From Earliella scabrosa (Eukaryota > Basidiomycota > Agaricomycetes > Polyporales > Polyporaceae): a DNA stretch of 64,000 nucleotides. The notes under the pieces are model-generated. The model saw only the letters and a list, made by a program, of their open reading frames with translations, was not told where the DNA came from and did not search any database. Where the stretch lies: positions 62,001 through 126,000 of the forward strand of contig JABYQQ010000034.1 of the NCBI GenBank assembly GCA_022605405.1. The letters are read 5' to 3'. Numbering within the stretch: the first letter of the stretch is position 1; each line of letters opens with the position of its first letter. Shown here piece after piece: positions 1 through 64,000 of this stretch. The translations under genes were made by a program, and so were the position numbers.

Positions 1-1
1 T

Positions 2-2165
2 CGCGAGCGCTCTCGAACGCCATCGCAAGCCGCGAGGTCCGCTGAACCCCGGTCTCAGCCGCATCGTCAAGTCAAGCGCAAGGCCTCTCGGTCCCCTCTG
101 CAGGAAGACGACGTCGAGCGCTCAGTGACGGCCGGCCCGGAGGCCATATCCAAACTCAACGAAGCGGAGTCCATTCCCGAAACGTTGTCCTTCGTAAGTT
201 CAGTCCAACATCTCGCATTACGATCATCGCTTAGCAACATGCAGCCGTTGGGATGGGGATGTGAAGGGTGCAGGAAGATTGGGGCAGCGTGCGAGGTGGA
301 TACCTTTGCTGGGACAGTCTGTAAGCAGTGCCGAAAGATCAAGGTGAAATGCAGCTTTATGCAAGTTGCCTCCAAGCCCCTACGATGCTATCTTGTATGG
401 CAGTTCTGGAGGGCATCCCATCGGCTCGACGAGAACCCGGACCCCATCTTCGTACCTCCAGAATACGCGACGAACTCAGCGTCGCCACCAGACTGGTGGC
501 TAGCGCGGACGCCCTCGGGTCGGGACCGCAAGCGCCCACGGACCTCTGAGCCAGTTGCGAAACCCGCGACAGCATCGTCACGGGGTCGTTCCCACTTGAG
601 GAACGCACCTTCTGCTCCTAGTGAATCCGAGCGTCCCTCGCCACTGCCAACAACCGCGGTTTCGCGTCAAGACCCCGTTTCTCCGCATCTCCCTCCTCGT
701 CCATCTCCGGCCGACTCATCTGCGGACTCTGGCAATCCGATCCCTGCTGCCGATCCCGCATGGACTCATCCGCCCGCTCGCATCATACCTCCATCCTCTG
801 CCCGCAGGCTTCGCCCTCGAGTCCCTCCTATCGTCCCTCGGGGCGCCGAGGAGGCTCCGGCCGATGCTTCTGGGCCTGATTCTCGTCAGGCTTCCCCTGC
901 GACTCTCTCGCGAAGGACATCCGCATCTGGAGTAATGCGTGCCCCTCGTTTGAACGGTGCGTGTGTCTCCAAAATTCCCAATTATCGTCGCTAATTCCGC
1001 TCCTTGCATAGGTTCGTGGCGGGATCTCCCGACTCTGGCGCGGGTTCCCACCCCTCTCCCAGAACCCGAGGCCGAGTCTTCCGACTCACCGCCCACTCGG
1101 TACCTCCCCGACTCCTGGCGGCCTCAGGCTAGCATCTCCAACCCCGAACGACTTGCTATTCCCGGCAGCACAAGCGCGCGCCCCCGTACTCCCCCGGCCA
1201 TCGTATTCCAGCCCGGTGTCAACACCATCCAGTTAGCCGAGGAAGCACAACGGCGGATTGCCTCCATCCGAGACCTTCAGGTTTCTCTTGCGCGCGCGGC
1301 AGCCGAAGCCGAAGGCCTCGCGCAGAGCAGTCGTTTGCGACAGCTGGCGGCACAGACAGACGTCCGGGATCCGGATGCCGTCCCGGAGGCGCTTGAACTA
1401 CTTTCGACCCAGCAGAAGCAACTGGAAGCCGACAATCGGCGGGGCGCGGAGGTGCTCGGACGAGTCTCCCAATCTCTGGCGTCTGTTTGCGCGCTATTCG
1501 AACTTCTGCCTCCCGTCCCAATGAACGACCGCGCGTTGTTGGAGATGCTGGAGCTGGTCCATCAGCTGCGCGAGCTGTACGGCACCATTCAAACAGCATT
1601 CCAATCAAATCAGGAGAGTCTCCGGCCGGTGCAGGCGGAGCTTCTGAGGGTTCGCGAAGAGCAGCAGTTGATCATCGACCGACTGGATCAAGTCCCGAAC
1701 GACGTCTCTACGGCGGTTCATCCCCTTCTTCGACGCCTATATGACCGCGTCAACCAGCCTCGCCCAACAGCCCTCCCGAATATCAGCGCAGATGGACAGG
1801 TTTCTTTGCACACGCGCAACCCTGTTCCCCCCGAGACCCCAGTTCACGAGTTGACCTCACTTGAGCCCGCGGTGGATCTATGGACGGAGGTTGACGCGCT
1901 TAGAGCACGTATTGAATTGCTGGAGGGCGCGCCAAGTTCGCGAACAGACAATGGCGCGGCGGGTGAAGACGGAGCGCCTGGAGATGCCAGCGTCTGCGCC
2001 GTGCGCAGCGAGGACGACATGCGGAGCATGGTCGTTGAACTTCGTAGACGTGTGACGAGGCTTGAGGGCCTGCACGGCAGTCGCGTTGCTGTTCGTGAGT
2101 ATCTGGAAGGGCTTGGGCTGGACAGTGACCACTTGCGCCGTCTGGCATCCATGACGCTTACTTAG
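2..2165 (+). CDS. Zn2Cys6-like and coiled-coil protein, 5'-truncated by window edge
   Basis: The reading frame is open from the first bases, so the true start probably lies outside the window; an internal ATG at 239 is the alternative. Exons are <2-956 and 1012-2165, joined by a 55-nt intron (gtgcgt...gcatag, branch-like gctaat). Residues just after the internal ATG contain six cysteines spaced C-x2-C-x6-C-x9-C-x2-C-x6-C, which is the spacing of a fungal Zn2Cys6 cluster. A Pro/Ser-rich stretch of roughly 180 residues follows, then a long Ala/Glu/Leu/Gln-rich region that looks coiled-coil. Zn2Cys6 modules usually bind DNA, but no fungal transcription-factor middle domain is visible, so a regulatory role is only inferred. 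It lies 240 bp upstream of the TET/JBP gene in the same orientation and may be cargo of the KDZ element. I do not recognise a named family. Confidence 0.6.
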
Positions 2166-2408
2166 TTTGCTCCATACGCGTTCCCCGGTTGGTCGTGGGC
2201 TCTGGAACTGGGTCAGGGAAGAGTCATGTAGTACTAGTACCATAAACCTGTATTTCGTTTCCGAATGTAATGCTCGGCAGTCAAAATCATGCGACCGCGT
2301 GTGTCATCAAGGGACGACGCCGAACTCCGCCTGTGCTCTCACATTGCTCTGCTGGCATCTCCGACCTTGTTATCCCAGCTTGGACTGCGAAACATTCCTC
2401 TTACGACT

Positions 2409-3754
2409 ATGGCGGAGCCCATGTACGACACTACCATCGCCGAACGCCGTGCAGCAACTGCGGCGTTCATCGTCTCAGTCTTCAAAGTGTACAAGGAAGA
2501 GATTGCAGCTGGCCACCCCGCGGGCACCACGAACCCCCAGCTACCTAGTGCACCAGCTCATGTCAGTTCAATCCTTCGTGATGAATGCTATGGTGTCGCA
2601 AGAGTGCTCGCTGAGGCAGCAAGCAACATCCGTGAGGACTTGCCTGAGTTTGCATCTTCGGGAATCCTGACTCCATCTTGCACACAGATACGCTGACCTG
2701 GGACGCCGCCCACTATGCCGCATCCCTTCAGAGATCTACGGTCGGAAACGTAGACTATGAAAATGCTTTGCTTCAACAGTTCCCGCCCCTCGGACCTATT
2801 CAAGCTGTCATAGACGACACCAAACCGTTACCGGTGATTCCCGACCCATGTGTTTTCTGCGACCGCGTTGGCCGACAGGTCTCCTGGAGTCTTCCCTCGA
2901 TCATGCCTGAACGGCACCAAGTAAGACAATGGCTTCCGCAGTTTACTTTGGGGCTGACGCTTTGCTTAGACTATCGCTCTCGATGCGGTCCGCGCACTTC
3001 AAGCACGTCTCACTTACGATCATGTGGAGCAAGCCCAGCCCACGAGCCGCAAATGGCGCACGGCCGATTGCTACTTCAACCAGGGTGGCACTCTCAAGCC
3101 AGGTCAAGTCTTCCTTGGACCGGCGTGGTTTGAACAAGGTCATCTGGTAGGTCGCGTATATCGTTGAGTCCGAAGCTCGGCCGTTGATGGAGAGTATAGC
3201 CGCCGAGGTATCCGCCGATCGTGCTCTCAGCTACCAAGACCCCGGAAGCTGCAACCTGGATGGTGGACATGCAGGAAACCTGTCAGATCCTTGACGGTAT
3301 TTTGGCTGTGACTCATCCGGCTCTATATGCCGCTGGACGGCGACTGATGCAGCGGCTCTATCAAGACGACGCCCGGGCGCGCGCCATTGTGGAACAGTGG
3401 CCATCGGTTTATCACGCCGTGCACATTATCGTTAACCGCGAAACCATTTACCACCGCGATGTCAACGGTCTTCCCGGCTGGTATGATATGCTTCTGTCTG
3501 TTGGGGACTACGGAGAGGAGGCGGTCTTTTCCATGAGATCTCTCGGTGTCTGCGTCCCCTACGACAGTGGAAGTGTTGTCATGGTCTGCTCCCGGATCGT
3601 GCTGCATGCCGTCCCTCCGGTCCCAAACACTAGAGTCTGCTTTGCGTGGCTTATGAGAGACATAGTGCTTGCTTACCATAGTGTATATGGCGCCGAATGG
3701 TCTTACATAGGCTCCGAGCTCTTCGACGGTCCTGAGGACGCCTCCTTCCGATAG
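2409..3754 (+). CDS. TET/JBP-family 2-oxoglutarate/Fe(II) dioxygenase
   Basis: Four exons (2409-2631, 2688-2920, 2970-3155, 3200-3754) join in frame to give about 398 aa. The C-terminal half has the double-stranded beta-helix signature of TET/JBP oxygenases: NRETIYHRDVNG (H299, D301 as the HxD iron ligands), the distal histidine in IVLHAV (H350) and the 2-oxoglutarate-binding arginine in NTRVCFAWLMRD (R359). These residues are seen directly. Family members oxidise 5-methylcytosine or thymine methyl groups in DNA; this substrate is inferred. In Agaricomycetes many such genes travel with KDZ transposons, and here one lies convergent to an intact KDZ transposase. An upstream in-frame ATG at 2289 would add 40 residues; I chose MAEPMYD because the preceding stretch looks non-conserved. 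No frameshift or missing catalytic residue was seen. Confidence 0.85.
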
Positions 3755-4095
3755 ATAGATCCCTACGTATGGTCTATGTAGTCATTTCGCACACCCCGGA
3801 GATCCGTTACGCTGTATCTAGTACATTTTACACCATGCGCAGCCTGGTCCGGACTCGTAAGAGTACCTCCGGCTCCCTGGAGATTGTCCAATGTTGACAA
3901 CGAATCACCGAAGCGCCTGGATGGGCTGTCCGACATGTTTGAGCTCCCTACGACTGCCGTTAGATGGCGGAGCAGCAGATGACGCCCGAATTAGCCGCGA
4001 AAAGACTTCTAGGGAAGATATGTATATCTCCGGAGCTATCCCTACCCTGTTGGTAGCTGCGAGAATGAGATTATTGCATGGCCACTGTACTGACT

Positions 4096-4127
4096 CGGAG
4101 CGCCGGCGCTCCTGTCTGGCGCTCCGA
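4096..4127. repeat. GC-rich palindrome and hairpin
   Basis: A perfect 16-bp palindrome GGAGCGCCGGCGCTCC is followed 6 bp later by another GGCGCTCCG, so CGGAGCGCC can pair with either copy. It lies within the putative mobile element between the TET/JBP gene and the next plus-strand gene. It could be an intron or UTR hairpin or a transposase-binding site; nothing in the sequence decides this. Confidence 0.6.
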
Positions 4128-4387
4128 ACCCTGAGCTGTCGGCTTACTGATACACCTGCTGTTGCCTCTGTAGGCTATACACACCGTCGGAAAAGCAACG
4201 GACGCGTAGTTAGATTATGTGCGAGCTGCTCCGAGAGTGGTTAGAATATATGGAGCCCGCTGCAATCGAGACTTGCTCGATGTGGCCGGAGGAACCACCG
4301 GAGACTCAATCGTCTTTCACAGTTGTCTCGACATATCGCAGGCGGGCCTCGGAGAGGTCTCCTGGCATATGAAGAGCAGCGGAGGCC

Positions 4388-5327
4388 AACATTCAGCCTT
4401 CAAGTTGGTGGTTGAGGCTGGCTATCCGCACTCGGTCGGTCGATTGCCATCCTATCCGACAGCCAAAGGACAGGCCACGAGGGCTCCAGCGCGCGTTGCA
4501 CGACCGTCATGCCCCACACCAGAACGCCAGCAACTGTCGCCATGTCGCTCATTGGATCCCCCGAGCAAGTCATTCTTGTGCAACATCCTGCGGAACCACT
4601 GCCGCAGGTTATGTGGTCGGCCCGGCTTGAGATTCTGCTGAGTGTCTGGCGTATTGCGCAGGCACTCAGGGCCCTCCCAGAGAGCCCTACGGATTTGACG
4701 TGGGGGCGATGGGGACACGGTATCGGGCGGGAGCTGGTACGCCGATACTCTCTTTCTTTTGCGCTCTGACCAACTCATGGTCCCATGAACTGCTCAATCC
4801 GCGCAGTGGGTTGCTATCTCGGCTACGGGTCTCGAAAGCTGCACGGCCGTCGCGTTGGGAGAGCCTCAAACCCGCCGATGCGGCGCTCTCGCTCTCCTGC
4901 TTCGCCATGTGGAGTGGCAAGCCAACCGGAGCCTCAAGTTCGACGCCAGGACGTTCGACGTTGCGCCGTTCCTCGACAAGATCGGCAACCTGGCGGACAG
5001 TCCGGACCTTGCGTCCATGGACCTCGTATGGAGTCACGCAAAGTGGTGGACATGGTCTAACTACGGACCAGAAGAGGGCATTCCGGTGTGGTGGATTGAC
5101 CCTAGCGAGTTTGTGGTGCGTCCGCCGTCCATCGAGTGCACATAGTTTCCCTGAGAGGGCGTTCCCAGCCTCATCCCATGCCATTGCATGCGTCGGCTGT
5201 CGAAGATTTGCGGTATCGTAACACCGCCATTCAATCCGAGCTCACACGGGTCATAGAGGGGCACAAGGTTGTAGTAGAACAGTTGAAGACGCGTATTGAA
5301 CAGCTTGAGCGCGAGTTGTTTGCATAA
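4388..5327 (+). CDS. Unrecognised element-borne protein with C-terminal coiled coil
   Basis: The supported 3' part has three exons: about 4402-4736, 4807-5115 and 5169-5327, all joining in phase 0 through 70-nt and 53-nt introns. The peptide runs through a Trp-rich central region (LLSVWRIAQALRALPE, LTWGRWGHGIGREL, KWWTWSNYGPEEG) and ends in a charged heptad-like helix with EQLKTRIEQLERELFA. The 5' part is unclear. Likely upstream exons lie at about 3.9-4.4 kb, including segments reading MAEQQMTPELAAKRLL and LLREWLEYMEPAAIE, but I could not join them with confidence. I do not recognise the family. It sits tail-to-tail with the KDZ transposase (142 bp between stops) and downstream of TET/JBP in the same direction, so it is probably part of the same mobile element. 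Confidence 0.5.
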
Positions 5328-5468
5328 GCATCGTTGGACGCCCCGGTGGTGGTAGAACTGTCTCTGACAATGTGGCTGCGTCATGTAACGTCTCATATCA
5401 GAATACATTCGCGCGTGTCCAAATACTTCTGCTCTGGATACAAGGGTAGCAAAGATGGTCTACGAAAG

Positions 5469-8400
5469 TCAAACGGGTTGAGTCTTCGTCAATAAAAGCG
5501 ACAGGAGACGGGAGCGGAATTGAGCAATCTTGGCCTCGGGGATAGAAACGCATCGGTACCCCCGGAGTAAGGCCGCAATGCATGCAAGAACCCAAACGCC
5601 GCAATCGTGACCGTTCGTTTGCAGTCGATTTTTCTGAGACCCGGGAAACATTAGCCTAAGTATGATGATAATCTCAACAGGTTTCCGCACTCACCACCAG
5701 CCGATGCGCGGACCATTCACCGCCGAGGTCTGCAACGGGTTTATTCTGTGCCGCGGCGATGCGGAGAAGTCGGTGCACTAGCGAAAATACGGTCTAGAGC
5801 GAAATAAGCAACGTCAGCAGAGCGCAGAGGTAACGCCCAGCCGCGACCTACCTGGACATCCTTCTCCCATGTGGACGCGTTAGCGAAGCTGTCGAACAGA
5901 GCAATCTGCCGCTCTTTGACATACACCACCGCCAACTCCCAGTGATGCGCCGCGGGTTGATGGATAGGGATAATCCACACGTCACTCTCCCAGTATCGAC
6001 TTCGATGGTTGACACGCCAGACTCCCTGATCGGAAGACTGGCCATCGCGCTCCTGAGACATAGCGAAGCTGGAAATTATGGCCGGATGCCCTCCGTCAAC
6101 GTTCTCCGTGCCGAAATGCAGGGCAAGAAGTTGAGCGCATCCGTTGAGACAGTCGTCGTTGAGCCATCCGCAAGGGTCTCGGAGCCGAGCTACGTCCTCC
6201 GGGGAGAATGTGACGCCTTTACCGGTTGCGTTGGGGTGCGGCAGGACGCGGCTCGCGTTTGGATCCACCACGGTGGGCCGGGGAAGTCTGGGAATTGCTA
6301 CGGAGCAATCCATGGTCGCTCCATACTATGAATACATATCAGCATCGTCATAGCTGGTCAGTACGTCTATGCACTCACCGGATCTGCATCCTCGGCGAGC
6401 TGCAGGACTCGAACTATCATTGCGGCGTCGCTCTGAACCTGAGCGTGAGTGTCGGAAGGAGTCTCGTCAGAGGAGGAGCCCGCAGGGCACGGGCCGAGAA
6501 ACCTGAACGGGTTCCGTGGGGAGCTCTGCAGCGAAGTGCGCGACTGGTAAGAAGGCGCTACGTCGGGGTTTGCGCTTAAGCCGACGACGTCTACTGTCCG
6601 CGGGGATGCGCGTTCCGCAATCGGAGGATCCGCGTCGGTCTGCGGTCCAACCTCGTCCTCGTCCTCGCCCTCGTCCTCGTCCTCGTCCTGGTCAGCGTCG
6701 TCGCCGACCAGCTCCGCAATGGTATCTTGAGCCAGTACAGTGTCCGGGTCGCCGTAGTAATCTTCTAGCTCCGGGTGGTCTTCATTGTCGTGACTAAAGG
6801 TAAGGTGCACCCATGTCAGCGGCTGCGTCTGGGAAGCTCCCGAAAGGCGCTCAGCGATGCGCACGGCCTCCTCGGTGTGTGATGCGAAGCGTAACTCCGA
6901 TGCTAAAGGGGTCCGCCAGCGTGCCTGGAGCAAGAGCAGCTCCGCCTTCCGCTGCTGTAGAAGGAATGAAATTGGCGAATCTAGGTAAATTCAGCGGTTA
7001 GGCGGCGCGAATGGTCCGAGCGACATGAGGGCATGACTCACAGGATGAAGTGCGAAGTGCAAGCTCTACTGCAGCGAGCTCGTTACCATACCAGCGACAC
7101 AAATTATCGGCTTCGTCGCCAAGTCGTCTCCGCTCCTCGAGACATCGGTCTTTCAAAAGCATGGCGCGAATCCCACGGCGCACGTCTGGGTCATCCAGCC
7201 ATCGAGGTGTCGGAGAGGTTAGAGGGGTCACCCACACGTCTGTGAGAAGGCTGGGATCGTTCCGGAGGGCTCCGAGTTCGACCGGGAGATGCTTCGGCAA
7301 GGGAATCTTCCAGCTCTTCTTGTGTTCGCGCTTCAACGTGTCGCAATATGTATTGAACTTCCGGATTGCCGTGAGCAGGGCCGGTGTTCGCTTCGCTATG
7401 GCCTTCCGGGTGTGCTGATGTAGTTTGGTGCCTACAATTGAAGTTGGAATGATTAGACCTAGCCACTCGCGGAAATCTGTAATTACCCAATGGTTGATCT
7501 CGTCCGCCGGCAGCTCGGTCAAGCTTATCCCATTCGAAGAAGCTTCCAATAGCCCGCTTGCGGATGTTGATCTTCAAATCGCGGGCCATGATGAGCGTCT
7601 GGACAAAGGGCAGTGAAAGTCCTAGGATCTCGGGGAATTCTTCCGGAACGTTCAAAGATGCGTAGAGCGCTTCGACCTGCTCGATAGTGCGCGCATGCGA
7701 TTGTTGCAGAGTCCTGAGAAAATGGTGCGCCTGTGGATTGGTATTTTCAACCCTGATATGAGTCTGCATCGCATTGACGAATTTCTTGATGTCGTCTAGC
7801 TCCGCTTGTAGATTTAGGACGCTGTCGAGCTCTTTCCTCAACCGCGCAGGCGCATCTAACAGACCGCGATTAGTGGGTAACGTAGACAAGGACAGATCGT
7901 GCGGCCTTACGGTTCCTCACGGAGAGTTGGGAGGCGCGCTGTAATTGCCACTGCTGTCGCAATTCCGCCATTGGAATTTGAAGCTCGTTCAGTTCTTGAT
8001 CTGCCTTGGCTGTGCGAGCCTCCACCCCGTTCTTCAGGCGAGATCGGAGCCAGTTACCTAAGTCTTCTCGGGCAATGGCATTGACGGAGTCGGCGTGGCG
8101 ATCTAGATACCAGATTCGACGTGAACGCTGTATGCAATCCTGTTCAGCGAGCGTACAACATCACTACGGATAGTACTCACACCGGATGTTCTGGTTATGC
8201 CTATCAGCTTGCGGAACTTGGACCAAACCCTTTCGGTGCCCTCCCCTTCCGTGAGACCAAGCCCTTCCCTAAGCCGGGGGTTGTAGACAAGCTGACAAGA
8301 CCACTGGTGACCGTACGCGTGCATCACCGAAGTGGCGAATACGAGCCGCTCCACTATGGTTTGAGGGAGAATGTCATACTGCAAATAGATCATTGATCTC

Positions 8401-10766
8401 AGCAAATGGACTCAAAGTTAATCGGTGTACGTACCAAGTGCAGACTGCGGTCGAGGACGCAGCCGATGTCATAGAACACGGCGACGGTCGCTTCGCGAGG
8501 GAGAAGTGACATGAGATGTTCCACCAGAGCAACACCATACTTCTGCTGCTCGCCCGGAGTATCGACATTGGCTAGGAAGAGCACGACATCGTGGCGGCAC
8601 ACCAGAGCCATAAGGCCGGTGTCGTCGAACTTGACGCCATGGGTCTTCGCCTTCTGCTCGTCCGCCGCTTCAAACGACTTCTCACATTCGTCCAAGGCGT
8701 CCGCCGGGACTTGGCTAGTATGCGGACGCGGCGCATTCTTCCGGGCCTGCTCAATACGAGTTCCGACGGCGTCCACGGAGTCCTTCGAGATGAAGTACTT
8801 GGGTTCATGGAACCAGGGACTATCCCCGGCCGCGAGGTTGTGACGCTGACTGAACGTTGCGTCGATTGCAACATGAACATCGCCGCCGTCCCTGTATCGC
8901 GCGAAGATGTCAGAAGAGCAGCGGTATATGTATCAAACACTCACTTGTCGAAGTCACGTCCGAACCTTGTGCCTCCGAAACACGCTGGACACCTTTTCTG
9001 CAAGATCCGGTCGCAACTGCCTGCTGTGAGTCCAGCTGACTTTTGACCTGGTATCTGGTGCTCTCGAGTTGCCTCAGCATGCCCCGCAGGCCGTTGAATG
9101 TTAGGCCAGGAGCCACTAGAGTGCTCTCCCGGACCTCCGGCAGCACGTCCAACGGAACCCTCTCGCGGACCTCCCCCGGGAGGTCCAACGGAGCCCTCTC
9201 CCGGACCTACCCCACGAGGTCCAACGGGACCCTCCCCCGGACCTTCTTCATGCGGTCCCACGGCACGCTCTCTCGGACCTCCTGCTGGGTGCACATCGGG
9301 ACCCTCCCGCGGAGCTCCCTGGAGACCGCTGCCCGGACGTTCTACGAGAGGTTCGCGGAAAGGTCCCGGGGTACCTCCCCATGGAGCTTCTGCCGGATGT
9401 CCCTGCGCACCCTCTTGCAGAGGTTCTGCGGAGGGCTCCAAGGGACCCTCGCGAATACCTACATCCGGAAGACGACCGTGAGTACCTACCGTCATAGGTC
9501 CTGTCGGTTGTTCTGTTGTGGCTTCCCTGGGAGTTGCGCCTCCCGGTGCGCCCTGGTGCACCCCTGGAATATGTCGGTTAGCAGGACAAATCTATGTGGG
9601 CTATAGTATGGACCAAGGCAAGTTTTACTTACCTCTGTTCTGCGACAACTCCTCGGATTCCGAACCTTTCGCGACCGTAAACGACTTCACGGTGTGCAAA
9701 CAATCGTCGATAGCGGTCTCCACGAGGGAATCGACTCGGTTTCGGAGGCAATCGTACCATTGTATCGCGTACCCTATTCCGCGGCGGAACGGGTCTTGGA
9801 CAGGTTCTCCCTGGTGCGATCGAGTCAGGAGCATCATGAGGACTTTAAGAAAGACTATTATGGCTCAAACTTACCTTCTCGTTCAGGACCGGGAAGCCGC
9901 GTCTCTGATACAACGTCTTCAGGGCTCCTGCCAGCGCAGTCACCGCATCCGCCGACCGTTCGAATAGTGCAAAATAAAAATCGAGGAGGTCTATCGAAAC
10001 GGCTACACGGGGCTGGGAAGGAGCTGTGGGGAACAGACCGTTTTTGACGAGCGTATGAGGTAGAGGCGAGCAGGAGCATGACTGCACATCAAGTGTGGCT
10101 AGATCTACGTCGGAGAGAACGTCAATGGCAGTTGGAAGTCTCATGGAAAACAAGCCTACGGTCAAAATAGAGACAGGTGACGCTGGTCACCTCTAGCATG
10201 CACGATTGTTCGATGCAATGACACGGTTCGAATATTCCAGAGGCCCCCCCGGTCCGCTTTTGAGCTGCTTGTAGATAGGTGAGATAGTTCGGCATCAGAG
10301 TTGGGATCAGCGCGAGCCATGAGGAATACAGGCGACGCGCTGCTTCGTCCGGTTGGAGTCGTCGGGATCCCTTTGAAGCAGCTGTTTCGGCCGTGAACTC
10401 GATATGGTTTTCCTGCATCATCGCATCATCCGCAGAAGGCGTGGTGCCGGGGATGTCGGAGTCGAGGATAGGTTCGCTCGTCATTTCCGAGTCCGTGAGG
10501 TCATCCGCCGCGCCGTGAAGGGAGCTCGGATCCGAGTCTGATGGACCCGGGGTTGGTGCATCGGGAGGATGAAGAAGATCTGCAAGTTCTTGAGCAAGGC
10601 GGTCTCTCAGAACGAGTGCGTTGGTTCGGGTGACAACTTCTGCATGCTTCCGAGGGGCGCGGCGTCCTTGAGGAGTGGTAAAATGCTGGCCGACAGGTTG
10701 CTCATCGCGACGTTGAGGTCGCCGCGGAGGCGTTTGTGGAGGCGGTAGCACATACCCAGAGTCCAT
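5469..10766 (-). CDS. KDZ-superfamily transposase fused to Ulp1-type peptidase
   Basis: Thirteen exons (10766-10160, 10104-9875, 9810-9633, 9563-8945, 8891-8435, 8378-8181, 8127-7911, 7855-7487, 7431-7042, 6980-6379, 6325-5852, 5793-5695, 5633-5469) join in phase to 1534 aa with no stop. N-terminal cysteine clusters (CHC near 183, CSCSPLP near 212) precede GLFPTAPSQPR. The transposase core shows VHVAIDATF (D555), VFYDIGC (D686) and GLTEGEGTERVW (about 738-749), the probable acidic catalytic residues. The C-terminal part has the hallmark IGSFFEWDKLD and EADNLCRWYG, then an acidic linker. The Ulp1 domain follows: HHWELAVVY (H1417), LFDSF (D1434), and LQTNGHDCGVW (Q1485, C1491), a complete Cys-protease triad. 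The transposase would mobilise the element; the peptidase may act on SUMO-like conjugates or the polyprotein. Both roles are inferred from the families. Confidence 0.9.
9124..9339 (-). repeat. 36-bp minisatellite inside transposase exon 4
   Basis: Six tandem 36-bp units run from 9124 to 9339, with a degenerate seventh to about 9375. On the plus strand each begins like CTCTCCCGGACCT. Read on the minus strand they encode 12-residue Gly/Pro/Glu-rich repeats such as GPGEGSVGPPGG. The repeat lies between the N-terminal cysteine region and the CPACFGG motif, so it is a low-complexity linker in the protein. Confidence 0.85.
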
Positions 10767-11075
10767 ACTGGACAGTAAGACGATGGTGGAGGCTTCAAGG
10801 CTGCAGAGGCCGTCCACGGACGTCGTTGAAAGAAGCGCGCGGGCTCCGCGTGTTCTCAAGTGACATGTAGGATGAGTGAAACGTTCGGTAATATGATTGC
10901 CAGATAATACAAGGGGGAGAATCTCGTCGGAGGGGAGGTTCTCGCAGACGTCTCGGAGAGGGTCCTATCGAATTTGAGGTCGCCAGTGACGTCCCGGAGA
11001 GCGTCCAAGCGGTATATTACCAAATAGGGGACGCTATTAATAGGAAGACAGCCTGGGAACAGGTACATGGGGGGT

Positions 11076-11120
11076 CCTCTAAGGTACGTTTCCCATCTAC
11101 AACGAAACCCACCTTAGAGG
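11076..11120. repeat. Perfect 10-bp inverted repeat, candidate transposon end
   Basis: CCTCTAAGGT (11076-11085) and its exact reverse complement ACCTTAGAGG (11111-11120) flank a 25-bp spacer that also contains TTTC and GAAA in inverted order. The site is 310 bp upstream of the transposase start and 328 bp from the histone deacetylase stop, where the right boundary of the element is expected. No matching copy was found at the left of the window. It may be a subterminal hairpin or a terminator-like structure rather than the terminal repeat. Confidence 0.4.
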
Positions 11121-11447
11121 TTGGTCGCAGTCCTGGTCAGGCCCTGCCCTAGGTGTGTCTTCCACTTTACTGGGTGAAACGTCGAGGCGCGATGGAGGTC
11201 ATGTTCCGGTCGTGGTTTGTATAGTAGAGCAGTTCTGTAGTACCGGTGTACTTGTGCTTGTGGTTCCTCTTACGGTCTGGTTTGTTCGTCTTCCACACTC
11301 GCTTCCCCTTATTGGACTCGTGCGATGGTCTGTCAGATTGTCAGGATGGCCCTTCGTAGACCCAAAATGTAGCATGCGATACAGATGTGGTGGTGTTACA
11401 TACAGATACATCCAAGATACCCCTTCCTAGACGCCGTCCGTGCCGCC

Positions 11448-13542
11448 CTACTCATCGTCTTCCTCGCCGTCCGGCTCGAACTCGGCCTCGTCGCCCTCCT
11501 CGCTGTACCGCTCTCTCGCCCGACTCACAGGCACAGGCACAGCCATCCGGAACTGAGCAGCCTCGAACGTCCCCATCCCCGTCCCGACGCCCGCCCGCTG
11601 CCGCTCCAATATTTGCCTCTTGATCGGGTCCCACTGCGCTCCGCTCTGGAAGAACCGGCGTTTCCTCCCGTTCCCACCCCCGTGCGCGTGCATGTGCCCG
11701 CACCCGTCCTCGAGCTCGTCCTCGAGGAGCTCGCGCTCGAACTCAGGTGGGAGCCGAGGGACGTCAAAGAACCTGGACGTCACGATGCTCATCCTCTTCT
11801 TGCCGCTTCGGATCCGGCGCGAGGACCTGCCGCGGCGGCGCGCAGAGGACTCGCCGTCGGACGCGTCTTCCTCCTCGGGCTCGGGCTCCGAGTCTGTCTG
11901 GTCCGAGTCCTTTTGGACGTCGTATACGTACCGCGCGTGCTCTGGAGGGGAAGATGTCGGAGGGGTCGAGGAAGAGAAGAGAGAGAGGAGGGGACGTACG
12001 TGCGAGTCGTTCGTCGAGGTCGTCGATAGGCGCGTGCGCGTGCACGCCGCCGAGCGCGAGGTGCTCGTCGAGGCTCTCGCGTGGGACGTCTTGCATCTGC
12101 ACAGAGGGCGCGGGCGCGAGCTCCGAGAGCTGCTGCAGGGTCTGTTTCCTGCACACGAATTGTCCATCAGCCGACCACCCTCGCGACGCAAACCCGCACG
12201 GGCGCACAAGCGCACCTGATGTCATCGAGCGAGCCGTCCTTGATGTTGAAGTCCTCCAAGTTGCTCTCAAGCACCTCCAGGCGGTACCGCGGCCCAAACC
12301 ACTCAAAATACTCGTTCCAGGGAAGGTTCGGGTCGATGTCGTGCTCGATGCCGAGCGCACACGCTGTCTCGTACGTCCACGCGCGCGCGACGTTCTTGAC
12401 GGTGTACCCGCCGCCGCCGAGGAGCATGAGCGGGATGTTCTTCGAGCGCACGTACTGCACGCACCGCGCGTGGCCGTGCATCGTCAGGTTCAGTCCGCCG
12501 AGCTTGTCCCCTGACAGCGAGTCCGCGCCGCACTGGAGCACGATGGCGGACGGGCGGAAGACGTCGAGGATCTTGTCGAACACCTTGTTGGATGGGATGG
12601 AGCTTGAGCGAGCAGGCGGAGACGGGGTGCGACGCGCACGAAGGAACACGCACCGGCTCGAAAACGCTCCTGTACGCCTCATCCGTGATCCCATCCTTGA
12701 GGGGTATGTTGACGGCGTATCCCGTCCCCTTTCCCCTCCCCCGGTCCTCGCTCTGGCCTGTGCCGGGGAAGAACTCGCCGTACTTGTGGAGGGAGTAGGT
12801 CATGACGCGGTCGGTCGTCCAAAACGCCTCCTCGACGCCGTCGCCGTGGTGGCAGTCGATATCGATGTAGAGCACACGGGGGACGGCGCGGAGGAGCTCG
12901 AGGATGCCGAGGACGATGTCGTTAATGTAGCAGAAGCCCGAGGCTTCGCGCTTCTTTGCGTGGTGGAGGCCACCGGCCCAGTTGATGGCGATGTCGGCCT
13001 CGCCTTCCATGAGTCGCTTTGCCGCGGCTGGCGCGTGGCAGGGAGGATCAGACGGTGGTGGGAGGGAGAGGGCGCAATGTGAGAGATGGCGCACCTATGG
13101 ATCCGCCGGCAGATATCGACGAGAACTCGAACACGCCCTCGAAAGGCGGGTTGTCCTCCCCGACGAGGAAGCGTGTGCCGTGGAAGGTCAGTCTTCGTGC
13201 GTTCTCGTGTGTGACCTTGGAGAGAAAGTCTACGTATTCGTCGGTGTGGAAGCGGGTCATGACTTCTGCAGTCGCGCGTTTGGGACGCTGCGACGGGTCA
13301 CCGGATGATGCGCGAGGAGATAATTGGAGCGACTTACGAGGACGTGCATCCTTGGCAGCATGTCGTATGCTGAGACGAGTTCGTGGGTGATGCGCATGCG
13401 CTGGGGCTTCATGGCGTGGGTGACACCATACGAGTACGAGCCCACATCGGCTACAGAGGAGGGGTTTGCTCGTTCTGGAATGGTGGTTAAAGCGAGAATA
13501 AAGCTCACGATCATAGTAGTACGCAACCCTCCGCTTGGACAT
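11448..13542 (-). CDS. Class I histone deacetylase (RPD3/HOS2 type)
   Basis: Seven exons (13542-13509, 13450-13338, 13287-13095, 13027-12654, 12583-12216, 12148-12000, 11941-11448) join to 574 aa. The zinc-dependent deacetylase domain spans residues 1 to about 380. Visible motifs are RVAYYYD at the start, [18 protein letters not shown] (catalytic H135-H136), [16 protein letters not shown] (ligands D171 and H173), [10 protein letters not shown] and [15 protein letters not shown]. It would remove acetyl groups from histone lysines in a nuclear co-repressor complex. The tail after about residue 430 is acidic ([15 protein letters not shown]), then basic ([16 protein letters not shown]), then acidic again at the end, and is longer than in yeast Rpd3. 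The choice between RPD3 and HOS2 orthology needs a tree. Its 3' end faces the KDZ element. Confidence 0.93.
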
Positions 13543-14003
13543 CTTCACTCCAAATGTCTCCTTCGAGCTGGCTACAGCTTCAGATCTAGTGCGACCACTT
13601 TGATCGAGGTGAAAATGGACAAGACACAAAGAGAAGATACCGATGCAGATAAGGTTGGGAATACTACAAGGTTGTACGAGGCACAGCAGCAGGCGGCGGC
13701 GAGGCTGAGAGAGGTTGGGGAAGGAGACCAGCAAGCGCCGATGGCGAGTGGCGGAGACAGTCCATTGGCGCCCACGCAAGGAAATGAACGGGCCGGTCCA
13801 ATCGTGATCGCATCTAGATCCGGCGTCGGCAACCTCCGCCAGTGCCAGGCAGCCGAGTTCTCTGCAAAATCGACTGTCATCTGTTCCCCATAACTTTCAG
13901 GTCATCATACAGCACCCTGTAAGACCTGAGGACTGAGAACTGCTTCCCTTTACAAGCATTGCTAACTCTGTTAACAGGACTGAGTAATACTCTCGGAATT
14001 CGG

Positions 14004-15847
14004 ATGGCCAAACAAGCTGCCAGTGGTGACTCTACCGGCGTAACGAGTGGCACCCACAAGGGGGCGGACGTCGACGGATTCTCGCAGCGTTACTTCGGTG
14101 ACATTCCCGATGACCCCCAAAGGCTGGAGTTAGAGAACGCCGCGCTGCCTACAGCTGGGGAGCTGAGAGAGGAGATATTCGACATGAAGGCCGAACTCAT
14201 AGCCATCGACTCGGAGCGGACGAAGGGCCTTGTTGCAACTGAGCTGGTCCAGAGACGACATGAGTTATATATGCTGGTATGCTCGAACGTTTCAGATCCT
14301 TGAGGCCTATCACTTAATGCTCATCGCAGACACGAGCGCCTGACTGGATGTTCTTGCCACCTGAGATCCTTCGAGCCATTTTCCTATTCGCCCGCCCTTA
14401 CATTCATCAACATAGCCCATCGGTGACACTTGGCCCCAATAATCCCTGACTTTTAAGCCTCCGTACCAAGAAAGCTCTCACGCTCGTCTGCAAAGCATGG
14501 TCCGCGCCCGCTACTGCGGTCCTCTACGACGACGTTGTCATCAGGCGCACGGGACAAATTCCCCCTCTAACCCAGACCCTCGTTTCGAGCAAGCGCTATA
14601 GTCACGCTGATCTCGTACGGTCCATCCGGCTGGACTCCTGCGTTGTGTGGAAGACGTGCGAAGACACAATGCATAAAGACCTCTGCGAGATCATGCGTCG
14701 TTGTACTCGCCTCACTTCATTCTCCTTCCATCCGCATCCCGAGTTCCCCTTGGTGCTGAATGATCAGGACCACACCATCGAGAATGGGTTTAACCCGTTG
14801 TGGATCTTGGATTCTCGTCCCGGCACCGCTGGAGACGCCCTGTGCCATCAGCTTGCTACTAGGTTACGTTCATTGGATCTCGGCTTCACCGTGGCGGAAG
14901 AGTTCTTCGATCCTCTTATTGCCCTCCTCCAGTTCGGGAATCACCTCACGTCACTGATATTCGATCGCATTGAACATACTAGCGGATTCCAGGATGCTCC
15001 CCCGGCGCTGGAATTTCCCCAACTCGAGATGCTCAAGGTAGACGTCCATCGCGAGCCGTTCTATCGCTACGTCACCCACAAGTGGAACATGCCCCGGCTA
15101 GCCAGCCTCATCCTCGTGGATTGCCTCCTGGTGCCTATCGAACTCCTGGAGGCGCACGGCTCGCGGTTGACCTACCTCTTCTTTTCCAGCCAATACCGCG
15201 ATCGATACCGCGTATCTTTGCCGCCCGTACACGACGTCGTACTCCCTCGCCTCGCCGAACTTTGTCCGTGTATAGAACATTTGGTCATTCGAGTACCTCA
15301 GGAAGCACTGTCATCGATCCACCTCAGCTCCCCTACACTCCGCTATCTCGACATCACTCATGACTTCCTCTTCGACCTCCGTCACTACAAGCCCTTGGCC
15401 TTCGCTGAGGATACCCACGCGCCGGCCCTGCAAGGAGTCCGGTTCACCTCCAGCTATGGCTGGTTCTTCCCCCAGATGTGCGACCCGTCTCTCCTACTCG
15501 ATCAAAAGATCGACCTCCGGCAGTTGTCGGACGACGAGCTTGAAAGGATCTCCCTCGTGGACCTTACCTCGCAGGGCATCGCCCACCTCGTTCCTGGAGA
15601 GATAGTTCGACAGACCTGGTGGTGTGTGGGGCTCGACCCTCGCACATTCCTCACCCATTCCCTCCTTGAGCCATGGCTTGATGCGGTGTTTGAGGCAGAC
15701 GAGGACAACGAATCTTCCTACGTACCCGATTCCGACTCTGACGATGGATCTTCGGATGCATGGAGTGCTTCTTCGGAGTCATGGAGTGGATTCGGATCGG
15801 ATGTGTGGACCGAAAACGAGTCGGAATCAGGAAGCGGATCAGATTAG
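14004..15847 (+). CDS. F-box and leucine-rich-repeat-like protein
   Basis: Three exons (14004-14276, 14330-14422, 14471-15847) give 580 aa. The second intron is only 48 nt and is needed to remove an in-frame TGA at 14447. The N-terminal 90 residues carry a Leu/Glu-rich helix. An F-box follows (DWMFLPPEILRAIFLFARP, about residues 95-115) leading to LVCKAWSAPATAVLYDDVV. The remainder is Leu-rich with irregular LRR-like units. The C-terminal 50 residues are extremely acidic and Ser-rich (SDSDDGSSDAW, NESESGSGSD). F-box proteins recruit substrates to SCF ubiquitin ligases; the substrate cannot be told. This is the common Agaricomycete F-box/LRR type, expanded in these genomes. Confidence 0.8.
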
Positions 15848-15994
15848 GACACGAGCAAGTTGCCGGACGGCGAACAGGAGTAGTACGATCATGAAATTCT
15901 GGCGATGTCCGCGATACGATGGAGACGTGTGCGACATAGCAATGAGGACCAGAAGCGTTCTAGGCTATCACGTCGTGATTGGAGACTGAGGAAC

Positions 15995-17159
15995 CTAATG
16001 TTCTGTATACGGCGGAGGCATCAGGCCCTCTGAGTCTGGTCTGTATCTCCATCCAGAATCTTGTGCATAACGATTCATTCCTCTCATTTCCTCAGTTCTC
16101 GACGGCGGGGCTTGTCGGTGTGACAGGACACTACCCATTGTTGTCTCGTGCTCCGAAGACAATGACCGCGGGGGTGGGAAAGGCTCCAAGTCTGGAACCA
16201 ATGTCGTGGTGGGGGAAGTGGTGATGGAATAGTGATGTGTGCTCGATCGGCCCTCATAGGAGCTCTCGATGTCGGCCCTAGCTGAGAGCACAGGCGAAGG
16301 GATAGCTGGGGACTCGGAGTCTACAGACAATATTTCCTGCTCTGGGGCCTTTGTGTTCGATCCAACATGCTCTTGGGAGGACGCGTGCGGCGAACACTCG
16401 TTCTGATGTGATGAATCGCGCGGTTCTTGCGCGACTAAAGTTGTATCCACACGACTTTCTTCTACAGAGTATCATGAGGGATCTGAAAGGGAATGCAAAC
16501 GAATGTATGAGGTGAGACGTACTCTCCAGTACTACTACTCTCGTTCTCCGTTTTTTCACAATCCATCCGGCAATGACCCCAATCAGAATGGCCGCGATTG
16601 TACCACCAACTGCTCCGCCGATGACTTGTGCTTGATCGGTTCGTGACTGGGTCTGCTCTACATTTGGGTCCAATGTCTTTGGGGTCGGAAACGGTGACGG
16701 TCTGGACGTGTTTGAAGGCTCGGACTCGGAAGAGAGATCGATGATGAAGAAGTCGACACACAACCCGCCACCAAGCGGAATGACCTCGAGGGTACGAGTC
16801 TCGTTCGCGAGCCCTGTCTGGGAGCAAAAGGTCGGCGGATCCGATCGGGCTTGCATGTCTTGTCCGTTGAGTAGACATCTGGCCAGAGCGCCAGTATCCG
16901 AGTCAAATGGACCGTTGACTGTGATGCCGGTGCCTATGACAGTGCATGATGAGGCCGTCTGTCGACACTTGGATGAGTTGAAGCAACTGTCGGACTCACC
17001 ATGGAATTGCAGCACGACACTCGCATTGAACGAGGAAGTTGCGCAATGCATCGTGGAGCTGCCTGGAATGTCGATGACTTCCCATTCGGACTCGGATATG
17101 TAGCGAACGGGAGTGTCGGTGTCTTCGACCCTCGTCCTTCTCTCGCTGGTATTCGACAT
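15995..17159 (-). CDS. Single-pass membrane protein with extracellular beta-type domain and C-terminal PPPYTE motif
   Basis: Three exons (17159-17000, 16933-16523, 16461-15995) give 345 aa. The start MSNTSERR is followed by RVEDTDTPVRY, the opening of a domain common in Agaricomycete surface proteins (VDDxDP...W type), with several N-x-S/T sites and cysteines. A Ser/Pro/Thr-rich stalk leads to one membrane segment (AVGGTIAAILIGVIAGWIV) and a stop-transfer KKRRTR. The cytoplasmic tail of about 150 residues ends RPDSEGLMPPPYTEH. PPPY is a classic WW-domain ligand, for example for Rsp5/Nedd4 ubiquitin ligases; that partner is inferred. No classical signal peptide is visible in the chosen start or in the upstream frame extension to 17300. 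A paralogue with the same layout lies at 42782-43905. Confidence 0.75.
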
Positions 17160-17300
17160 GGGTTGAAGGGTGAGTGGGTATGAGTGGTGAGCGCGGAGGA
17201 GATGATTGGGATGCGTGAGGTAGTATTCCGAAAACCTGTCGGCAGCGAGAGGCCCGGGCTCGCGGAGATACGGATTGGTACATGGGCACTCAGTATTCAT

Positions 17301-17758
17301 GCTTGTTCATGTGATTGGGTTGGTGTCATAGCCAGTGCTCACTGCTGCTCGCCGCCCAAGGCTATGATGTTAGCATAGCTCATGTCATCCGTAATGCCGA
17401 CTGGATGCGCAGTGGATCTGAAGAGCGACTGATGGAGCTTCGACGCTCATGAGCTTCAAACTATCACGTATCATGAGCGTACCCCTACACGGAGATATAT
17501 AGACTCATGCGCCGGTCGCACAGGCTGGAATGAACAACAAGTGAGCGGTAACGATCTGCCAAGACTCATAGTAAGGGGCAACTCTATCATGCCCGACTAG
17601 ACCGATAGACTGTGGAAATGTCATCGTAACACAGGTAGCTTCAGTATCAGAAGATTTCCACCTGCGTGACCAAGAAGGCACGACGACAGTACACAGCATA
17701 CCCATGACCGAAGCTGCATCGATTTGCAAAGGCGTGCGACCGACCACCCAGCTGAGCA
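17301..17758. other. Intergenic, nothing recognised
   Basis: I see no convincing coding exon or RNA gene. A TATA-like GATATATAGA occurs near 17496 but no gene starts downstream on the plus strand. Confidence 0.5.
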
Positions 17759-19515
17759 TCACCGCCCCGCCGCGAAATGCCTCTCCTGCTGCCTGATGAC
17801 CCAGAAATGCCAGAGTAAGTCATCGACATGCTCCCACCCACTACTCCTGCCTTCCTCCTCGTCGTATTTCAGTTGAAACACGCGTTCCAGATGCGGGAAA
17901 ATGGCAGACAGCAACCCCGCAACCGACACCGCGTGCCCAGGGTACGTATACCCCACCTGGAGGTACGTCAACGCAGAGCGCTCTGGTCTGACCACGCCCG
18001 GATCCGGTCCCGGATCGTCTGGTGAGGGTGAGATCGTGGCGTCGAGAGGAATGATGAGTGATTGCAGGTTGGGGCAGCCGTGGGCGAACGGTATCAATCC
18101 GACGAGCGTCGCCCGCGTCATGGTGTTCGAGCACTTCGGCGCCGCAGAGTTCTCGTACATCGGCTCAGCGGGCAAATGGAGATGGGTGAGTCGTGGCCAT
18201 GCGTGCGCCATTTTATCGAGGGTGAGGTTGTCGAGGATCATGAGTTGCCAGCCGGTGAGCTCGAGGCGTTCGAGGGCTTCGAGGGAGAAGAGAGGGGGGA
18301 ATGCGTCGGAGAGGTCGCATGCGACGCGCACACGCACGCATGACAGTGTCAGGGATTGCAGGACGTGATGCGAGGGATGTGTACCGATACAGGAGAAGAG
18401 AGATCGCACAGTATGGGAAGGAAGGATGTCGCATCGGACGCCGCTTGAGACTCTGAGTGTCTTTATTCGGGACGACCTGATGCGTTTCATCACCGCGCCG
18501 GCTGTGCCTAGGTCTTCGACGTCCAGCTCCAACCTGGTCAGGGATGGGAAGGATTCGTTTTGCTGAAGGTCGCCAACGACCTCGTCTGAGAAATGTCCAG
18601 CGGACGCCTGGAGGAAAAGGGACTCAAGACATGGAAGGGCACCGATGTTACTGAGACCGGCGGGCATGATGTCTATACCGTCCATGCGTAGTTCGCGTAG
18701 ATGAACAAGACCGCACAAACTGCTCGAGAGGGCTGTGCGCGCTTCAGATTGCGACATTCTGGAGAGATCCAGGTAGTCGATCATGAGGTCCAAGCGCGTG
18801 ATGCAGGATGACCTAGTCGCAAGTTGGTCGATGTAGACTGGTGTGTCGCGTAACGGGTTGCCGAGTCTGAGCATCACGCTCGACATATCGGTAGAAAGGA
18901 ATAGCGCGGCAATACTTGGACCTTGGCGTTGGTTGGCCTCCAATAAGCCATCGTAGAAGTTGAGCGACGGCGAGGAAGTGAAGAGGCCGTGCGGAGCGTG
19001 ACGAACCAGAGCGGACAGAGTATCCGAGGGTATGAGGATGTTGAGTCTGTCACAGAATGCTGGATCGCGGATTTTGATCGACTTGACCCTAGAAGCGTAC
19101 ACGCGGAGGCGAGAGAAATCCTCGGGTATCGGTTCGCGAGTGAATGTCTGATGATGACGATGATGTATGGGAATCGATGAAGGGAAAAGTCTGAAACGAG
19201 CTAGTAACGCACCACACGACGCGGTTTTCCACTGCTTTGAATTCTTCCTGGACGTGCCGTAGGTGTGTCTCGGGGGCCTACCACGAAGAGGTCGCGCGGG
19301 AGGGTGTAGATCATGGGCACAAGATTCTCAAGCGTCTGCCAAAGGGCGTCCATGGCAGGACCGTGAAGATATCTACAAGTCGTGGCAAGTTGTAGCAGCG
19401 ACTTGTAGTCAACAGTAAAGAGAAAGCTGAGCTCCTCATGACGAACCACCAAGAAGTAGCATATGGTCTTTATGAGCTGGGAAGGGAGAGTGACGATGGA
19501 CGTTCGAGCGACCAT
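17759..19515 (-). CDS. F-box/LRR-like protein
   Basis: The start at 19515 reads MVARTSIVTLPSQLI, an F-box-like helix pair followed by LLQLATTCRYLHGPAMDALWQTL, the usual C-terminal half of Agaricomycete F-boxes. The large final exon (about 19163 down to 17759) begins TFTREPIPEDFSRL and carries roughly 450 residues rich in LRR-like units ending QERHFAAGR. Between 19163 and 19280 one or two small introns must be removed. The most natural reading keeps a short exon EEFKAVENRV, but one intron would then be only 34 nt, so this junction is uncertain. The role is substrate recognition for an SCF ubiquitin ligase, inferred from the fold; it is not a close copy of the neighbouring F-box gene at 14004. 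Confidence 0.75.
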
Positions 19516-20221
19516 CTTCCATCAGTCTGCGATCGCGAATGAGTCAGAGCAATTCAGTTGGAGCAGATATGTTCATACCAATAGTCAAAGTGCGTTGTAT
19601 GGCCCACGATTATAGACGTATGGGAGGATGACTGTCGACTTAAGCCAACTTGCCACTGGCAGCGCACGACGATGCTGTCCCTCTGCTCTACCTCCACGTG
19701 GCGAAAGGCGCCGGTAGGGAAGAGTTGAGTTGCGCCAGGTTGCGCCGTGCGGATTCGAGTGCTGCGCTCATCGACGTGGGCTGGGTGGGCTACATATGGA
19801 ACCTTTACAGGCTGTTGGTCTACGCCTATGTGAGAGAGGTCCGAGTCCACCAAACTTACGACGTTGTGACACCCATGCCAATCCACCACCCCTTCCTTTA
19901 CCCCTTCCTCCACAAGTTATCTCCACGACTACGTTTCCTCTCCTTGGTCCCCGAGCAGCTGGACAATTACGCGAACTTGACAAATATTGTGGGGAGGCAG
20001 TGGGAGGCGCGTCAAGGGCTCAACGTTCGTCGTTCAACTGTCATCGTTCAGTGGGTTATGAATGACGAAGTTTGCCGTCGAGGGCGGTACTCCAGAGCCG
20101 TCACCAGCAGAGATTACATGTCCCAGATCGACATGCGCGAGTATCAAGCAGGAAGCAAGTGACAGCGCGCCAACATGAATGGTGTTGGGGAAACCATGAC
20201 AGAGAGCAGAAAGGGATAAGG
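19516..20221. other. Intergenic, nothing recognised
   Basis: Open frames on both strands here show no recognised motif or consistent splice structure. The stretch is best read as the F-box gene promoter plus spacer before the SINE-like insertion. Confidence 0.45.
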
Positions 20222-20235
20222 AGATCTCGTTTGCA
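20222..20235 (+). repeat. Target-site duplication, left copy
   Basis: AGATCTCGTTTGCA here is repeated exactly at 20575-20588, immediately after the poly(A) tract, as expected for LINE-type target-primed integration. Confidence 0.9.
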
Positions 20236-20574
20236 GAGCCTGCCCCGGGACTTAGCCGTCCCTTTACCGCTGGGGGGTTTTAGTGGGTATGGCCGGCCGG
20301 ATCACGCCGGAGGAGTCCCACACTACATACTTCCAGAGCACGGCTGCACCCGAGGGCTCTGGAAGTGTGCGTAACGCCATTTCCTCCCTTTGGTGGTGCT
20401 CGAACTCGCAGGGTTTAGACCCCCTGCAAAATAACATAACCGGGGGAAACCTCCGGGGCCCCTGGGTATGTTATCAGCGCGCCTGCATAACTCTCGTTAG
20501 CGGAGCTATACGACATGCCCTGCGGGGACCAATGTAGCTCAGGGCAAAATGCGCTCCACCAAAAAAAAAAAAAA
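20236..20574 (+). mobile_element. SINE-like retroposed structured RNA with poly(A) tail
   Basis: The 339-bp insert begins GAGCCTGCCCCGGGACTTAG and ends in 14-15 A residues (20561-20575), flanked by perfect 14-bp duplications. It is dense in perfect stems. Examples are CTTCCAGAGC with GCTCTGGAAG (about 20330-20366), GCAGGG with CCCTGC (about 20410-20430), ATAACATA with TATGTTAT (about 20432-20474), and GCCCTG with CAGGGC (about 20518-20546). It therefore looks like a DNA copy of a folded non-coding RNA inserted by a LINE reverse transcriptase. I could not match it to tRNA, 5S, SRP or RNase P/MRP RNA by eye. Only weak A-box-like and B-box-like words are present, so the parent RNA remains unknown. 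It does not encode a protein. Confidence 0.8.
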
Positions 20575-20588
20575 AGATCTCGTTTGCA
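20575..20588 (+). repeat. Target-site duplication, right copy
   Basis: This is an exact copy of the 14 bp at 20222-20235. The first A is shared ambiguously with the poly(A) tail. Confidence 0.9.
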
Positions 20589-20899
20589 TTATCTCGGCAG
20601 GCCGGCCCGGATCCGCCCTTGGTACCGAAGCGCGTTGCGAGGAGTCCTACATTCGATACAGCATTCGTGTGCACACAGAGGGTGCAATGTGTGGTCGCAT
20701 AGGTTTACAGATTTGCTGGGTAGATACAAGTGATGAAAGAAGAAAATGCGTCGTCTACGGGCACGTCCTTTCTTTGAAACGCCTCCATTCCCTCAACATC
20801 CCGGTTCGCCTCTACCTTCGCTATGCTGATACGATATCAAGCTGAGGTCGACGTGTCAACACCCAGCCACAATATAGACTGGAGTTCCTTGTGTATGGT

Positions 20900-22910
20900 T
20901 TAGATGAGAGCCGTCTGCCGGATGAGGTTGACCGACGTCGGATGGCGCGGCTTGATCTCGCACTTGAACGGGAGCGGGTGTCTATCGCGTCCACAACCAT
21001 CATCAGCATTCGCCCACACTCAGCTCCCAATCCCCTGCCAAACTCGACGTACCGCACGGCATGCTCCTCAAACTCGTTCGGGATCGGGATCTCGCGCCCG
21101 TTGGCATCGCGCGCAGGCGTGATGCGGAACGCGTGGAACAGGCTCGCGACCATCGCCCACACCGTGTTCTCAGCGAGGTCCTTGCCCGGACAGACGCGCC
21201 GTCCGAACCCAAACGCGGGCCCACGCGGGTCCGGCTGCGGCGTGCGTCCCTCGCCCTTGAGGTACCGGTCCGGGTTGAACTTCTCGGGCTCGGGGTACAC
21301 GCGCGGATCGTTGAGCATCGCCCTGTCGATCGAGCGCAGTCAGCAATGATCACCCTCGAATAGAACGGAGGAGGGGGGCAAGGGGACGCACCAGGTGTTG
21401 GCCATGACCATGGAGCCCTTGGGGATGAAGTACCCGTTGTACTCGTCATCCTCCATGAGCCTGTGCGGGACGCCGACGGGCGTCGTCGCCGCAATCCGGA
21501 TGGCCTCGGTGATGACGCATTGGAGGTACGGCAGCTTCTCGCGGTCGCCGAAGTTCGGGAGGCGGTCCTTGCCGACGACGGTGTCGAGCTCCGCGTGGAC
21601 GCGCGCCTGGACGATCGGGTCGCGCACGATGCAGACCATGGTCGTCATCATCGTCGAGACGGTCTGAAGTCAGCGAGGTGCACAATGTCAGCATCGCTGA
21701 TAGTGCCGGAGGGACGCGAATGACGCGCGTACCGTGTCAAAGCCGCCGGAATAGGTGATGCCTGCGGTACTGCGTACGCCTTCCTCGTCGCCTGTCTCCT
21801 CAAGCATGGTCGCGGTGTAGCAAGGTACGGCTGTGCCGGCAGACTGAGGGATTCGCCATCAGCGCGTCGCGCAGAGGTCAGATACGGCATGAAGGTACCC
21901 ACCATCTGTTTCTTGACCTGCTCGAACGGCGTGTGAAGGAACGCATGGAGATCCTCCCGAGTGCCTGGAGGAAGGCGCTTGAAGCCCGCGCCCGGGATCC
22001 AGTCGGGAACGAAGCGCACTGGCAGTGCTATCATGTCAGCCAACGTCCAACTCTCATTGCTCCCGTACACAACGTCGATCCACAGTGCCACTATGTGGAA
22101 GAACGGAAGGTGGACTAGGACTTACGCAGCGGGAAGAGATCGACGATGTGCGCGCCGACAGCACCGACGGCCTCGATTGTCTTGACACCACGCTCGGCGA
22201 GGTTGACGAAGTGGTCGTCGAGCGTCTTGACCTCGTGCCCGTACGTCATCATCATCGTGATGCCCGCGGCCATGCGCTTGATGTGCGCCTTGTAGTTGAC
22301 GGGGTCGTCTAGCACGTCGTTGAGCATGCGGTGGACCTCCTTGAGCTGGATCGGGTAGTAGTTTGGTAGGCGTGGCTTCTTGAGGTACTCCTGGAGGTAC
22401 TTGCGATGCCGCTTGAACTTGTCACCGTACGGGATAATGGGAAGAGCCCAGTCCCAGCCGATCCTAAGAGAAAGCAAGGACTGGTGAGGGGCAGAACAAG
22501 GAAGAGGTTGTGGGAGCACAGAACACTTACACATCGCCGGCCATTGGGACCCATGGTCTGCATGAGTAGAGAGCGCTACGTTTTTCGAGGAGGTCGTGGG
22601 CGATGGAGAAGGAGTTGATGACGACTATGGGCTTCCCGAGAGTGTGGAAGTAGATGAGGTCGCCTGTGCCCAGACATTGTCAGCAAGTGAGATTGTAGCG
22701 GATGAGAGAACACCAACCGTATTTCTTCCCCCACTCCTGGAATGTCTTCCAGGCGATCTCTTGTGGTACATCGTAGATAGCGCCGAGGAAAGGAAGTCCC
22801 TTTGGACCGGGTGGGAGCGGGAGGTTTCTCGGGTTGGATACTCGTGAGCGGATGAAGTAGAACGCGAACGCCGCGGCGGCGATGGCAAGAACATAGACCG
22901 AGGACGACAT
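20900..22910 (-). CDS. Cytochrome P450 monooxygenase (P450 A)
   Basis: It starts MSSSVYVLAIAAAAFAFYF, an ER membrane anchor, followed by the proline hinge LPLPPGPKGLPFLG. Later segments are GDLIYFHTLGKPIVV, an I-helix reading AGITYSGGFDTV (the acidic-Thr pair is D-T within an unusual GGFDT), the K-helix EAIR, PERF-like FNPDRYL, and the haem loop AFGFGRRVCPGKDLA with the axial Cys. The last exon ends RHPTSVNLIRQTALI. At least eight short introns interrupt it; I saw no premature stop once they are removed. The layout resembles CYP64-like Agaricomycete P450s. It would oxidise a small hydrophobic substrate with O2 and a P450 reductase at the ER. As a neighbour of the sesquiterpene synthase it is a likely tailoring enzyme. 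A TTTAAAA box lies about 45 bp upstream. Confidence 0.9.
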
Positions 22911-25018
22911 GATGCTTGTGGGGGACGACGCTGCGGTGGGAACGCCGACAGGTAGTTTTAAAGGCTACCACTGGCAAATGCCATAAGACTGCTGGTACGA
23001 CGACCGACGGCCTCGTAGTCTCGCGCACGTCAGAGTACGTGACATCTAACCTCGAGGTGCTCAAATCGGGAATGACGGGGTCTGACAACACCATGTCACT
23101 GAGGAAAGCACGAGAAGCGGTCAGAAAGAATACGGAGCAATGGCAAAGTCGTACCACTGTTCATTGGATAGCTGCGGACAATGGGAATGCAAGTTCTTGG
23201 TGCGATGTCGACCACTGACAGACGTAACAGCCAGCGTCTCCACGCTGTGAATGATGGCTCCACGGCGGTGGGTTTGAGTCAGGAGGGCTCTGCAGGCGGA
23301 GTTATGCGGTGGTTCCTCGCCAAGCGAGGTATGTGATGGCCTTATCTGAGGCCTGCCATGAAACGTGCGGTGCCCGAGTACACACAGTCGGGAGCGGCCG
23401 GCGGTTGGAGGAGCATTTACAGCAGCGGGCGATGCGCACGCCGACGCCCTGAATGGACGACTCCGACAAGAGGCGAGGCAGGCGTTCAGGCCAAGTGGAG
23501 TCCGACCCCGTTCCGGCCCAACCCACGCTAGACGCCACAAATCTTGATCCCCCGATGACATCGACTCTGATCGCAGATTGGCGATAAGATGGGATCTGTC
23601 CCAATATGGCAGGGTTACGAGAGCGTCTGACGGTTGGCAGAGGGCCGCTAGCCGAATGCATTTGAACCTCGCGCCCAGCTCTCACGCACGTCCCCTGTCA
23701 CTACTCGCCAACTCCGCACCCTCTAATAGGCTCTCGCCCCGCGCTCCGTCGATTGCGCAGGTTCCCGACTGCTCTCGCTCGCAGCCTGTGAGGCTGGATC
23801 GTCGCAACAATCGCACGACCGCTAGTTCTTCGACTTGATAAGTTACTGTCGATCATTCGAGACGACGTCAGACGAATTTCATTCCGGATTCGAACCGGAA
23901 TGCGAAACTATGACTGGAGCTCGCAGTCGGCTCACCGGTGGGGAATCCGGAGAAGGCTGTGAACCCGATGCGCGTTGCGTAAAGGCGTCACCTCAACTTT
24001 CTTCCGCCGGCGCTGACCCTGCACGAAGATAGCGTAACGGCAGTGGTCTTGGAACCCACTCGAGCTTTCCTTTGTGCTGCACACTTCACGCGCTAGGACG
24101 ACCGTCATGTACAGCGCAGATGCCAAGGCTTTCCATTGCCCCTATCGCAGCGCACGACCATCCGACGTTCGTCGTGGGTTTGTTCGATGATTGACAGAAC
24201 ATGGTTACTGCAGCCAGAATTCCAGCGTTGACGGCGGTGGCGGCAGACATGACAGAACCTGCCGAAAATACGCAGGGTTCAAAACGCACACGGTCTGTGC
24301 GCCCCGGAAGATGATATATTGATCCATCACGAACGTCCGCTTTAGCACGGGAGGCTAGAGAGACGTACTCGGAATAACTCTGGGGCAGAGACAAAGTTGG
24401 AACAAGTTAGCTCCGACGGTGTGTCCACGTCTCGTCTCGAGGCGCTGGGAACATAGGGTTCCGCTATTCCCTTCTAACGCGGGACTCGCGGGCTACGGGT
24501 TGGCGCGGGACAGCCGCGCGAGTAACAGCTTCGCAGCTTCTGAGCGATCACGAAGGTGGAAATGCGGTAGCTACCCAGGGTCCTCGATTGAACGCCGCAC
24601 AACTTCGTCAGCGTTCAATGTGGCGCGAGGACAAAGAGTGAGTCCAACGCTATGATAACGGGGACCTCGAGCGTGCCGTCGATGCAGGGCGGATAGCGTT
24701 GTGGTCCCACAACGAACAGCGGGTTCCCAGCTGACCTTGCTTGAATGATACGGCCGTCGAGTGTGTGGTCGGTGCGGGAGAGAAGCCAGACACGTGCGTG
24801 GGATAGAACAGCTTCGGCAACTAGATATTGAAGCAACTAGGGGATACATGACGGAAAGACTTCTCCGGCGTAGCTAAGTTCCGCGGGATACATAATTCGT
24901 ACAAGGCATAGAAGAGGAGCAACGGAGCGAATAATGTGTTCTAAGAGGGGAAGACGGTCTAAATGGCAAGGGATGAACGTTAACAGCCCGCTTTTGATGC
25001 TCGGCGCTCGCTCCGAGC
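22911..25018. other. Long intergenic stretch, no gene supported
   Basis: Only unsupported small frames occur on both strands. A strong stem CATTCCGG/CCGGAATG around 23880-23903 contains a tRNA T-loop-like word on the minus strand, but no complete cloverleaf can be drawn. Confidence 0.5.
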
Positions 25019-26294
25019 TCACGCCGCTGCGGCGACTGGCATCGGAAGCTGCTCGAGCTTCTCGACGAGCGGGACCTCGACCTGATCACGGCGGAGAAGC
25101 GGGTTTTGCGGCCGCTTCGGGAGCATCGGCACGAGGCGCGTCTTCTGGTACTCGAGGCCCTTGTTGCCAAAGTACCGGCCGGACTCGAAGTTCCAGCAGT
25201 CGTTGCACCGGGGCCAGTTCGCGAGGTGCTCGATGTACACCGCGAGCTGGCGGTCGACCTCGGGGCCCCAGCTCGGCACGCGCTTGAGCGTGTCGAGGAA
25301 GCGCGTCTCGACCTCCTTGTGGTAGTTGGCGACCCAGTCCATCGCGGCGTCGAAGTCGCAGTTGAACTGGTGCATGGCGATCGTGAGGATGTTGTGCCGG
25401 TCGTCGCCCGTCGCCTGCTCCTTGTTGTACGAGGCGATGTCGTTGTCGAGGATAATGAGGTCCGCGATGAGGTACTCGAGCTCCTTGATCACCGGGTGGT
25501 AGAACGCCTCGTCCGGGATCGACAGGTGCAGCTCGCCCGGGACGTACGACGGCCGCGCGCCGATGTTCTCGCGCCGCGTCTGGAGGTAGGTGTCGATCGT
25601 CCGGATCGTGTCGCTGTCCCGGTCCTCCGCCTGCGTGATCACCGAGCGCAGGTAGTCCGTGAACGCCTCGACCATGTGCTTGGCTGCCTCGGGCGTCGCC
25701 GTCGTGCGGCCGCGTGCCCAGAATCTGTCGCGTAGAACGTGAGGCTCAGACGTCGGGACGAGCCGAGAGGAGGAGACTTACTGCCTCGTGACCTCGCCGA
25801 GCAGGATCTCGCCCTCGGGACGGGGCTTGTCGGGGTTGTGCATCGCGTCGATGACAATGTTGATCATTTCGCGCACGACGGGGGCGGGCTCGACGTCAGT
25901 GTATTCGTCAACGACGAAGAACACGTTCATGAGGTCGATGCCGGTCCGGAGCGCCTCTGCAAGCAGGGACGTCAGTACATCATACACAAGCAGGGAGGAG
26001 AAGGGAGAGGGACGCACCCCGGGAGATGTCCGGGTACGCGAGAGACGCGAGACGGCCGAAGTCGCACTTGTCGTACGCGTACTGCGACTCAGGGGTGAAG
26101 AACTTGAAGGACTTGAACCATGCGTTCGACTCGGCCGTGACCTCCTCGTAGTACGGGTTGATCTTGCGTGGCCACGGCCAGTTGGCCATCGTGTCGGGGA
26201 GGTAGAGGTACTTCTGCTCGCGCCCGTCCTCAGTCTTCACGACGATGGACTTCGAGGGTGCAAGCGCGGCGGCGAAGGTGGTAGACGCAGACAT
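25019..26294 (-). CDS. Sesquiterpene synthase (class I terpene cyclase)
   Basis: Three exons (26294-26018, 25956-25782, 25724-25019) give 385 aa, usual for Agaricomycete sesquiterpene synthases. The aspartate-rich motif is DEYTD near residue 110 (within [12 protein letters not shown]). The NSE/DTE motif is NDIASYNKE near residue 245, and both bind the Mg2+ cluster that holds the diphosphate. [16 protein letters not shown] near the end matches the C-terminal Arg-Tyr region of the fold. It would ionise and cyclise farnesyl diphosphate to a sesquiterpene in the cytosol. The product is not predictable with certainty; DEYxD-type basidiomycete enzymes include protoilludene-type cyclases. Three P450s and a reductase flank it, so this is probably the core gene of the cluster. 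Confidence 0.93.
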
Positions 26295-28955
26295 GGTGTG
26301 AGCGTGTGTGGTGGGTGGTGTCAGAGGCGGTAGGGGTCGAGTGATTGTGGATGACAGAGACGGGGAGGATGGACTAGACGAGAGCGAGAACTCGAGTGAG
26401 AGACCGAGACTCAGGTGTTGAGAGACGGGGATGCTCTGGACAACCTCGCGCTGATATATGTCGCTGCCGCTGTATCAGATATTGGGGATGGGAGCGACAT
26501 TTGCACAGGTAACAGGAGTTACTCCAAAGCATTCCGGATTGGGACAATACGGAAGCCCAATCGTCCGGATGTGTGGTTGCGACGGTCCTTGAGTCTCATT
26601 TGATGCGCTAAACCGGTAAGTCCATCGCATTCCGGAGCGTCGGATTGCGTTTGCTGAACGCGCATGGCGCAATGCGAGAGCGCCATTGAGAGGTGCTGCT
26701 AGAGCGGACGTCGCTTATGGAGGTTGTACGTGCGCCTGTCAAGTGTTGAAACAGCCAAGCGGAACACGTCAGATATCGAGGATCTCCAGGCACTGCGGAA
26801 GCAAGACAACGTACGCGGCACACCAGAAAAAATCCCGGAGTGGTCTGTCGAGGGTAGACGCCTGTTGATGCCTAACTCACGGCAGCAGGCGGCTGCGATG
26901 TTGCTCCATGGATCCTGTGCGAACAGAGTGCGTCACAATGTAGTATGTCACATCACGATTGCCGATTGCAGTACTCAGTCAGGTTCAAGTTGAGTGTTGC
27001 CAAGCTTGTACCGCTGTGAGGATGCCGAACGCAGTATGTCGCTGCATAAGCGGTGAGTGAACGGATATTTTGGCTGCAATGTGACCCTGAAACTCGAATG
27101 TTCGCCGTTATCTCTGCTGCGAACATGAGTGAGTAAGCTATTATTGCGAGATGCCTTCATGGTCTGGCTGACTAGCCCACAAGGTGGAGCTCTCGAATGT
27201 TGGAGAGAAGCAACTCCGACTAACACGAGGCGGCCTAGTAGTCTGCGGTGAGAGAAGGGCGTACATACTCGATTCGTGACATGGTGCGCGCGTGCGGTTT
27301 GTTACGCGAGACGGACAGCTATTGGTCAATCGGGATGAATTATTTGTCGGTACATCTGGGAGTATGACGACGGTGGATACGCCGGGCACAGTTGTGCTCT
27401 CTGGCGTGCTCCAATCGCTCGAAGCCGACGTGTGCGGATGGTTAGGAGTGATCGCTAGCGAATCGGTGCTGGATGGAAACCCGAGTCACCAAATGCAGTA
27501 CTAGCAGCTCCGCGATGAAGCAAACGCAAATTGCTCACCATGGAGTCGGCTTGGCGGCTTGTCCAAGTTATTGGTACCCACGTCAGTGCTAGTTGCTGGG
27601 AATACCATTGCGTGCATCGCACTCTCTGACAGAACGGGTTGATCGTTGGACACAAACGCTCCGCAGATAGCACCGCGAGGGTCAACCGTCGGCGTGGCAT
27701 GAAGACTCAGAAGAGACCTATCGAAGAATGTGAGTCATGGTGCGAAGAGCACAAGGCAGAACCCAGCGCTTGTACGGAGGAACGAGACGGCGCCTATCAA
27801 AGCTCTGAGAAACCGCCACGATGGGCCCACGTAGCGGCGTCTTGACTTTCGACCTCAACGCCTTCCGCTCTTCCATATGACGACACGACATGCACCACAA
27901 CATGATAAACTCCAGCAACCAGCTCTCTCCACTGCGATATACCGTGAAACAACCCCCGAAACCTCAGCATGAACCGGCAATAATCACTCCGCTGCCTGTG
28001 CTTGGAGCCTTTTGCCCCGATTTTGTGAGGCGAACGCGTCTGACTGCGCGCGTAGCCGTCGCGAATCGCTCTCCGGTCCCATGAATCGCAGCGCAGAAGT
28101 CAGAACTCGGCGACTCGGCGGAATCGATGGGCCCGCGATAACGGGTCTTCTCCATCTTTTTTGTGCACGAGAAACGCCGTCCGCGTGGAGCCTTCTAGGA
28201 GGGAAGGCTGGTAGACTGGCCTTCCAGATTTGGATCGCTCCTAGTCCGTACCCACGAAACGTCGCTCGCGGCGACAGATGGGCGTAATGACATTTTAGGT
28301 AGTACGTTGAAGAAGGACACGAAACTGACAGCTCCGGTCTTGGACGGGGCATCGACAACCTTGCTGCAGGTGGTACGATGCGGTACGTCGCGTAGAAGGT
28401 TCCGTACAGGTTCGTATCTTTGGCTCTGACTCTGCTCCGCCATACAGATAAGGGCATCCACGACACGGATTCTCATGGTCCAGATCCCAGAATACGGGGA
28501 ATTGGACGTAAACGTGCGCTAAGGTACGGCATTTAGCACTTTCCAGACAGAGGCCAGGGCGCGCCGTTGTCGTGCGAGTCTGATTGGTGTGTTCAATACT
28601 ATTCAGGTGTCTCCCCCAGGACTCCCGCAGGCGGGGCGCGACGCTCCATAGCAGTGATGGCGTTTGTCACGTACTGCCAATGTCGAGATGGCGCTGTAAC
28701 CCTCATTGACAAACGCAATCAGCAAACTCCAACGAAAAGATCATGCCACCTTGTACCGTTCTACATTCTCGGGGGTGAGCTGGTGGGTGGATAGCGACAG
28801 GTGCTCCGTCTACAAAGCATGACAGTGAGAGGCTTAGCAGCCCCCCGTTTGCTCCAAGTAGCGTCACGCCCGACAACCTCGTTCGCCTCACCGCACAAGT
28901 CCATCTTTGCGCTCAACTCTCGGCCGCCGTGGAAGCCTCATCTCACATCGTCACG
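26295..28955. other. Long intergenic stretch, no gene supported
   Basis: This separates the divergently transcribed synthase and P450 B. The longest open frames lack recognisable motifs, consistent splice sites or plausible composition. It may hold cluster regulatory sequence; I could not identify a specific operator. Confidence 0.5.
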
Positions 28956-31409
28956 ATGACCATAGACCTCACCCAGCTAGCCAAAGAGAGGCTCTCTGGT
29001 GTTCCTCTCACCGGCGCCCGACTATACGTTGCTCTTGCGGGTATCGCGCTCGTATGGGCAATCAAGTCGATCATCACGACATCTCTTAGGAGGCGGAAGA
29101 TGCCTCCAGGACCGCCTGGCGTCCCACTCCTCGGCAACGTCTTCGACGTCCCAAGCAGCATGCCTTGGTTCAAGTTCACGGAATGGAAACAGCAATACGG
29201 TACGGTCCGGACTCCATAGCGTCACCATTCTTCGACTGACAGAATCTGCCAGGGCCTATTTACTCTCTCAACATGGCGGGTCAGCCCGTCGTGGTAGTTA
29301 ACAGCCACAAAGCCACGGCCGATCTCTTTGGTGCGCTTCTCCCCTGCTCCATTCTTCGCGAAGGACATCCATTGACGCCCGCATCGGTCCCGTCTGGCTA
29401 TTTGCCTCTCGTTCCTTCCCTCAGATCGCCGCTCCAACATCTACAGTGACCGCCCGCGGCTGGTCATGGCGAGCGAGATTCTTACTGGCGGGATCTTCAT
29501 GGTCTTCTCTGGCTACACCGAAGTGTGGGTGATGACATCTCAGCGATCCAGCGTACTCCTCACTGACGCGTGCTTCTTCTTCTTGCGTGGCTTGGCAGTT
29601 GGCGCAAGATGCGCCGAGCGGGACACGAGGGCTTCAACCTGCGCGCGTCGGAGCAGTACCAGCCGATGCAGGCCCGCGAAGCTGGGCTGACCGTGCTCGA
29701 CCTCCTCGCCCAGCCTGACACGTGGGAGGATCGTCTCAAGCGGTTCGTCTTGTTCCCTCCACTCCCACTTCCGTAGTTCTCCCGCTGACAGAGATCTGCG
29801 ATTGCGTTCATCTCGATAGGACGACGACATCGAGCATCCTGACTGCAGTGTATGGCTGGCCGCGCATCAGCGGCAAGGACAAGCCTGTCGTAGACAGGAT
29901 CCACGCACACACCGCGCGCATTGCCAGTGCCGTCGTCCCTGGCCGATACCTTGTCGACATCCTCCCGATCATGAAGCACCTCCCTACGTCGATCGCAAAG
30001 TGGAAGCGCGAGGGTCTCCAGTGGCACGAGGCAGAGACGAAGATGTTCGAAGAGTTCAACCAAGGCGTTAGCGATCGCATGGTGCGTGTCGCCCATCTTG
30101 GATCTTGGTATCTTGGCTTTCGGTGTATATTGACAGCCCGTTGCGCAGGCAAAGGGCGACTCGCCAACCTGCTTCGTCGCGTCACTCGTAGAGACTGAGC
30201 AGCGCCACGGGCTCACTAAGAAAGAGGCGGCTTGGCTAGCGGGAATCATGTTGTACGTTCGCCGCTCCACACTTCTTGCCTTCGACACAACCGTGCTCAC
30301 CCGAGGCCTTCTAGCTCTGCGGGCGCAGAAACGGTACGTCCTTGCTCACCTTCTCACCCCTCCTCTCCCGATCGGCGATTGGCACTTGGCACGACTCCCT
30401 CGGAGCCGTGTAGAGATCGCAATCTCGAGCCCAGAGTGTGTCGCTGTGTGTCCACGCTGTGTTCTGACCTGGCTCTTTCTCGCGTTTGTCCAGACTTCGG
30501 CGTCCATGATGAACTTCGTGCTCGCCATGCTTCTTTTCCCCGAAGCGATGCGCAAGGCACAGCGCGAGCTCGACGCGGTCGTCGGCCGCGACCGCGCGCC
30601 CACGTTCGAAGACCGGAAGAACCTGCCCTACATCCGCGCCATGGTCAAGGAGGTCCTCCGCTGGCGCCCCGTCGGCCCGCTCGCAGTCCCGCGACGCGCG
30701 ACCGAGGTGAGCAGCCGCCGTGCGCGCGCTCCCATCCACAGTAGTGCTGGAATGCTCATCCTCTGTTCTAGGACGACTGGTACGAGGGCTACTTCATCCC
30801 GAAGGGCACGACCGTCATCCCCAACGTGTGGTACGTCCCTCTCGCCTTCACAGCGTGTGTTCCTGTTTTGGTCCTTATCATCGCGACGCGTTGCAGGGGC
30901 ATGAACCACGACCCGGAGATCTTCCCCGACTTTGACAACTTCCGCCCCGAGCGCTTCCTCGACGAGTCGGGCAAGATCGACATCGCCCCGCCCGACACGC
31001 ACGGCATGGGCCACGTCACGTTCGGCTTTGGCAGGCGGTACGTCGTCTCGCCGCCGCACTCTGCTTGTCCCACGGGCCGCTGACACTGAGGGGGTCATGG
31101 CAGGATCTGCGTCGGCCTGAACTTCGCGAACCAGGCGCTGTTCATCAACTTTGCCACTCTCCTGTGGGCGATGAACATCTCCAAGGCCGTCGACCCCGCG
31201 ACCGGGCGCGAGATCACGCCAGACCCGAACGCGCTCGTCGACGCCGGCGTCGTTGTGTACGTCCCCCCCTGCTCCGTCGCCTCTTTCTCTGTGCTGACGA
31301 TGTGATGTGTGCATGTACTAGTGGACCGGCGCCGTTCCCCTGCAAGATGACGCCGCGGTTCCCCGAAGTCAAGGCCGTGCTCGAGCGCGAGCTCGCGCAT
31401 GCTGCGTGA
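28956..31409 (+). CDS. Cytochrome P450 monooxygenase (P450 B)
   Basis: The start MTIDLTQLAKERL leads to one membrane anchor (LYVALAGIALVWAI), then MPPGPPGVPLLGN. Further blocks are PIYSLNMAGQPVVVV, YSDRPRLVMASEILTGG, WRKMRRAGHEGF (C-helix), the I-helix SAGAETT split by an intron, RPVGPLAVPRRATE after the K-helix, FRPERFLDES, and the haem loop FGFGRR|ICVGLNFANQ with an intron between R and I. At least nine introns interrupt it. All joins I checked (for example TT|C before SAGAET) keep the frame, and the gene looks intact at about 500 aa. It is clearly paralogous to P450 C 3.5 kb downstream, sharing the YSDRP, SLNMAG and RIHxHTxRIAS blocks. The likely role is oxidation of the sesquiterpene scaffold; substrate and position are unknown. 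Confidence 0.9.
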
Positions 31410-32703
31410 ATGGGCCCGATTGGACGTGTGCGCAACCCTCAGAGTCCCCAAACACGCAATCCAGACGTATGAGGAGGGTTTGGCAGTCGTATTCTTGCTG
31501 TGGTATCGACCGAATTCTCGCGATCGATCATGTATGTATCATAAAAGCGTAGTTCGACCAACGAATGTCTATTATCCGATCTGTTCACACCGGTACCCTT
31601 GAAAACTTGCATTCTGAAGCTTGAGTTCGAAAGTTGACGAGGCGTTTGATATGATGCCTGGCGGTCTCGCTGAGACACTTCTCATCCGAGCACGGTGGAC
31701 GGCTTGCACAGACTCAACCTTGCCACCCTCCCGTCTGGCGGCGCGAGCGCGACTGCTCGATGACCCCCAAACCTCAACTGACGTCGACAGCACCGAGCAC
31801 GGAGGTACCGAACACGAATCTTCCTGGCGTCTCAACCTTGAAGGCGCGCCCTAGGGCTTCCATAACAAGCAACGGCGACTCCAACCTGACTCCCGTCTGC
31901 CATCGCTCGGCGCGCCCCCGATTCCTGACTCCCAACGCATGCCACCGGTGAGTGTGAGAAGGCCGCCGGGCATTCAACTCAGTGAACCTTAGCTGCGCAG
32001 TGCCAGTGCGTCTACGAGTCCGAGTCGTGTAGTCAAAGAGTTAGGTCAGAAGGCGTTCCGCGAAGCTGCCAGTGCGCACCCCTCGCGTCTCTCTATTACA
32101 GTACGTAGGCGTCCAGATAAGCTCGACCTTGAAGCGCGCCTGCCCTGGGCCATGGCCGGTGGCCATTGACACGCCAAGGCTCGCTCGTCGTCGGCATGAA
32201 GCATCCGAAGCGCGTTCGATTGCATGGCCCGGGAACCGTTCATGGAGACATTTCAACTTGTTCAGAGGGCCCGGCGGAGCGAGTGAGGCGCGTCGGAGAA
32301 GGCGCTGTCGGTCACGGCGACCGTGTCGGGGGTTAGCAATCCACGTCGGCTACAACATCGTATAGCTCCATTGCGCCATCCAAGGCAGAGAGAATGGGCA
32401 CAACGGTCATGGTACCACCGTACCACACAGGTAAATGACAAGAAACGTATTGCGTTCTATTGGTATCGAAACACTCGTCGTTGGAGACACGATGCTACTG
32501 CTACCTATCCTTACACAGAAAACCACTCAGTCATACAGAGTTCGTCAACGTCCGTGCCGTGCGGTCGGGGGCTACATGACTGCGCACACACATCGCGCGC
32601 ATCCTCCCTGGTGCACGCCCTCGTCCTCCGCAGCAGCCCTCTCCTTCACGGAGCTGGCTTTCCCCGGAGGCGGTGGGACGGCCAAGGTGGCGTCCGAGGG
32701 GAG
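31410..32703. other. Intergenic between converging P450 B and AKR genes, no gene supported
   Basis: Small frames on both strands lack motifs. It contains the 3' UTRs of the two convergent genes and otherwise nothing I recognise. Confidence 0.5.
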
Positions 32704-34107
32704 TCACTTGCCCGCCGGTGGCTTAATGGCCGCCGGGAGCGGGCAGGGGTCGATCCTGGCCTGAGCCTCGATGAGGAACGGCACCGTGCCGGGGTTTCCC
32801 TACGCGAAAGACAAATGCACCGTCAGAAACCGTGCGCGCGACATGAGGAGCGCAAGCAAAGACTTACGATGATGTACCACGGGTAGCCCATCTCGAACGG
32901 CTTCGCGTCCTCGATCGCCTTGAGGTGCGCGTCCGTGAGCCGAATCGAGAGCGCCTCGACGTTCGCCATCAGGTGCTCGACCTTGCGCCCGCCCACAATC
33001 GGGAACACATGCGGCGCCTTGTGCATCACATACGCAATGGCGACGGCCGTGATGTTCTTCGCCCCCACCTCCTGTGCAATCTTCTCGAGGACGAGGCACA
33101 CAGCGCGTTCCTCCGGGGTGCGCTCCCACTGCGGGCCCATGATCGTGCGCCCTTTTTCGCCCGTCTGGCGGCGCTGCTCCTCCTCGGCGTCGGTGCGGAT
33201 GTGCCCGCCGCCAAGGACGGAGAAGGCGGCGATCGCGAGCCCCTCGTGCACGCACATGGGCAGGACTTCGCGCTCGATCTCGCGTTGGAGGACGGACCAG
33301 GGGGCTTGGTAGATGACGAAGGGCGTCTTGCCGTGCTGGCGGGCGTACGCGTTCGCCTTCACGACGAGCCACGCGGGCACGTTCGACACGCCCTGTAGAG
33401 GGAGGACGAGTCAGTGTGAGTATGAGAATGGGGAAAGGAGTGGGGGGGAGACGTACGAGGTAGAGGACCTTGCCGGCGAGGACGAGGTTGTGGAGGCCGT
33501 CCATGATCTCCTCGACGTCGGCGATGTTGTCCCAGTAGTGGACATAGAGGATGTCGATGTAGGAGGTGCGAAGGCGCTTGAGGCTGCTCTCGACGGAGAG
33601 GTTGAGGGACTTGATGTTGTTGCCGCAGTAGTTGACCTTCTGGGCGATGGACGTGTCTGCGATGTGGGGGTTGTTCGTGTACTACGGTGTACGCATGTCA
33701 GTGTCGCGTTGTGACCTGGAGCGAGAATACAAACAGACCTTTGTCGCGAGGATGAGCTGGTCACGGATACCGCGAGCCTCCTGCCATTCGCCAATGAAGG
33801 CCTCTGAAGAGCCGCTTTGGCTGTGCAGAATGGGCGGTTAGCGGCGAGTGCAAAGTCTAAGATTGGAGATGACGCAAGGGCGCGCTTACTATTGGTTGGC
33901 GGTATCGATGAAGTTGCCTCCTCCCTGGAAGTAGGCGTCGAGGAGGCGGAAGGAAGACTCCTTGTCCATGGAGCCCATTCCTGCGTTCCATTGGTCGCCG
34001 ATGCTCATTCCACCAAGTACGATGGGAGAGACATGGATGGCTGCGCGAGGCGCCAGCTTGCGGTAGAAGCCGAGGCGGGTTGGGGGCTCTGGGGCGGGGT
34101 CGAACAT
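32704..34107 (-). CDS. Aldo-keto reductase, aryl-alcohol dehydrogenase (AAD) type
   Basis: It starts [17 protein letters not shown] and then shows [13 protein letters not shown]. The catalytic tetrad is visible: D in FIDTAN, Y in [11 protein letters not shown] (the Tyr codon is split by an intron), K in LILATKYT and H in [30 protein letters not shown] and [12 protein letters not shown] form the C-terminal barrel and the NADPH-binding segment. The end is [16 protein letters not shown]. The family (AKR9-like) reduces aldehydes or ketones with NADPH in the cytosol, and basidiomycete members also act on aromatic aldehydes. Its position between two paralogous P450s suggests reduction of an oxidised terpenoid intermediate. 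It is divergent from P450 C. No lesion was seen. Confidence 0.9.
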
Positions 34108-34864
34108 GACTGACTGGGCGGATGCGAAGGAGGATGCTAGGCAAGATCGGGGACGGTGGGGGTCGGGGAGGTCGTCGACGATGATTTATAGATGCTGGAG
34201 TGTGAAGGGAGAACTACTAGGAAGCCGAGGCTGGGATGAGAGTGGAGGGAACTGCGAGAGTGGTCGTGCGTGTGGGGTGGATTCGAATCGTCCGGCATGG
34301 CCGGAATGACGAGAAGGGGAGTAATTGTGCGCATGAGGAAAGCCCGAGCGGAGAATGGGAACTGTCGCCGAAGACAAGAATCGACCGACGGTGGCCACCC
34401 AGATAGACACTCGACGCCCAGAATCAGCTGAGCCCTGCGGACCCTCAGAGGAGCGCCAGAGCAGCGCTCGATGTCGTTCGAGTCGTTCTCCAAACCCACT
34501 CGCTCGGTACCCGTGCGAATCGACCCGCCCCGTCGGACTGGGTCTCCCACAGATCTGATCTCACCTGTCACCCCGATTTGCACGCTTAGTCAGCAGCCTC
34601 GTATACGTCCGCTTCAGGCACTGGACTCGCTCCTCGCTCCTGTCCAATGTCAAACAGATATCAAACGCGGCGACTGCCCAGAGTGGGCCCATTCCACACA
34701 TCTCCCCACGTCCTAACGTACTCTTACATTAACTCACGAGTAGAACCGCGCCTCGCGCAGCTGACATTGACTCAGCGACTGACCATGGTCTTCCGTCATA
34801 AGGATCGCTCCGACCGCGACCAGCGAGCGTGTTCGCCCAGCGTCCTCCGACCTTCTTCCTCCTC
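34108..34864. promoter_or_regulatory. Divergent intergenic promoter region, AKR / P450 C
   Basis: About 760 bp separate the two divergent start codons. A TATAAAT box for the AKR gene lies on the minus strand at 34184-34190, 77 bp from its ATG. No clear TATA element was found for P450 C. Confidence 0.55.
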
Positions 34865-36910
34865 ATGAGCTCCAACACCCCTCTTGTCGTTCCTTCCGTG
34901 CCCCGCGCGTCTACCATTCTTCCATTATCTTCGTCTTCGGTGATCGCTGCGCTAGCCGGCCTCTTCGTCGTCTATATCGCCCACTTCCTCGTCCGCGGCG
35001 CCCTCACCCGCCGCAAACTTCCTCCAGGTCCCCCGGGGCTCCCGATTCTTGGCAATCTTTGGGACGTCAAGGGAAAGGCATGGATTCAGTACACAGAATG
35101 GGCCCGAACATATGGCCCCATATTCTCCCTCAACATGGCTGGCAAGCCCATCATCGTCCTCAGCTCGCATAAAGTGGCCGGCGACCTCCTCGACCGCCGC
35201 TCCACCATCTACAGCGATCGTCCAAAGACCATTGTCGCCGGCGAGTTCCTCACCGGCGGCGTCTTTCTCGTCTTCACCCTCTACGGTGAGCTCTGGAGAC
35301 GCATGCGTCGTGCCTCCCACGAGCAATTCAGCTTCACCGCCTGCAAGAAGTACCAGCCGGTCCAGACGCGAGAAGCGTACGCCCTCGTTTCAGACCTTCT
35401 CGCCGACCGCCATGACTGGAGGGAGCACCTGATGCGGTACGTGCCCTCATACCCTTGCTGCGCAACCACATTTGCTCACCGCGTCCCCCTTCTTCTTCTC
35501 GCTTCTCGACATCGTTATTGGTCCACAGCTCCGCAGCATCCTCGATCCTGTCTGCACTGTACGGCTGGGACCGCCTCGACCCCTCCAACCCCCTCGTTCA
35601 CCGCATCCACGAGCACACCGGGCGAATCGCCTCCTCGGTCCTTCCCGGGCGGTTCATGGTCGAATACCTCCCCTTCCTCAAGCACGTCCCCTCCTGGACA
35701 GGCCTCGCGCCCTGGAAGACCTGGGCCGAGACCTGGCACAAGCGCGACACGGACATGTTCATCGAGTTCCTCGAAGACACGACCAAGAAGGCGCACAAGG
35801 GCGACGCGAACGCCGCGCAGAGCTTCGCAGCCGGCCTGGAGGAGGACAAGGCGCGCCACGGCCTCTCGACAAAGCAGATGGCGTGGCTCGCGGGGAACAT
35901 GTTCGGCGCCGGCGCGGAGACAGTGCGTCTTCCCCCTCTCTGTCCTCGCACCTCCGTTGCTGATTCGACCTCCTCTCTCTGTCATGACAGACCGCAGGCC
36001 AGCTCATCATCTTCGTGCTCGCGATGGTCCTCCACCCTGAGGTACAGGCGCGCGCACAGGCGGAGATCGACGCCGTCGTCGGCCGCGACCGCGCGCCGAC
36101 GTTCGCGGACCGCGACAGCCTGCCGTACATCCGCGCGTGCGTGCGCGAGACGCTGCGCTGGCGCACGGTCGGGCCCCTCGGCACGCCGCGCGCGACGAGC
36201 CAGGACGACTGGTACGAGGGCTACTACATCCCCAAGGGCACCGTCGTGCTCGAGAACGTCTGGTGCGTGCACTCTGAACGCTCTGCGATGGCTGGTGGGG
36301 ATGCTGACAGTCATGGACGCCTTTTCTATTACGTGCATTTTAGGGCGATGAACATGTACGTGTTGCACCTTGGGACACGGTCGTGAAGGGTGGTGCGCTG
36401 ACATGCTTCGGTATGCGACATCAGGGATCCCAATGTCTTCCCCGACGGCGACGTCTTCCGGCCAGACCGATTCCTCGACGAGAGCGGGCAGAACGAGATC
36501 GCGCCGCCCGACACGCACAACATGGGCCACGTCACGTTCGGCTTCGGCAGGCGGTCAGTCCCCTCTCGCGTCCCCTGAGTGGCAAGTGCACTGGCAGCTG
36601 ACACGCGCCCGCAGGATCTGCGCGGGGTACAACTTCGCGAACCAGTCGCTCTTCATCGACATCGCGTGCCTGCTCTGGGCGTTCAACTTCCGCAAGGCCA
36701 AGGACGAGTTCGGGCGCGAGATCACGCCCGACGCGGACGACATGAAGGACGGCGGGCTCGTCGCGTGCGTGCTCCTCTATTCCTCCTTCTCCGACGGTTG
36801 CTGATTTGAGTGTGCGTAGGGCCCCGCCGGAGTTCAAGTGCGAGATCGTCCCGCGCCATCCGGAGGTCGCGAGCATCATCGAGCGCGAACGCGAGCGCGT
36901 GCACGCGTGA
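34865..36910 (+). CDS. Cytochrome P450 monooxygenase (P450 C)
   Basis: It starts MSSNTPLVVPSV, with a membrane helix VIAALAGLFVVYIAHFLV and then LPPGPPGLPILGN. Visible blocks are IFSLNMAGKPIIVL, YSDRPKTIVAGEFLTGG, WRRMRRASHEQF, the I-helix FGAGAETTAGQ, ETLRWR of the K-helix, FRPDRFLDES, and the haem loop FGFGRR|ICAGYNFANQ with the Cys ligand and an intron at the same place as in P450 B. The last exon ends RHPEVASIIERERERVHA. The exon-intron pattern and sequence make it a tandem-type paralogue of P450 B separated by the AKR gene. All key residues are present. It is likely a tailoring oxidase of the terpenoid cluster; the exact CYP family would need a formal comparison. Confidence 0.9.
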
Positions 36911-37323
36911 GTCGGGACTAAAGAACCTCGAGACCGTGGACCTGTTTCTATGATTGCCCGTGTGGTATCTATTCCTTGCTGAGTTGGTTAGACGGGCCGG
37001 ATATGAAGGACGGGAGTCGTGTCGACTGTCTCTAACACCACTGTATCGAGTACCTACCTTCTTCAACAGCTGCATTACTATCCACCTAATTCTGAACTTA
37101 TGTGCGAACTCTCACTCCCGCATCCTTCCCTGGGTATGCGCAGTGTCTATTCACTAACTTTCCTCTCTCCAAGTCAGCTACGCTGAAATGCATCTCCGTT
37201 CCTCACAAACAGTCCGATCACGACCTAGTCCGAGTCCTACACATCCTGAACGTAGTACCGATCCAAGACACAGTCCAAGACCCCCCGGTCCCCGGATCAC
37301 ACCTGTCCTATCCACACCACGCC
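36911..37323. other. Intergenic between converging P450 C and WSC genes
   Basis: No coding exon or RNA gene was recognised; it is presumably the shared 3' UTR and terminator region. Confidence 0.5.
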
Positions 37324-38206
37324 CTACGACGGGCCCACATACTTGTACACCATCAGCCTCTCAAACCCTCCACAATACTGGTTCCCCGCACCCGGCGGCA
37401 AGGGGCACAGCGAATCACACTCCTCCAAGCCCACGCGCACCGCGCCCGCCCCCAGCCCCGCGCCGCTGCACTGGCAGTCCTCCGCGTCCTCCACACCGGC
37501 CCACGGCAGGCCGACGCGCTGGCAGCGCACGACGCACTGGAAGACGAGGTCGAGGTTCGTCGGGAACGTGTGGTGCTGCACCGGGCTCGCGAACGCGGGC
37601 GCGCCGGGCGTGTCGAGGAAGCAGCCTTGCAGCGTCCAGCCGCCGCCGGGGAGCGCGGGGGATTTGTAGATCTGTCCGAGGAGGACGCAGGGGCCGGTCA
37701 GTGCCAAGGCCAACAATCAAAGAGTTTGATTTTCAAACCGCGGATCGCGGGGACACGCGGGCCTGTGATCCCGACTCTCCAGCTCTCTGACAAGCCTGAG
37801 AAGTCGGAACTCGAGGCTCGAGAGGCGAATGAGAATGAGTCCTTACCTGGACACGCCAGGACCCGCCGCAGGCAAGGTCCTCATCCCCAGAGCAGGGTAG
37901 GTCGCACTCGGAGACCGGCGCGCTCTCGGGCGTGCCTGCGAGCCCGGTGCCGCAGTGGCACTCGTTGCTGTACTCGACGCCGGCGTACCTGAAGTCGCGG
38001 GAGTCGCAGAGCTCGATGCACGCGGCGGGGCTGTTGTTCGGGAGGAGGGTCGTGACGACGCCTGTGAGGAGGCGGGAAGGTACGTCGACCGCGCACGGGT
38101 AGACGGTCGTCCAGTTGAGAGGGATGGTGGGAGGGTCGAATGCGAGGGTTCCTCCTGCTGAGAGGAAGAGTGTGAGTGTTAGGAGAGGGAACTTGAGGTT
38201 GGCCAT
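37324..38206 (-). CDS. Secreted WSC-domain protein (two WSC domains)
   Basis: The start MANLKFPLLTLTLFLSAGG is a clear signal peptide. The first WSC domain covers about residues 35-120, with C-rich spacing ACIELCDSRDFRYAGVEY, ECHCGTGLAGTP, CDLPCSGDE and ACGG. After an intron of roughly 170 nt (ending cctcggacag) a second WSC domain follows: GGWTLQGCFLDTP, QCVVRCQRVGLPWAGVED, CQCSGAGLG, CDSLCPLPPGAGNQYCGG, and the stop. WSC domains bind carbohydrate and occur in fungal cell-wall sensors and secreted enzymes. With no membrane or catalytic segment this is probably a secreted or wall-associated lectin-like protein. The intron is long for this genome. The upstream ATG (MDLLTM) is less favourable. 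Its link to the terpene cluster is positional only. Confidence 0.85.
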
Positions 38207-38247
38207 TGTGAGTAGGTCCACAGTATCCTAGAGTGCATTCGACGTCG

Positions 38248-38254
38248 TTTTATA
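38248..38254 (-). promoter_or_regulatory. TATA box of WSC gene
   Basis: TATAAAA on the minus strand lies 42 bp upstream of the WSC-protein ATG. Confidence 0.6.
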
Positions 38255-38659
38255 CTCGTTTTGTCGGGTCGCGCCCCGTGCACTAGATGCTTGGAGAGCT
38301 GTGGTAGACGTGGACTCGGACGATCCAGACGCGCCAGGAGTCCGTGCTAGATGACCCAGGTGGAATTAGCGAGGCGGGATGTCAACGGCCAGGAACACCT
38401 ACATTCATGTTGCACGTAGTGGTCGTTCCTGACTAGAGACTGGCGTAAGTGACTGAAACGAAGTCAAGAATGTATGCTCCAACCCAGGGCTGTCATCTCG
38501 TGCTTTGGTGTGAGCCGCTGGCGGGACGGCATATGACTAGACTCGTGGAAGGCACAGATGGAGTAGAACAACATAGAATATACGAACAACTTCGCCGAGG
38601 CCAATAGTAGTATAGAACAGACCAGCTGAATGTAATGGAGAGAAATCGTCCTACGAATC

Positions 38660-41343
38660 TTAGTGCCAGTGCGTCAGGTCGAGTAGGTCTTTGCGGAGTC
38701 GCAATCCATGCCTGAGAGGTTAATGAGCAAGCAATCGGAGCCATCTACACAGGAGAAACTCACTTGGTTTGCATGTGGTGCGCAAGACCCGCGATATCGT
38801 GCGGCATGTGCCAGTACTCCCATCTGACCCGTGTGTTCCCTTCCACTGCTTCGACGCAGAGCTTACACTTAGGTGATCGCCCCGTCTCCGCCATGTATGC
38901 CTGGATCGCATTGACTTCGCCAGGAACCACGCCGTACGCGGGAAACTCGGGTATCTCTGCCACGTTCAGGATCTTCAGGCTCGCAGTGAGGGAATGATCG
39001 TCAAAGAAAGCTCGACCAGCCAGAGGGCCACGGAGACCTTTCCTACGAGGCCAATCGGTCAGCTAATCGTTCACAATAGAGAAGATGTCGTCATCAGCTC
39101 ACTTGAACTCGAGTACGTTGCGATACCACCGCACTTCTCTGATAACATGGCTGACCTATAACGCCGACCATCATTGAGCAAGCCCATGTTTACAAGCACA
39201 CTCCTACGCCAGATTGACTCACCAGTGTGGCCCATCGAGTCATCTCCGCAGGGCTCCAACACGAGCACACGAGCCGGCTGTCGATGACCAGATCGTCCAT
39301 CACGGAGTGCGAAACGTGCTCGTTGAAACCCAACGCGTTCAGCGCCGTCTTCGCGTCCTCCTCTCCATCCTGCATCGCCTTCATCCACGGCACCCCGGTT
39401 TGATTTGCATACGCAATCGGGCGCCACCCGTCGTTCCATTCGAGCTCAGGATGCGCCGTCTGCCAATGCATGCCAATGTCCTGCGCGGAGAGTGCGTGCG
39501 CCGCGGTCCACGGGCGGTCCGGACCACAGGCGGTACAGACGAAGAGCGAAGTCGCCTTGGTCAGCTCAGAGTCGAGCTGTGCCATGCTGTAGTCGGGGAG
39601 CGGAGTCTTGTTGGGAAGATTCCTCTCTCGCTCGCGATGGAGCATCTCGACCAGGTAGCGCTTGACCTGCGCGACGTAGGCGTCCACCTCCTGGTAGAGT
39701 TGCGCCCGGACTGCGGAGATGCGCGAAAGCGTGACGACCGTGTGCGCGTCGTTCTCGACCGTGAGCGCGGAAAGTGAAGGCAGGAGGCACGTATCGTGAG
39801 AGTTGGGCAAGTATGGGCGGATGGCGGGAGGAGCGACTTGGGCGAAGTACGAGAAGCAGACCGCGACTTCTTTGCGACGTTGCTTGAGGCGCTCCTCGTA
39901 GGCTGCGCGGCGGCGGCGTTCTCGCTCTTCCTCGATGAGCTCTTCCAGCTTCGGAAGAATATTCGTCCAGACTGACGGAGAGAAAGGTGATGGTGTGAGA
40001 ACTTCGTGTGATAGACGAAGTAGAGACGGCTAACTTACTTCGATCCGTGAGTGGTCGGGGCTGTCTGAGTATGTTGGCCCAAGCGGCTTTGTGCGACGGG
40101 AAATCCGCCTCAGCGTATCCGGCTTCTTGCAGCTTCCTCTTGATGCTATGATTTTCCTGAGTTAGCTAGGACATAACAGAACGCATAGAGAGCGAGATCC
40201 TACTCCAAGCTTCGTTGTGCCGCTATATCCACCTTGCTCTGAACGACTTGCTGTCGCCATTTATCAATTGCAAGGCCGCGCTGGATTTATGAGATCAGTA
40301 TACGATCCTTGTCATGCAGTCGATATATGTTAGAAATACCGTTTGCATCTCCGTGGCATAGATTGTGCGCCCTTCCGTGAACGATTTTAGCAGGGCTGGC
40401 GCGTCCGCACGTACTAGCTCCAGCAGGGCTTGCAGCACAGCAAGCACCTCGGGCACAAAGTACACGCAGGCACTGCTGTTGTCGGCAGCGTTGCCCGTTG
40501 CACGCAAGGTGACTGAATGGAGATGCTAGGTTATCAGGCGCAATGCAGTGAGCATATCGTGAATGAATAACTGACAAGACACGTTATCGTGTAATCCGGC
40601 AACGAGTAGCGTGTAGAAAGCTTCGCGCTTGTCCTTCTGCACTTGCTGCAGCTCCGGGATTCGTAACATGGTACCACGCACAATGCTAGCAACTTCGATT
40701 AGCTGAGACCAGTCGGGTGTAGAAGCCTCCGACGCACTTGGCTTTGTAGCAAGGCGCGCAGAAGCGCAGCATGAGTGTCGAGTCTATTTTGGTGGACCGC
40801 TCGATCCCGCATGCCTGTAAAAGGATGATGATAAGTACGACCGGATATAAGGAATGCGAACTCACAAAGCAATATTGATCGAAGAGAAAGGCTGCGTATC
40901 GTGGCTCCGGGAGGTACTCTGGGCACTCAGGCAACCCGGGCACGTTCCTGCGTGCGGCCCTCCAGAGGTGGCGATTGCTCTTCGACATGAAAGTGTCGCG
41001 TAAAGTCTTCGATGCGCGTGCTAGGTGCAGTAGGTCGAGTGGCATGAGCCAACCGACGATCTGTAGGATAGTGAGCATGAGCGGTACTGCCTCGAAAATG
41101 TGCATGTACTTCGTAGAAGATATCCATAGGCATGGTCATGATCGTCTTGAGCCTTGCAGTCCGCACGCGTGCGACTTTACTCTTCTCTGTTGAGGCCTTG
41201 GGTTTCCGCAGTTTGCGGCTGTTCTCCGGTGATCCAACGAACGGCGTAATGACTGGGGTGCGAGTGAGGGCGATTTGAAGGCATTCCGTACGCCTTGCGT
41301 CGTCAGACGTGGAAGTACCAGTGTATGGCTCGGAGGAGTCCAT
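38660..41343 (-). CDS. F-box protein A, lineage-specific family
   Basis: It starts MDSSEPYTGTST. A basic region (KLRKPKASTEKSKVARVR) precedes the split F-box: MPMDIFYEV, intron, then IVGWLMPLDLLHLARASKTLRD, RAARRNVPGLPECP and EPRYAAFLFDQYCF. A cysteine cluster follows (RFCAPCYKAKC). Several small exons then lead to a long helical segment and a C-x2-C...H-x4-H element (VCTACG, MHWQTAHPELEW). A second C-x2-C (CKLCVEA) precedes a final AHHMQTK. The last small exon, 38710 to 38660, reads HGLRLRKDLLDLTHWH. The family is probably an SCF substrate adaptor with added zinc-binding modules; no name is recognised. Two paralogues follow at 46705-49478 and 51716-53573. About eight to ten introns are needed; middle exon edges are approximate. 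Confidence 0.75.
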
Positions 41344-42781
41344 CGCAAGGAGAGAATGTTTGGTGAGAACTCCAAGAAGCCCGAGCCATCCAATATTTGA
41401 CTTGGTTTGAGGTGTCAAAGGTCATACACGTACTACGCGGCGAGTGGCCACGTCCGGACGCGATTGACGGGATAAAAGACAATGATAGATGTTGCCAAAG
41501 GTTCCCATAGAACATACAGAAAGTCTTCATCGTCGTGCAAACTCAACGTGAGTGCGCGGATTGTGGTCGTTTCGGAACGATAGAAAGTGCCTTCATGTTG
41601 CCATTGATGCGCGAGGTGACAACGAACTGCGCGGCTGAGTGGCACATAAGTTGGTCCGTTACCGTTCAACGATGATGCTTGCTATGCTTGAAGCTTGAAG
41701 CTTGCAGCTCCGTATGCCGACCCAGAGTAGGCTCGCAAGCCACAGCGCAGTTACTCGACGGTGAGTTACTAAGCAGTACTACCCCTGGGCGCTTCTGTAA
41801 GCAGTCTCGGCATGTCGGTCCGGGTCGTGCCGATTGCGACTCCGTTTAGCTCCGTCTCCGACATGGCCAGCGCGGCTTGGAAACTCTCACTGCAGTCACT
41901 CCACAATAGGCTCAGGTTCTACTACCTCGAGCTCGCGAATTCTCACTCGACTGCAGGAGAGGAACTTTGCGGCTGTCCGGTTATGCGCTGAACGAACACA
42001 CATTCACTGAACATGATAGTGCGCCACGGCCGTGCTTGGACTCGACACACATCTGCTCCCGTCCCACTTCGTTATTAACAGTTCAACATGACACGGCCAC
42101 TGAAACGTGCTTAGTAGAAGACACCTAGAGTTGTGAGTGTTGACTCGATCTACGGCGTTCAAACATGGCGTTCAGAAGTGACCGGTGGCCGGCGCTCTGG
42201 AGGAGGGTCTTGCTTCAACCTCGTCGCGACCTGGCAGCTTTCCCTTTCAATTTGCACCTCTCATCGTAGACTTCCCATGGCATTGACACGCTATTGCATC
42301 CTTGATGATTGATTCTCAGGCGTGTCTCCGAAAGGCATTGCGGTGCAGCGTTGTCATGACAATCATTCCAGTCTGTTGCGACTAGTCGCCGCAGTGTGAA
42401 CGCTAGGTGAGCAATGCGGCCAGCTCACGCTCTTCTTGATTTCTGACACCCTGCTACATGCATCCAATCCAACATGATGAGCCCCCAGGGCGATTCGTAC
42501 TGGGTAGGAATCATATGAAGTTGATGGTGTCCGCTCGAACCCCGGACCCGATCACAGACGAGTCAACCCGAATCCATCTGTCAACTATGTAGCCTTCTTG
42601 ATCAACGGCGGCATTGGTCGCTTGGAGGACCAATCGACGTTCGCCCTACCTCCTACTAGTAGCTTGGTTGACGGGGTCATGGCGTCTCTGTCATAAGTGC
42701 AATTCCAACCTCCGGACCAAGTTCGCTCAACTCTTCTCAGCTCCTCCATCTACTACATACCGATTTACCACTCCCTTAGCA
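41344..42781. other. Intergenic, nothing recognised
   Basis: This is the divergent spacer between F-box A and the membrane-protein gene. It contains a short triple AGCTTGA repeat near 41690. No gene or RNA is supported. Confidence 0.5.
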
Positions 42782-43905
42782 ATGTCCGCCCGGGCCACTT
42801 TGGTGGAGGATGACGACCCCCGGATCGTCTACTCTCCTGCAAGCAGCTGGGCCGCGGCGCCAATCGCGACTGGCAGCGGCACCACACACAGCCCCTCCTC
42901 TGAAGACGTGACTGCGACTCTCAATTTCACAGGTACGCAACTCCGCATCGTGAGTAGACTGCCGCGGTCGATGAACCATGCATATGCATATCGTAGGCAC
43001 CGGATTCGAAGTCGTCCTGTTCGCCCAGCAGCCGTACCATCCAGACTTCATACTCGTCGCATGTCACTTGGACGATAGGTTCTACTCCTCTTTTCCCGAC
43101 TACCCAATAGCGCTGGACTTCACCAACCCGTACGAGCACTACTACCCAGACGGCATTCCCTCCACCGTCCCAGCGAACATCACATATTGCAGTGATCAGA
43201 ATCTCACATTCGGAAACCATACGCTCATTCTTGAGAGCAACGGTGGCGATCAGGTACAAGATTTCGCGTTGGACTACATCCGCATCTTTGGCGAGGAGAT
43301 CGCCACGAGCACCACATCCTCATCAACGCACACCACATCAACGTCGACGACCTCCACCACAACGACCACAACCCTGGGCGCACAGTCCGACGCAGCTCCA
43401 CGAGCCAGCATATCGCTCGCACCAGTAGTCGGGGGAGCTGTAGGCGGCGGCATCGCGCTCGCACTGATCGTGCTCGCCGTGCTGTACTGGTTGCGCCGAT
43501 GGCGACGTCGCAAGGCAGCTGCTCAAGCGCATTGTGAGTGACGTCTGACCTGCTTGAGACACCCAAGACTGACCCCAGGCCGCAGATGCCCAGGTCTGGG
43601 GCACCCAGTGGCAAGGGAATAACCAGGGCAGTATGTCGCAGGCGGAGATAGGTATAGGGCCTGGGAAGCAGATCACCATGGCACCTGCATCGTCGCGCTC
43701 CTCCCGCCCTGCGGAACCTGCTCTGAGCTCCCCGCCCGTGTCTTCCCAGCAAGAACGAGCCAGTCGAACGTCAGGCTCTGCCGTGAAGCCCGTGACACCG
43801 TCCGAGGAGACCGCCCCCACACCGGCCATCAGTCATGCAGAGGATTCTGGGTGGCGGTCCAGGAGCGATGTGGTGGTGCTACCTCCACCATATACGGAAG
43901 ACTAG
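42782..43905 (+). CDS. Single-pass membrane protein with VEDDDP domain, Thr-rich stalk and C-terminal PPPYTE motif
   Basis: Three exons (42782-42932, 42997-43533, 43586-43905) give 335 aa. LVEDDDPRIVYSPASSW opens the same extracellular domain seen at 15995-17159, and FTGTGFEVVLF spans the first intron as in that gene. N-glycosylation sites occur (NFT, NIT, NLT). A Ser/Thr-rich stalk (TSTSTTSTTTTTT) leads to one membrane segment (VVGGAVGGGIALALIVLAVLYW) and RRWRRRK. The cytoplasmic tail ends DVVVLPPPYTED. Both genes share a C-terminal EDSGWR/QDSGWR element about 14 residues before PPPYTE. No cleavable signal peptide precedes the domain at this ATG; the frame continues upstream to 42614 without an obvious one. 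The function is unknown; a surface sensor or an adaptor for WW-domain proteins is inferred. Confidence 0.78.
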
Positions 43906-44056
43906 AGAGGGTTCGTCTGGCTTGAGGGTATATGGACCCTCATTCGTCAGTCTCCTGGGTGTATGGGATGTATTGATAACAATGTACAACGCTGCAAAGA
44001 CCATCAGCACCAGTGCCATTGACCATCGAGGACCACTTACTAGAAGTTACAACTAT

Positions 44057-46403
44057 CTAATGATCCGACTCACAACAGCTACCCTCGCCTTGGTCCCCGT
44101 CCTCGTCTCTCGCCTCCTCCTCTTCATCTTCGGCCTTCCGCTTCGCCTTCCCGCCCTTCCTCCCACCGGCTCCCTTCCCATCCACCTTCTTCCCCTTCGC
44201 ATCTCTCAGCTTGCTCGCCATCTCGACGGCCGCTGCGACTTCCGTGCGATACGCCTCTAACTCGTTCTCATCGAGCTGCCCTTGTCCGCCTGACAGCCGG
44301 TTGAGCACCGAGACCTCTGTGCGCCACACACCCATACCCTCCTTCGCAAGCCTGTCCCGCGCAGCCGCGCTCCTGACCTGACCAGATGCGGGGACATCGA
44401 ACGCGGGCGTCTCGAGGACGAGCGGAATGTCGCGTGTGCGCGGGTCGGCGAGGATGTGCGCGAAGGTGCGCAGACCAAGATGTCCTCTGGGAGGACGAGT
44501 TGCGGCGTCAGCGACGGAGGGCAGCACGAGAAACGGGGCGCACTGACAAGCCAATGTTCTCGTGTCGGTCTTTCTTGCTCCTCAGCGCACCTTTCGAGTC
44601 GTTGATGTGCATACCTCTCAAATACGACATACCGACCTCGCGGTCAAATTCAGCCACTGCATTGCCAAGGCATTAAGTCAGCAGAGACTTAGACTCGGCT
44701 CGGCATGGGCCGCCGACGTACTTGTCGCCCTACCAAGTCTGATCAGTCATGGACAACGCACGGCATGTGACATGTAGACTACTCACTCCCAACCCTCTCG
44801 GGTCGTGATGTCATATCCCTGCGCAAAATTGTGAGGTTGAGGTCTTCGGACACTCGCGATAGTGCTTACTGCTGCGTACATATGGCCTGCGTGACAGAAT
44901 AAGTTAGATACAGAAGCTGGTAACACGAGCTTCCGTGACACAGCAGGCCAAATTGAATTGTTTCGGCCTCTGCTGCCGAAGCAAAATCGGACGCTATCCC
45001 AGTAACTACTATGGACGCCTCCGCGTGAAAACCAGAACTCGTCATGCCCGCGTCCATCTCGCGCGCGACGTCCAACGACGCGGTCAGCACACGGACGGAA
45101 GAACTCGCCTGCTGCGCCCACGGTCCCTCATCCGTCTCCGGATCACCACAAGACGGATTCAGAAAGCGCACCCCTGCTCTGGAGACTGCAGCGCTGTCCA
45201 GAACGCTACACCTCTGTCGTGCACTGGCTCACCCGTGCCTCCTCCACTCCCGTGTCGCGCCGCTACACGCGCTCGCCCATCGTCTACTCTCTTAGCACAG
45301 ACTTCCGAGCCCAAGCGCGAGGGTTCCGCGAGACTGAGAGAGGAAAGCGCACTCACACGTATCCAAGCACACGCCCACCCGAGTCTTATCATCGACTTGC
45401 TTGACGATCCCGCCAAGATCAGAGAAGCGCGAACCTATCACGTTGCCAGAGCCTGCCTGTGTACGTAGTCGGACGTGAGTGTCGAGTTGGGACTGGAGCA
45501 GGGAGCGACATACCATGTTCTCGATGACAATGACGACGCTCTCCGTAGCTTTGTGAGCACGATTGACGCATTCCGCTACGAACGCGATGGACTCTTCTAT
45601 AGTGGCAGCTCCGACCGTGGAGCCAGGACTCGGTTGACCTCAACATTATGTTGTAGGGAGTGAGAGTAACAGGAAGACTTACTGGAAGTTGTACAGCTGT
45701 AATCCGAGTTGCTCGCACCTCTTCAGGTCGTCGAGGAAGCATTCGTATGACTTCTCCCTCTTCTCTCTCCGGGGCAGCGTCAATGAGGAACATAGGGAAC
45801 AGGGAAGGACACAACATACTCACTTGTCAGGGTTCCCAAGATTGACGAGGTAGCTTCCGTGAGGAAGAATGACGGACGGATCGTATCCGAAAGCCTTCAT
45901 GCGAGACTTGAACTTGGCGATAGATTCGTCTTTCAACGGGTCGGAGCTCCACTTGCGCTGCGACTTCAAGAAGATAGCGAAGGCGTTCGCGCTGAGCATT
46001 GAATTCCATCACCGCAAAGCACAGACAGCAGCATACTGACTTACCCCACCGATGCCGCATTGACGATACTATTCTCCACGCCTCCTGCGGACGATACATG
46101 TGGGCCAATCTTCCACGGATTTGCTGTTCTTGGTGCGAAATCATCCGGGTTCGGCTCTGCAAGGGATGCCTTGGGCTTCCTGCGAGGTTTCCTTGTGTCC
46201 TCCTTTACTGCTGCTTCACCTTGGATGGTCTCGACGTGTCGAGCTACGCGAACACGCTTTGTAGGTCTGGGGTTGTCGTCCGTGTCTGAAACCGAACTGA
46301 GAGGCGAGAGCGAGGGTGCAGGACTTAGGGGGTATCGCTGAGCGATAGAGCTTGAAGGGAGAGCAGAGAGGCGTGCACTGCGTCGGAGCGTCATCGTGAG
46401 CAT
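44057..46403 (-). CDS. APN1: Endonuclease IV, Apn1-type AP endonuclease
   Basis: The N-terminal 90 residues are basic and Ser/Pro-rich ([13 protein letters not shown]), a likely nuclear localisation region. The TIM-barrel follows: [78 protein letters not shown], then [22 protein letters not shown]. These carry the His, Glu and Asp zinc ligands of endonuclease IV. The tail is Lys/Glu-rich ([21 protein letters not shown]), another possible nuclear signal. It would cleave DNA at abasic sites and remove 3' blocks in base-excision repair. The gene is split by many short introns; the start [12 protein letters not shown] could also be the second ATG at 46394. It converges on the PPPYTE membrane gene with 151 bp between stops. 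Confidence 0.92.
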
Positions 46404-46704
46404 CAGGCATCGGTCGTGATAGCGGCAGGAAGAAGTTCCCTCAAGACAGACCCCGCAGCCTCCTCCTGTAGTGTGACGCAGTCACGGCGCCAACGCGTGG
46501 CACCTGACTTAAACGCGTCCCGTCACGCGTCTATGAACCTCATCATCTGGCAGGGCCCGGGAGCGAGAAAAGCACACCGACTGGTGCAGCATATCAAACA
46601 TACATTCGTACCATACACATAGTTTCATACCGTGACTACATGTACCCTGGCATAGGCAGCGCAATGACCAAAGTCGCGATTACCGTGAGGAGTACTTACT
46701 ACTA
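46404..46704. other. Intergenic between Apn1 start and F-box B stop
   Basis: Nothing is recognised; it holds the Apn1 promoter and the F-box B 3' region. Confidence 0.5.
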
Positions 46705-49478
46705 TCAGTCGTGGTAGTACTTGAACAGGAGGAGATCCTTGCTCAATCTCACTCCGTGTCTGACGTTGAAGTTTCTGTGAGCGTACTTTCAGGGCTAAAA
46801 CCACGAGGACTCACTTTGTTTGCATGTGATGCGCGAGGACGTCGACATTCCTGGGCAACCACAGGTTTGGCAAACGCCTGGCCCTCCGCGCGAGGTTGTG
46901 GCAGATCTTGCAGCTGGGTTTATCCGGCGCTGCACCCATGGCCGCCGTCACCTCATCGAATACTTCCTGAGGTACCCCGAAATCAGGATACATGAGCGCT
47001 TCTCCCGGAGACAGCAGTTGCAGACATGCATCCATAGGATTGTGGTCGTCCCTTGGAAGATGATCAGGAGAACCACCCTTCTTCCTGTGAGGAGAGCCCG
47101 AGTATCAGCCCATAATCACAAATGACAAACGGGGAGTACTCACATGTGCTCTACCCTGGTTTTGTAATAGTCGACCTCGTGCACAACGTGGCTGACCTGC
47201 ATCACCGCGCAAGCTGTCAATATCCGCCCCAGGCAAAACATGTACAGCGAGGACCTACCATGGTGGCCCATCGTGGACTCTCCGCCGGCGCAAGCATAGG
47301 GTTCCCGCACTTGCATACTATCCTCCCACTCATGACGAGCGCATCCAGGACCGCATGCGACGTGTCTTCGGGCAGTCCCAGCCCCGCCAACGCCCTCTGC
47401 GCGTACTCCTCCCCATTCCGCATTGCGTTGATTCATGGCTGCTGCACCCACCGTGACCGGCAGCGATTGCGTAGGTCCTCGTATCCACGCCGCGGCCATC
47501 GGTCGTTCCATTTGAGCTTCGGATGCGCCGTGCGCCAATGTGTGCAGATATCCCACGCAGACAGGGCACCGTCAAACCGACACCATAGGCTCGGACAGAC
47601 GAAGAGAGAGGTCGCCTTGCTGAGCTCTGCGTCGATCTGCGCCGCGGTATATTCTGGCATGGACTGCGCCGCGTCCTTCCGGACGTTCAGGCTGCGTTGC
47701 CGCTCGCGGTGCAGCATTCCGACCAGATCGCGCTTCGCTTGGGAGACGTAGCCCCGTGCCTCGCTCAGCAGCTGCTGCTCGACTGCGGCAAACCATGTTG
47801 ACGTGACTGGCACGGACCGGTCGGCCGCAGAGGCGAGTACAGCCAGACAGGGCAGAAGGCAGGCGTCATGCAGGTTCGGCATGAACGGGCGAATGTCCTC
47901 TGGCGCTCGGTCAACGAGGTCGGCATAGTAGGGCCCGATCTCCTCCCAACGCTTCTTGAGCTGCACTTCGACAATGAGAGCCTTGAGCTTGGGCAGGGCG
48001 GTGGCCCAGACTAGCGAGATCGAGACTTGAGAGGAAGGTCATCCGGACATAGTGTAAGGTCAACGTACTTCGGTCCGTGAGTGCTCGCGGCTGGTTGAGG
48101 ATCTTGTTCCATGCGTCGTTCACAGGAAAGTCTTCCTCGGCGTACCCCATATTCCGCAACTTCTCCGTGATGCTGTCCGTCGCGACGGCGTCAGCAGGCG
48201 AACGGGCTTAGTAGACAATTGACCGCATGACACTCACTCACGACGCCGTTGTGCCATTGCATCCTTGTTCTGAGTATTTCTGTCGTTCTTTATCTTGCAT
48301 AGCCATTCATCCACAGCTACGCCATGCTATGTCATTGTTAGCAAGGACTGAACGGTTGGAATATCAGAGCGAATAAAGTTGACCTTTTGCATCTCGGTGG
48401 CATACGCCTGTCGCGCCTTGATGAAGGCTGCCTGCGACTGACAGTCAGAAGACTGCAGATCGTCTATGACACCCATGACAGCGAAAACTTCGGGTATGTA
48501 GTAATCGTCCCAATCGCCATTCATCCTGGAGTCGCCTTATGCAGATGCAATCCCGGAGAGGCGCAGATAGTTGAACGGGCAGGGAGACAGAGGGGAACAT
48601 GTTAGTATCTGCAAGATTCCCTCGAGCCGATTGAAGGACGTTTGGCCACTTACCAGAAGTGTTGTTGTTTCGTGCGGTAACCAACAGGCTATAGAATGCC
48701 TTCTTCTTGTTGTCGTCCCATCCCTTGTTCGCGATAGACGGAATATCTCGACCTACCTGAAAGCTATCTCGGAATGACGCAATTAGACTTGGCGTCCGCT
48801 CAAGTGTCGTGTCGTGATGATATCTACTCACTTCATTCTACAGCATGGCACACAGAACCGCAGCGCGAGACTGTGGCTCACCCTTCTCGTCCGCTCGGAC
48901 CCACAGGTCTACATGCAACAGTCAGTGAAACATCGACAGAACTTTACAGACAGGAGCACTCACGAAGCAGTGATGGTCGAACAGGGAGGCAGCGTAGCGC
49001 GGCTCGGACAAGTGTGGTGGGCAGTCCGGCAGTCCAGGCTTATTTCTCCGCGCAGCCTTCCAGAGGCGGCTGTTCCCCTTCGACATGAGCAGCGCGCGCA
49101 GCTCTTTCGACGTGCGAGCGAGATGGAGCAGGTCCAGCGGCTCCAGCCAGGTGACAACCTGTGTATACGTTGTTGTCCGAAGTGAGTGAACCCGTGAGCG
49201 AGAGTCATGTTGAGGGGCAACACACTTCATAGAAGATCTCCAGAGGTACATTCATCAGATCCTTGAGCTTCCCGGTGCGCACACGCAGTGATGTCTTCCT
49301 TTCCTTTGAGCAACCACCACTATTGCGGAGATCGCTTGGGGACGCTTCGATCGGTCGGAGGCTCGTACTGAGTCTGATGGCATCTGTGAGAGCGTCATTG
49401 AATGGTGGACTATGTGCGACTTCAAGAGTCGCTACACAAGTAGTTATGCGCACCGATCGTTATGTGTTCAGCAGCCAT
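46705..49478 (-). CDS. F-box protein B, lineage-specific family
   Basis: The first exon is only 25 nt (49478-49454, MAAEHITI), followed by a 70-nt intron. I chose it because the next exon (from 49383, AIRLSTSLRP) has no upstream in-frame ATG of its own. The split F-box reads MNVPLEIFYEV, intron, VVTWLEPLDLLHLARTSKELRA, RAARRNKPGLPDCP-like RRNKPGLPDCPPHL, then EPRYAASLFDHHCF. The middle and C-terminal parts match F-box A: long helices, a C...C...H-x4-H element (VCPSLWC, THWRTAHPKLKW), SCKICHNLARR and AHHMQTK. The last exon ends NVRHGVRLSKDLLLFKYYHD. The role is inferred as an SCF adaptor. It is divergent from MYND1, and the pair is a duplicate of F-box C/MYND2. Confidence 0.75.
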
Positions 49479-50404
49479 GTATCAGAAATCTCGGAGTGGA
49501 ATGCGAGGGGTCTCGTTGGGCATCGAATGAGCGGTGCGGTCCATTATTTATGGTCGCATGCAGACAAAGCCGAGTGGCCCAGTCGCAGCTTCCAGTTTGG
49601 TCATAGCAATGGGGCCATGTTGTAGTACAGGTCAATGCCCACAACGCGAAAATATGAGTGGCACGGGCAGTCGCACCAAGCTTTAGCGCAATAGGTGTCG
49701 GATGATGGAATTGCGGGCATGTGCAAGCATCGTAGACTGGGCGATGGTCAAGAAGTTTGAAGTTGTCTTCAGAGTGAGGTCTAGCACGAGTATGGAGACG
49801 TCCACTCTCAGATGAATTTCTGCTTTTCCTTAGAGAGCGCGTCAAAACAACGAGAAGGTCGGTCTTGATAGCTGTCGATCGCGACGACGTGCTGTACGCA
49901 GGAGTGAAAGCCGAGTGATCAAAGCACTGTCAAAGCGCAGAGCCCAGTCGATGTCGATGAAGGTCGATGACTATCCGATCGGGCCGGTAGCTCCGGCGTC
50001 ACCGCTATCAATTTCGAACAAGTTCGAGGTTCGTGCTTGTCCTCTTCGAGCCTCTAGGACCCTTCCTCTCTTGAATCTCCGCATCGACACCCAATGCTAC
50101 GCGCCGAACTCTGAAGATGGGAAGGTCGATCGCCAGTCAAGATGCCTCCTAGAAAGACCACTCCGTTGAGGGCGTGAGCATAGTACAGTGCTGGCATGGG
50201 AGCATGGAGCTCGAGGAGATCGGGGGAGGGGAGGGCACATGGCGCATGGTGCGCACTGCGTCGCGAAGACTGCAATCTCGATCTACCACGACCGACTAGC
50301 CCCATCAGATAATTGCCAGCCCACGAGGCTTGAGGGTAGGTACCGCGTTCGACTTTGCTTCGAGGACCGTAGCTCTGACCTATCAACATCCATTCCACTC
50401 ACGA
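49479..50404. promoter_or_regulatory. Divergent spacer, F-box B / MYND1
   Basis: About 925 bp separate the two start codons. No TATA box or coding exon is clear. It is the counterpart of the 721-bp spacer between F-box C and MYND2. Confidence 0.45.
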
Positions 50405-51659
50405 ATGTCCGCGTCGCCTACTTCCTTCCGGCTCTTCACTTCCCCAGATGTCTGCGAGGGCACTCCAGTCGCCCTCGGCCGCAGCCACGCATCCTGGTTC
50501 CTCGTCTACGCCCGTCCAGCGGGGATGGTCATGAAGCGCCTCCACATGTGCCTCAACTTCGTCGTCCCCGGAGACGCGAGCACCGTCAGCGCCGTCTCGC
50601 CCGACTCGGGCCAGCCCTGCTTCACGGTCGGAGGATCACGCGGCGAGGAGGTCATGGACGCCCTTCTCGCGTTGCGCGACGAGAACGGTCGTGCTCCCGT
50701 CAAGGTCGTGAAGGAGTACCCTGCGGATGATCCATACCAACTCCGCGCCGTGGTCCAAGTGGAGGTGTCCGAGAAGGAGCTCATCCATGCATGCGCGCGT
50801 TGCGGGCGCTGGGAGGCCATCTTCGGTGCGCGATTCCTCCGCTGCGGGATGTGCAGGTCCAGGTCCTATTGCTCGAAGCAGGTACGTGTCCATGTCTCCC
50901 TATTGACGTGCAGCGACCGAGGCAAGCCATCCTTCTCAGTGCCAAAAACAAGACTGGAAGCCTGCATACCACAAAGGCGAGTGTGCTTTAATCAAGGAGG
51001 GCAAGGCTTTCGAAGTCGAGGAGCGCCGCAAATTGCACAACAACGGCTGGTGGTTCGACTACAGCGATATCGGTCCGCCTTGCTACGTCTCTCCATACTA
51101 TCATCGTGTCTGACTGTCGCACACTACAGGGACCACATCCTTGCTCATCGGCAGCGGTGAAGACGACTACGAGCGCGCCATGGACCAGTGCGACAACGGC
51201 TACCTCGCCTACGGCAGGCGCTTCGTCCCTCGCGATGTCCCTCCAGACACTCGTCCTCCCGACACTGGGTTCATTCCGACTGGAGATGGCGCTATCGACG
51301 GGTACCTCCTCGAAGTCTCCAATCTCAAGGCATCAGGAGCGCCGGACTTTCTGCTCGACGCCGCGAACGCATGCAGCGGTCAATTCAGCAGCTCCGGCCT
51401 GGCTGAGAGCGACATCCCGGAGATTCCACCTCTTCCCGCCAGCGCCGGATTCGTTTTGACTGGGGATCCGACGCTCGACGAGCTCCGCCTCTTTCATCAC
51501 CTCAGCAATCATGAGTCCGAAGAAGATATGCAAGAGTTGCAAAAGGTCCTGGATGAGCGGGCGAAGGCGACGGAGATGCGGTCCCGTCTGCGGGACGAGA
51601 ACGTCGCAAGGGCGTTGAGGAACAGGGAAGCTGCCACTGCGCGCTTCAACTCTATGTGA
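50405..51659 (+). CDS. MYND zinc-finger protein 1
   Basis: Three exons (50405-50881, 50940-51072, 51130-51659) give 379 aa. The N-terminal 135 residues (FRLFTSPDVCEGTPVALGR, HASWFLVY, MCLNFVVPGD) form an unnamed domain shared with MYND2. The MYND finger starts at CARCGRWEAIF and continues LRCGMCRSRSYCSKQ, then CQKQDWKPAYHKGEC across the intron, giving all seven Cys and one His of the C6HC fold. RRKLHNNGWWFDYSDI follows. The rest is charged and ends in a helix. MYND fingers mediate protein contacts; there is no SET domain, so this is not a methyltransferase. The partner is unknown. Its stop lies 57 bp from the F-box C stop (convergent). Confidence 0.85.
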
Positions 51660-51715
51660 TTGCACGTACAACAGTCCAACGAATCGAGATACCAATACAC
51701 TTGCCCTTAGCCTTT

Positions 51716-53573
51716 CTACCCGCAAACTAGAGCCTCTGTGAGCGTCTTCCCCTGCCTACGAACAGCACACTCGTTAGTGCGAACAGGACGCAGGGGGACG
51801 GAAGCTTACTTCGTCTTCATGTGATGCGCCATCACCCACATTTATCCTCTACGTCTCTCTCCAACCAACAAAACACGGGGGAACGGATGCGTTCCCCGCC
51901 AGTAGTTGCGTGAATGTCGACGCACACCCGGCCTGCACCGCATGCTGTTGTATATCGCTGAGAAGCCTGTCTTCAATGGTAGCGAACAGGTCCATGGTGA
52001 TTGTCGCGCGAGCATCGTTGGTCTGCGCGAGCTCCTTAATCGACGGTAGGGAGCTGATGTCGCAGCGGTTGGGGAAGAAGCATTGTTCATCTTCGGGGAA
52101 CCTCTCGGATACGAAAGCGTCATACAGCACTCGGATCTCCTCGTGTCGGATTCTCAGTCGCCCCTCGCGAGCGGCAGCGCGATCGTCTTTCTCTTGAGCG
52201 AGCAGGATCTCGAGCTTCGGACGTATGTTCTTCCAGACTGTCACTTACGACGTCAGCAGCAATTGAGTCGAGGATGCACATCCACACTTACTGCGATCTG
52301 TGAGCTCCGCGCGTTGGTTCAAGATCTTGTTCCAGGCAGCCGTCTTCGGGTAGTCGGTCTTTGAGTAACCTAACTCTCTCAGCTTCTCCTTGATGCTATA
52401 ACCAAATCAGCTGGTCGCTTTGATTGAGTTCATGAACACTTACGCCTTTCGTCGCCCCATTTGCGACTGCCTGCCGTCCAGGAATCTCTTGGTTAAACCG
52501 TCATGATACCACTTGCCGACCGCGTGTCCGTGCTAAATGAGCAGAACTCAACTTTGTTTGTAGAAGGGAGAACGTTAAGTTCACCCACCATTTGCATATG
52601 TCTGGTGAAATTTTGTCGATCGGCAACGAAATGTTGTAGTCCAGCCTGATCAGACTTGAGCCGGATCATTTCTTCGTAAACGGCGTAAAGTTCGGCCACG
52701 TAATATTTATGATACACATTGTTGTGCTCGGGCTCAGCGCCTGAGGGTCAGTCCGAAGAAGTCATTAGTTCGAGTTTCATACAATGCACGCTCCTTACTA
52801 GTGTAGAATGAACTCGACGAGACGACCATCGACCACATCTTGGTTTTGATGCTCAACGGGACGATAGAGCCTTCCACATGCTTTCCCTCTCGAATACTGA
52901 GCAGAGGCGGTGAGTGTGCTGTGAATGACAGATAATAAGAAGATTTACTTAGTCTTACAGCAAGGCGCGCAGAGCCTGAGAGCAAGCGCATAGTCGGTGC
53001 AAGACGAACGAGCAATGCCACAAGCCTAAATGGAAGGATAAGTGCCAGCCACGCAAGACTGTTGAGGAATACACTGACGAAACAATACTGATCAAACACA
53101 ACGGCGGCGTAACGGGGTTCCGCAAGGATGTCGGGGCAATCAGGCAGCCCGGGGATGTTCTTCCGCGCCGCCTTCCACAGGGTGATGCTGTCTTTCGACA
53201 TGAGCAGCGACCTGAGAAACTTGGACGCCCGTGCGAGGTGTAGAAGGTCGAGGGGCTTCAACCACGAGACGATCTGTTCGGGGTAATTTCGAAGCGCATA
53301 TTTACGTGTATGCGCTCAGCCTATGCCTAGGTGAGAGAAGTATTGGGAGTGATCACGAACCTCATAGAAGATATCCTTGGACACTTCCATAAGCCCAGCA
53401 AGTCGTCCGGCTCTCCCCCGCAGCTTTCGCGGGTTCTTGGGCTCCACCTTTGTGGGCTCTTTGCCCTTGCGACCCGCCCTTCTCGCCCGCTTCGCTTCAC
53501 GGGTCTCCCAAGGGCTGGCAGGGCGAGGCCGGAGCTTCATGGTCAACGCAACAGCATCTGCTGGAGCAGACAT
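51716..53573 (-). CDS. F-box protein C, paralogue with shortened C-terminus
   Basis: It starts MSAPADAVALTMKLRPR. The basic region (REAKRARRAGRKGKEP) is followed by the split F-box MEVSKDIFYEV, intron, IVSWLKPLDLLHLARASKFLRS, RKNIPGLPDCPDIL and EPRYAAVVFDQYCF, very close to A and B. The helical middle (LEILLAQEKDDRAAAREGRLRIRHEE) is kept. Compared with A and B, however, the zinc-like block (VCxxC...HWxTAHPxLxW) and the following CKxC block are missing. The frame passes from about GCASTFTQLLAG almost directly to AHHMKTK, then a last exon KQGKTLTEALVCG. Loss of about 200 residues is therefore seen. It may still work as an adaptor or may be decaying. It is divergent from MYND2. Confidence 0.65.
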
Positions 53574-54294
53574 CGGCCGAACGTTTTAAACGGCCATGGA
53601 CTTAACCGCAGACGTACCAACTGCGTCGGATGGCACCGACATACTGTACTAGCACAGTGCTAGCTCAAGCCGGGGTCAAATAGTAGTCACGACACAGAAA
53701 ATCAAGCGAAATCCGTTTGAGGGGTATCGAGCTAGGACGAGGATAGGACTGCACGAGGATGGTGGTGGTCCCAAGTCAAGCGCGAGGAGCCTGACGCCCG
53801 ACGCGGTCAACCCACTGGATCCGGACCGACGGTGCCGACACGTGCACTACCCGACTTCAATGGCAACTTGCTGCTGAGCGGCCTGGCAGTGCACCCACAG
53901 ACGGTCTTGAAGTATACGATGCCTCCCGGGCTTTCTCCATGGTAGTATCACCTCCACTCACATTAGCAGCGACTCACGGGCCACCTGTGGTGGTACATAA
54001 GGACTCTCGTCCGAAGACAGTTGCAAGTTCGGGTGTGGCATCTCCGAGCTCTGGCAGAGCTTCCTGAAGTACTGGCCGAACTCGGTGTTGGTTCATTCTT
54101 CACGAACGAGCACTCTGACGCATCAATTCATGACGCAGGTCACCTTAAGTCTCATCTCGCGCTTCGATTCATCAGATAACTCGTCCCTTTGTCCTGCCCT
54201 CAAGGCGTCTGTGGCACGCACGAGTATATAGCCCGGCGGTCTGACGCTTTCCTCCCATCCATCGACTCTCCGAGAGGTATCAACACCACTCATC
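53574..54294. promoter_or_regulatory. Divergent spacer, F-box C / MYND2, with TATA box
   Basis: The sequence GAGTATATAGCCC puts a TATA box at 54225-54230, about 65 bp before the MYND2 ATG. No TATA element is obvious for F-box C and no coding exon is seen. Confidence 0.6.
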
Positions 54295-55781
54295 ATGTCC
54301 TCCAATACTAATGCTCAGCGCTCGCCCTTCCGCGTCTTCACCCACCCGACCGTGCAAGACGGCAGCCAAATAGCTCTCGGGCGCACCCACGCCTCCTGGT
54401 ACCTCATCTTCGCGAGCCCCAATGGCACATCCATGGACCGTGCCTTCATGTGCGTCAACTTCATCGACCCGTCCGACCCAACGACCGTCGGCGTCGTCTC
54501 GCCGCACGGCCGGCCCCGATTCAGCATCGGAGGCACCCTCCGCGAGGATATCATAAAGAACCTTCTCTTCCTCCGCGACGCAGAAGGCCGTCCTCTCGTC
54601 AAGATGGTGAAGCAGCCGTACCACCCATCGTACAAACGCGGTGTGCGTATGGCCGCTGATGTGCTTGTCCCCGAGAGCGAGCTCGCGCATGCCTGTGCGC
54701 GATGCGGGCGATGGGAGACGCAACTCGGGCCACGGTTCCTCCGATGCGGCGGCTGCAAGGATAGGTACTACTGCTCCAAGGAGGTGGGCTGCTTTAGTGT
54801 CTTTGTCGCATATTTCGTGGCTCACCTTTGTTAATCCAGTGCCAGAAAGACGACTGGACGCGGGCCTACCACAAAGGGGAGTGCAAGCTGCTGCAGAAAG
54901 GGAAGGCATACGAGGTCGAGCGGCGGCGCAAGCTGCACGACAACGGCTGGTGGTTCGAGAACAGCACGCTCGGTGAGACCCTTCTCTCTCACTCTGCGTG
55001 CTTTGCATCTCTGTTCTCATCAGCGTGTACCTCAGGTACGACGAGATTGCTCGAAGGCGCTGGAGGGGACGCATACGGGCGCGCTCTCGACGAGGGTGAC
55101 TACCTATCCATCGCGTATGGCAAACCCACCCTGCCTCACGACGTGCCCCTCATTGCCCGCACTCCCTCGGCCCTGGCGTCTACCAACCAGGATGGAGATC
55201 AGAACGACCTCCCGCCCGGGTTTGTCTCCACGGGGCACGCAGACACCGACCGCTACCTTATCGAGATGTACCGCTTCAAGAACTCCAACCCACCCGCGGA
55301 GGTCCTAGATGTCCTGCGCGTCTCGCACAACACCCCGTCCGAGCCCGTGCGCCGCCTCACCATGGAGGACCTCCCCGTCATTCCTCCCCTCCCATCTTAC
55401 CCTGGCTTCACCCCCACAGGCGACCCGACGCTCGATGAGGTGCTGCTCTCCAAGCACCTCCGGCGTAGTGGCACCGTCGCCCAGCGGCGCGAGCTCCGCA
55501 GCCTCCTAGTCGAGCGCGAGAAGGCGCTCCAGAAGAGGCGGAGGCTCGCGGCGCAGGTCTTCCCAGACTCTGAGCTCAGGAAGGACGATGAGGCGCACAT
55601 TGCGGGGATGTCGGATGTGGGGCGGCTGGATGCGGCGGTGTACCTGTCGGACTCGGACAGCGCGAGCAGCATGGACTCGCTCGCGACCGTTCCCGACTCG
55701 TCGGACGAAGCCGATTTCTATGAGGATGAGAGTGAGGAGGGGCAGGAGGACTGGGACGAGCGGGACGAGGGGTTGGAGTGA
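54295..55781 (+). CDS. MYND zinc-finger protein 2
   Basis: Three exons (54295-54783, 54840-54972, 55036-55781) give 455 aa. The introns fall at exactly the same protein positions as in MYND1, and the middle exon is 133 nt in both. The N-terminal domain (FRVFTHPTVQDGSQIALGR, HASWYLIF) precedes CARCGRWETQLGPRFLRCG, GCKDRYYCSKE and CQKDDWTRAYHKGEC, the complete MYND ligand set. After GWWFENSTLG the proteins diverge more. Shared blocks PPGFVSTG, PVIPPLPSYPGFTPTGDPTLDE remain. The last 90 residues are Asp/Ser/Glu-rich (DSDSASSMDSL, EDESEEGQEDWDE), absent from MYND1. It is probably an adaptor protein; partner and location are unknown. Confidence 0.85.
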
Positions 55782-56044
55782 AGATTGTGTTGCGCGTACG
55801 CATAGAGGCTTCCGAGATACCAAGCAGGTTCAGTACCTACCATAAATGCTCACTCACCTTGTACATGGGCAATGCTCGTACACGAACCGTGAAACCGCGT
55901 GTTGGTAATCGAAGTTCAGCCGATGGGTCCGTCCGGGTATGTCTGTCATCGCAGTCACCACAAATACAGACTAGAGTACAGCATGGTGTCCTCGCGAGGA
56001 GCACCGCGCACAACCATGGTATCACGGGAGAGAATGTGGAGCGG

Positions 56045-57426
56045 TCACGCAAACCCGTTGAGGCGGTTCACAGCTTGCACACCCTGGCCGACGTTCACCC
56101 AGTCAAGAAGGACGAAGTTCGGCGCGCGACCTCTAGCGAAGCCCTGGCAGCCGCCCACGTTGGCCATGATCCTGCACAGACACCAATCAGCACTCGTCCA
56201 CAGCCCAGCTCGACACCGTGACTGATACTCACGAGTTGACGCTGTTCGTCTGGCTCGCCTGGACGCGGTCGGGGAGGATGATGCCGATGATCTCGACGTT
56301 GAGCGAGTGGTTGATCATGTACATCTGGTCCGCGGGCGCGAGCGGGCCCTTGGTCCGGTCGACCTTGCACGGGAACGAGTCGTCCGTCACGCTGAACGGC
56401 GTCTCCCACACGTTCGAGAACTGCGGGAGGAGGTACGGCACGCTCCGGTCGTCGTCCGCGCCGTTGTCGAGGAAGACGACGACGCGCTTGCCGCTGTCGA
56501 TCAACTGCCCGAGCGTCGGCCACTGCGGGGGCGCGGGTTGTGAGACATGGGGAGCGAGGCGCCGGATCAAGAGGGAGGAGACGTACCTCGTTCTGCTTCA
56601 TGGGCAGGTGAGGCGGGACGTATGCGAATGACGCGACGCCAGACTGCTCGAAGGCCGGTTTCCAGAAGTTCTGGAGAGAGACGTTCTCGGGGTTCGTCAA
56701 AATGAGGGTGAGGACCTCGTTCGGGTTCGCGTTGAGCCAGTCGTTGACCTTCTTGAGGTAGTTGAGCAAGCTACCGCCGTCGAAGAGGATCTGAGATATG
56801 CCACACTCGTCAGGGTCAACACAGCTAGGATGTTAGCGATGAAGACTAACGCAGGCTAAGGGAGCGATGTCAGTACACATGTCAAGAGATGCGAAACGAT
56901 GTGACACTAACCGGTGTGGCAGAGGTTCAGGGTACCGTCGTTCCTGCAGTTCCAAGTTTAGGCACGACTCTCTCGGAAAGCAACCATTCGACTCCACTCA
57001 CATGTGCGTCTGGCCCTGAAGCAGCCGCACACCGAGGTTCAGCTGCGCAGTCACGCCGACCTCCTGGTTCCGTCCAACTAAGAAGACAGTGAGCTGTGTG
57101 TAGCGGTGATGGAACAGTAGCGACACATACGAGCAAGGGGGTTGTCGCTCGCCGCAAACGAGTTATGGGCTGTAGTAGGTACATTAGTGCCCATATGTCA
57201 CGACTTGCCCGCCGTGTGCTCACCTCCAAGGAACGTGACGTTCCCATAACTGCGATTGCAGAGCTCCGAGCGTCCATTGCACACCGACGCCCTACAGTAG
57301 CATATGGGTCATCAACGTCGTGCTCTACGATAGACATAGATAAACGCACCTTTTCTCACGAACGATAGCACCGCTAACCGAGGCAACCGCAGCCGTGACG
57401 GCGAGGAAGAAGGATGCAACTCGCAT
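56045..57426 (-). CDS. Secreted PLC-like phosphodiesterase (PI-PLC X-type barrel)
   Basis: The start MRVASFFLAVTAAVASVSG is a signal peptide. The first catalytic histidine lies in NVTFLGAHNSFAASDNP (the Gly-Ala codons are split by an intron). GVTAQLNLGVRLLQGQTH, LLNYLKKVNDWLNANPNE, EVLTLILTNPENVSL, WPTLGQLIDSGKRVVVFLDNG and NVGGCQGFARGRAPNFVLLDWV follow, ending NRLNGFA. This is the layout of fungal PLC-like phosphodiesterases: an incomplete barrel without PLC Y or C2 domains. It would cleave phosphodiester bonds of inositol- or glycerol-lipids outside the cell; the substrate is inferred only. At least seven introns, with several tiny 5' exons, are needed. A TATAAAA box lies 117 bp upstream. 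No GPI-anchor signal is visible at the end. Confidence 0.85.
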
Positions 57427-58512
57427 GATGGCGAACGGAAGCTAGCGGCGGTCGTACAGACGGTGAAGTCGACGGGACGCGCGGGAGCCTGAGCTTGAGC
57501 CTGAGGGGGGCGCAAGGACAACACCCTCGCGCAGGGCGAGCATTTTATACTCTCGGGAGCAACTGTTCAGGAGAACGAGCGCATCATGAGAGCTCGAGAT
57601 GTGAGAGGAGAGCCGACTGTTCGAGGAGTGCAACACATGGGATGGATGCTTCGATGCCATGGCACCTGATTCAGGGCTACGGCGGCAGCGAAGTGGGCGC
57701 TGTGGCCAAGGACAACTTGTCGAGGAAGGTGAGATCGGCAGCCAGGGGAGAGCACAGGATGCACGGATTGTCCAGGAGGACCGCGCGGTGTTGTCTGATG
57801 CATGTTGCGGGGGAGAGTCGCACGTGGGATCAGGAATACTTCTCAGGAACGTTACGCAAGGAATGGTGGTTGGAGGCCATGTGGACGGACGTTGTCAGAT
57901 GCATGGCCGCGGCCGCTGCACTTGTACAGACTCGCCACGTTCGATGGCGTGGAATGAGTAGGTCTAGCAGGTGTTCGGTCTGTATGAGAGAATGCGTATA
58001 TAGCAAACCTATAGGTGGAACTTACGATCTACGTAGCCATCACAACATGCCGCAGCAGATCAGGATCTGCAGTCAGTAACAATGCCAAGGACGTGGGGTG
58101 GGCACCGCCTCATGAACACAGGGTATACATACCACGGGCAGCCTATGGTAGCACCTACATATGTACCGACCAGCTGAGAGAACACTAGTACTAGAGTTAC
58201 ATGAAGCTAACAGGGAGACCGAGGAGAGCTAGCACTCAGCGCTAAGCACCGACGAACTTAAGCTTCAGAGACGAGCCGACTCCGCGCAATACAACTTCCC
58301 ACGCCACAGACGCGTCGCGCGTCGCGTCCGGCTGCTCGCGTGTGTAGCACACTATCTTCATGCGCGAGTCGGGACCGTGCACATCTTCAAGTTCAAGTGA
58401 GCGGTGCGATGTGCCAAGCGCGAAGAGAGTCTTCACAAATGTCCAATCAGCTTTCCCCATTGACGAACTCGAGTACTTAGTATGGAGCCCAAGTGGCACG
58501 CACCACATCCTC
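57427..58512. other. Intergenic with an orphan minus-strand coding-like segment
   Basis: The PLC promoter includes TATAAAA on the minus strand at 57543-57549. At 58242-58508 a minus-strand open frame ending LGVGSS-like GVGSSLKLKFVGA with ADWTFVKTLFALG looks coding, but I could not splice it to the upstream gene, whose frame ends at 58513. The rest shows nothing. Confidence 0.4.
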
Positions 58513-60432
58513 TCAGCCTATGATTGCATCGCTCTGGGCTTCCGTAGACGTGTCCCCCATCTCCTTCGTCCTGAGATATTCTTCAAACCACTGATCGGCC
58601 TCCGCTTTCATCCTCGCCATCCCCTCGTCGAAGTCTTCACCCAGCAGCTGGAACGCGCCAACGTACATCGAGTACTCTCCCTTGGCTTTCTCCGCGTCGC
58701 CCTCATATGGTGTGGAGATGGCGGGAAAGCGATTCATCTGCTCCTGCCCGAAGTTGACTTGGAGCACATTGCACAGAGCTTTAGCGATCGAGATCGGTTC
58801 TTTCCATCGATCAACATGCTGTGGCGAGGTTGCGGCTTTGCGTCCTACATAGTAGGCGAGTATCTTCCGAACGTCGCCACACTGAGCGCGTCGGAAGTCG
58901 CGGATTCGAAGGGGGTCCTTCTCGAGGAGGCGATGGAACAGCAGGTACTCTGACATGCCGATGGGGAGGCCGCGAGGGTCTTGGAGGCGTCGAAGAAGGT
59001 AGACGTACATGTATAGCTGACTGAAGGACGAGAGATCGTTGGCGACCCCAGGAACGTAGCGCATGGGGTAAGGGTCGAAGAGACCGTAGATGAGATTTGA
59101 GGGCGCGAAAGCGTACTTGTCCTGAGTAGCCGTGCCTGCATGGTCAGGGTTTGTGTCTTCGTTCCGGCACTACACGACGCACAGAGGGAAGCGGTGTCTT
59201 GCGAAGAATATTTGCCTGCCTCCGCAACTCTTCTATATCTTCCGGTAGGTGGAGCGTGAAGTCCCTGAAGTGGAGATGCATGGTATGGCGAAGGTTTGGA
59301 ACAGGGTGTACGCGCACAAATGCTCACGGTCTGCCTCGAGGTCGCTCTGACGACGACGCGCCATACATAGAAGTACGCTCGACGGCAGATTCCATGGCAG
59401 GTAGCGTCATAGCACGTGGCGCAGTCGAACCCAAAGTGCTGTTGTCCTGGTCCATCTCTGTCCGAGGCTATCTTCGCCCAGTCCGCTGTAAAGACATCTC
59501 CGCGGCTCTCTTCACCTCCGCCCATGCCTTCAGGGTCCTATCATACTGCTCCAGGTCGCGCCCTCTCCTCCGCCTTTCTGTCCTAAACCGTCATCCGCCA
59601 GAACCCCCGCATCGCAGCACTGTCCTCCATCCCCGCATGATTTTCGCCAAGGTCCACCAGTTTGTAGAGCACCTCGCACATGGCGTAAGGGCTCACCGGT
59701 CTCACCAACGTCGCCTCGGTCTCGTCGTCATTCTCGTGCGCCGCGGCGTGTGCGTCCTGTCCACACTCCCCAGACCGCACCACGATCCTGTCCTCTCCAC
59801 GGCGTGCCGCTTCTTCTCGGGCCTTCTCGGGCCTCTTCCACGCCTCCGCCGTCTCGCGCTGCGTCACCCACGCGAGCGTGTGGTCAGAGTGCCCTCCCGC
59901 GCCTCACGCAGCCGGTGCAGATCGTCGCAGCCCAGCCCAGCGTCCAGACAGCGCAAGACCGAGACGCCTTTCTCGCCGCGCGCGAGGAAGGTCTGCGCGA
60001 ATCCGTCGAGGTCCGAGGTCGTCCGCGACGGTCTGCGTGTACGGCACGGCTGGGTCGAACGCGTTGTGGATGCGCCGCGTGGAGACGAACCGGAGCTTGT
60101 CCTGGTCGTGCGTGGGTGGATCGCAAGCGTCATTGCTAGTGTGGTGTGTGGACATTTGCAATGGGCGAGGAGAGGACGAACGGGAGGAGGGCCATGGCAG
60201 CGGTGCGTAATTGTCCCAGCCCGGGCAGGGCGGGAGATACTTGACGTTCGGCGCGATCCAGATGTAGTGTTCTTCGGGGTTCCAGCCGCTCGTTGTGCGG
60301 CGCACAAGGTCGTTCTTCGCGCTAAATTGATGTCGACGTCGCGTGCGCGCACAGAAAGTGGTATGTTATGTTGACCACGTATGGGTTTCCAAGCGGCCCA
60401 ACGTCTACCGGGTACAGGGGGTCCGCGCTGCA
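58513..60432 (-). CDS. Unrecognised multi-exon gene
   Basis: The supported 3' end is two exons: 59281-59183 (MHLHFRDFTLHLPEDIEEL) and 59121-58513 (DKYAFAPSNLIYGLF to EAQSDAIIG), joined in phase by a 61-nt intron. These give at least 235 aa. Upstream minus-strand segments also look coding. They include DPLYPVDVGPLGNPYVV (about 60428), then after a 42-nt intron RTTSGWNPEEHYIWIAPNV and YLPPCPGWDNYAP (about 60320-60220). Further on are KLRFVSTRRIHNAFDP, RETAEAWKRPEKAREEA, SPYAMCEVLYKLVDLGE and LEQYDRTLKAWAEVKRAAE (59.5-60.1 kb). They probably belong to the same gene, but not every junction could be placed and two separate genes are possible. I recognise no domain. Many Tyr/Trp and helical stretches suggest a soluble globular protein. 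Confidence 0.5.
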
Positions 60433-60642
60433 AATGGGCGAGAAAGAGGGGAGAGAGGGTTAGAACAGGGGAGGTCGTGTTCGTACGTCTTCAACGATCC
60501 GAACAAGGAAGTCCCACCTCGCGATCACGTGTGCTTCTCTTCACCGACGCTCTCCCGGACTCAGCCTGACATGCTGCATGCACGGACCATTTTGGACACG
60601 GTCTGTGCTCTATGGTACATCCAGCTGCAGCGCACAGGGAGC

Positions 60643-62900
60643 TCAACGACTCTCGACAGACGCCTCGCGCTCGTCCACGCGCGTCCCCTTCTTCTCGCCA
60701 TACTCGCCCGGCGTGCCACCGTCTTCGACCGTCCTGACAGGTCCCTTGAACCACTTGCGCGCAGACACGACCCACGACACGGACGCAAATACGAACACGG
60801 CCATGATGATCACGACTGCGTAATCTGCGTGCGCACAAGGTCAGCAGGTGATCTGTGAACCCAGAAATTCACGCACTCATCGTGTCCGCGGAGGGGTTCA
60901 CCTCTGGTGGGAACATGAGCAGGACGGTGATGAAACTGACCCACGCGACCGCCACAATCCCAATCGGCATGTACCACTTGCCCAGCGAGAACGGCCCGTG
61001 CTGCAGCTTGTCGCGCCCGGTCGTGATGCGCAGGAAGATCGGCGTGACGTAGGACACGTACAGCCCAATCACCGACGCGCTGCGCACACGCACGTTCAGT
61101 CTCGTTCCAAGAAATGCCAACTCGAGACTTACCCAGCGAGCGAGGACAGCGCGGTCTCCGAGAATCCGAGCAGCCCGATGACCGCAGAGCACCCGATCAC
61201 GAACCACACCGCGTTCACGGGCGTCGCCGTGTAGGGATGCATCTTCTTCCACCACCGCGAGCCGGGCAGCGCGTTGTCCCTCGCGAACGCGAACACGACG
61301 CGCGACGCGTCGACGCCCTGCGCCGCGCCGGTGACGTACTGCACGACAATGATGAAGGACCAGATCGCGAGCATGCCCCGCTTGCCGAGGATGTCGAGGA
61401 AGAGCTGGCCCATCGGGAGCGGGAGGGGCGACGCGAGCAGGTCGGGCACGGACGCGGCGGCGAAGGAGGCTGCGATGAAGAGCAGCCAGCCGAGCGAGGC
61501 CGTTGCGCCGACACCGATGAGGATGGCGATGGGTGCGGCGCGTGCGGCCCCTGCTGTTTCCTCCGATATGTGGGCTGCAGAGTCGTCTGGGAGGATAATG
61601 AGGTCAGGAATTGCAGTAGTATCAGGCGGGGTGTGTCTTACATCCAGTCAACGTCCACATTGGGGCAGTGAACGCAAGCAGGAAAGCCCAGGCGTCTACA
61701 AGATTGTAGTGGGTCAGCATTTTCAGGATTAGAAGCTAATCACGGCACGCACTATCCGACCATCCAGTGTTATTCTCATACATGGTGAATGCGGTGGTGG
61801 TTGACACTCTCTGTTCTCCGCTGCATACGAGCAGAGCGACAATGGCCGCGATGGTCGTTCCCACTATAGGCTGCACGGTCAAAGATCATCACAGCGTGAC
61901 ACACGCGATTCAGCTCACCATTCACGATCACATAGAAGATGTTGAGACGCGCGATAACCGCCGTCGCAGCAGAACACACGATCCCATGCGTGAAAAGTAT
62001 TGCGAGCAAGATACCGTACGTCGGCCCGGCGCCTAGGTTGATCGCGCCGTCGGAGCCAACGTACAGCGCAGACGTGATCATCTCAGCGCTGTCGGTCCGA
62101 TCGTCAGCTGCGCTCGCCGAAGGAGTGATGTTCTGCGAGCGATGCTCACCAAGTAAAGTCAATCGAGCACACGAGCGCTACTTGTCCGGTGACATTCGCC
62201 CATCCGGTGATCCAGCTCGCCAGGGGAGCCCACCGTGGCGGGGCGAGTTTCGCAGAGAAGTAGTACAAGCCTGCGCTCGTTCTGGAATTTGCAGTCAGCG
62301 TCTCTTCGGCGCGATGGATGGGGATAGAAGGAGCGACGGACGTACGGCATGGCAGATGTTAGCTCCGCGAGCGACGCGGCGATCGTCATCACGAAGAGGG
62401 AGGGAATCAACCACCCAAAGACCATTCCGACATGCCCGCCTGTGGAGGTTCGACGGCGCACGAGGCACGAGGCATGATGGTGTTTGAGCAATGAGTATGG
62501 TGGCAGGGCGAGCGCGGCGCCGGCGATACAAAATGAGACGTACCGGAGATGAGGGGGAAGTACATTGTTGAGGAGACCGAGGCGACGACGCCCATGATCG
62601 AGAACGCAAATGCGATTGTCTCGATGAGCTATCGGGGACATAGGTGGGCGACGCGTGGCTCTCAGCAAGGGTTGCGTGTGTTTGGACATCATGGAGTAGG
62701 TAGGGGTACGAGGCAAGGAGAGCAGAAAAGAGCTGCAACTCACAGAGAATTCGCGCCTGAACTCGCTCCGATACCCCAGCTTCGCAAGAAGCACATCGTC
62801 GGCGTGTTTCAGCGCTGCCAAGCTCCCGCCTACCTCCGACCCCACACCCTCCGCCCCTGCCTTCGCCGAAACCGTTGCCTGCTGCCCGTCGTCGGACATT
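60643..62900 (-). CDS. Amino-acid/GABA permease, APC superfamily
   Basis: It starts MSDDGQQATVSAKAGAEG and shows the cytoplasmic LGYRSEFRREFS typical of fungal amino-acid/choline permeases. Membrane segments follow: IETIAFAFSIMGVVAS, VFGWLIPSLFVMTIAASLAELTSA, PRWAPLASWITGWANV, YGILLAILFTHGIVCSA, TTIAAIVALLVC, AILIGVGATASLGWLLFIA, MLAIWSFIIVVQYVTGAAQG, AVWFVIGCSAVIGLLG, IVAVAWVSFITVLLMF and VVIIMAVFVFASVSWVV. The consensus motif RVVFAFARDNALPGSRWWKK marks the UGA4/GABA-permease type. The end is the hydrophilic tail GTRVDEREASVES. It would import amino acids or gamma-aminobutyrate with protons at the plasma membrane; the substrate is inferred. The gene has about ten introns and no lesion was seen. 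It lies head-to-tail upstream of the unrecognised gene. Confidence 0.9.
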
Positions 62901-64000
62901 GCTGCGCAGAGGGATTTGCAAGAGGAGGTAGAAGCAGGCCGGGCGAGCGTCAGAAAATGCCAGTCCTTATGCCATGGGCGGTGATGTAACCCTCGCCGTC
63001 GTATATCTCCGAGATGACGACCTGGTAGGTCCAATGCGCCTCTTTCGACAACGTGTTTGGTGCATGACCGGGCGTATCGCTGGACGGGGCGCGTGGGTGG
63101 ATCAGGCCTGAGAAGAGGGTGTCGCAAACGGTATCTGGCGACCTGCGACTTCCCAGAAGAAGTGCGCTAGAGCTCGATAACCCGGTCTGGAAGAACCACC
63201 GGTCTGAGATGATGCGAGGACAACTTGCGGAACCGTGAGACGGCGGGCACGGTGGACAATGCTGTTATCTTGGCGGACATTGTGCGATTGAGTCTCGCCG
63301 TTCTGATACTCAAGCTCATCTGCATGCGGGTGCTCGTCAATGTTGCATTGGCCTATTCTGTTTGCGAGGGCGACTTACCTGAAGTTCAGAGTGAACTGAG
63401 CGTTGAGAGAATCAGAGATGATCGATGATGGACGTGCAGAACTAAAGTTTCCAGAGGGTTGTAGACGCCCATATGCGTCGCAGTGTGAGTCATAAACTTG
63501 CTCTCATCCTCTAGTATCTACCTCCACCCTCTTCCCTCCACCTGCCCTTGACCATTCCCCTCTCGGGCAGAATACAGTCATATTTCAGTTTCCTTCGCCT
63601 GCTGCACATTTTCAAAGATGCGCCGGTTGCCCACGGTGTGCTACCTCAACGCTCACTTCTCCAACTGCCATCTCGAATCTCGAGCACCGTCTCATCCGAT
63701 GTCGCTCGGAACGCTGGCTGAGAGCACGGGAATTGGTATTCTCTAACTCATGGATGCAATAGCTTGAAGCGTCCGCGCTCTGACGTCCATGCGAACATCC
63801 ACAAGCCACGGTCCGGTCGACGACTGAGTTCCAGTGAGGTGCCTGTCGACGGAGCTCCGTGCTTCTTCTGTTCGCATGCTCACACGGGACCGACTGACCT
63901 GCCCCAGAGGCCAGCACCTCTTGCTCCTGCTCTGCATCTGCAACGCGGCAGACAACAAGCCCCGCAAGTATGCCACGCAAGGTCCTCATTGGCTTCGGAG
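62901..64000. other. Intergenic to window end, nothing recognised
   Basis: This region upstream of the permease holds only short frames without motifs. A minus-strand frame at 63612-63989 and plus-strand frames near 63225 lack domain or splice support. Confidence 0.45.

Follow-up and report, generated by a model that had tools for sequence, protein, structure and literature searches.

An especially pertinent question regarding this locus of the polypore Earliella scabrosa (Polyporales) is whether its TET/JBP dioxygenase gene, found beside a KDZ transposase gene, travels within a mobile element or belongs to the host, and what such an enzyme would do for a transposon. The window, meaning the whole stretch of 64,000 nucleotides that was analysed (contig JABYQQ010000034.1, positions 62,001 to 126,000), holds at its start only the right half of a KDZ DNA transposon of 21,523 bp, which extends from C34:51633 to window position 11155. 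Our preferred reading, to which we assign a probability of about 0.65, is that of a large cut-and-paste KDZ transposon with TET/JBP and accessory proteins integral to its life cycle. The features in the window are the following:

1..2165, plus strand: right part of gene1, whose start lies outside the window, about 671 bp further left (gene model, deposited P0001)
260..352, plus strand: Zn2Cys6-like cysteine cluster of gene1, C-x2-C-x6-C-x9-C-x2-C-x6-C
2289..3754, plus strand: gene of the TET/JBP dioxygenase, modelled with 4 exons and 435 aa (Pfam, CcTet structures, dN/dS)
3452..3487, plus strand: H-x-D motif for the metal, together with the counterparts of CcTET Gly331 and Asp337 (HRDVNGLPGWYD)
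4509..5327, plus strand: gene3, 3 exons, 231 aa, with a C-terminal coiled coil (gene model)
5592..10964, minus strand: KDZ transposase gene, its product carrying a Ulp1/C48 protease at the C-terminus (exon limits are approximate)
5592..6325, minus strand: Ulp1/C48 protease domain (HHWELAV, LFDSF, QTNGHDCGVW)
8106..8932, minus strand: KDZ catalytic domain, D-D-E (AIDATF, YDIGC, GEGTERVW)
9875..10400, minus strand: part of the transposase that holds the CxC1 cysteine cluster (limits approximate)
11045..11155, no strand: right terminus, containing the subterminal inverted repeat CCTCTAAGGT .. ACCTTAGAGG, last bases ..CCCTAGGTG, where homology stops in 6/6 copies

Three plus-strand genes (gene1, TET/JBP and gene3) converge on the minus-strand KDZ transposase, an arrangement described in the initial annotation and on which gene models and Pfam matches agree. 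The same annotation gave the element a span of 2..11120 with only two extra genes, and both statements have to be corrected: its right end lies at 11155, its left end 10,367 bp (about 10.4 kb) outside the window, and the part left of the window carries a further large minus-strand gene.

The proposed alignment of copies yielded common ends. Homology ends at the right terminus in all six copies compared, and the termini are imperfect inverted, CACC..GGTG. The left end, a diverged form with the sequence CACCCCAGGCAGGG, was located through homology to the copies on C14 and C23, in which the match to the window element is continuous from end to end; a search that allowed up to 5 mismatches to the last 20 bp of the right terminus found no left end. 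The arms of the subterminal palindrome vary among sub-lineages but still pair (AGGT/ACCT versus AGAC/GTCT). Of the related copies, 12 could be read at both ends, and perfect 8-bp target-site duplications flank 11 of these; eight copies other than that of the window, with perfect 8-bp flanks, enclose the same four genes between both ends. Since the common ends lie outside all genes and the 8-bp flanks occur in 11/12 copies, the mobile unit encloses the genes in those copies, so that the idea of one composite KDZ element stands, and none of the KDZ copies read ends between the transposase and the plus-strand genes. No such duplication flanks the window copy (CGAGCGTT versus TGTCTTCC). Searches for a left end bearing its right-flank octamer (up to 3 mismatches) and for an empty site found none, and its left flank matches itself and elsewhere only distant stretches.

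The transposase gives KDZ Pfam matches of 101.2 and 66.3 bits (cut-off 26.6), and the conserved acidic residues D, D and E in AIDATF, YDIGC and GEGTERVW, picked by eye, are presumably the catalytic ones. A CxC1 match of 31.5 bits (cut-off 26.9), obtained on a hand-spliced stretch, precedes the catalytic domain. The Ulp1/C48 match reaches 23.2 bits (cut-off 20.7), and its motifs, whose H, D, Q and C we take to be the catalytic set, are kept in the C23 and C14 copies. With its KDZ domain, its CxC cluster and the 8-bp duplication of the family, the element is, as judged by sequence, a member of the KDZ superfamily.

The TET/JBP gene matches the Tet_JBP profile with 60.4 bits (cut-off 34.9), and its closest solved relatives are the CcTET structures of Coprinopsis cinerea (PDB 7vpn and 8jkk; E 5.8e-20, a match covering only residues 100-292 of the 320-aa window query). 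As the initial annotation held, the catalytic residues are complete: the H-x-D starting at 3452, the distal H and the R are all present, and H, D, H and R are kept in 30/30 of the TET loci read, out of 39 found. The window protein thus retains all metal and co-substrate residues and is a predicted AG-type TET/JBP enzyme. An Asp at the position of CcTET 337 occurs in 23 of these 30 loci, including the window copy. In CcTET, Gly331 and Asp337 are residues tied to 6mA and 5mC catalysis (PMC12730594, excerpts); catalytic residues and both equivalents are common to the two proteins, and a similar activity is predicted for that of the window.

The accessory genes are less familiar. Gene1 encodes a coiled-coil protein of 866 aa (deposited protein P0001) with a Zn2Cys6-like cluster, the six-cysteine spacing of which fits the canonical fungal Zn2Cys6 pattern and is identical in P0003, P0004 and P0005. 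Its best Pfam Zn_clus match covers under half the profile and scores 18.1 bits, below the cut-off of 21, and no relative outside E. scabrosa appeared among the 7992 scored candidates sharing most words. Gene3 is a small new family, uncharacterised, with 30 invariant columns across 11 copies and a relative outside Earliella, GSI_11216 of Ganoderma sinense. In a single-sequence structure model its C-terminal helix alone is confident, and a 6-sequence model (mean pLDDT 68.7) found no PDB match with E <0.001. The large left gene was also considered as a candidate HMG-domain protein, which Pfam and PDB sequence searches do not support: the likeness is by eye only, with no match in either.

The co-occurrence of the accessory genes with TET, anticipated from the single locus, extends to all 11 TET loci of the window lineage, which also have gene1, gene3 and KDZ, in a count that took 80 of 129 KDZ matches and left aside mostly second exons and a few weak loci. 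Within 12 kb of a TET match, a territory of 1.8% of the genome, lie 17 of the 19 gene1 loci and 21 of the 24 gene3 loci, a proximity exceeding chance. Moreover, the gene1-TET-gene3 set also occurs, in a different gene order, in a second, distant KDZ lineage (B), whose left end was not found, the 10 kb left of its C19 copy being another repeat. All element genes are under purifying selection, strongest on TET, as measured by dN/dS between copies of one genome: 0.095 and 0.070 for TET, 0.15 and 0.14 for the transposase, 0.20 and 0.16 for gene3, and 0.28 and 0.35 for gene1, whose cysteine-cluster exon gives 0.16 and 0.06. For gene1, TET and gene3, the range of 0.07-0.35 was obtained at dS of about 0.46-1.06.

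In 3/12 two-ended copies there is no match to TET, gene1 or gene3, and the 8-bp duplications are still perfect, indicating that the TET module is dispensable in cis. Short derivatives in which no transposase or TET was detected moved nonetheless, and were therefore mobilised in trans. CpG stands at 1.07 in the window element and 1.09 in the host part, and this lack of depletion means that the element bears no footprint of heavy past methylation.

How, then, is the presence of the three genes to be explained? That they are host genes beside a smaller KDZ transposon, as the unduplicated window copy might suggest, is scarcely credible in view of the eight other flanked copies enclosing the same four genes and the end-to-end homology in C14 and C23. 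Passengers with no role in transposition would account for the three duplicated copies without them; however, their low dN/dS and the association of the same set with two distant transposase lineages make this very improbable. We favour genes integral to the element, with anti-silencing as the likeliest function of the TET module, a role already proposed for TET+ transposons (PMC12730594, excerpts). The initial annotation suggested that the system might edit methylation on the element itself or at its targets. The host fungus would methylate element copies, and the TET of the element would oxidise 5-methylcytosine, and perhaps N6-methyladenine as well, in the element or close to it, so that the element may stay expressed or its ends remain fit for use. 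Gene1, with zinc cluster and coiled coil, and gene3, with its coiled coil, might conceivably act as partners and recruit TET or transposase to the subterminal palindromes. The unduplicated window copy, the 3/12 moved copies without TET, gene1 and gene3, and the undepleted CpG count against our preferred reading, and so do the oxidised marks that in other mushrooms are also seen on retrotransposons and have been read as untargeted action (PMC12730594, excerpts).

Two other readings concern what the enzyme serves and what it makes. The TET could act in genome-wide host control, for instance through oxidised marks at many repeats, and merely travel with the element: in Coprinopsis and Laccaria such marks lie on many transposon kinds (PMC12730594, excerpts). 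We regard this as unlikely, since selection for the element would better explain why so many diverged copies each retain a conserved TET of their own, as the same excerpts likewise argue. Less likely still, the enzyme would leave a lasting new mark, or act on 6mA, instead of erasing 5mC; this would suit the presence in the window TET of both the Gly331 and Asp337 equivalents, given their link to catalysis on 6mA and 5mC (PMC12730594, excerpts), whereas Pfam scans of most exons of the element recognised no glycosyltransferase or other modifying enzyme. Beyond the anti-silencing role itself, a possible but doubtful extension is that gene1-TET-gene3 forms a portable cassette swapped among distant KDZ lineages, where gene1, as a sequence-specific zinc-cluster protein, would steer TET to the element's own subterminal palindromes and each lineage would protect itself. 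Module and transposase trees are incongruent (the transposase tree made from own-genome sequences, A_C26 left out; in the second TET tree, the other group's six TET rows omitted), but AU test p values of 0.0496, 0.213, 0.0585 and 0.063 leave module exchange no more than a candidate reading.

Iyer et al. in 2014 reportedly tied TET genes to KDZ transposases and to additional proteins, including one with a divergent HMG domain. TET+ Kyakuja DNA transposons are present in Agaricomycetes, Polyporales included, and like the window element combine a KDZ-type transposase and an AG-type TET/JBP gene (Kojima 2025, PMC12730594, excerpts). The Laccaria Kyakuja families, however, show 7-bp duplications and no inverted repeats, in contrast to the 8-bp duplications and imperfect inverted termini of the Earliella element, while CA..TG ends are alike; no description of gene1, gene3 or the large left gene was found in the excerpts of that account. 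KDZ1 to KDZ3 of Cryptococcus neoformans, with demonstrated mobility, share the KDZ and CxC1 transposase, inverted repeats and 8-bp duplications (4-8 bp in KDZ2 and KDZ3), but are only about 9-11 kb in size; their inverted repeats are long, at 139-241 bp, and the excerpts mention no TET (PMC12810828). TET+ KDZ elements are thus already known, and what appears new is the gene set, the 8-bp duplications with inverted termini, and the recurrence of gene1-TET-gene3, differently ordered, in a KDZ lineage distant from the first.

In plants, the anti-silencing proteins of Vandal elements are reported to be sequence-specific (cited in PMC12730594, excerpts). In Earliella, what had been reported as a neighbourhood of TET and KDZ genes can now be delimited as a mobile unit: its ends are exact, its family shows duplications, its genes are conserved as a set and TET is under strong selection. 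Short derivatives that lack TET occur in the same genome. Two questions therefore become testable in one genome: whether TET protects its own element, and whether a partner protein lends it sequence specificity.

The window element is a real, well-bounded TET-bearing KDZ transposon with accessory genes, 21,523 bp long in the window copy and 21,379 bp in the copy on contig C23 of the assembly searched (51.7 Mb, 48 contigs). Its right end lies at window position 11155, where homology stops in all six loci compared (the window and five others), and leftward homology with the copies on C14, C23 and C6 extends far past the window start. The left terminus, CACCCCAGGCAGGGG at C34:51633 on the window's own contig, forms an imperfect inverted repeat with the right terminus, CACCTAGGGCAGGGCC. 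Scanning the genome with the terminal pattern gave 16 matches versus 7 for a reversed control pattern, so that a lone match is no proof, and the ends used for target-site duplications were confirmed through their flanks. Among the 12 copies with both ends read, 11 show identical 8-bp flanks.

Target-site duplications (8 bp) by element copy, named after contigs
C14: GCGAGAGC
C23: GGACACTG
C6: AGCTCGCA
C26: GTCCGAGT
C6 short: GCATCGCG
C9 short: CTTGCACC
C16: GGCTGGCC
C23b: GCCATGTA
C21: CGCTGGCC
C24: TTCCGGCA
C1: CAAGCCCC

The window copy has unequal flanks (CGAGCGTT versus TGTCTTCC) and no duplication. A WSC-domain reading frame in its left flank (L010:8417-9664, a fetched stretch corresponding to C34:50417-51664; 88.8 bits) enters the element at C34:51633, with no continuation seen at the right flank. 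Because this frame runs into the element and the duplication is missing, a rearrangement after insertion is likely; a search for a partner or empty site for these flanks found none. Three more copies were read at the right end only (C11, C17, C23c). End-to-end distances, over interiors that were partly read, reach 56-58 kb in C6 and C14 and 135 kb in C1, the latter presumably through nested insertions. Another large repeat (L092, C19:272001-282000; CpG ratio 1.39), with 94-99% matches in C2, C4, C6, C8 and C32, has two of its matches inside the C6 copy.

The initial annotation described three plus-strand genes converging on a minus-strand KDZ transposase, an arrangement borne out by Pfam matches (TET/JBP, KDZ) and by gene models (gene1, gene3).

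Domain matches (window coordinates) and coding repeats (fetched stretch L009) of the element
3200-3751, plus strand, TET/JBP (Pfam Tet_JBP, 60.4 bits)
8402-8932, minus strand, KDZ (101.2 bits)
8106-8411, minus strand, KDZ, second segment (66.3 bits)
L009:4252-4933, minisatellite inside the left gene, 12-bp unit, 57 copies
L009:6825-7142, minisatellite inside the left gene, 42-bp unit, 7.6 copies

The only solved relatives found for TET/JBP were two CcTet sequences, from Coprinopsis cinerea (E 5.8e-20 and 5.9e-20). The transposase gene also encodes a CxC1 cluster (31.5 bits, on a hand-spliced stretch) and a C-terminal Ulp1/C48 protease (Pfam, 23.2 bits), whose motifs HHWELAV..LFDSF and QTNGHDCGVW in the window copy are retained in the C23 and C14 copies. 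Gene1 has a six-cysteine cluster at 260-352, spaced identically in three deposited paralogues (P0003, P0004, P0005). In P0001, the database model of the window gene, the sixth cysteine is spliced out, and our own model skipped the cluster as an intron; we treat the cluster as exonic, since no other part of gene1 is as well conserved. Since it scores below the cut-off against Pfam Zn_clus, Zn2Cys6 would be a fitting description rather than a proven membership. Gene3, modelled as 231 aa in three exons, had no Pfam family above cut-off. An alignment of 11 copies has 30 invariant columns, and a profile search returned nine proteins: five from Earliella, GSI_11216 from Ganoderma sinense and three ENA sequences on contigs <800 bases.

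Most of the left 9.5 kb of the element is occupied by a large minus-strand gene, whose 19-exon single-gene model is uncertain and could represent more than one gene. Several of its exons are strongly conserved (dN/dS 0.03-0.10) and others barely (up to 0.82). By appearance, one part resembles an HMG box, a domain reportedly named in the 2014 abstract of Iyer et al.; Pfam and PDB searches gave no confirmation of it.

Beyond the element, a minus-strand histone deacetylase gene (11448-13094; Pfam Hist_deacetyl, 161.8 bits on 12306-13094) lies directly to the right, and the open frame adjoining the right end stops ~290 bp from it. A tandem gene duplication (30557-31275 and 36054-36783, ~5.5 kb apart) contains a putative P450-like heme-binding stretch, judged by eye.

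The gene set recurs with the element. In lineage A, that of the window element, gene1 lies on the same strand 2.0-2.9 kb upstream of TET in 11 of 11 TET loci, and gene3, also on the same strand, lies 1.4-3.2 kb downstream in 10 loci and 21 kb away on that side in C6. On the opposite strand, KDZ follows TET by 5.0-6.9 kb in nine loci and is 32 kb from it in C6; in C1 a match ~25 kb away (at 5220918) was assigned by hand, because the nearest match there is another KDZ. All four genes occur between the ends in 9/12 two-ended copies, and TET, gene1 and gene3 gave no match in C6 short (5.8 kb), C9 short (5.1 kb) and C23b (17.0 kb), the last holding a KDZ fragment. Genome-wide, 17/19 gene1 loci and 21/24 gene3 loci fall within 12 kb of a TET match, as do 28 of the 39 TET matches relative to a KDZ match (80 KDZ rows entered).

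Selection was compared by the Nei-Gojobori method, leaving out the N-terminal part of KDZ for C14. The compared copies are old relatives, with an overall dS per gene of 0.43-1.06, and among the genes of the element constraint is strongest on TET.

dN/dS of the window copy (versus C23; versus C14)
TET: 0.095; 0.070
KDZ: 0.151; 0.144
gene3: 0.200; 0.162
gene1: 0.281; 0.352
left gene: 0.355; 0.375

Of 39 TET loci found, 30 were read, and all 30 retain H-x-D, the distal H and R; the position of Asp337 (CcTET numbering) is D in 23. The window TET has both G and D at the equivalents of Gly331 and Asp337, residues that serve 6mA and 5mC catalysis in CcTET according to PMC12730594. Having the required residues, it is therefore likely to be active. 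A separate group of six among the 30 loci (L034-L037, L039, L040) lacks the Asp337 equivalent, and no match to gene1, gene3 or an entered KDZ was found within 11 kb of them.

Inverted repeats in the first 110 bp of 27 ends score 7.70 on average versus 4.90 in letter shuffles, a control that does not preserve dinucleotides. Scores >=8 occur in 9/27 ends versus 0.9% of shuffles, all nine being from the window's own sub-lineage and hence non-independent; the left ends of C21 and C26 (4 and 5) do no better than shuffles. In several left ends the arm sequences differ yet pair around a constant 24-nt loop, which would fit a candidate site for a dimeric protein.

Left-end arms
C34 (window copy): ..TTAGGT/ACCTGA..
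C16: CTTAGAC/GTCTAAG
C24: TGAGAC/GTCTCA
C1: CTGAGAC/GTCTCAG

The same accessory set accompanies a distant KDZ lineage, B (C4, C9, C11, C19 and two C24 copies), ordered gene1, TET, KDZ, gene3 on one strand throughout. Its right end reads ..CAATGGACTG; there, an 1842-bp stretch is 99.9% identical between C19 and C11. The B transposase shares 25% identity with that of A (109 aligned residues). TET trees place A in one group with five of the six B rows (89/92; 88/90), separate from B2. The KDZ tree groups A with seven KDZ loci without a TET match within 12 kb and places B elsewhere (98/96), B and B2/B3 transposases being sisters (99/99). That the TET trees join A and B while the KDZ tree separates them suggests that transposase lineages have exchanged the gene1-TET-gene3 set. 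AU tests, with long branches flagged in both the TET and the KDZ trees, do not decide for or against exchange (TET, with five or six B rows: p 0.0496 and 0.213; KDZ: 0.0585 and 0.063). Two B copies with equal match scores lie 64.5 kb apart (C24:19800-31795 and C24:84284-96279), and near-identical B2 copies occur on C26, C35 and C37 (L015-L017); these may reflect segmental duplication, recent movement or assembly haplotypes.

On the simplest account, the element would be a KDZ transposon that carries its own TET to counter methylation-based silencing, a role that PMC12730594 proposes for TET-bearing transposons in general. Against a strong form of this account count the CpG level, which shows no depletion (1.07 for the element versus 1.09 for host sequence in the window), and the mobile TET-less copies: since these moved, TET works in trans to at least some extent, or an individual copy can do without it. 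No account of gene1 or gene3 as genes of an element turned up in the literature searched, and the words HMG, zinc, accessory and Earliella are absent from the PMC12730594 text, although such an account may exist in its supplements or in Iyer et al. 2014. The closest mobile relatives found are the Cryptococcus KDZ elements, with 8-bp duplications, CxC1 and observed movement (PMC12810828). TET-bearing KDZ elements are a known kind, which the Earliella element varies newly, and we would hypothesize that it may edit its own methylation.
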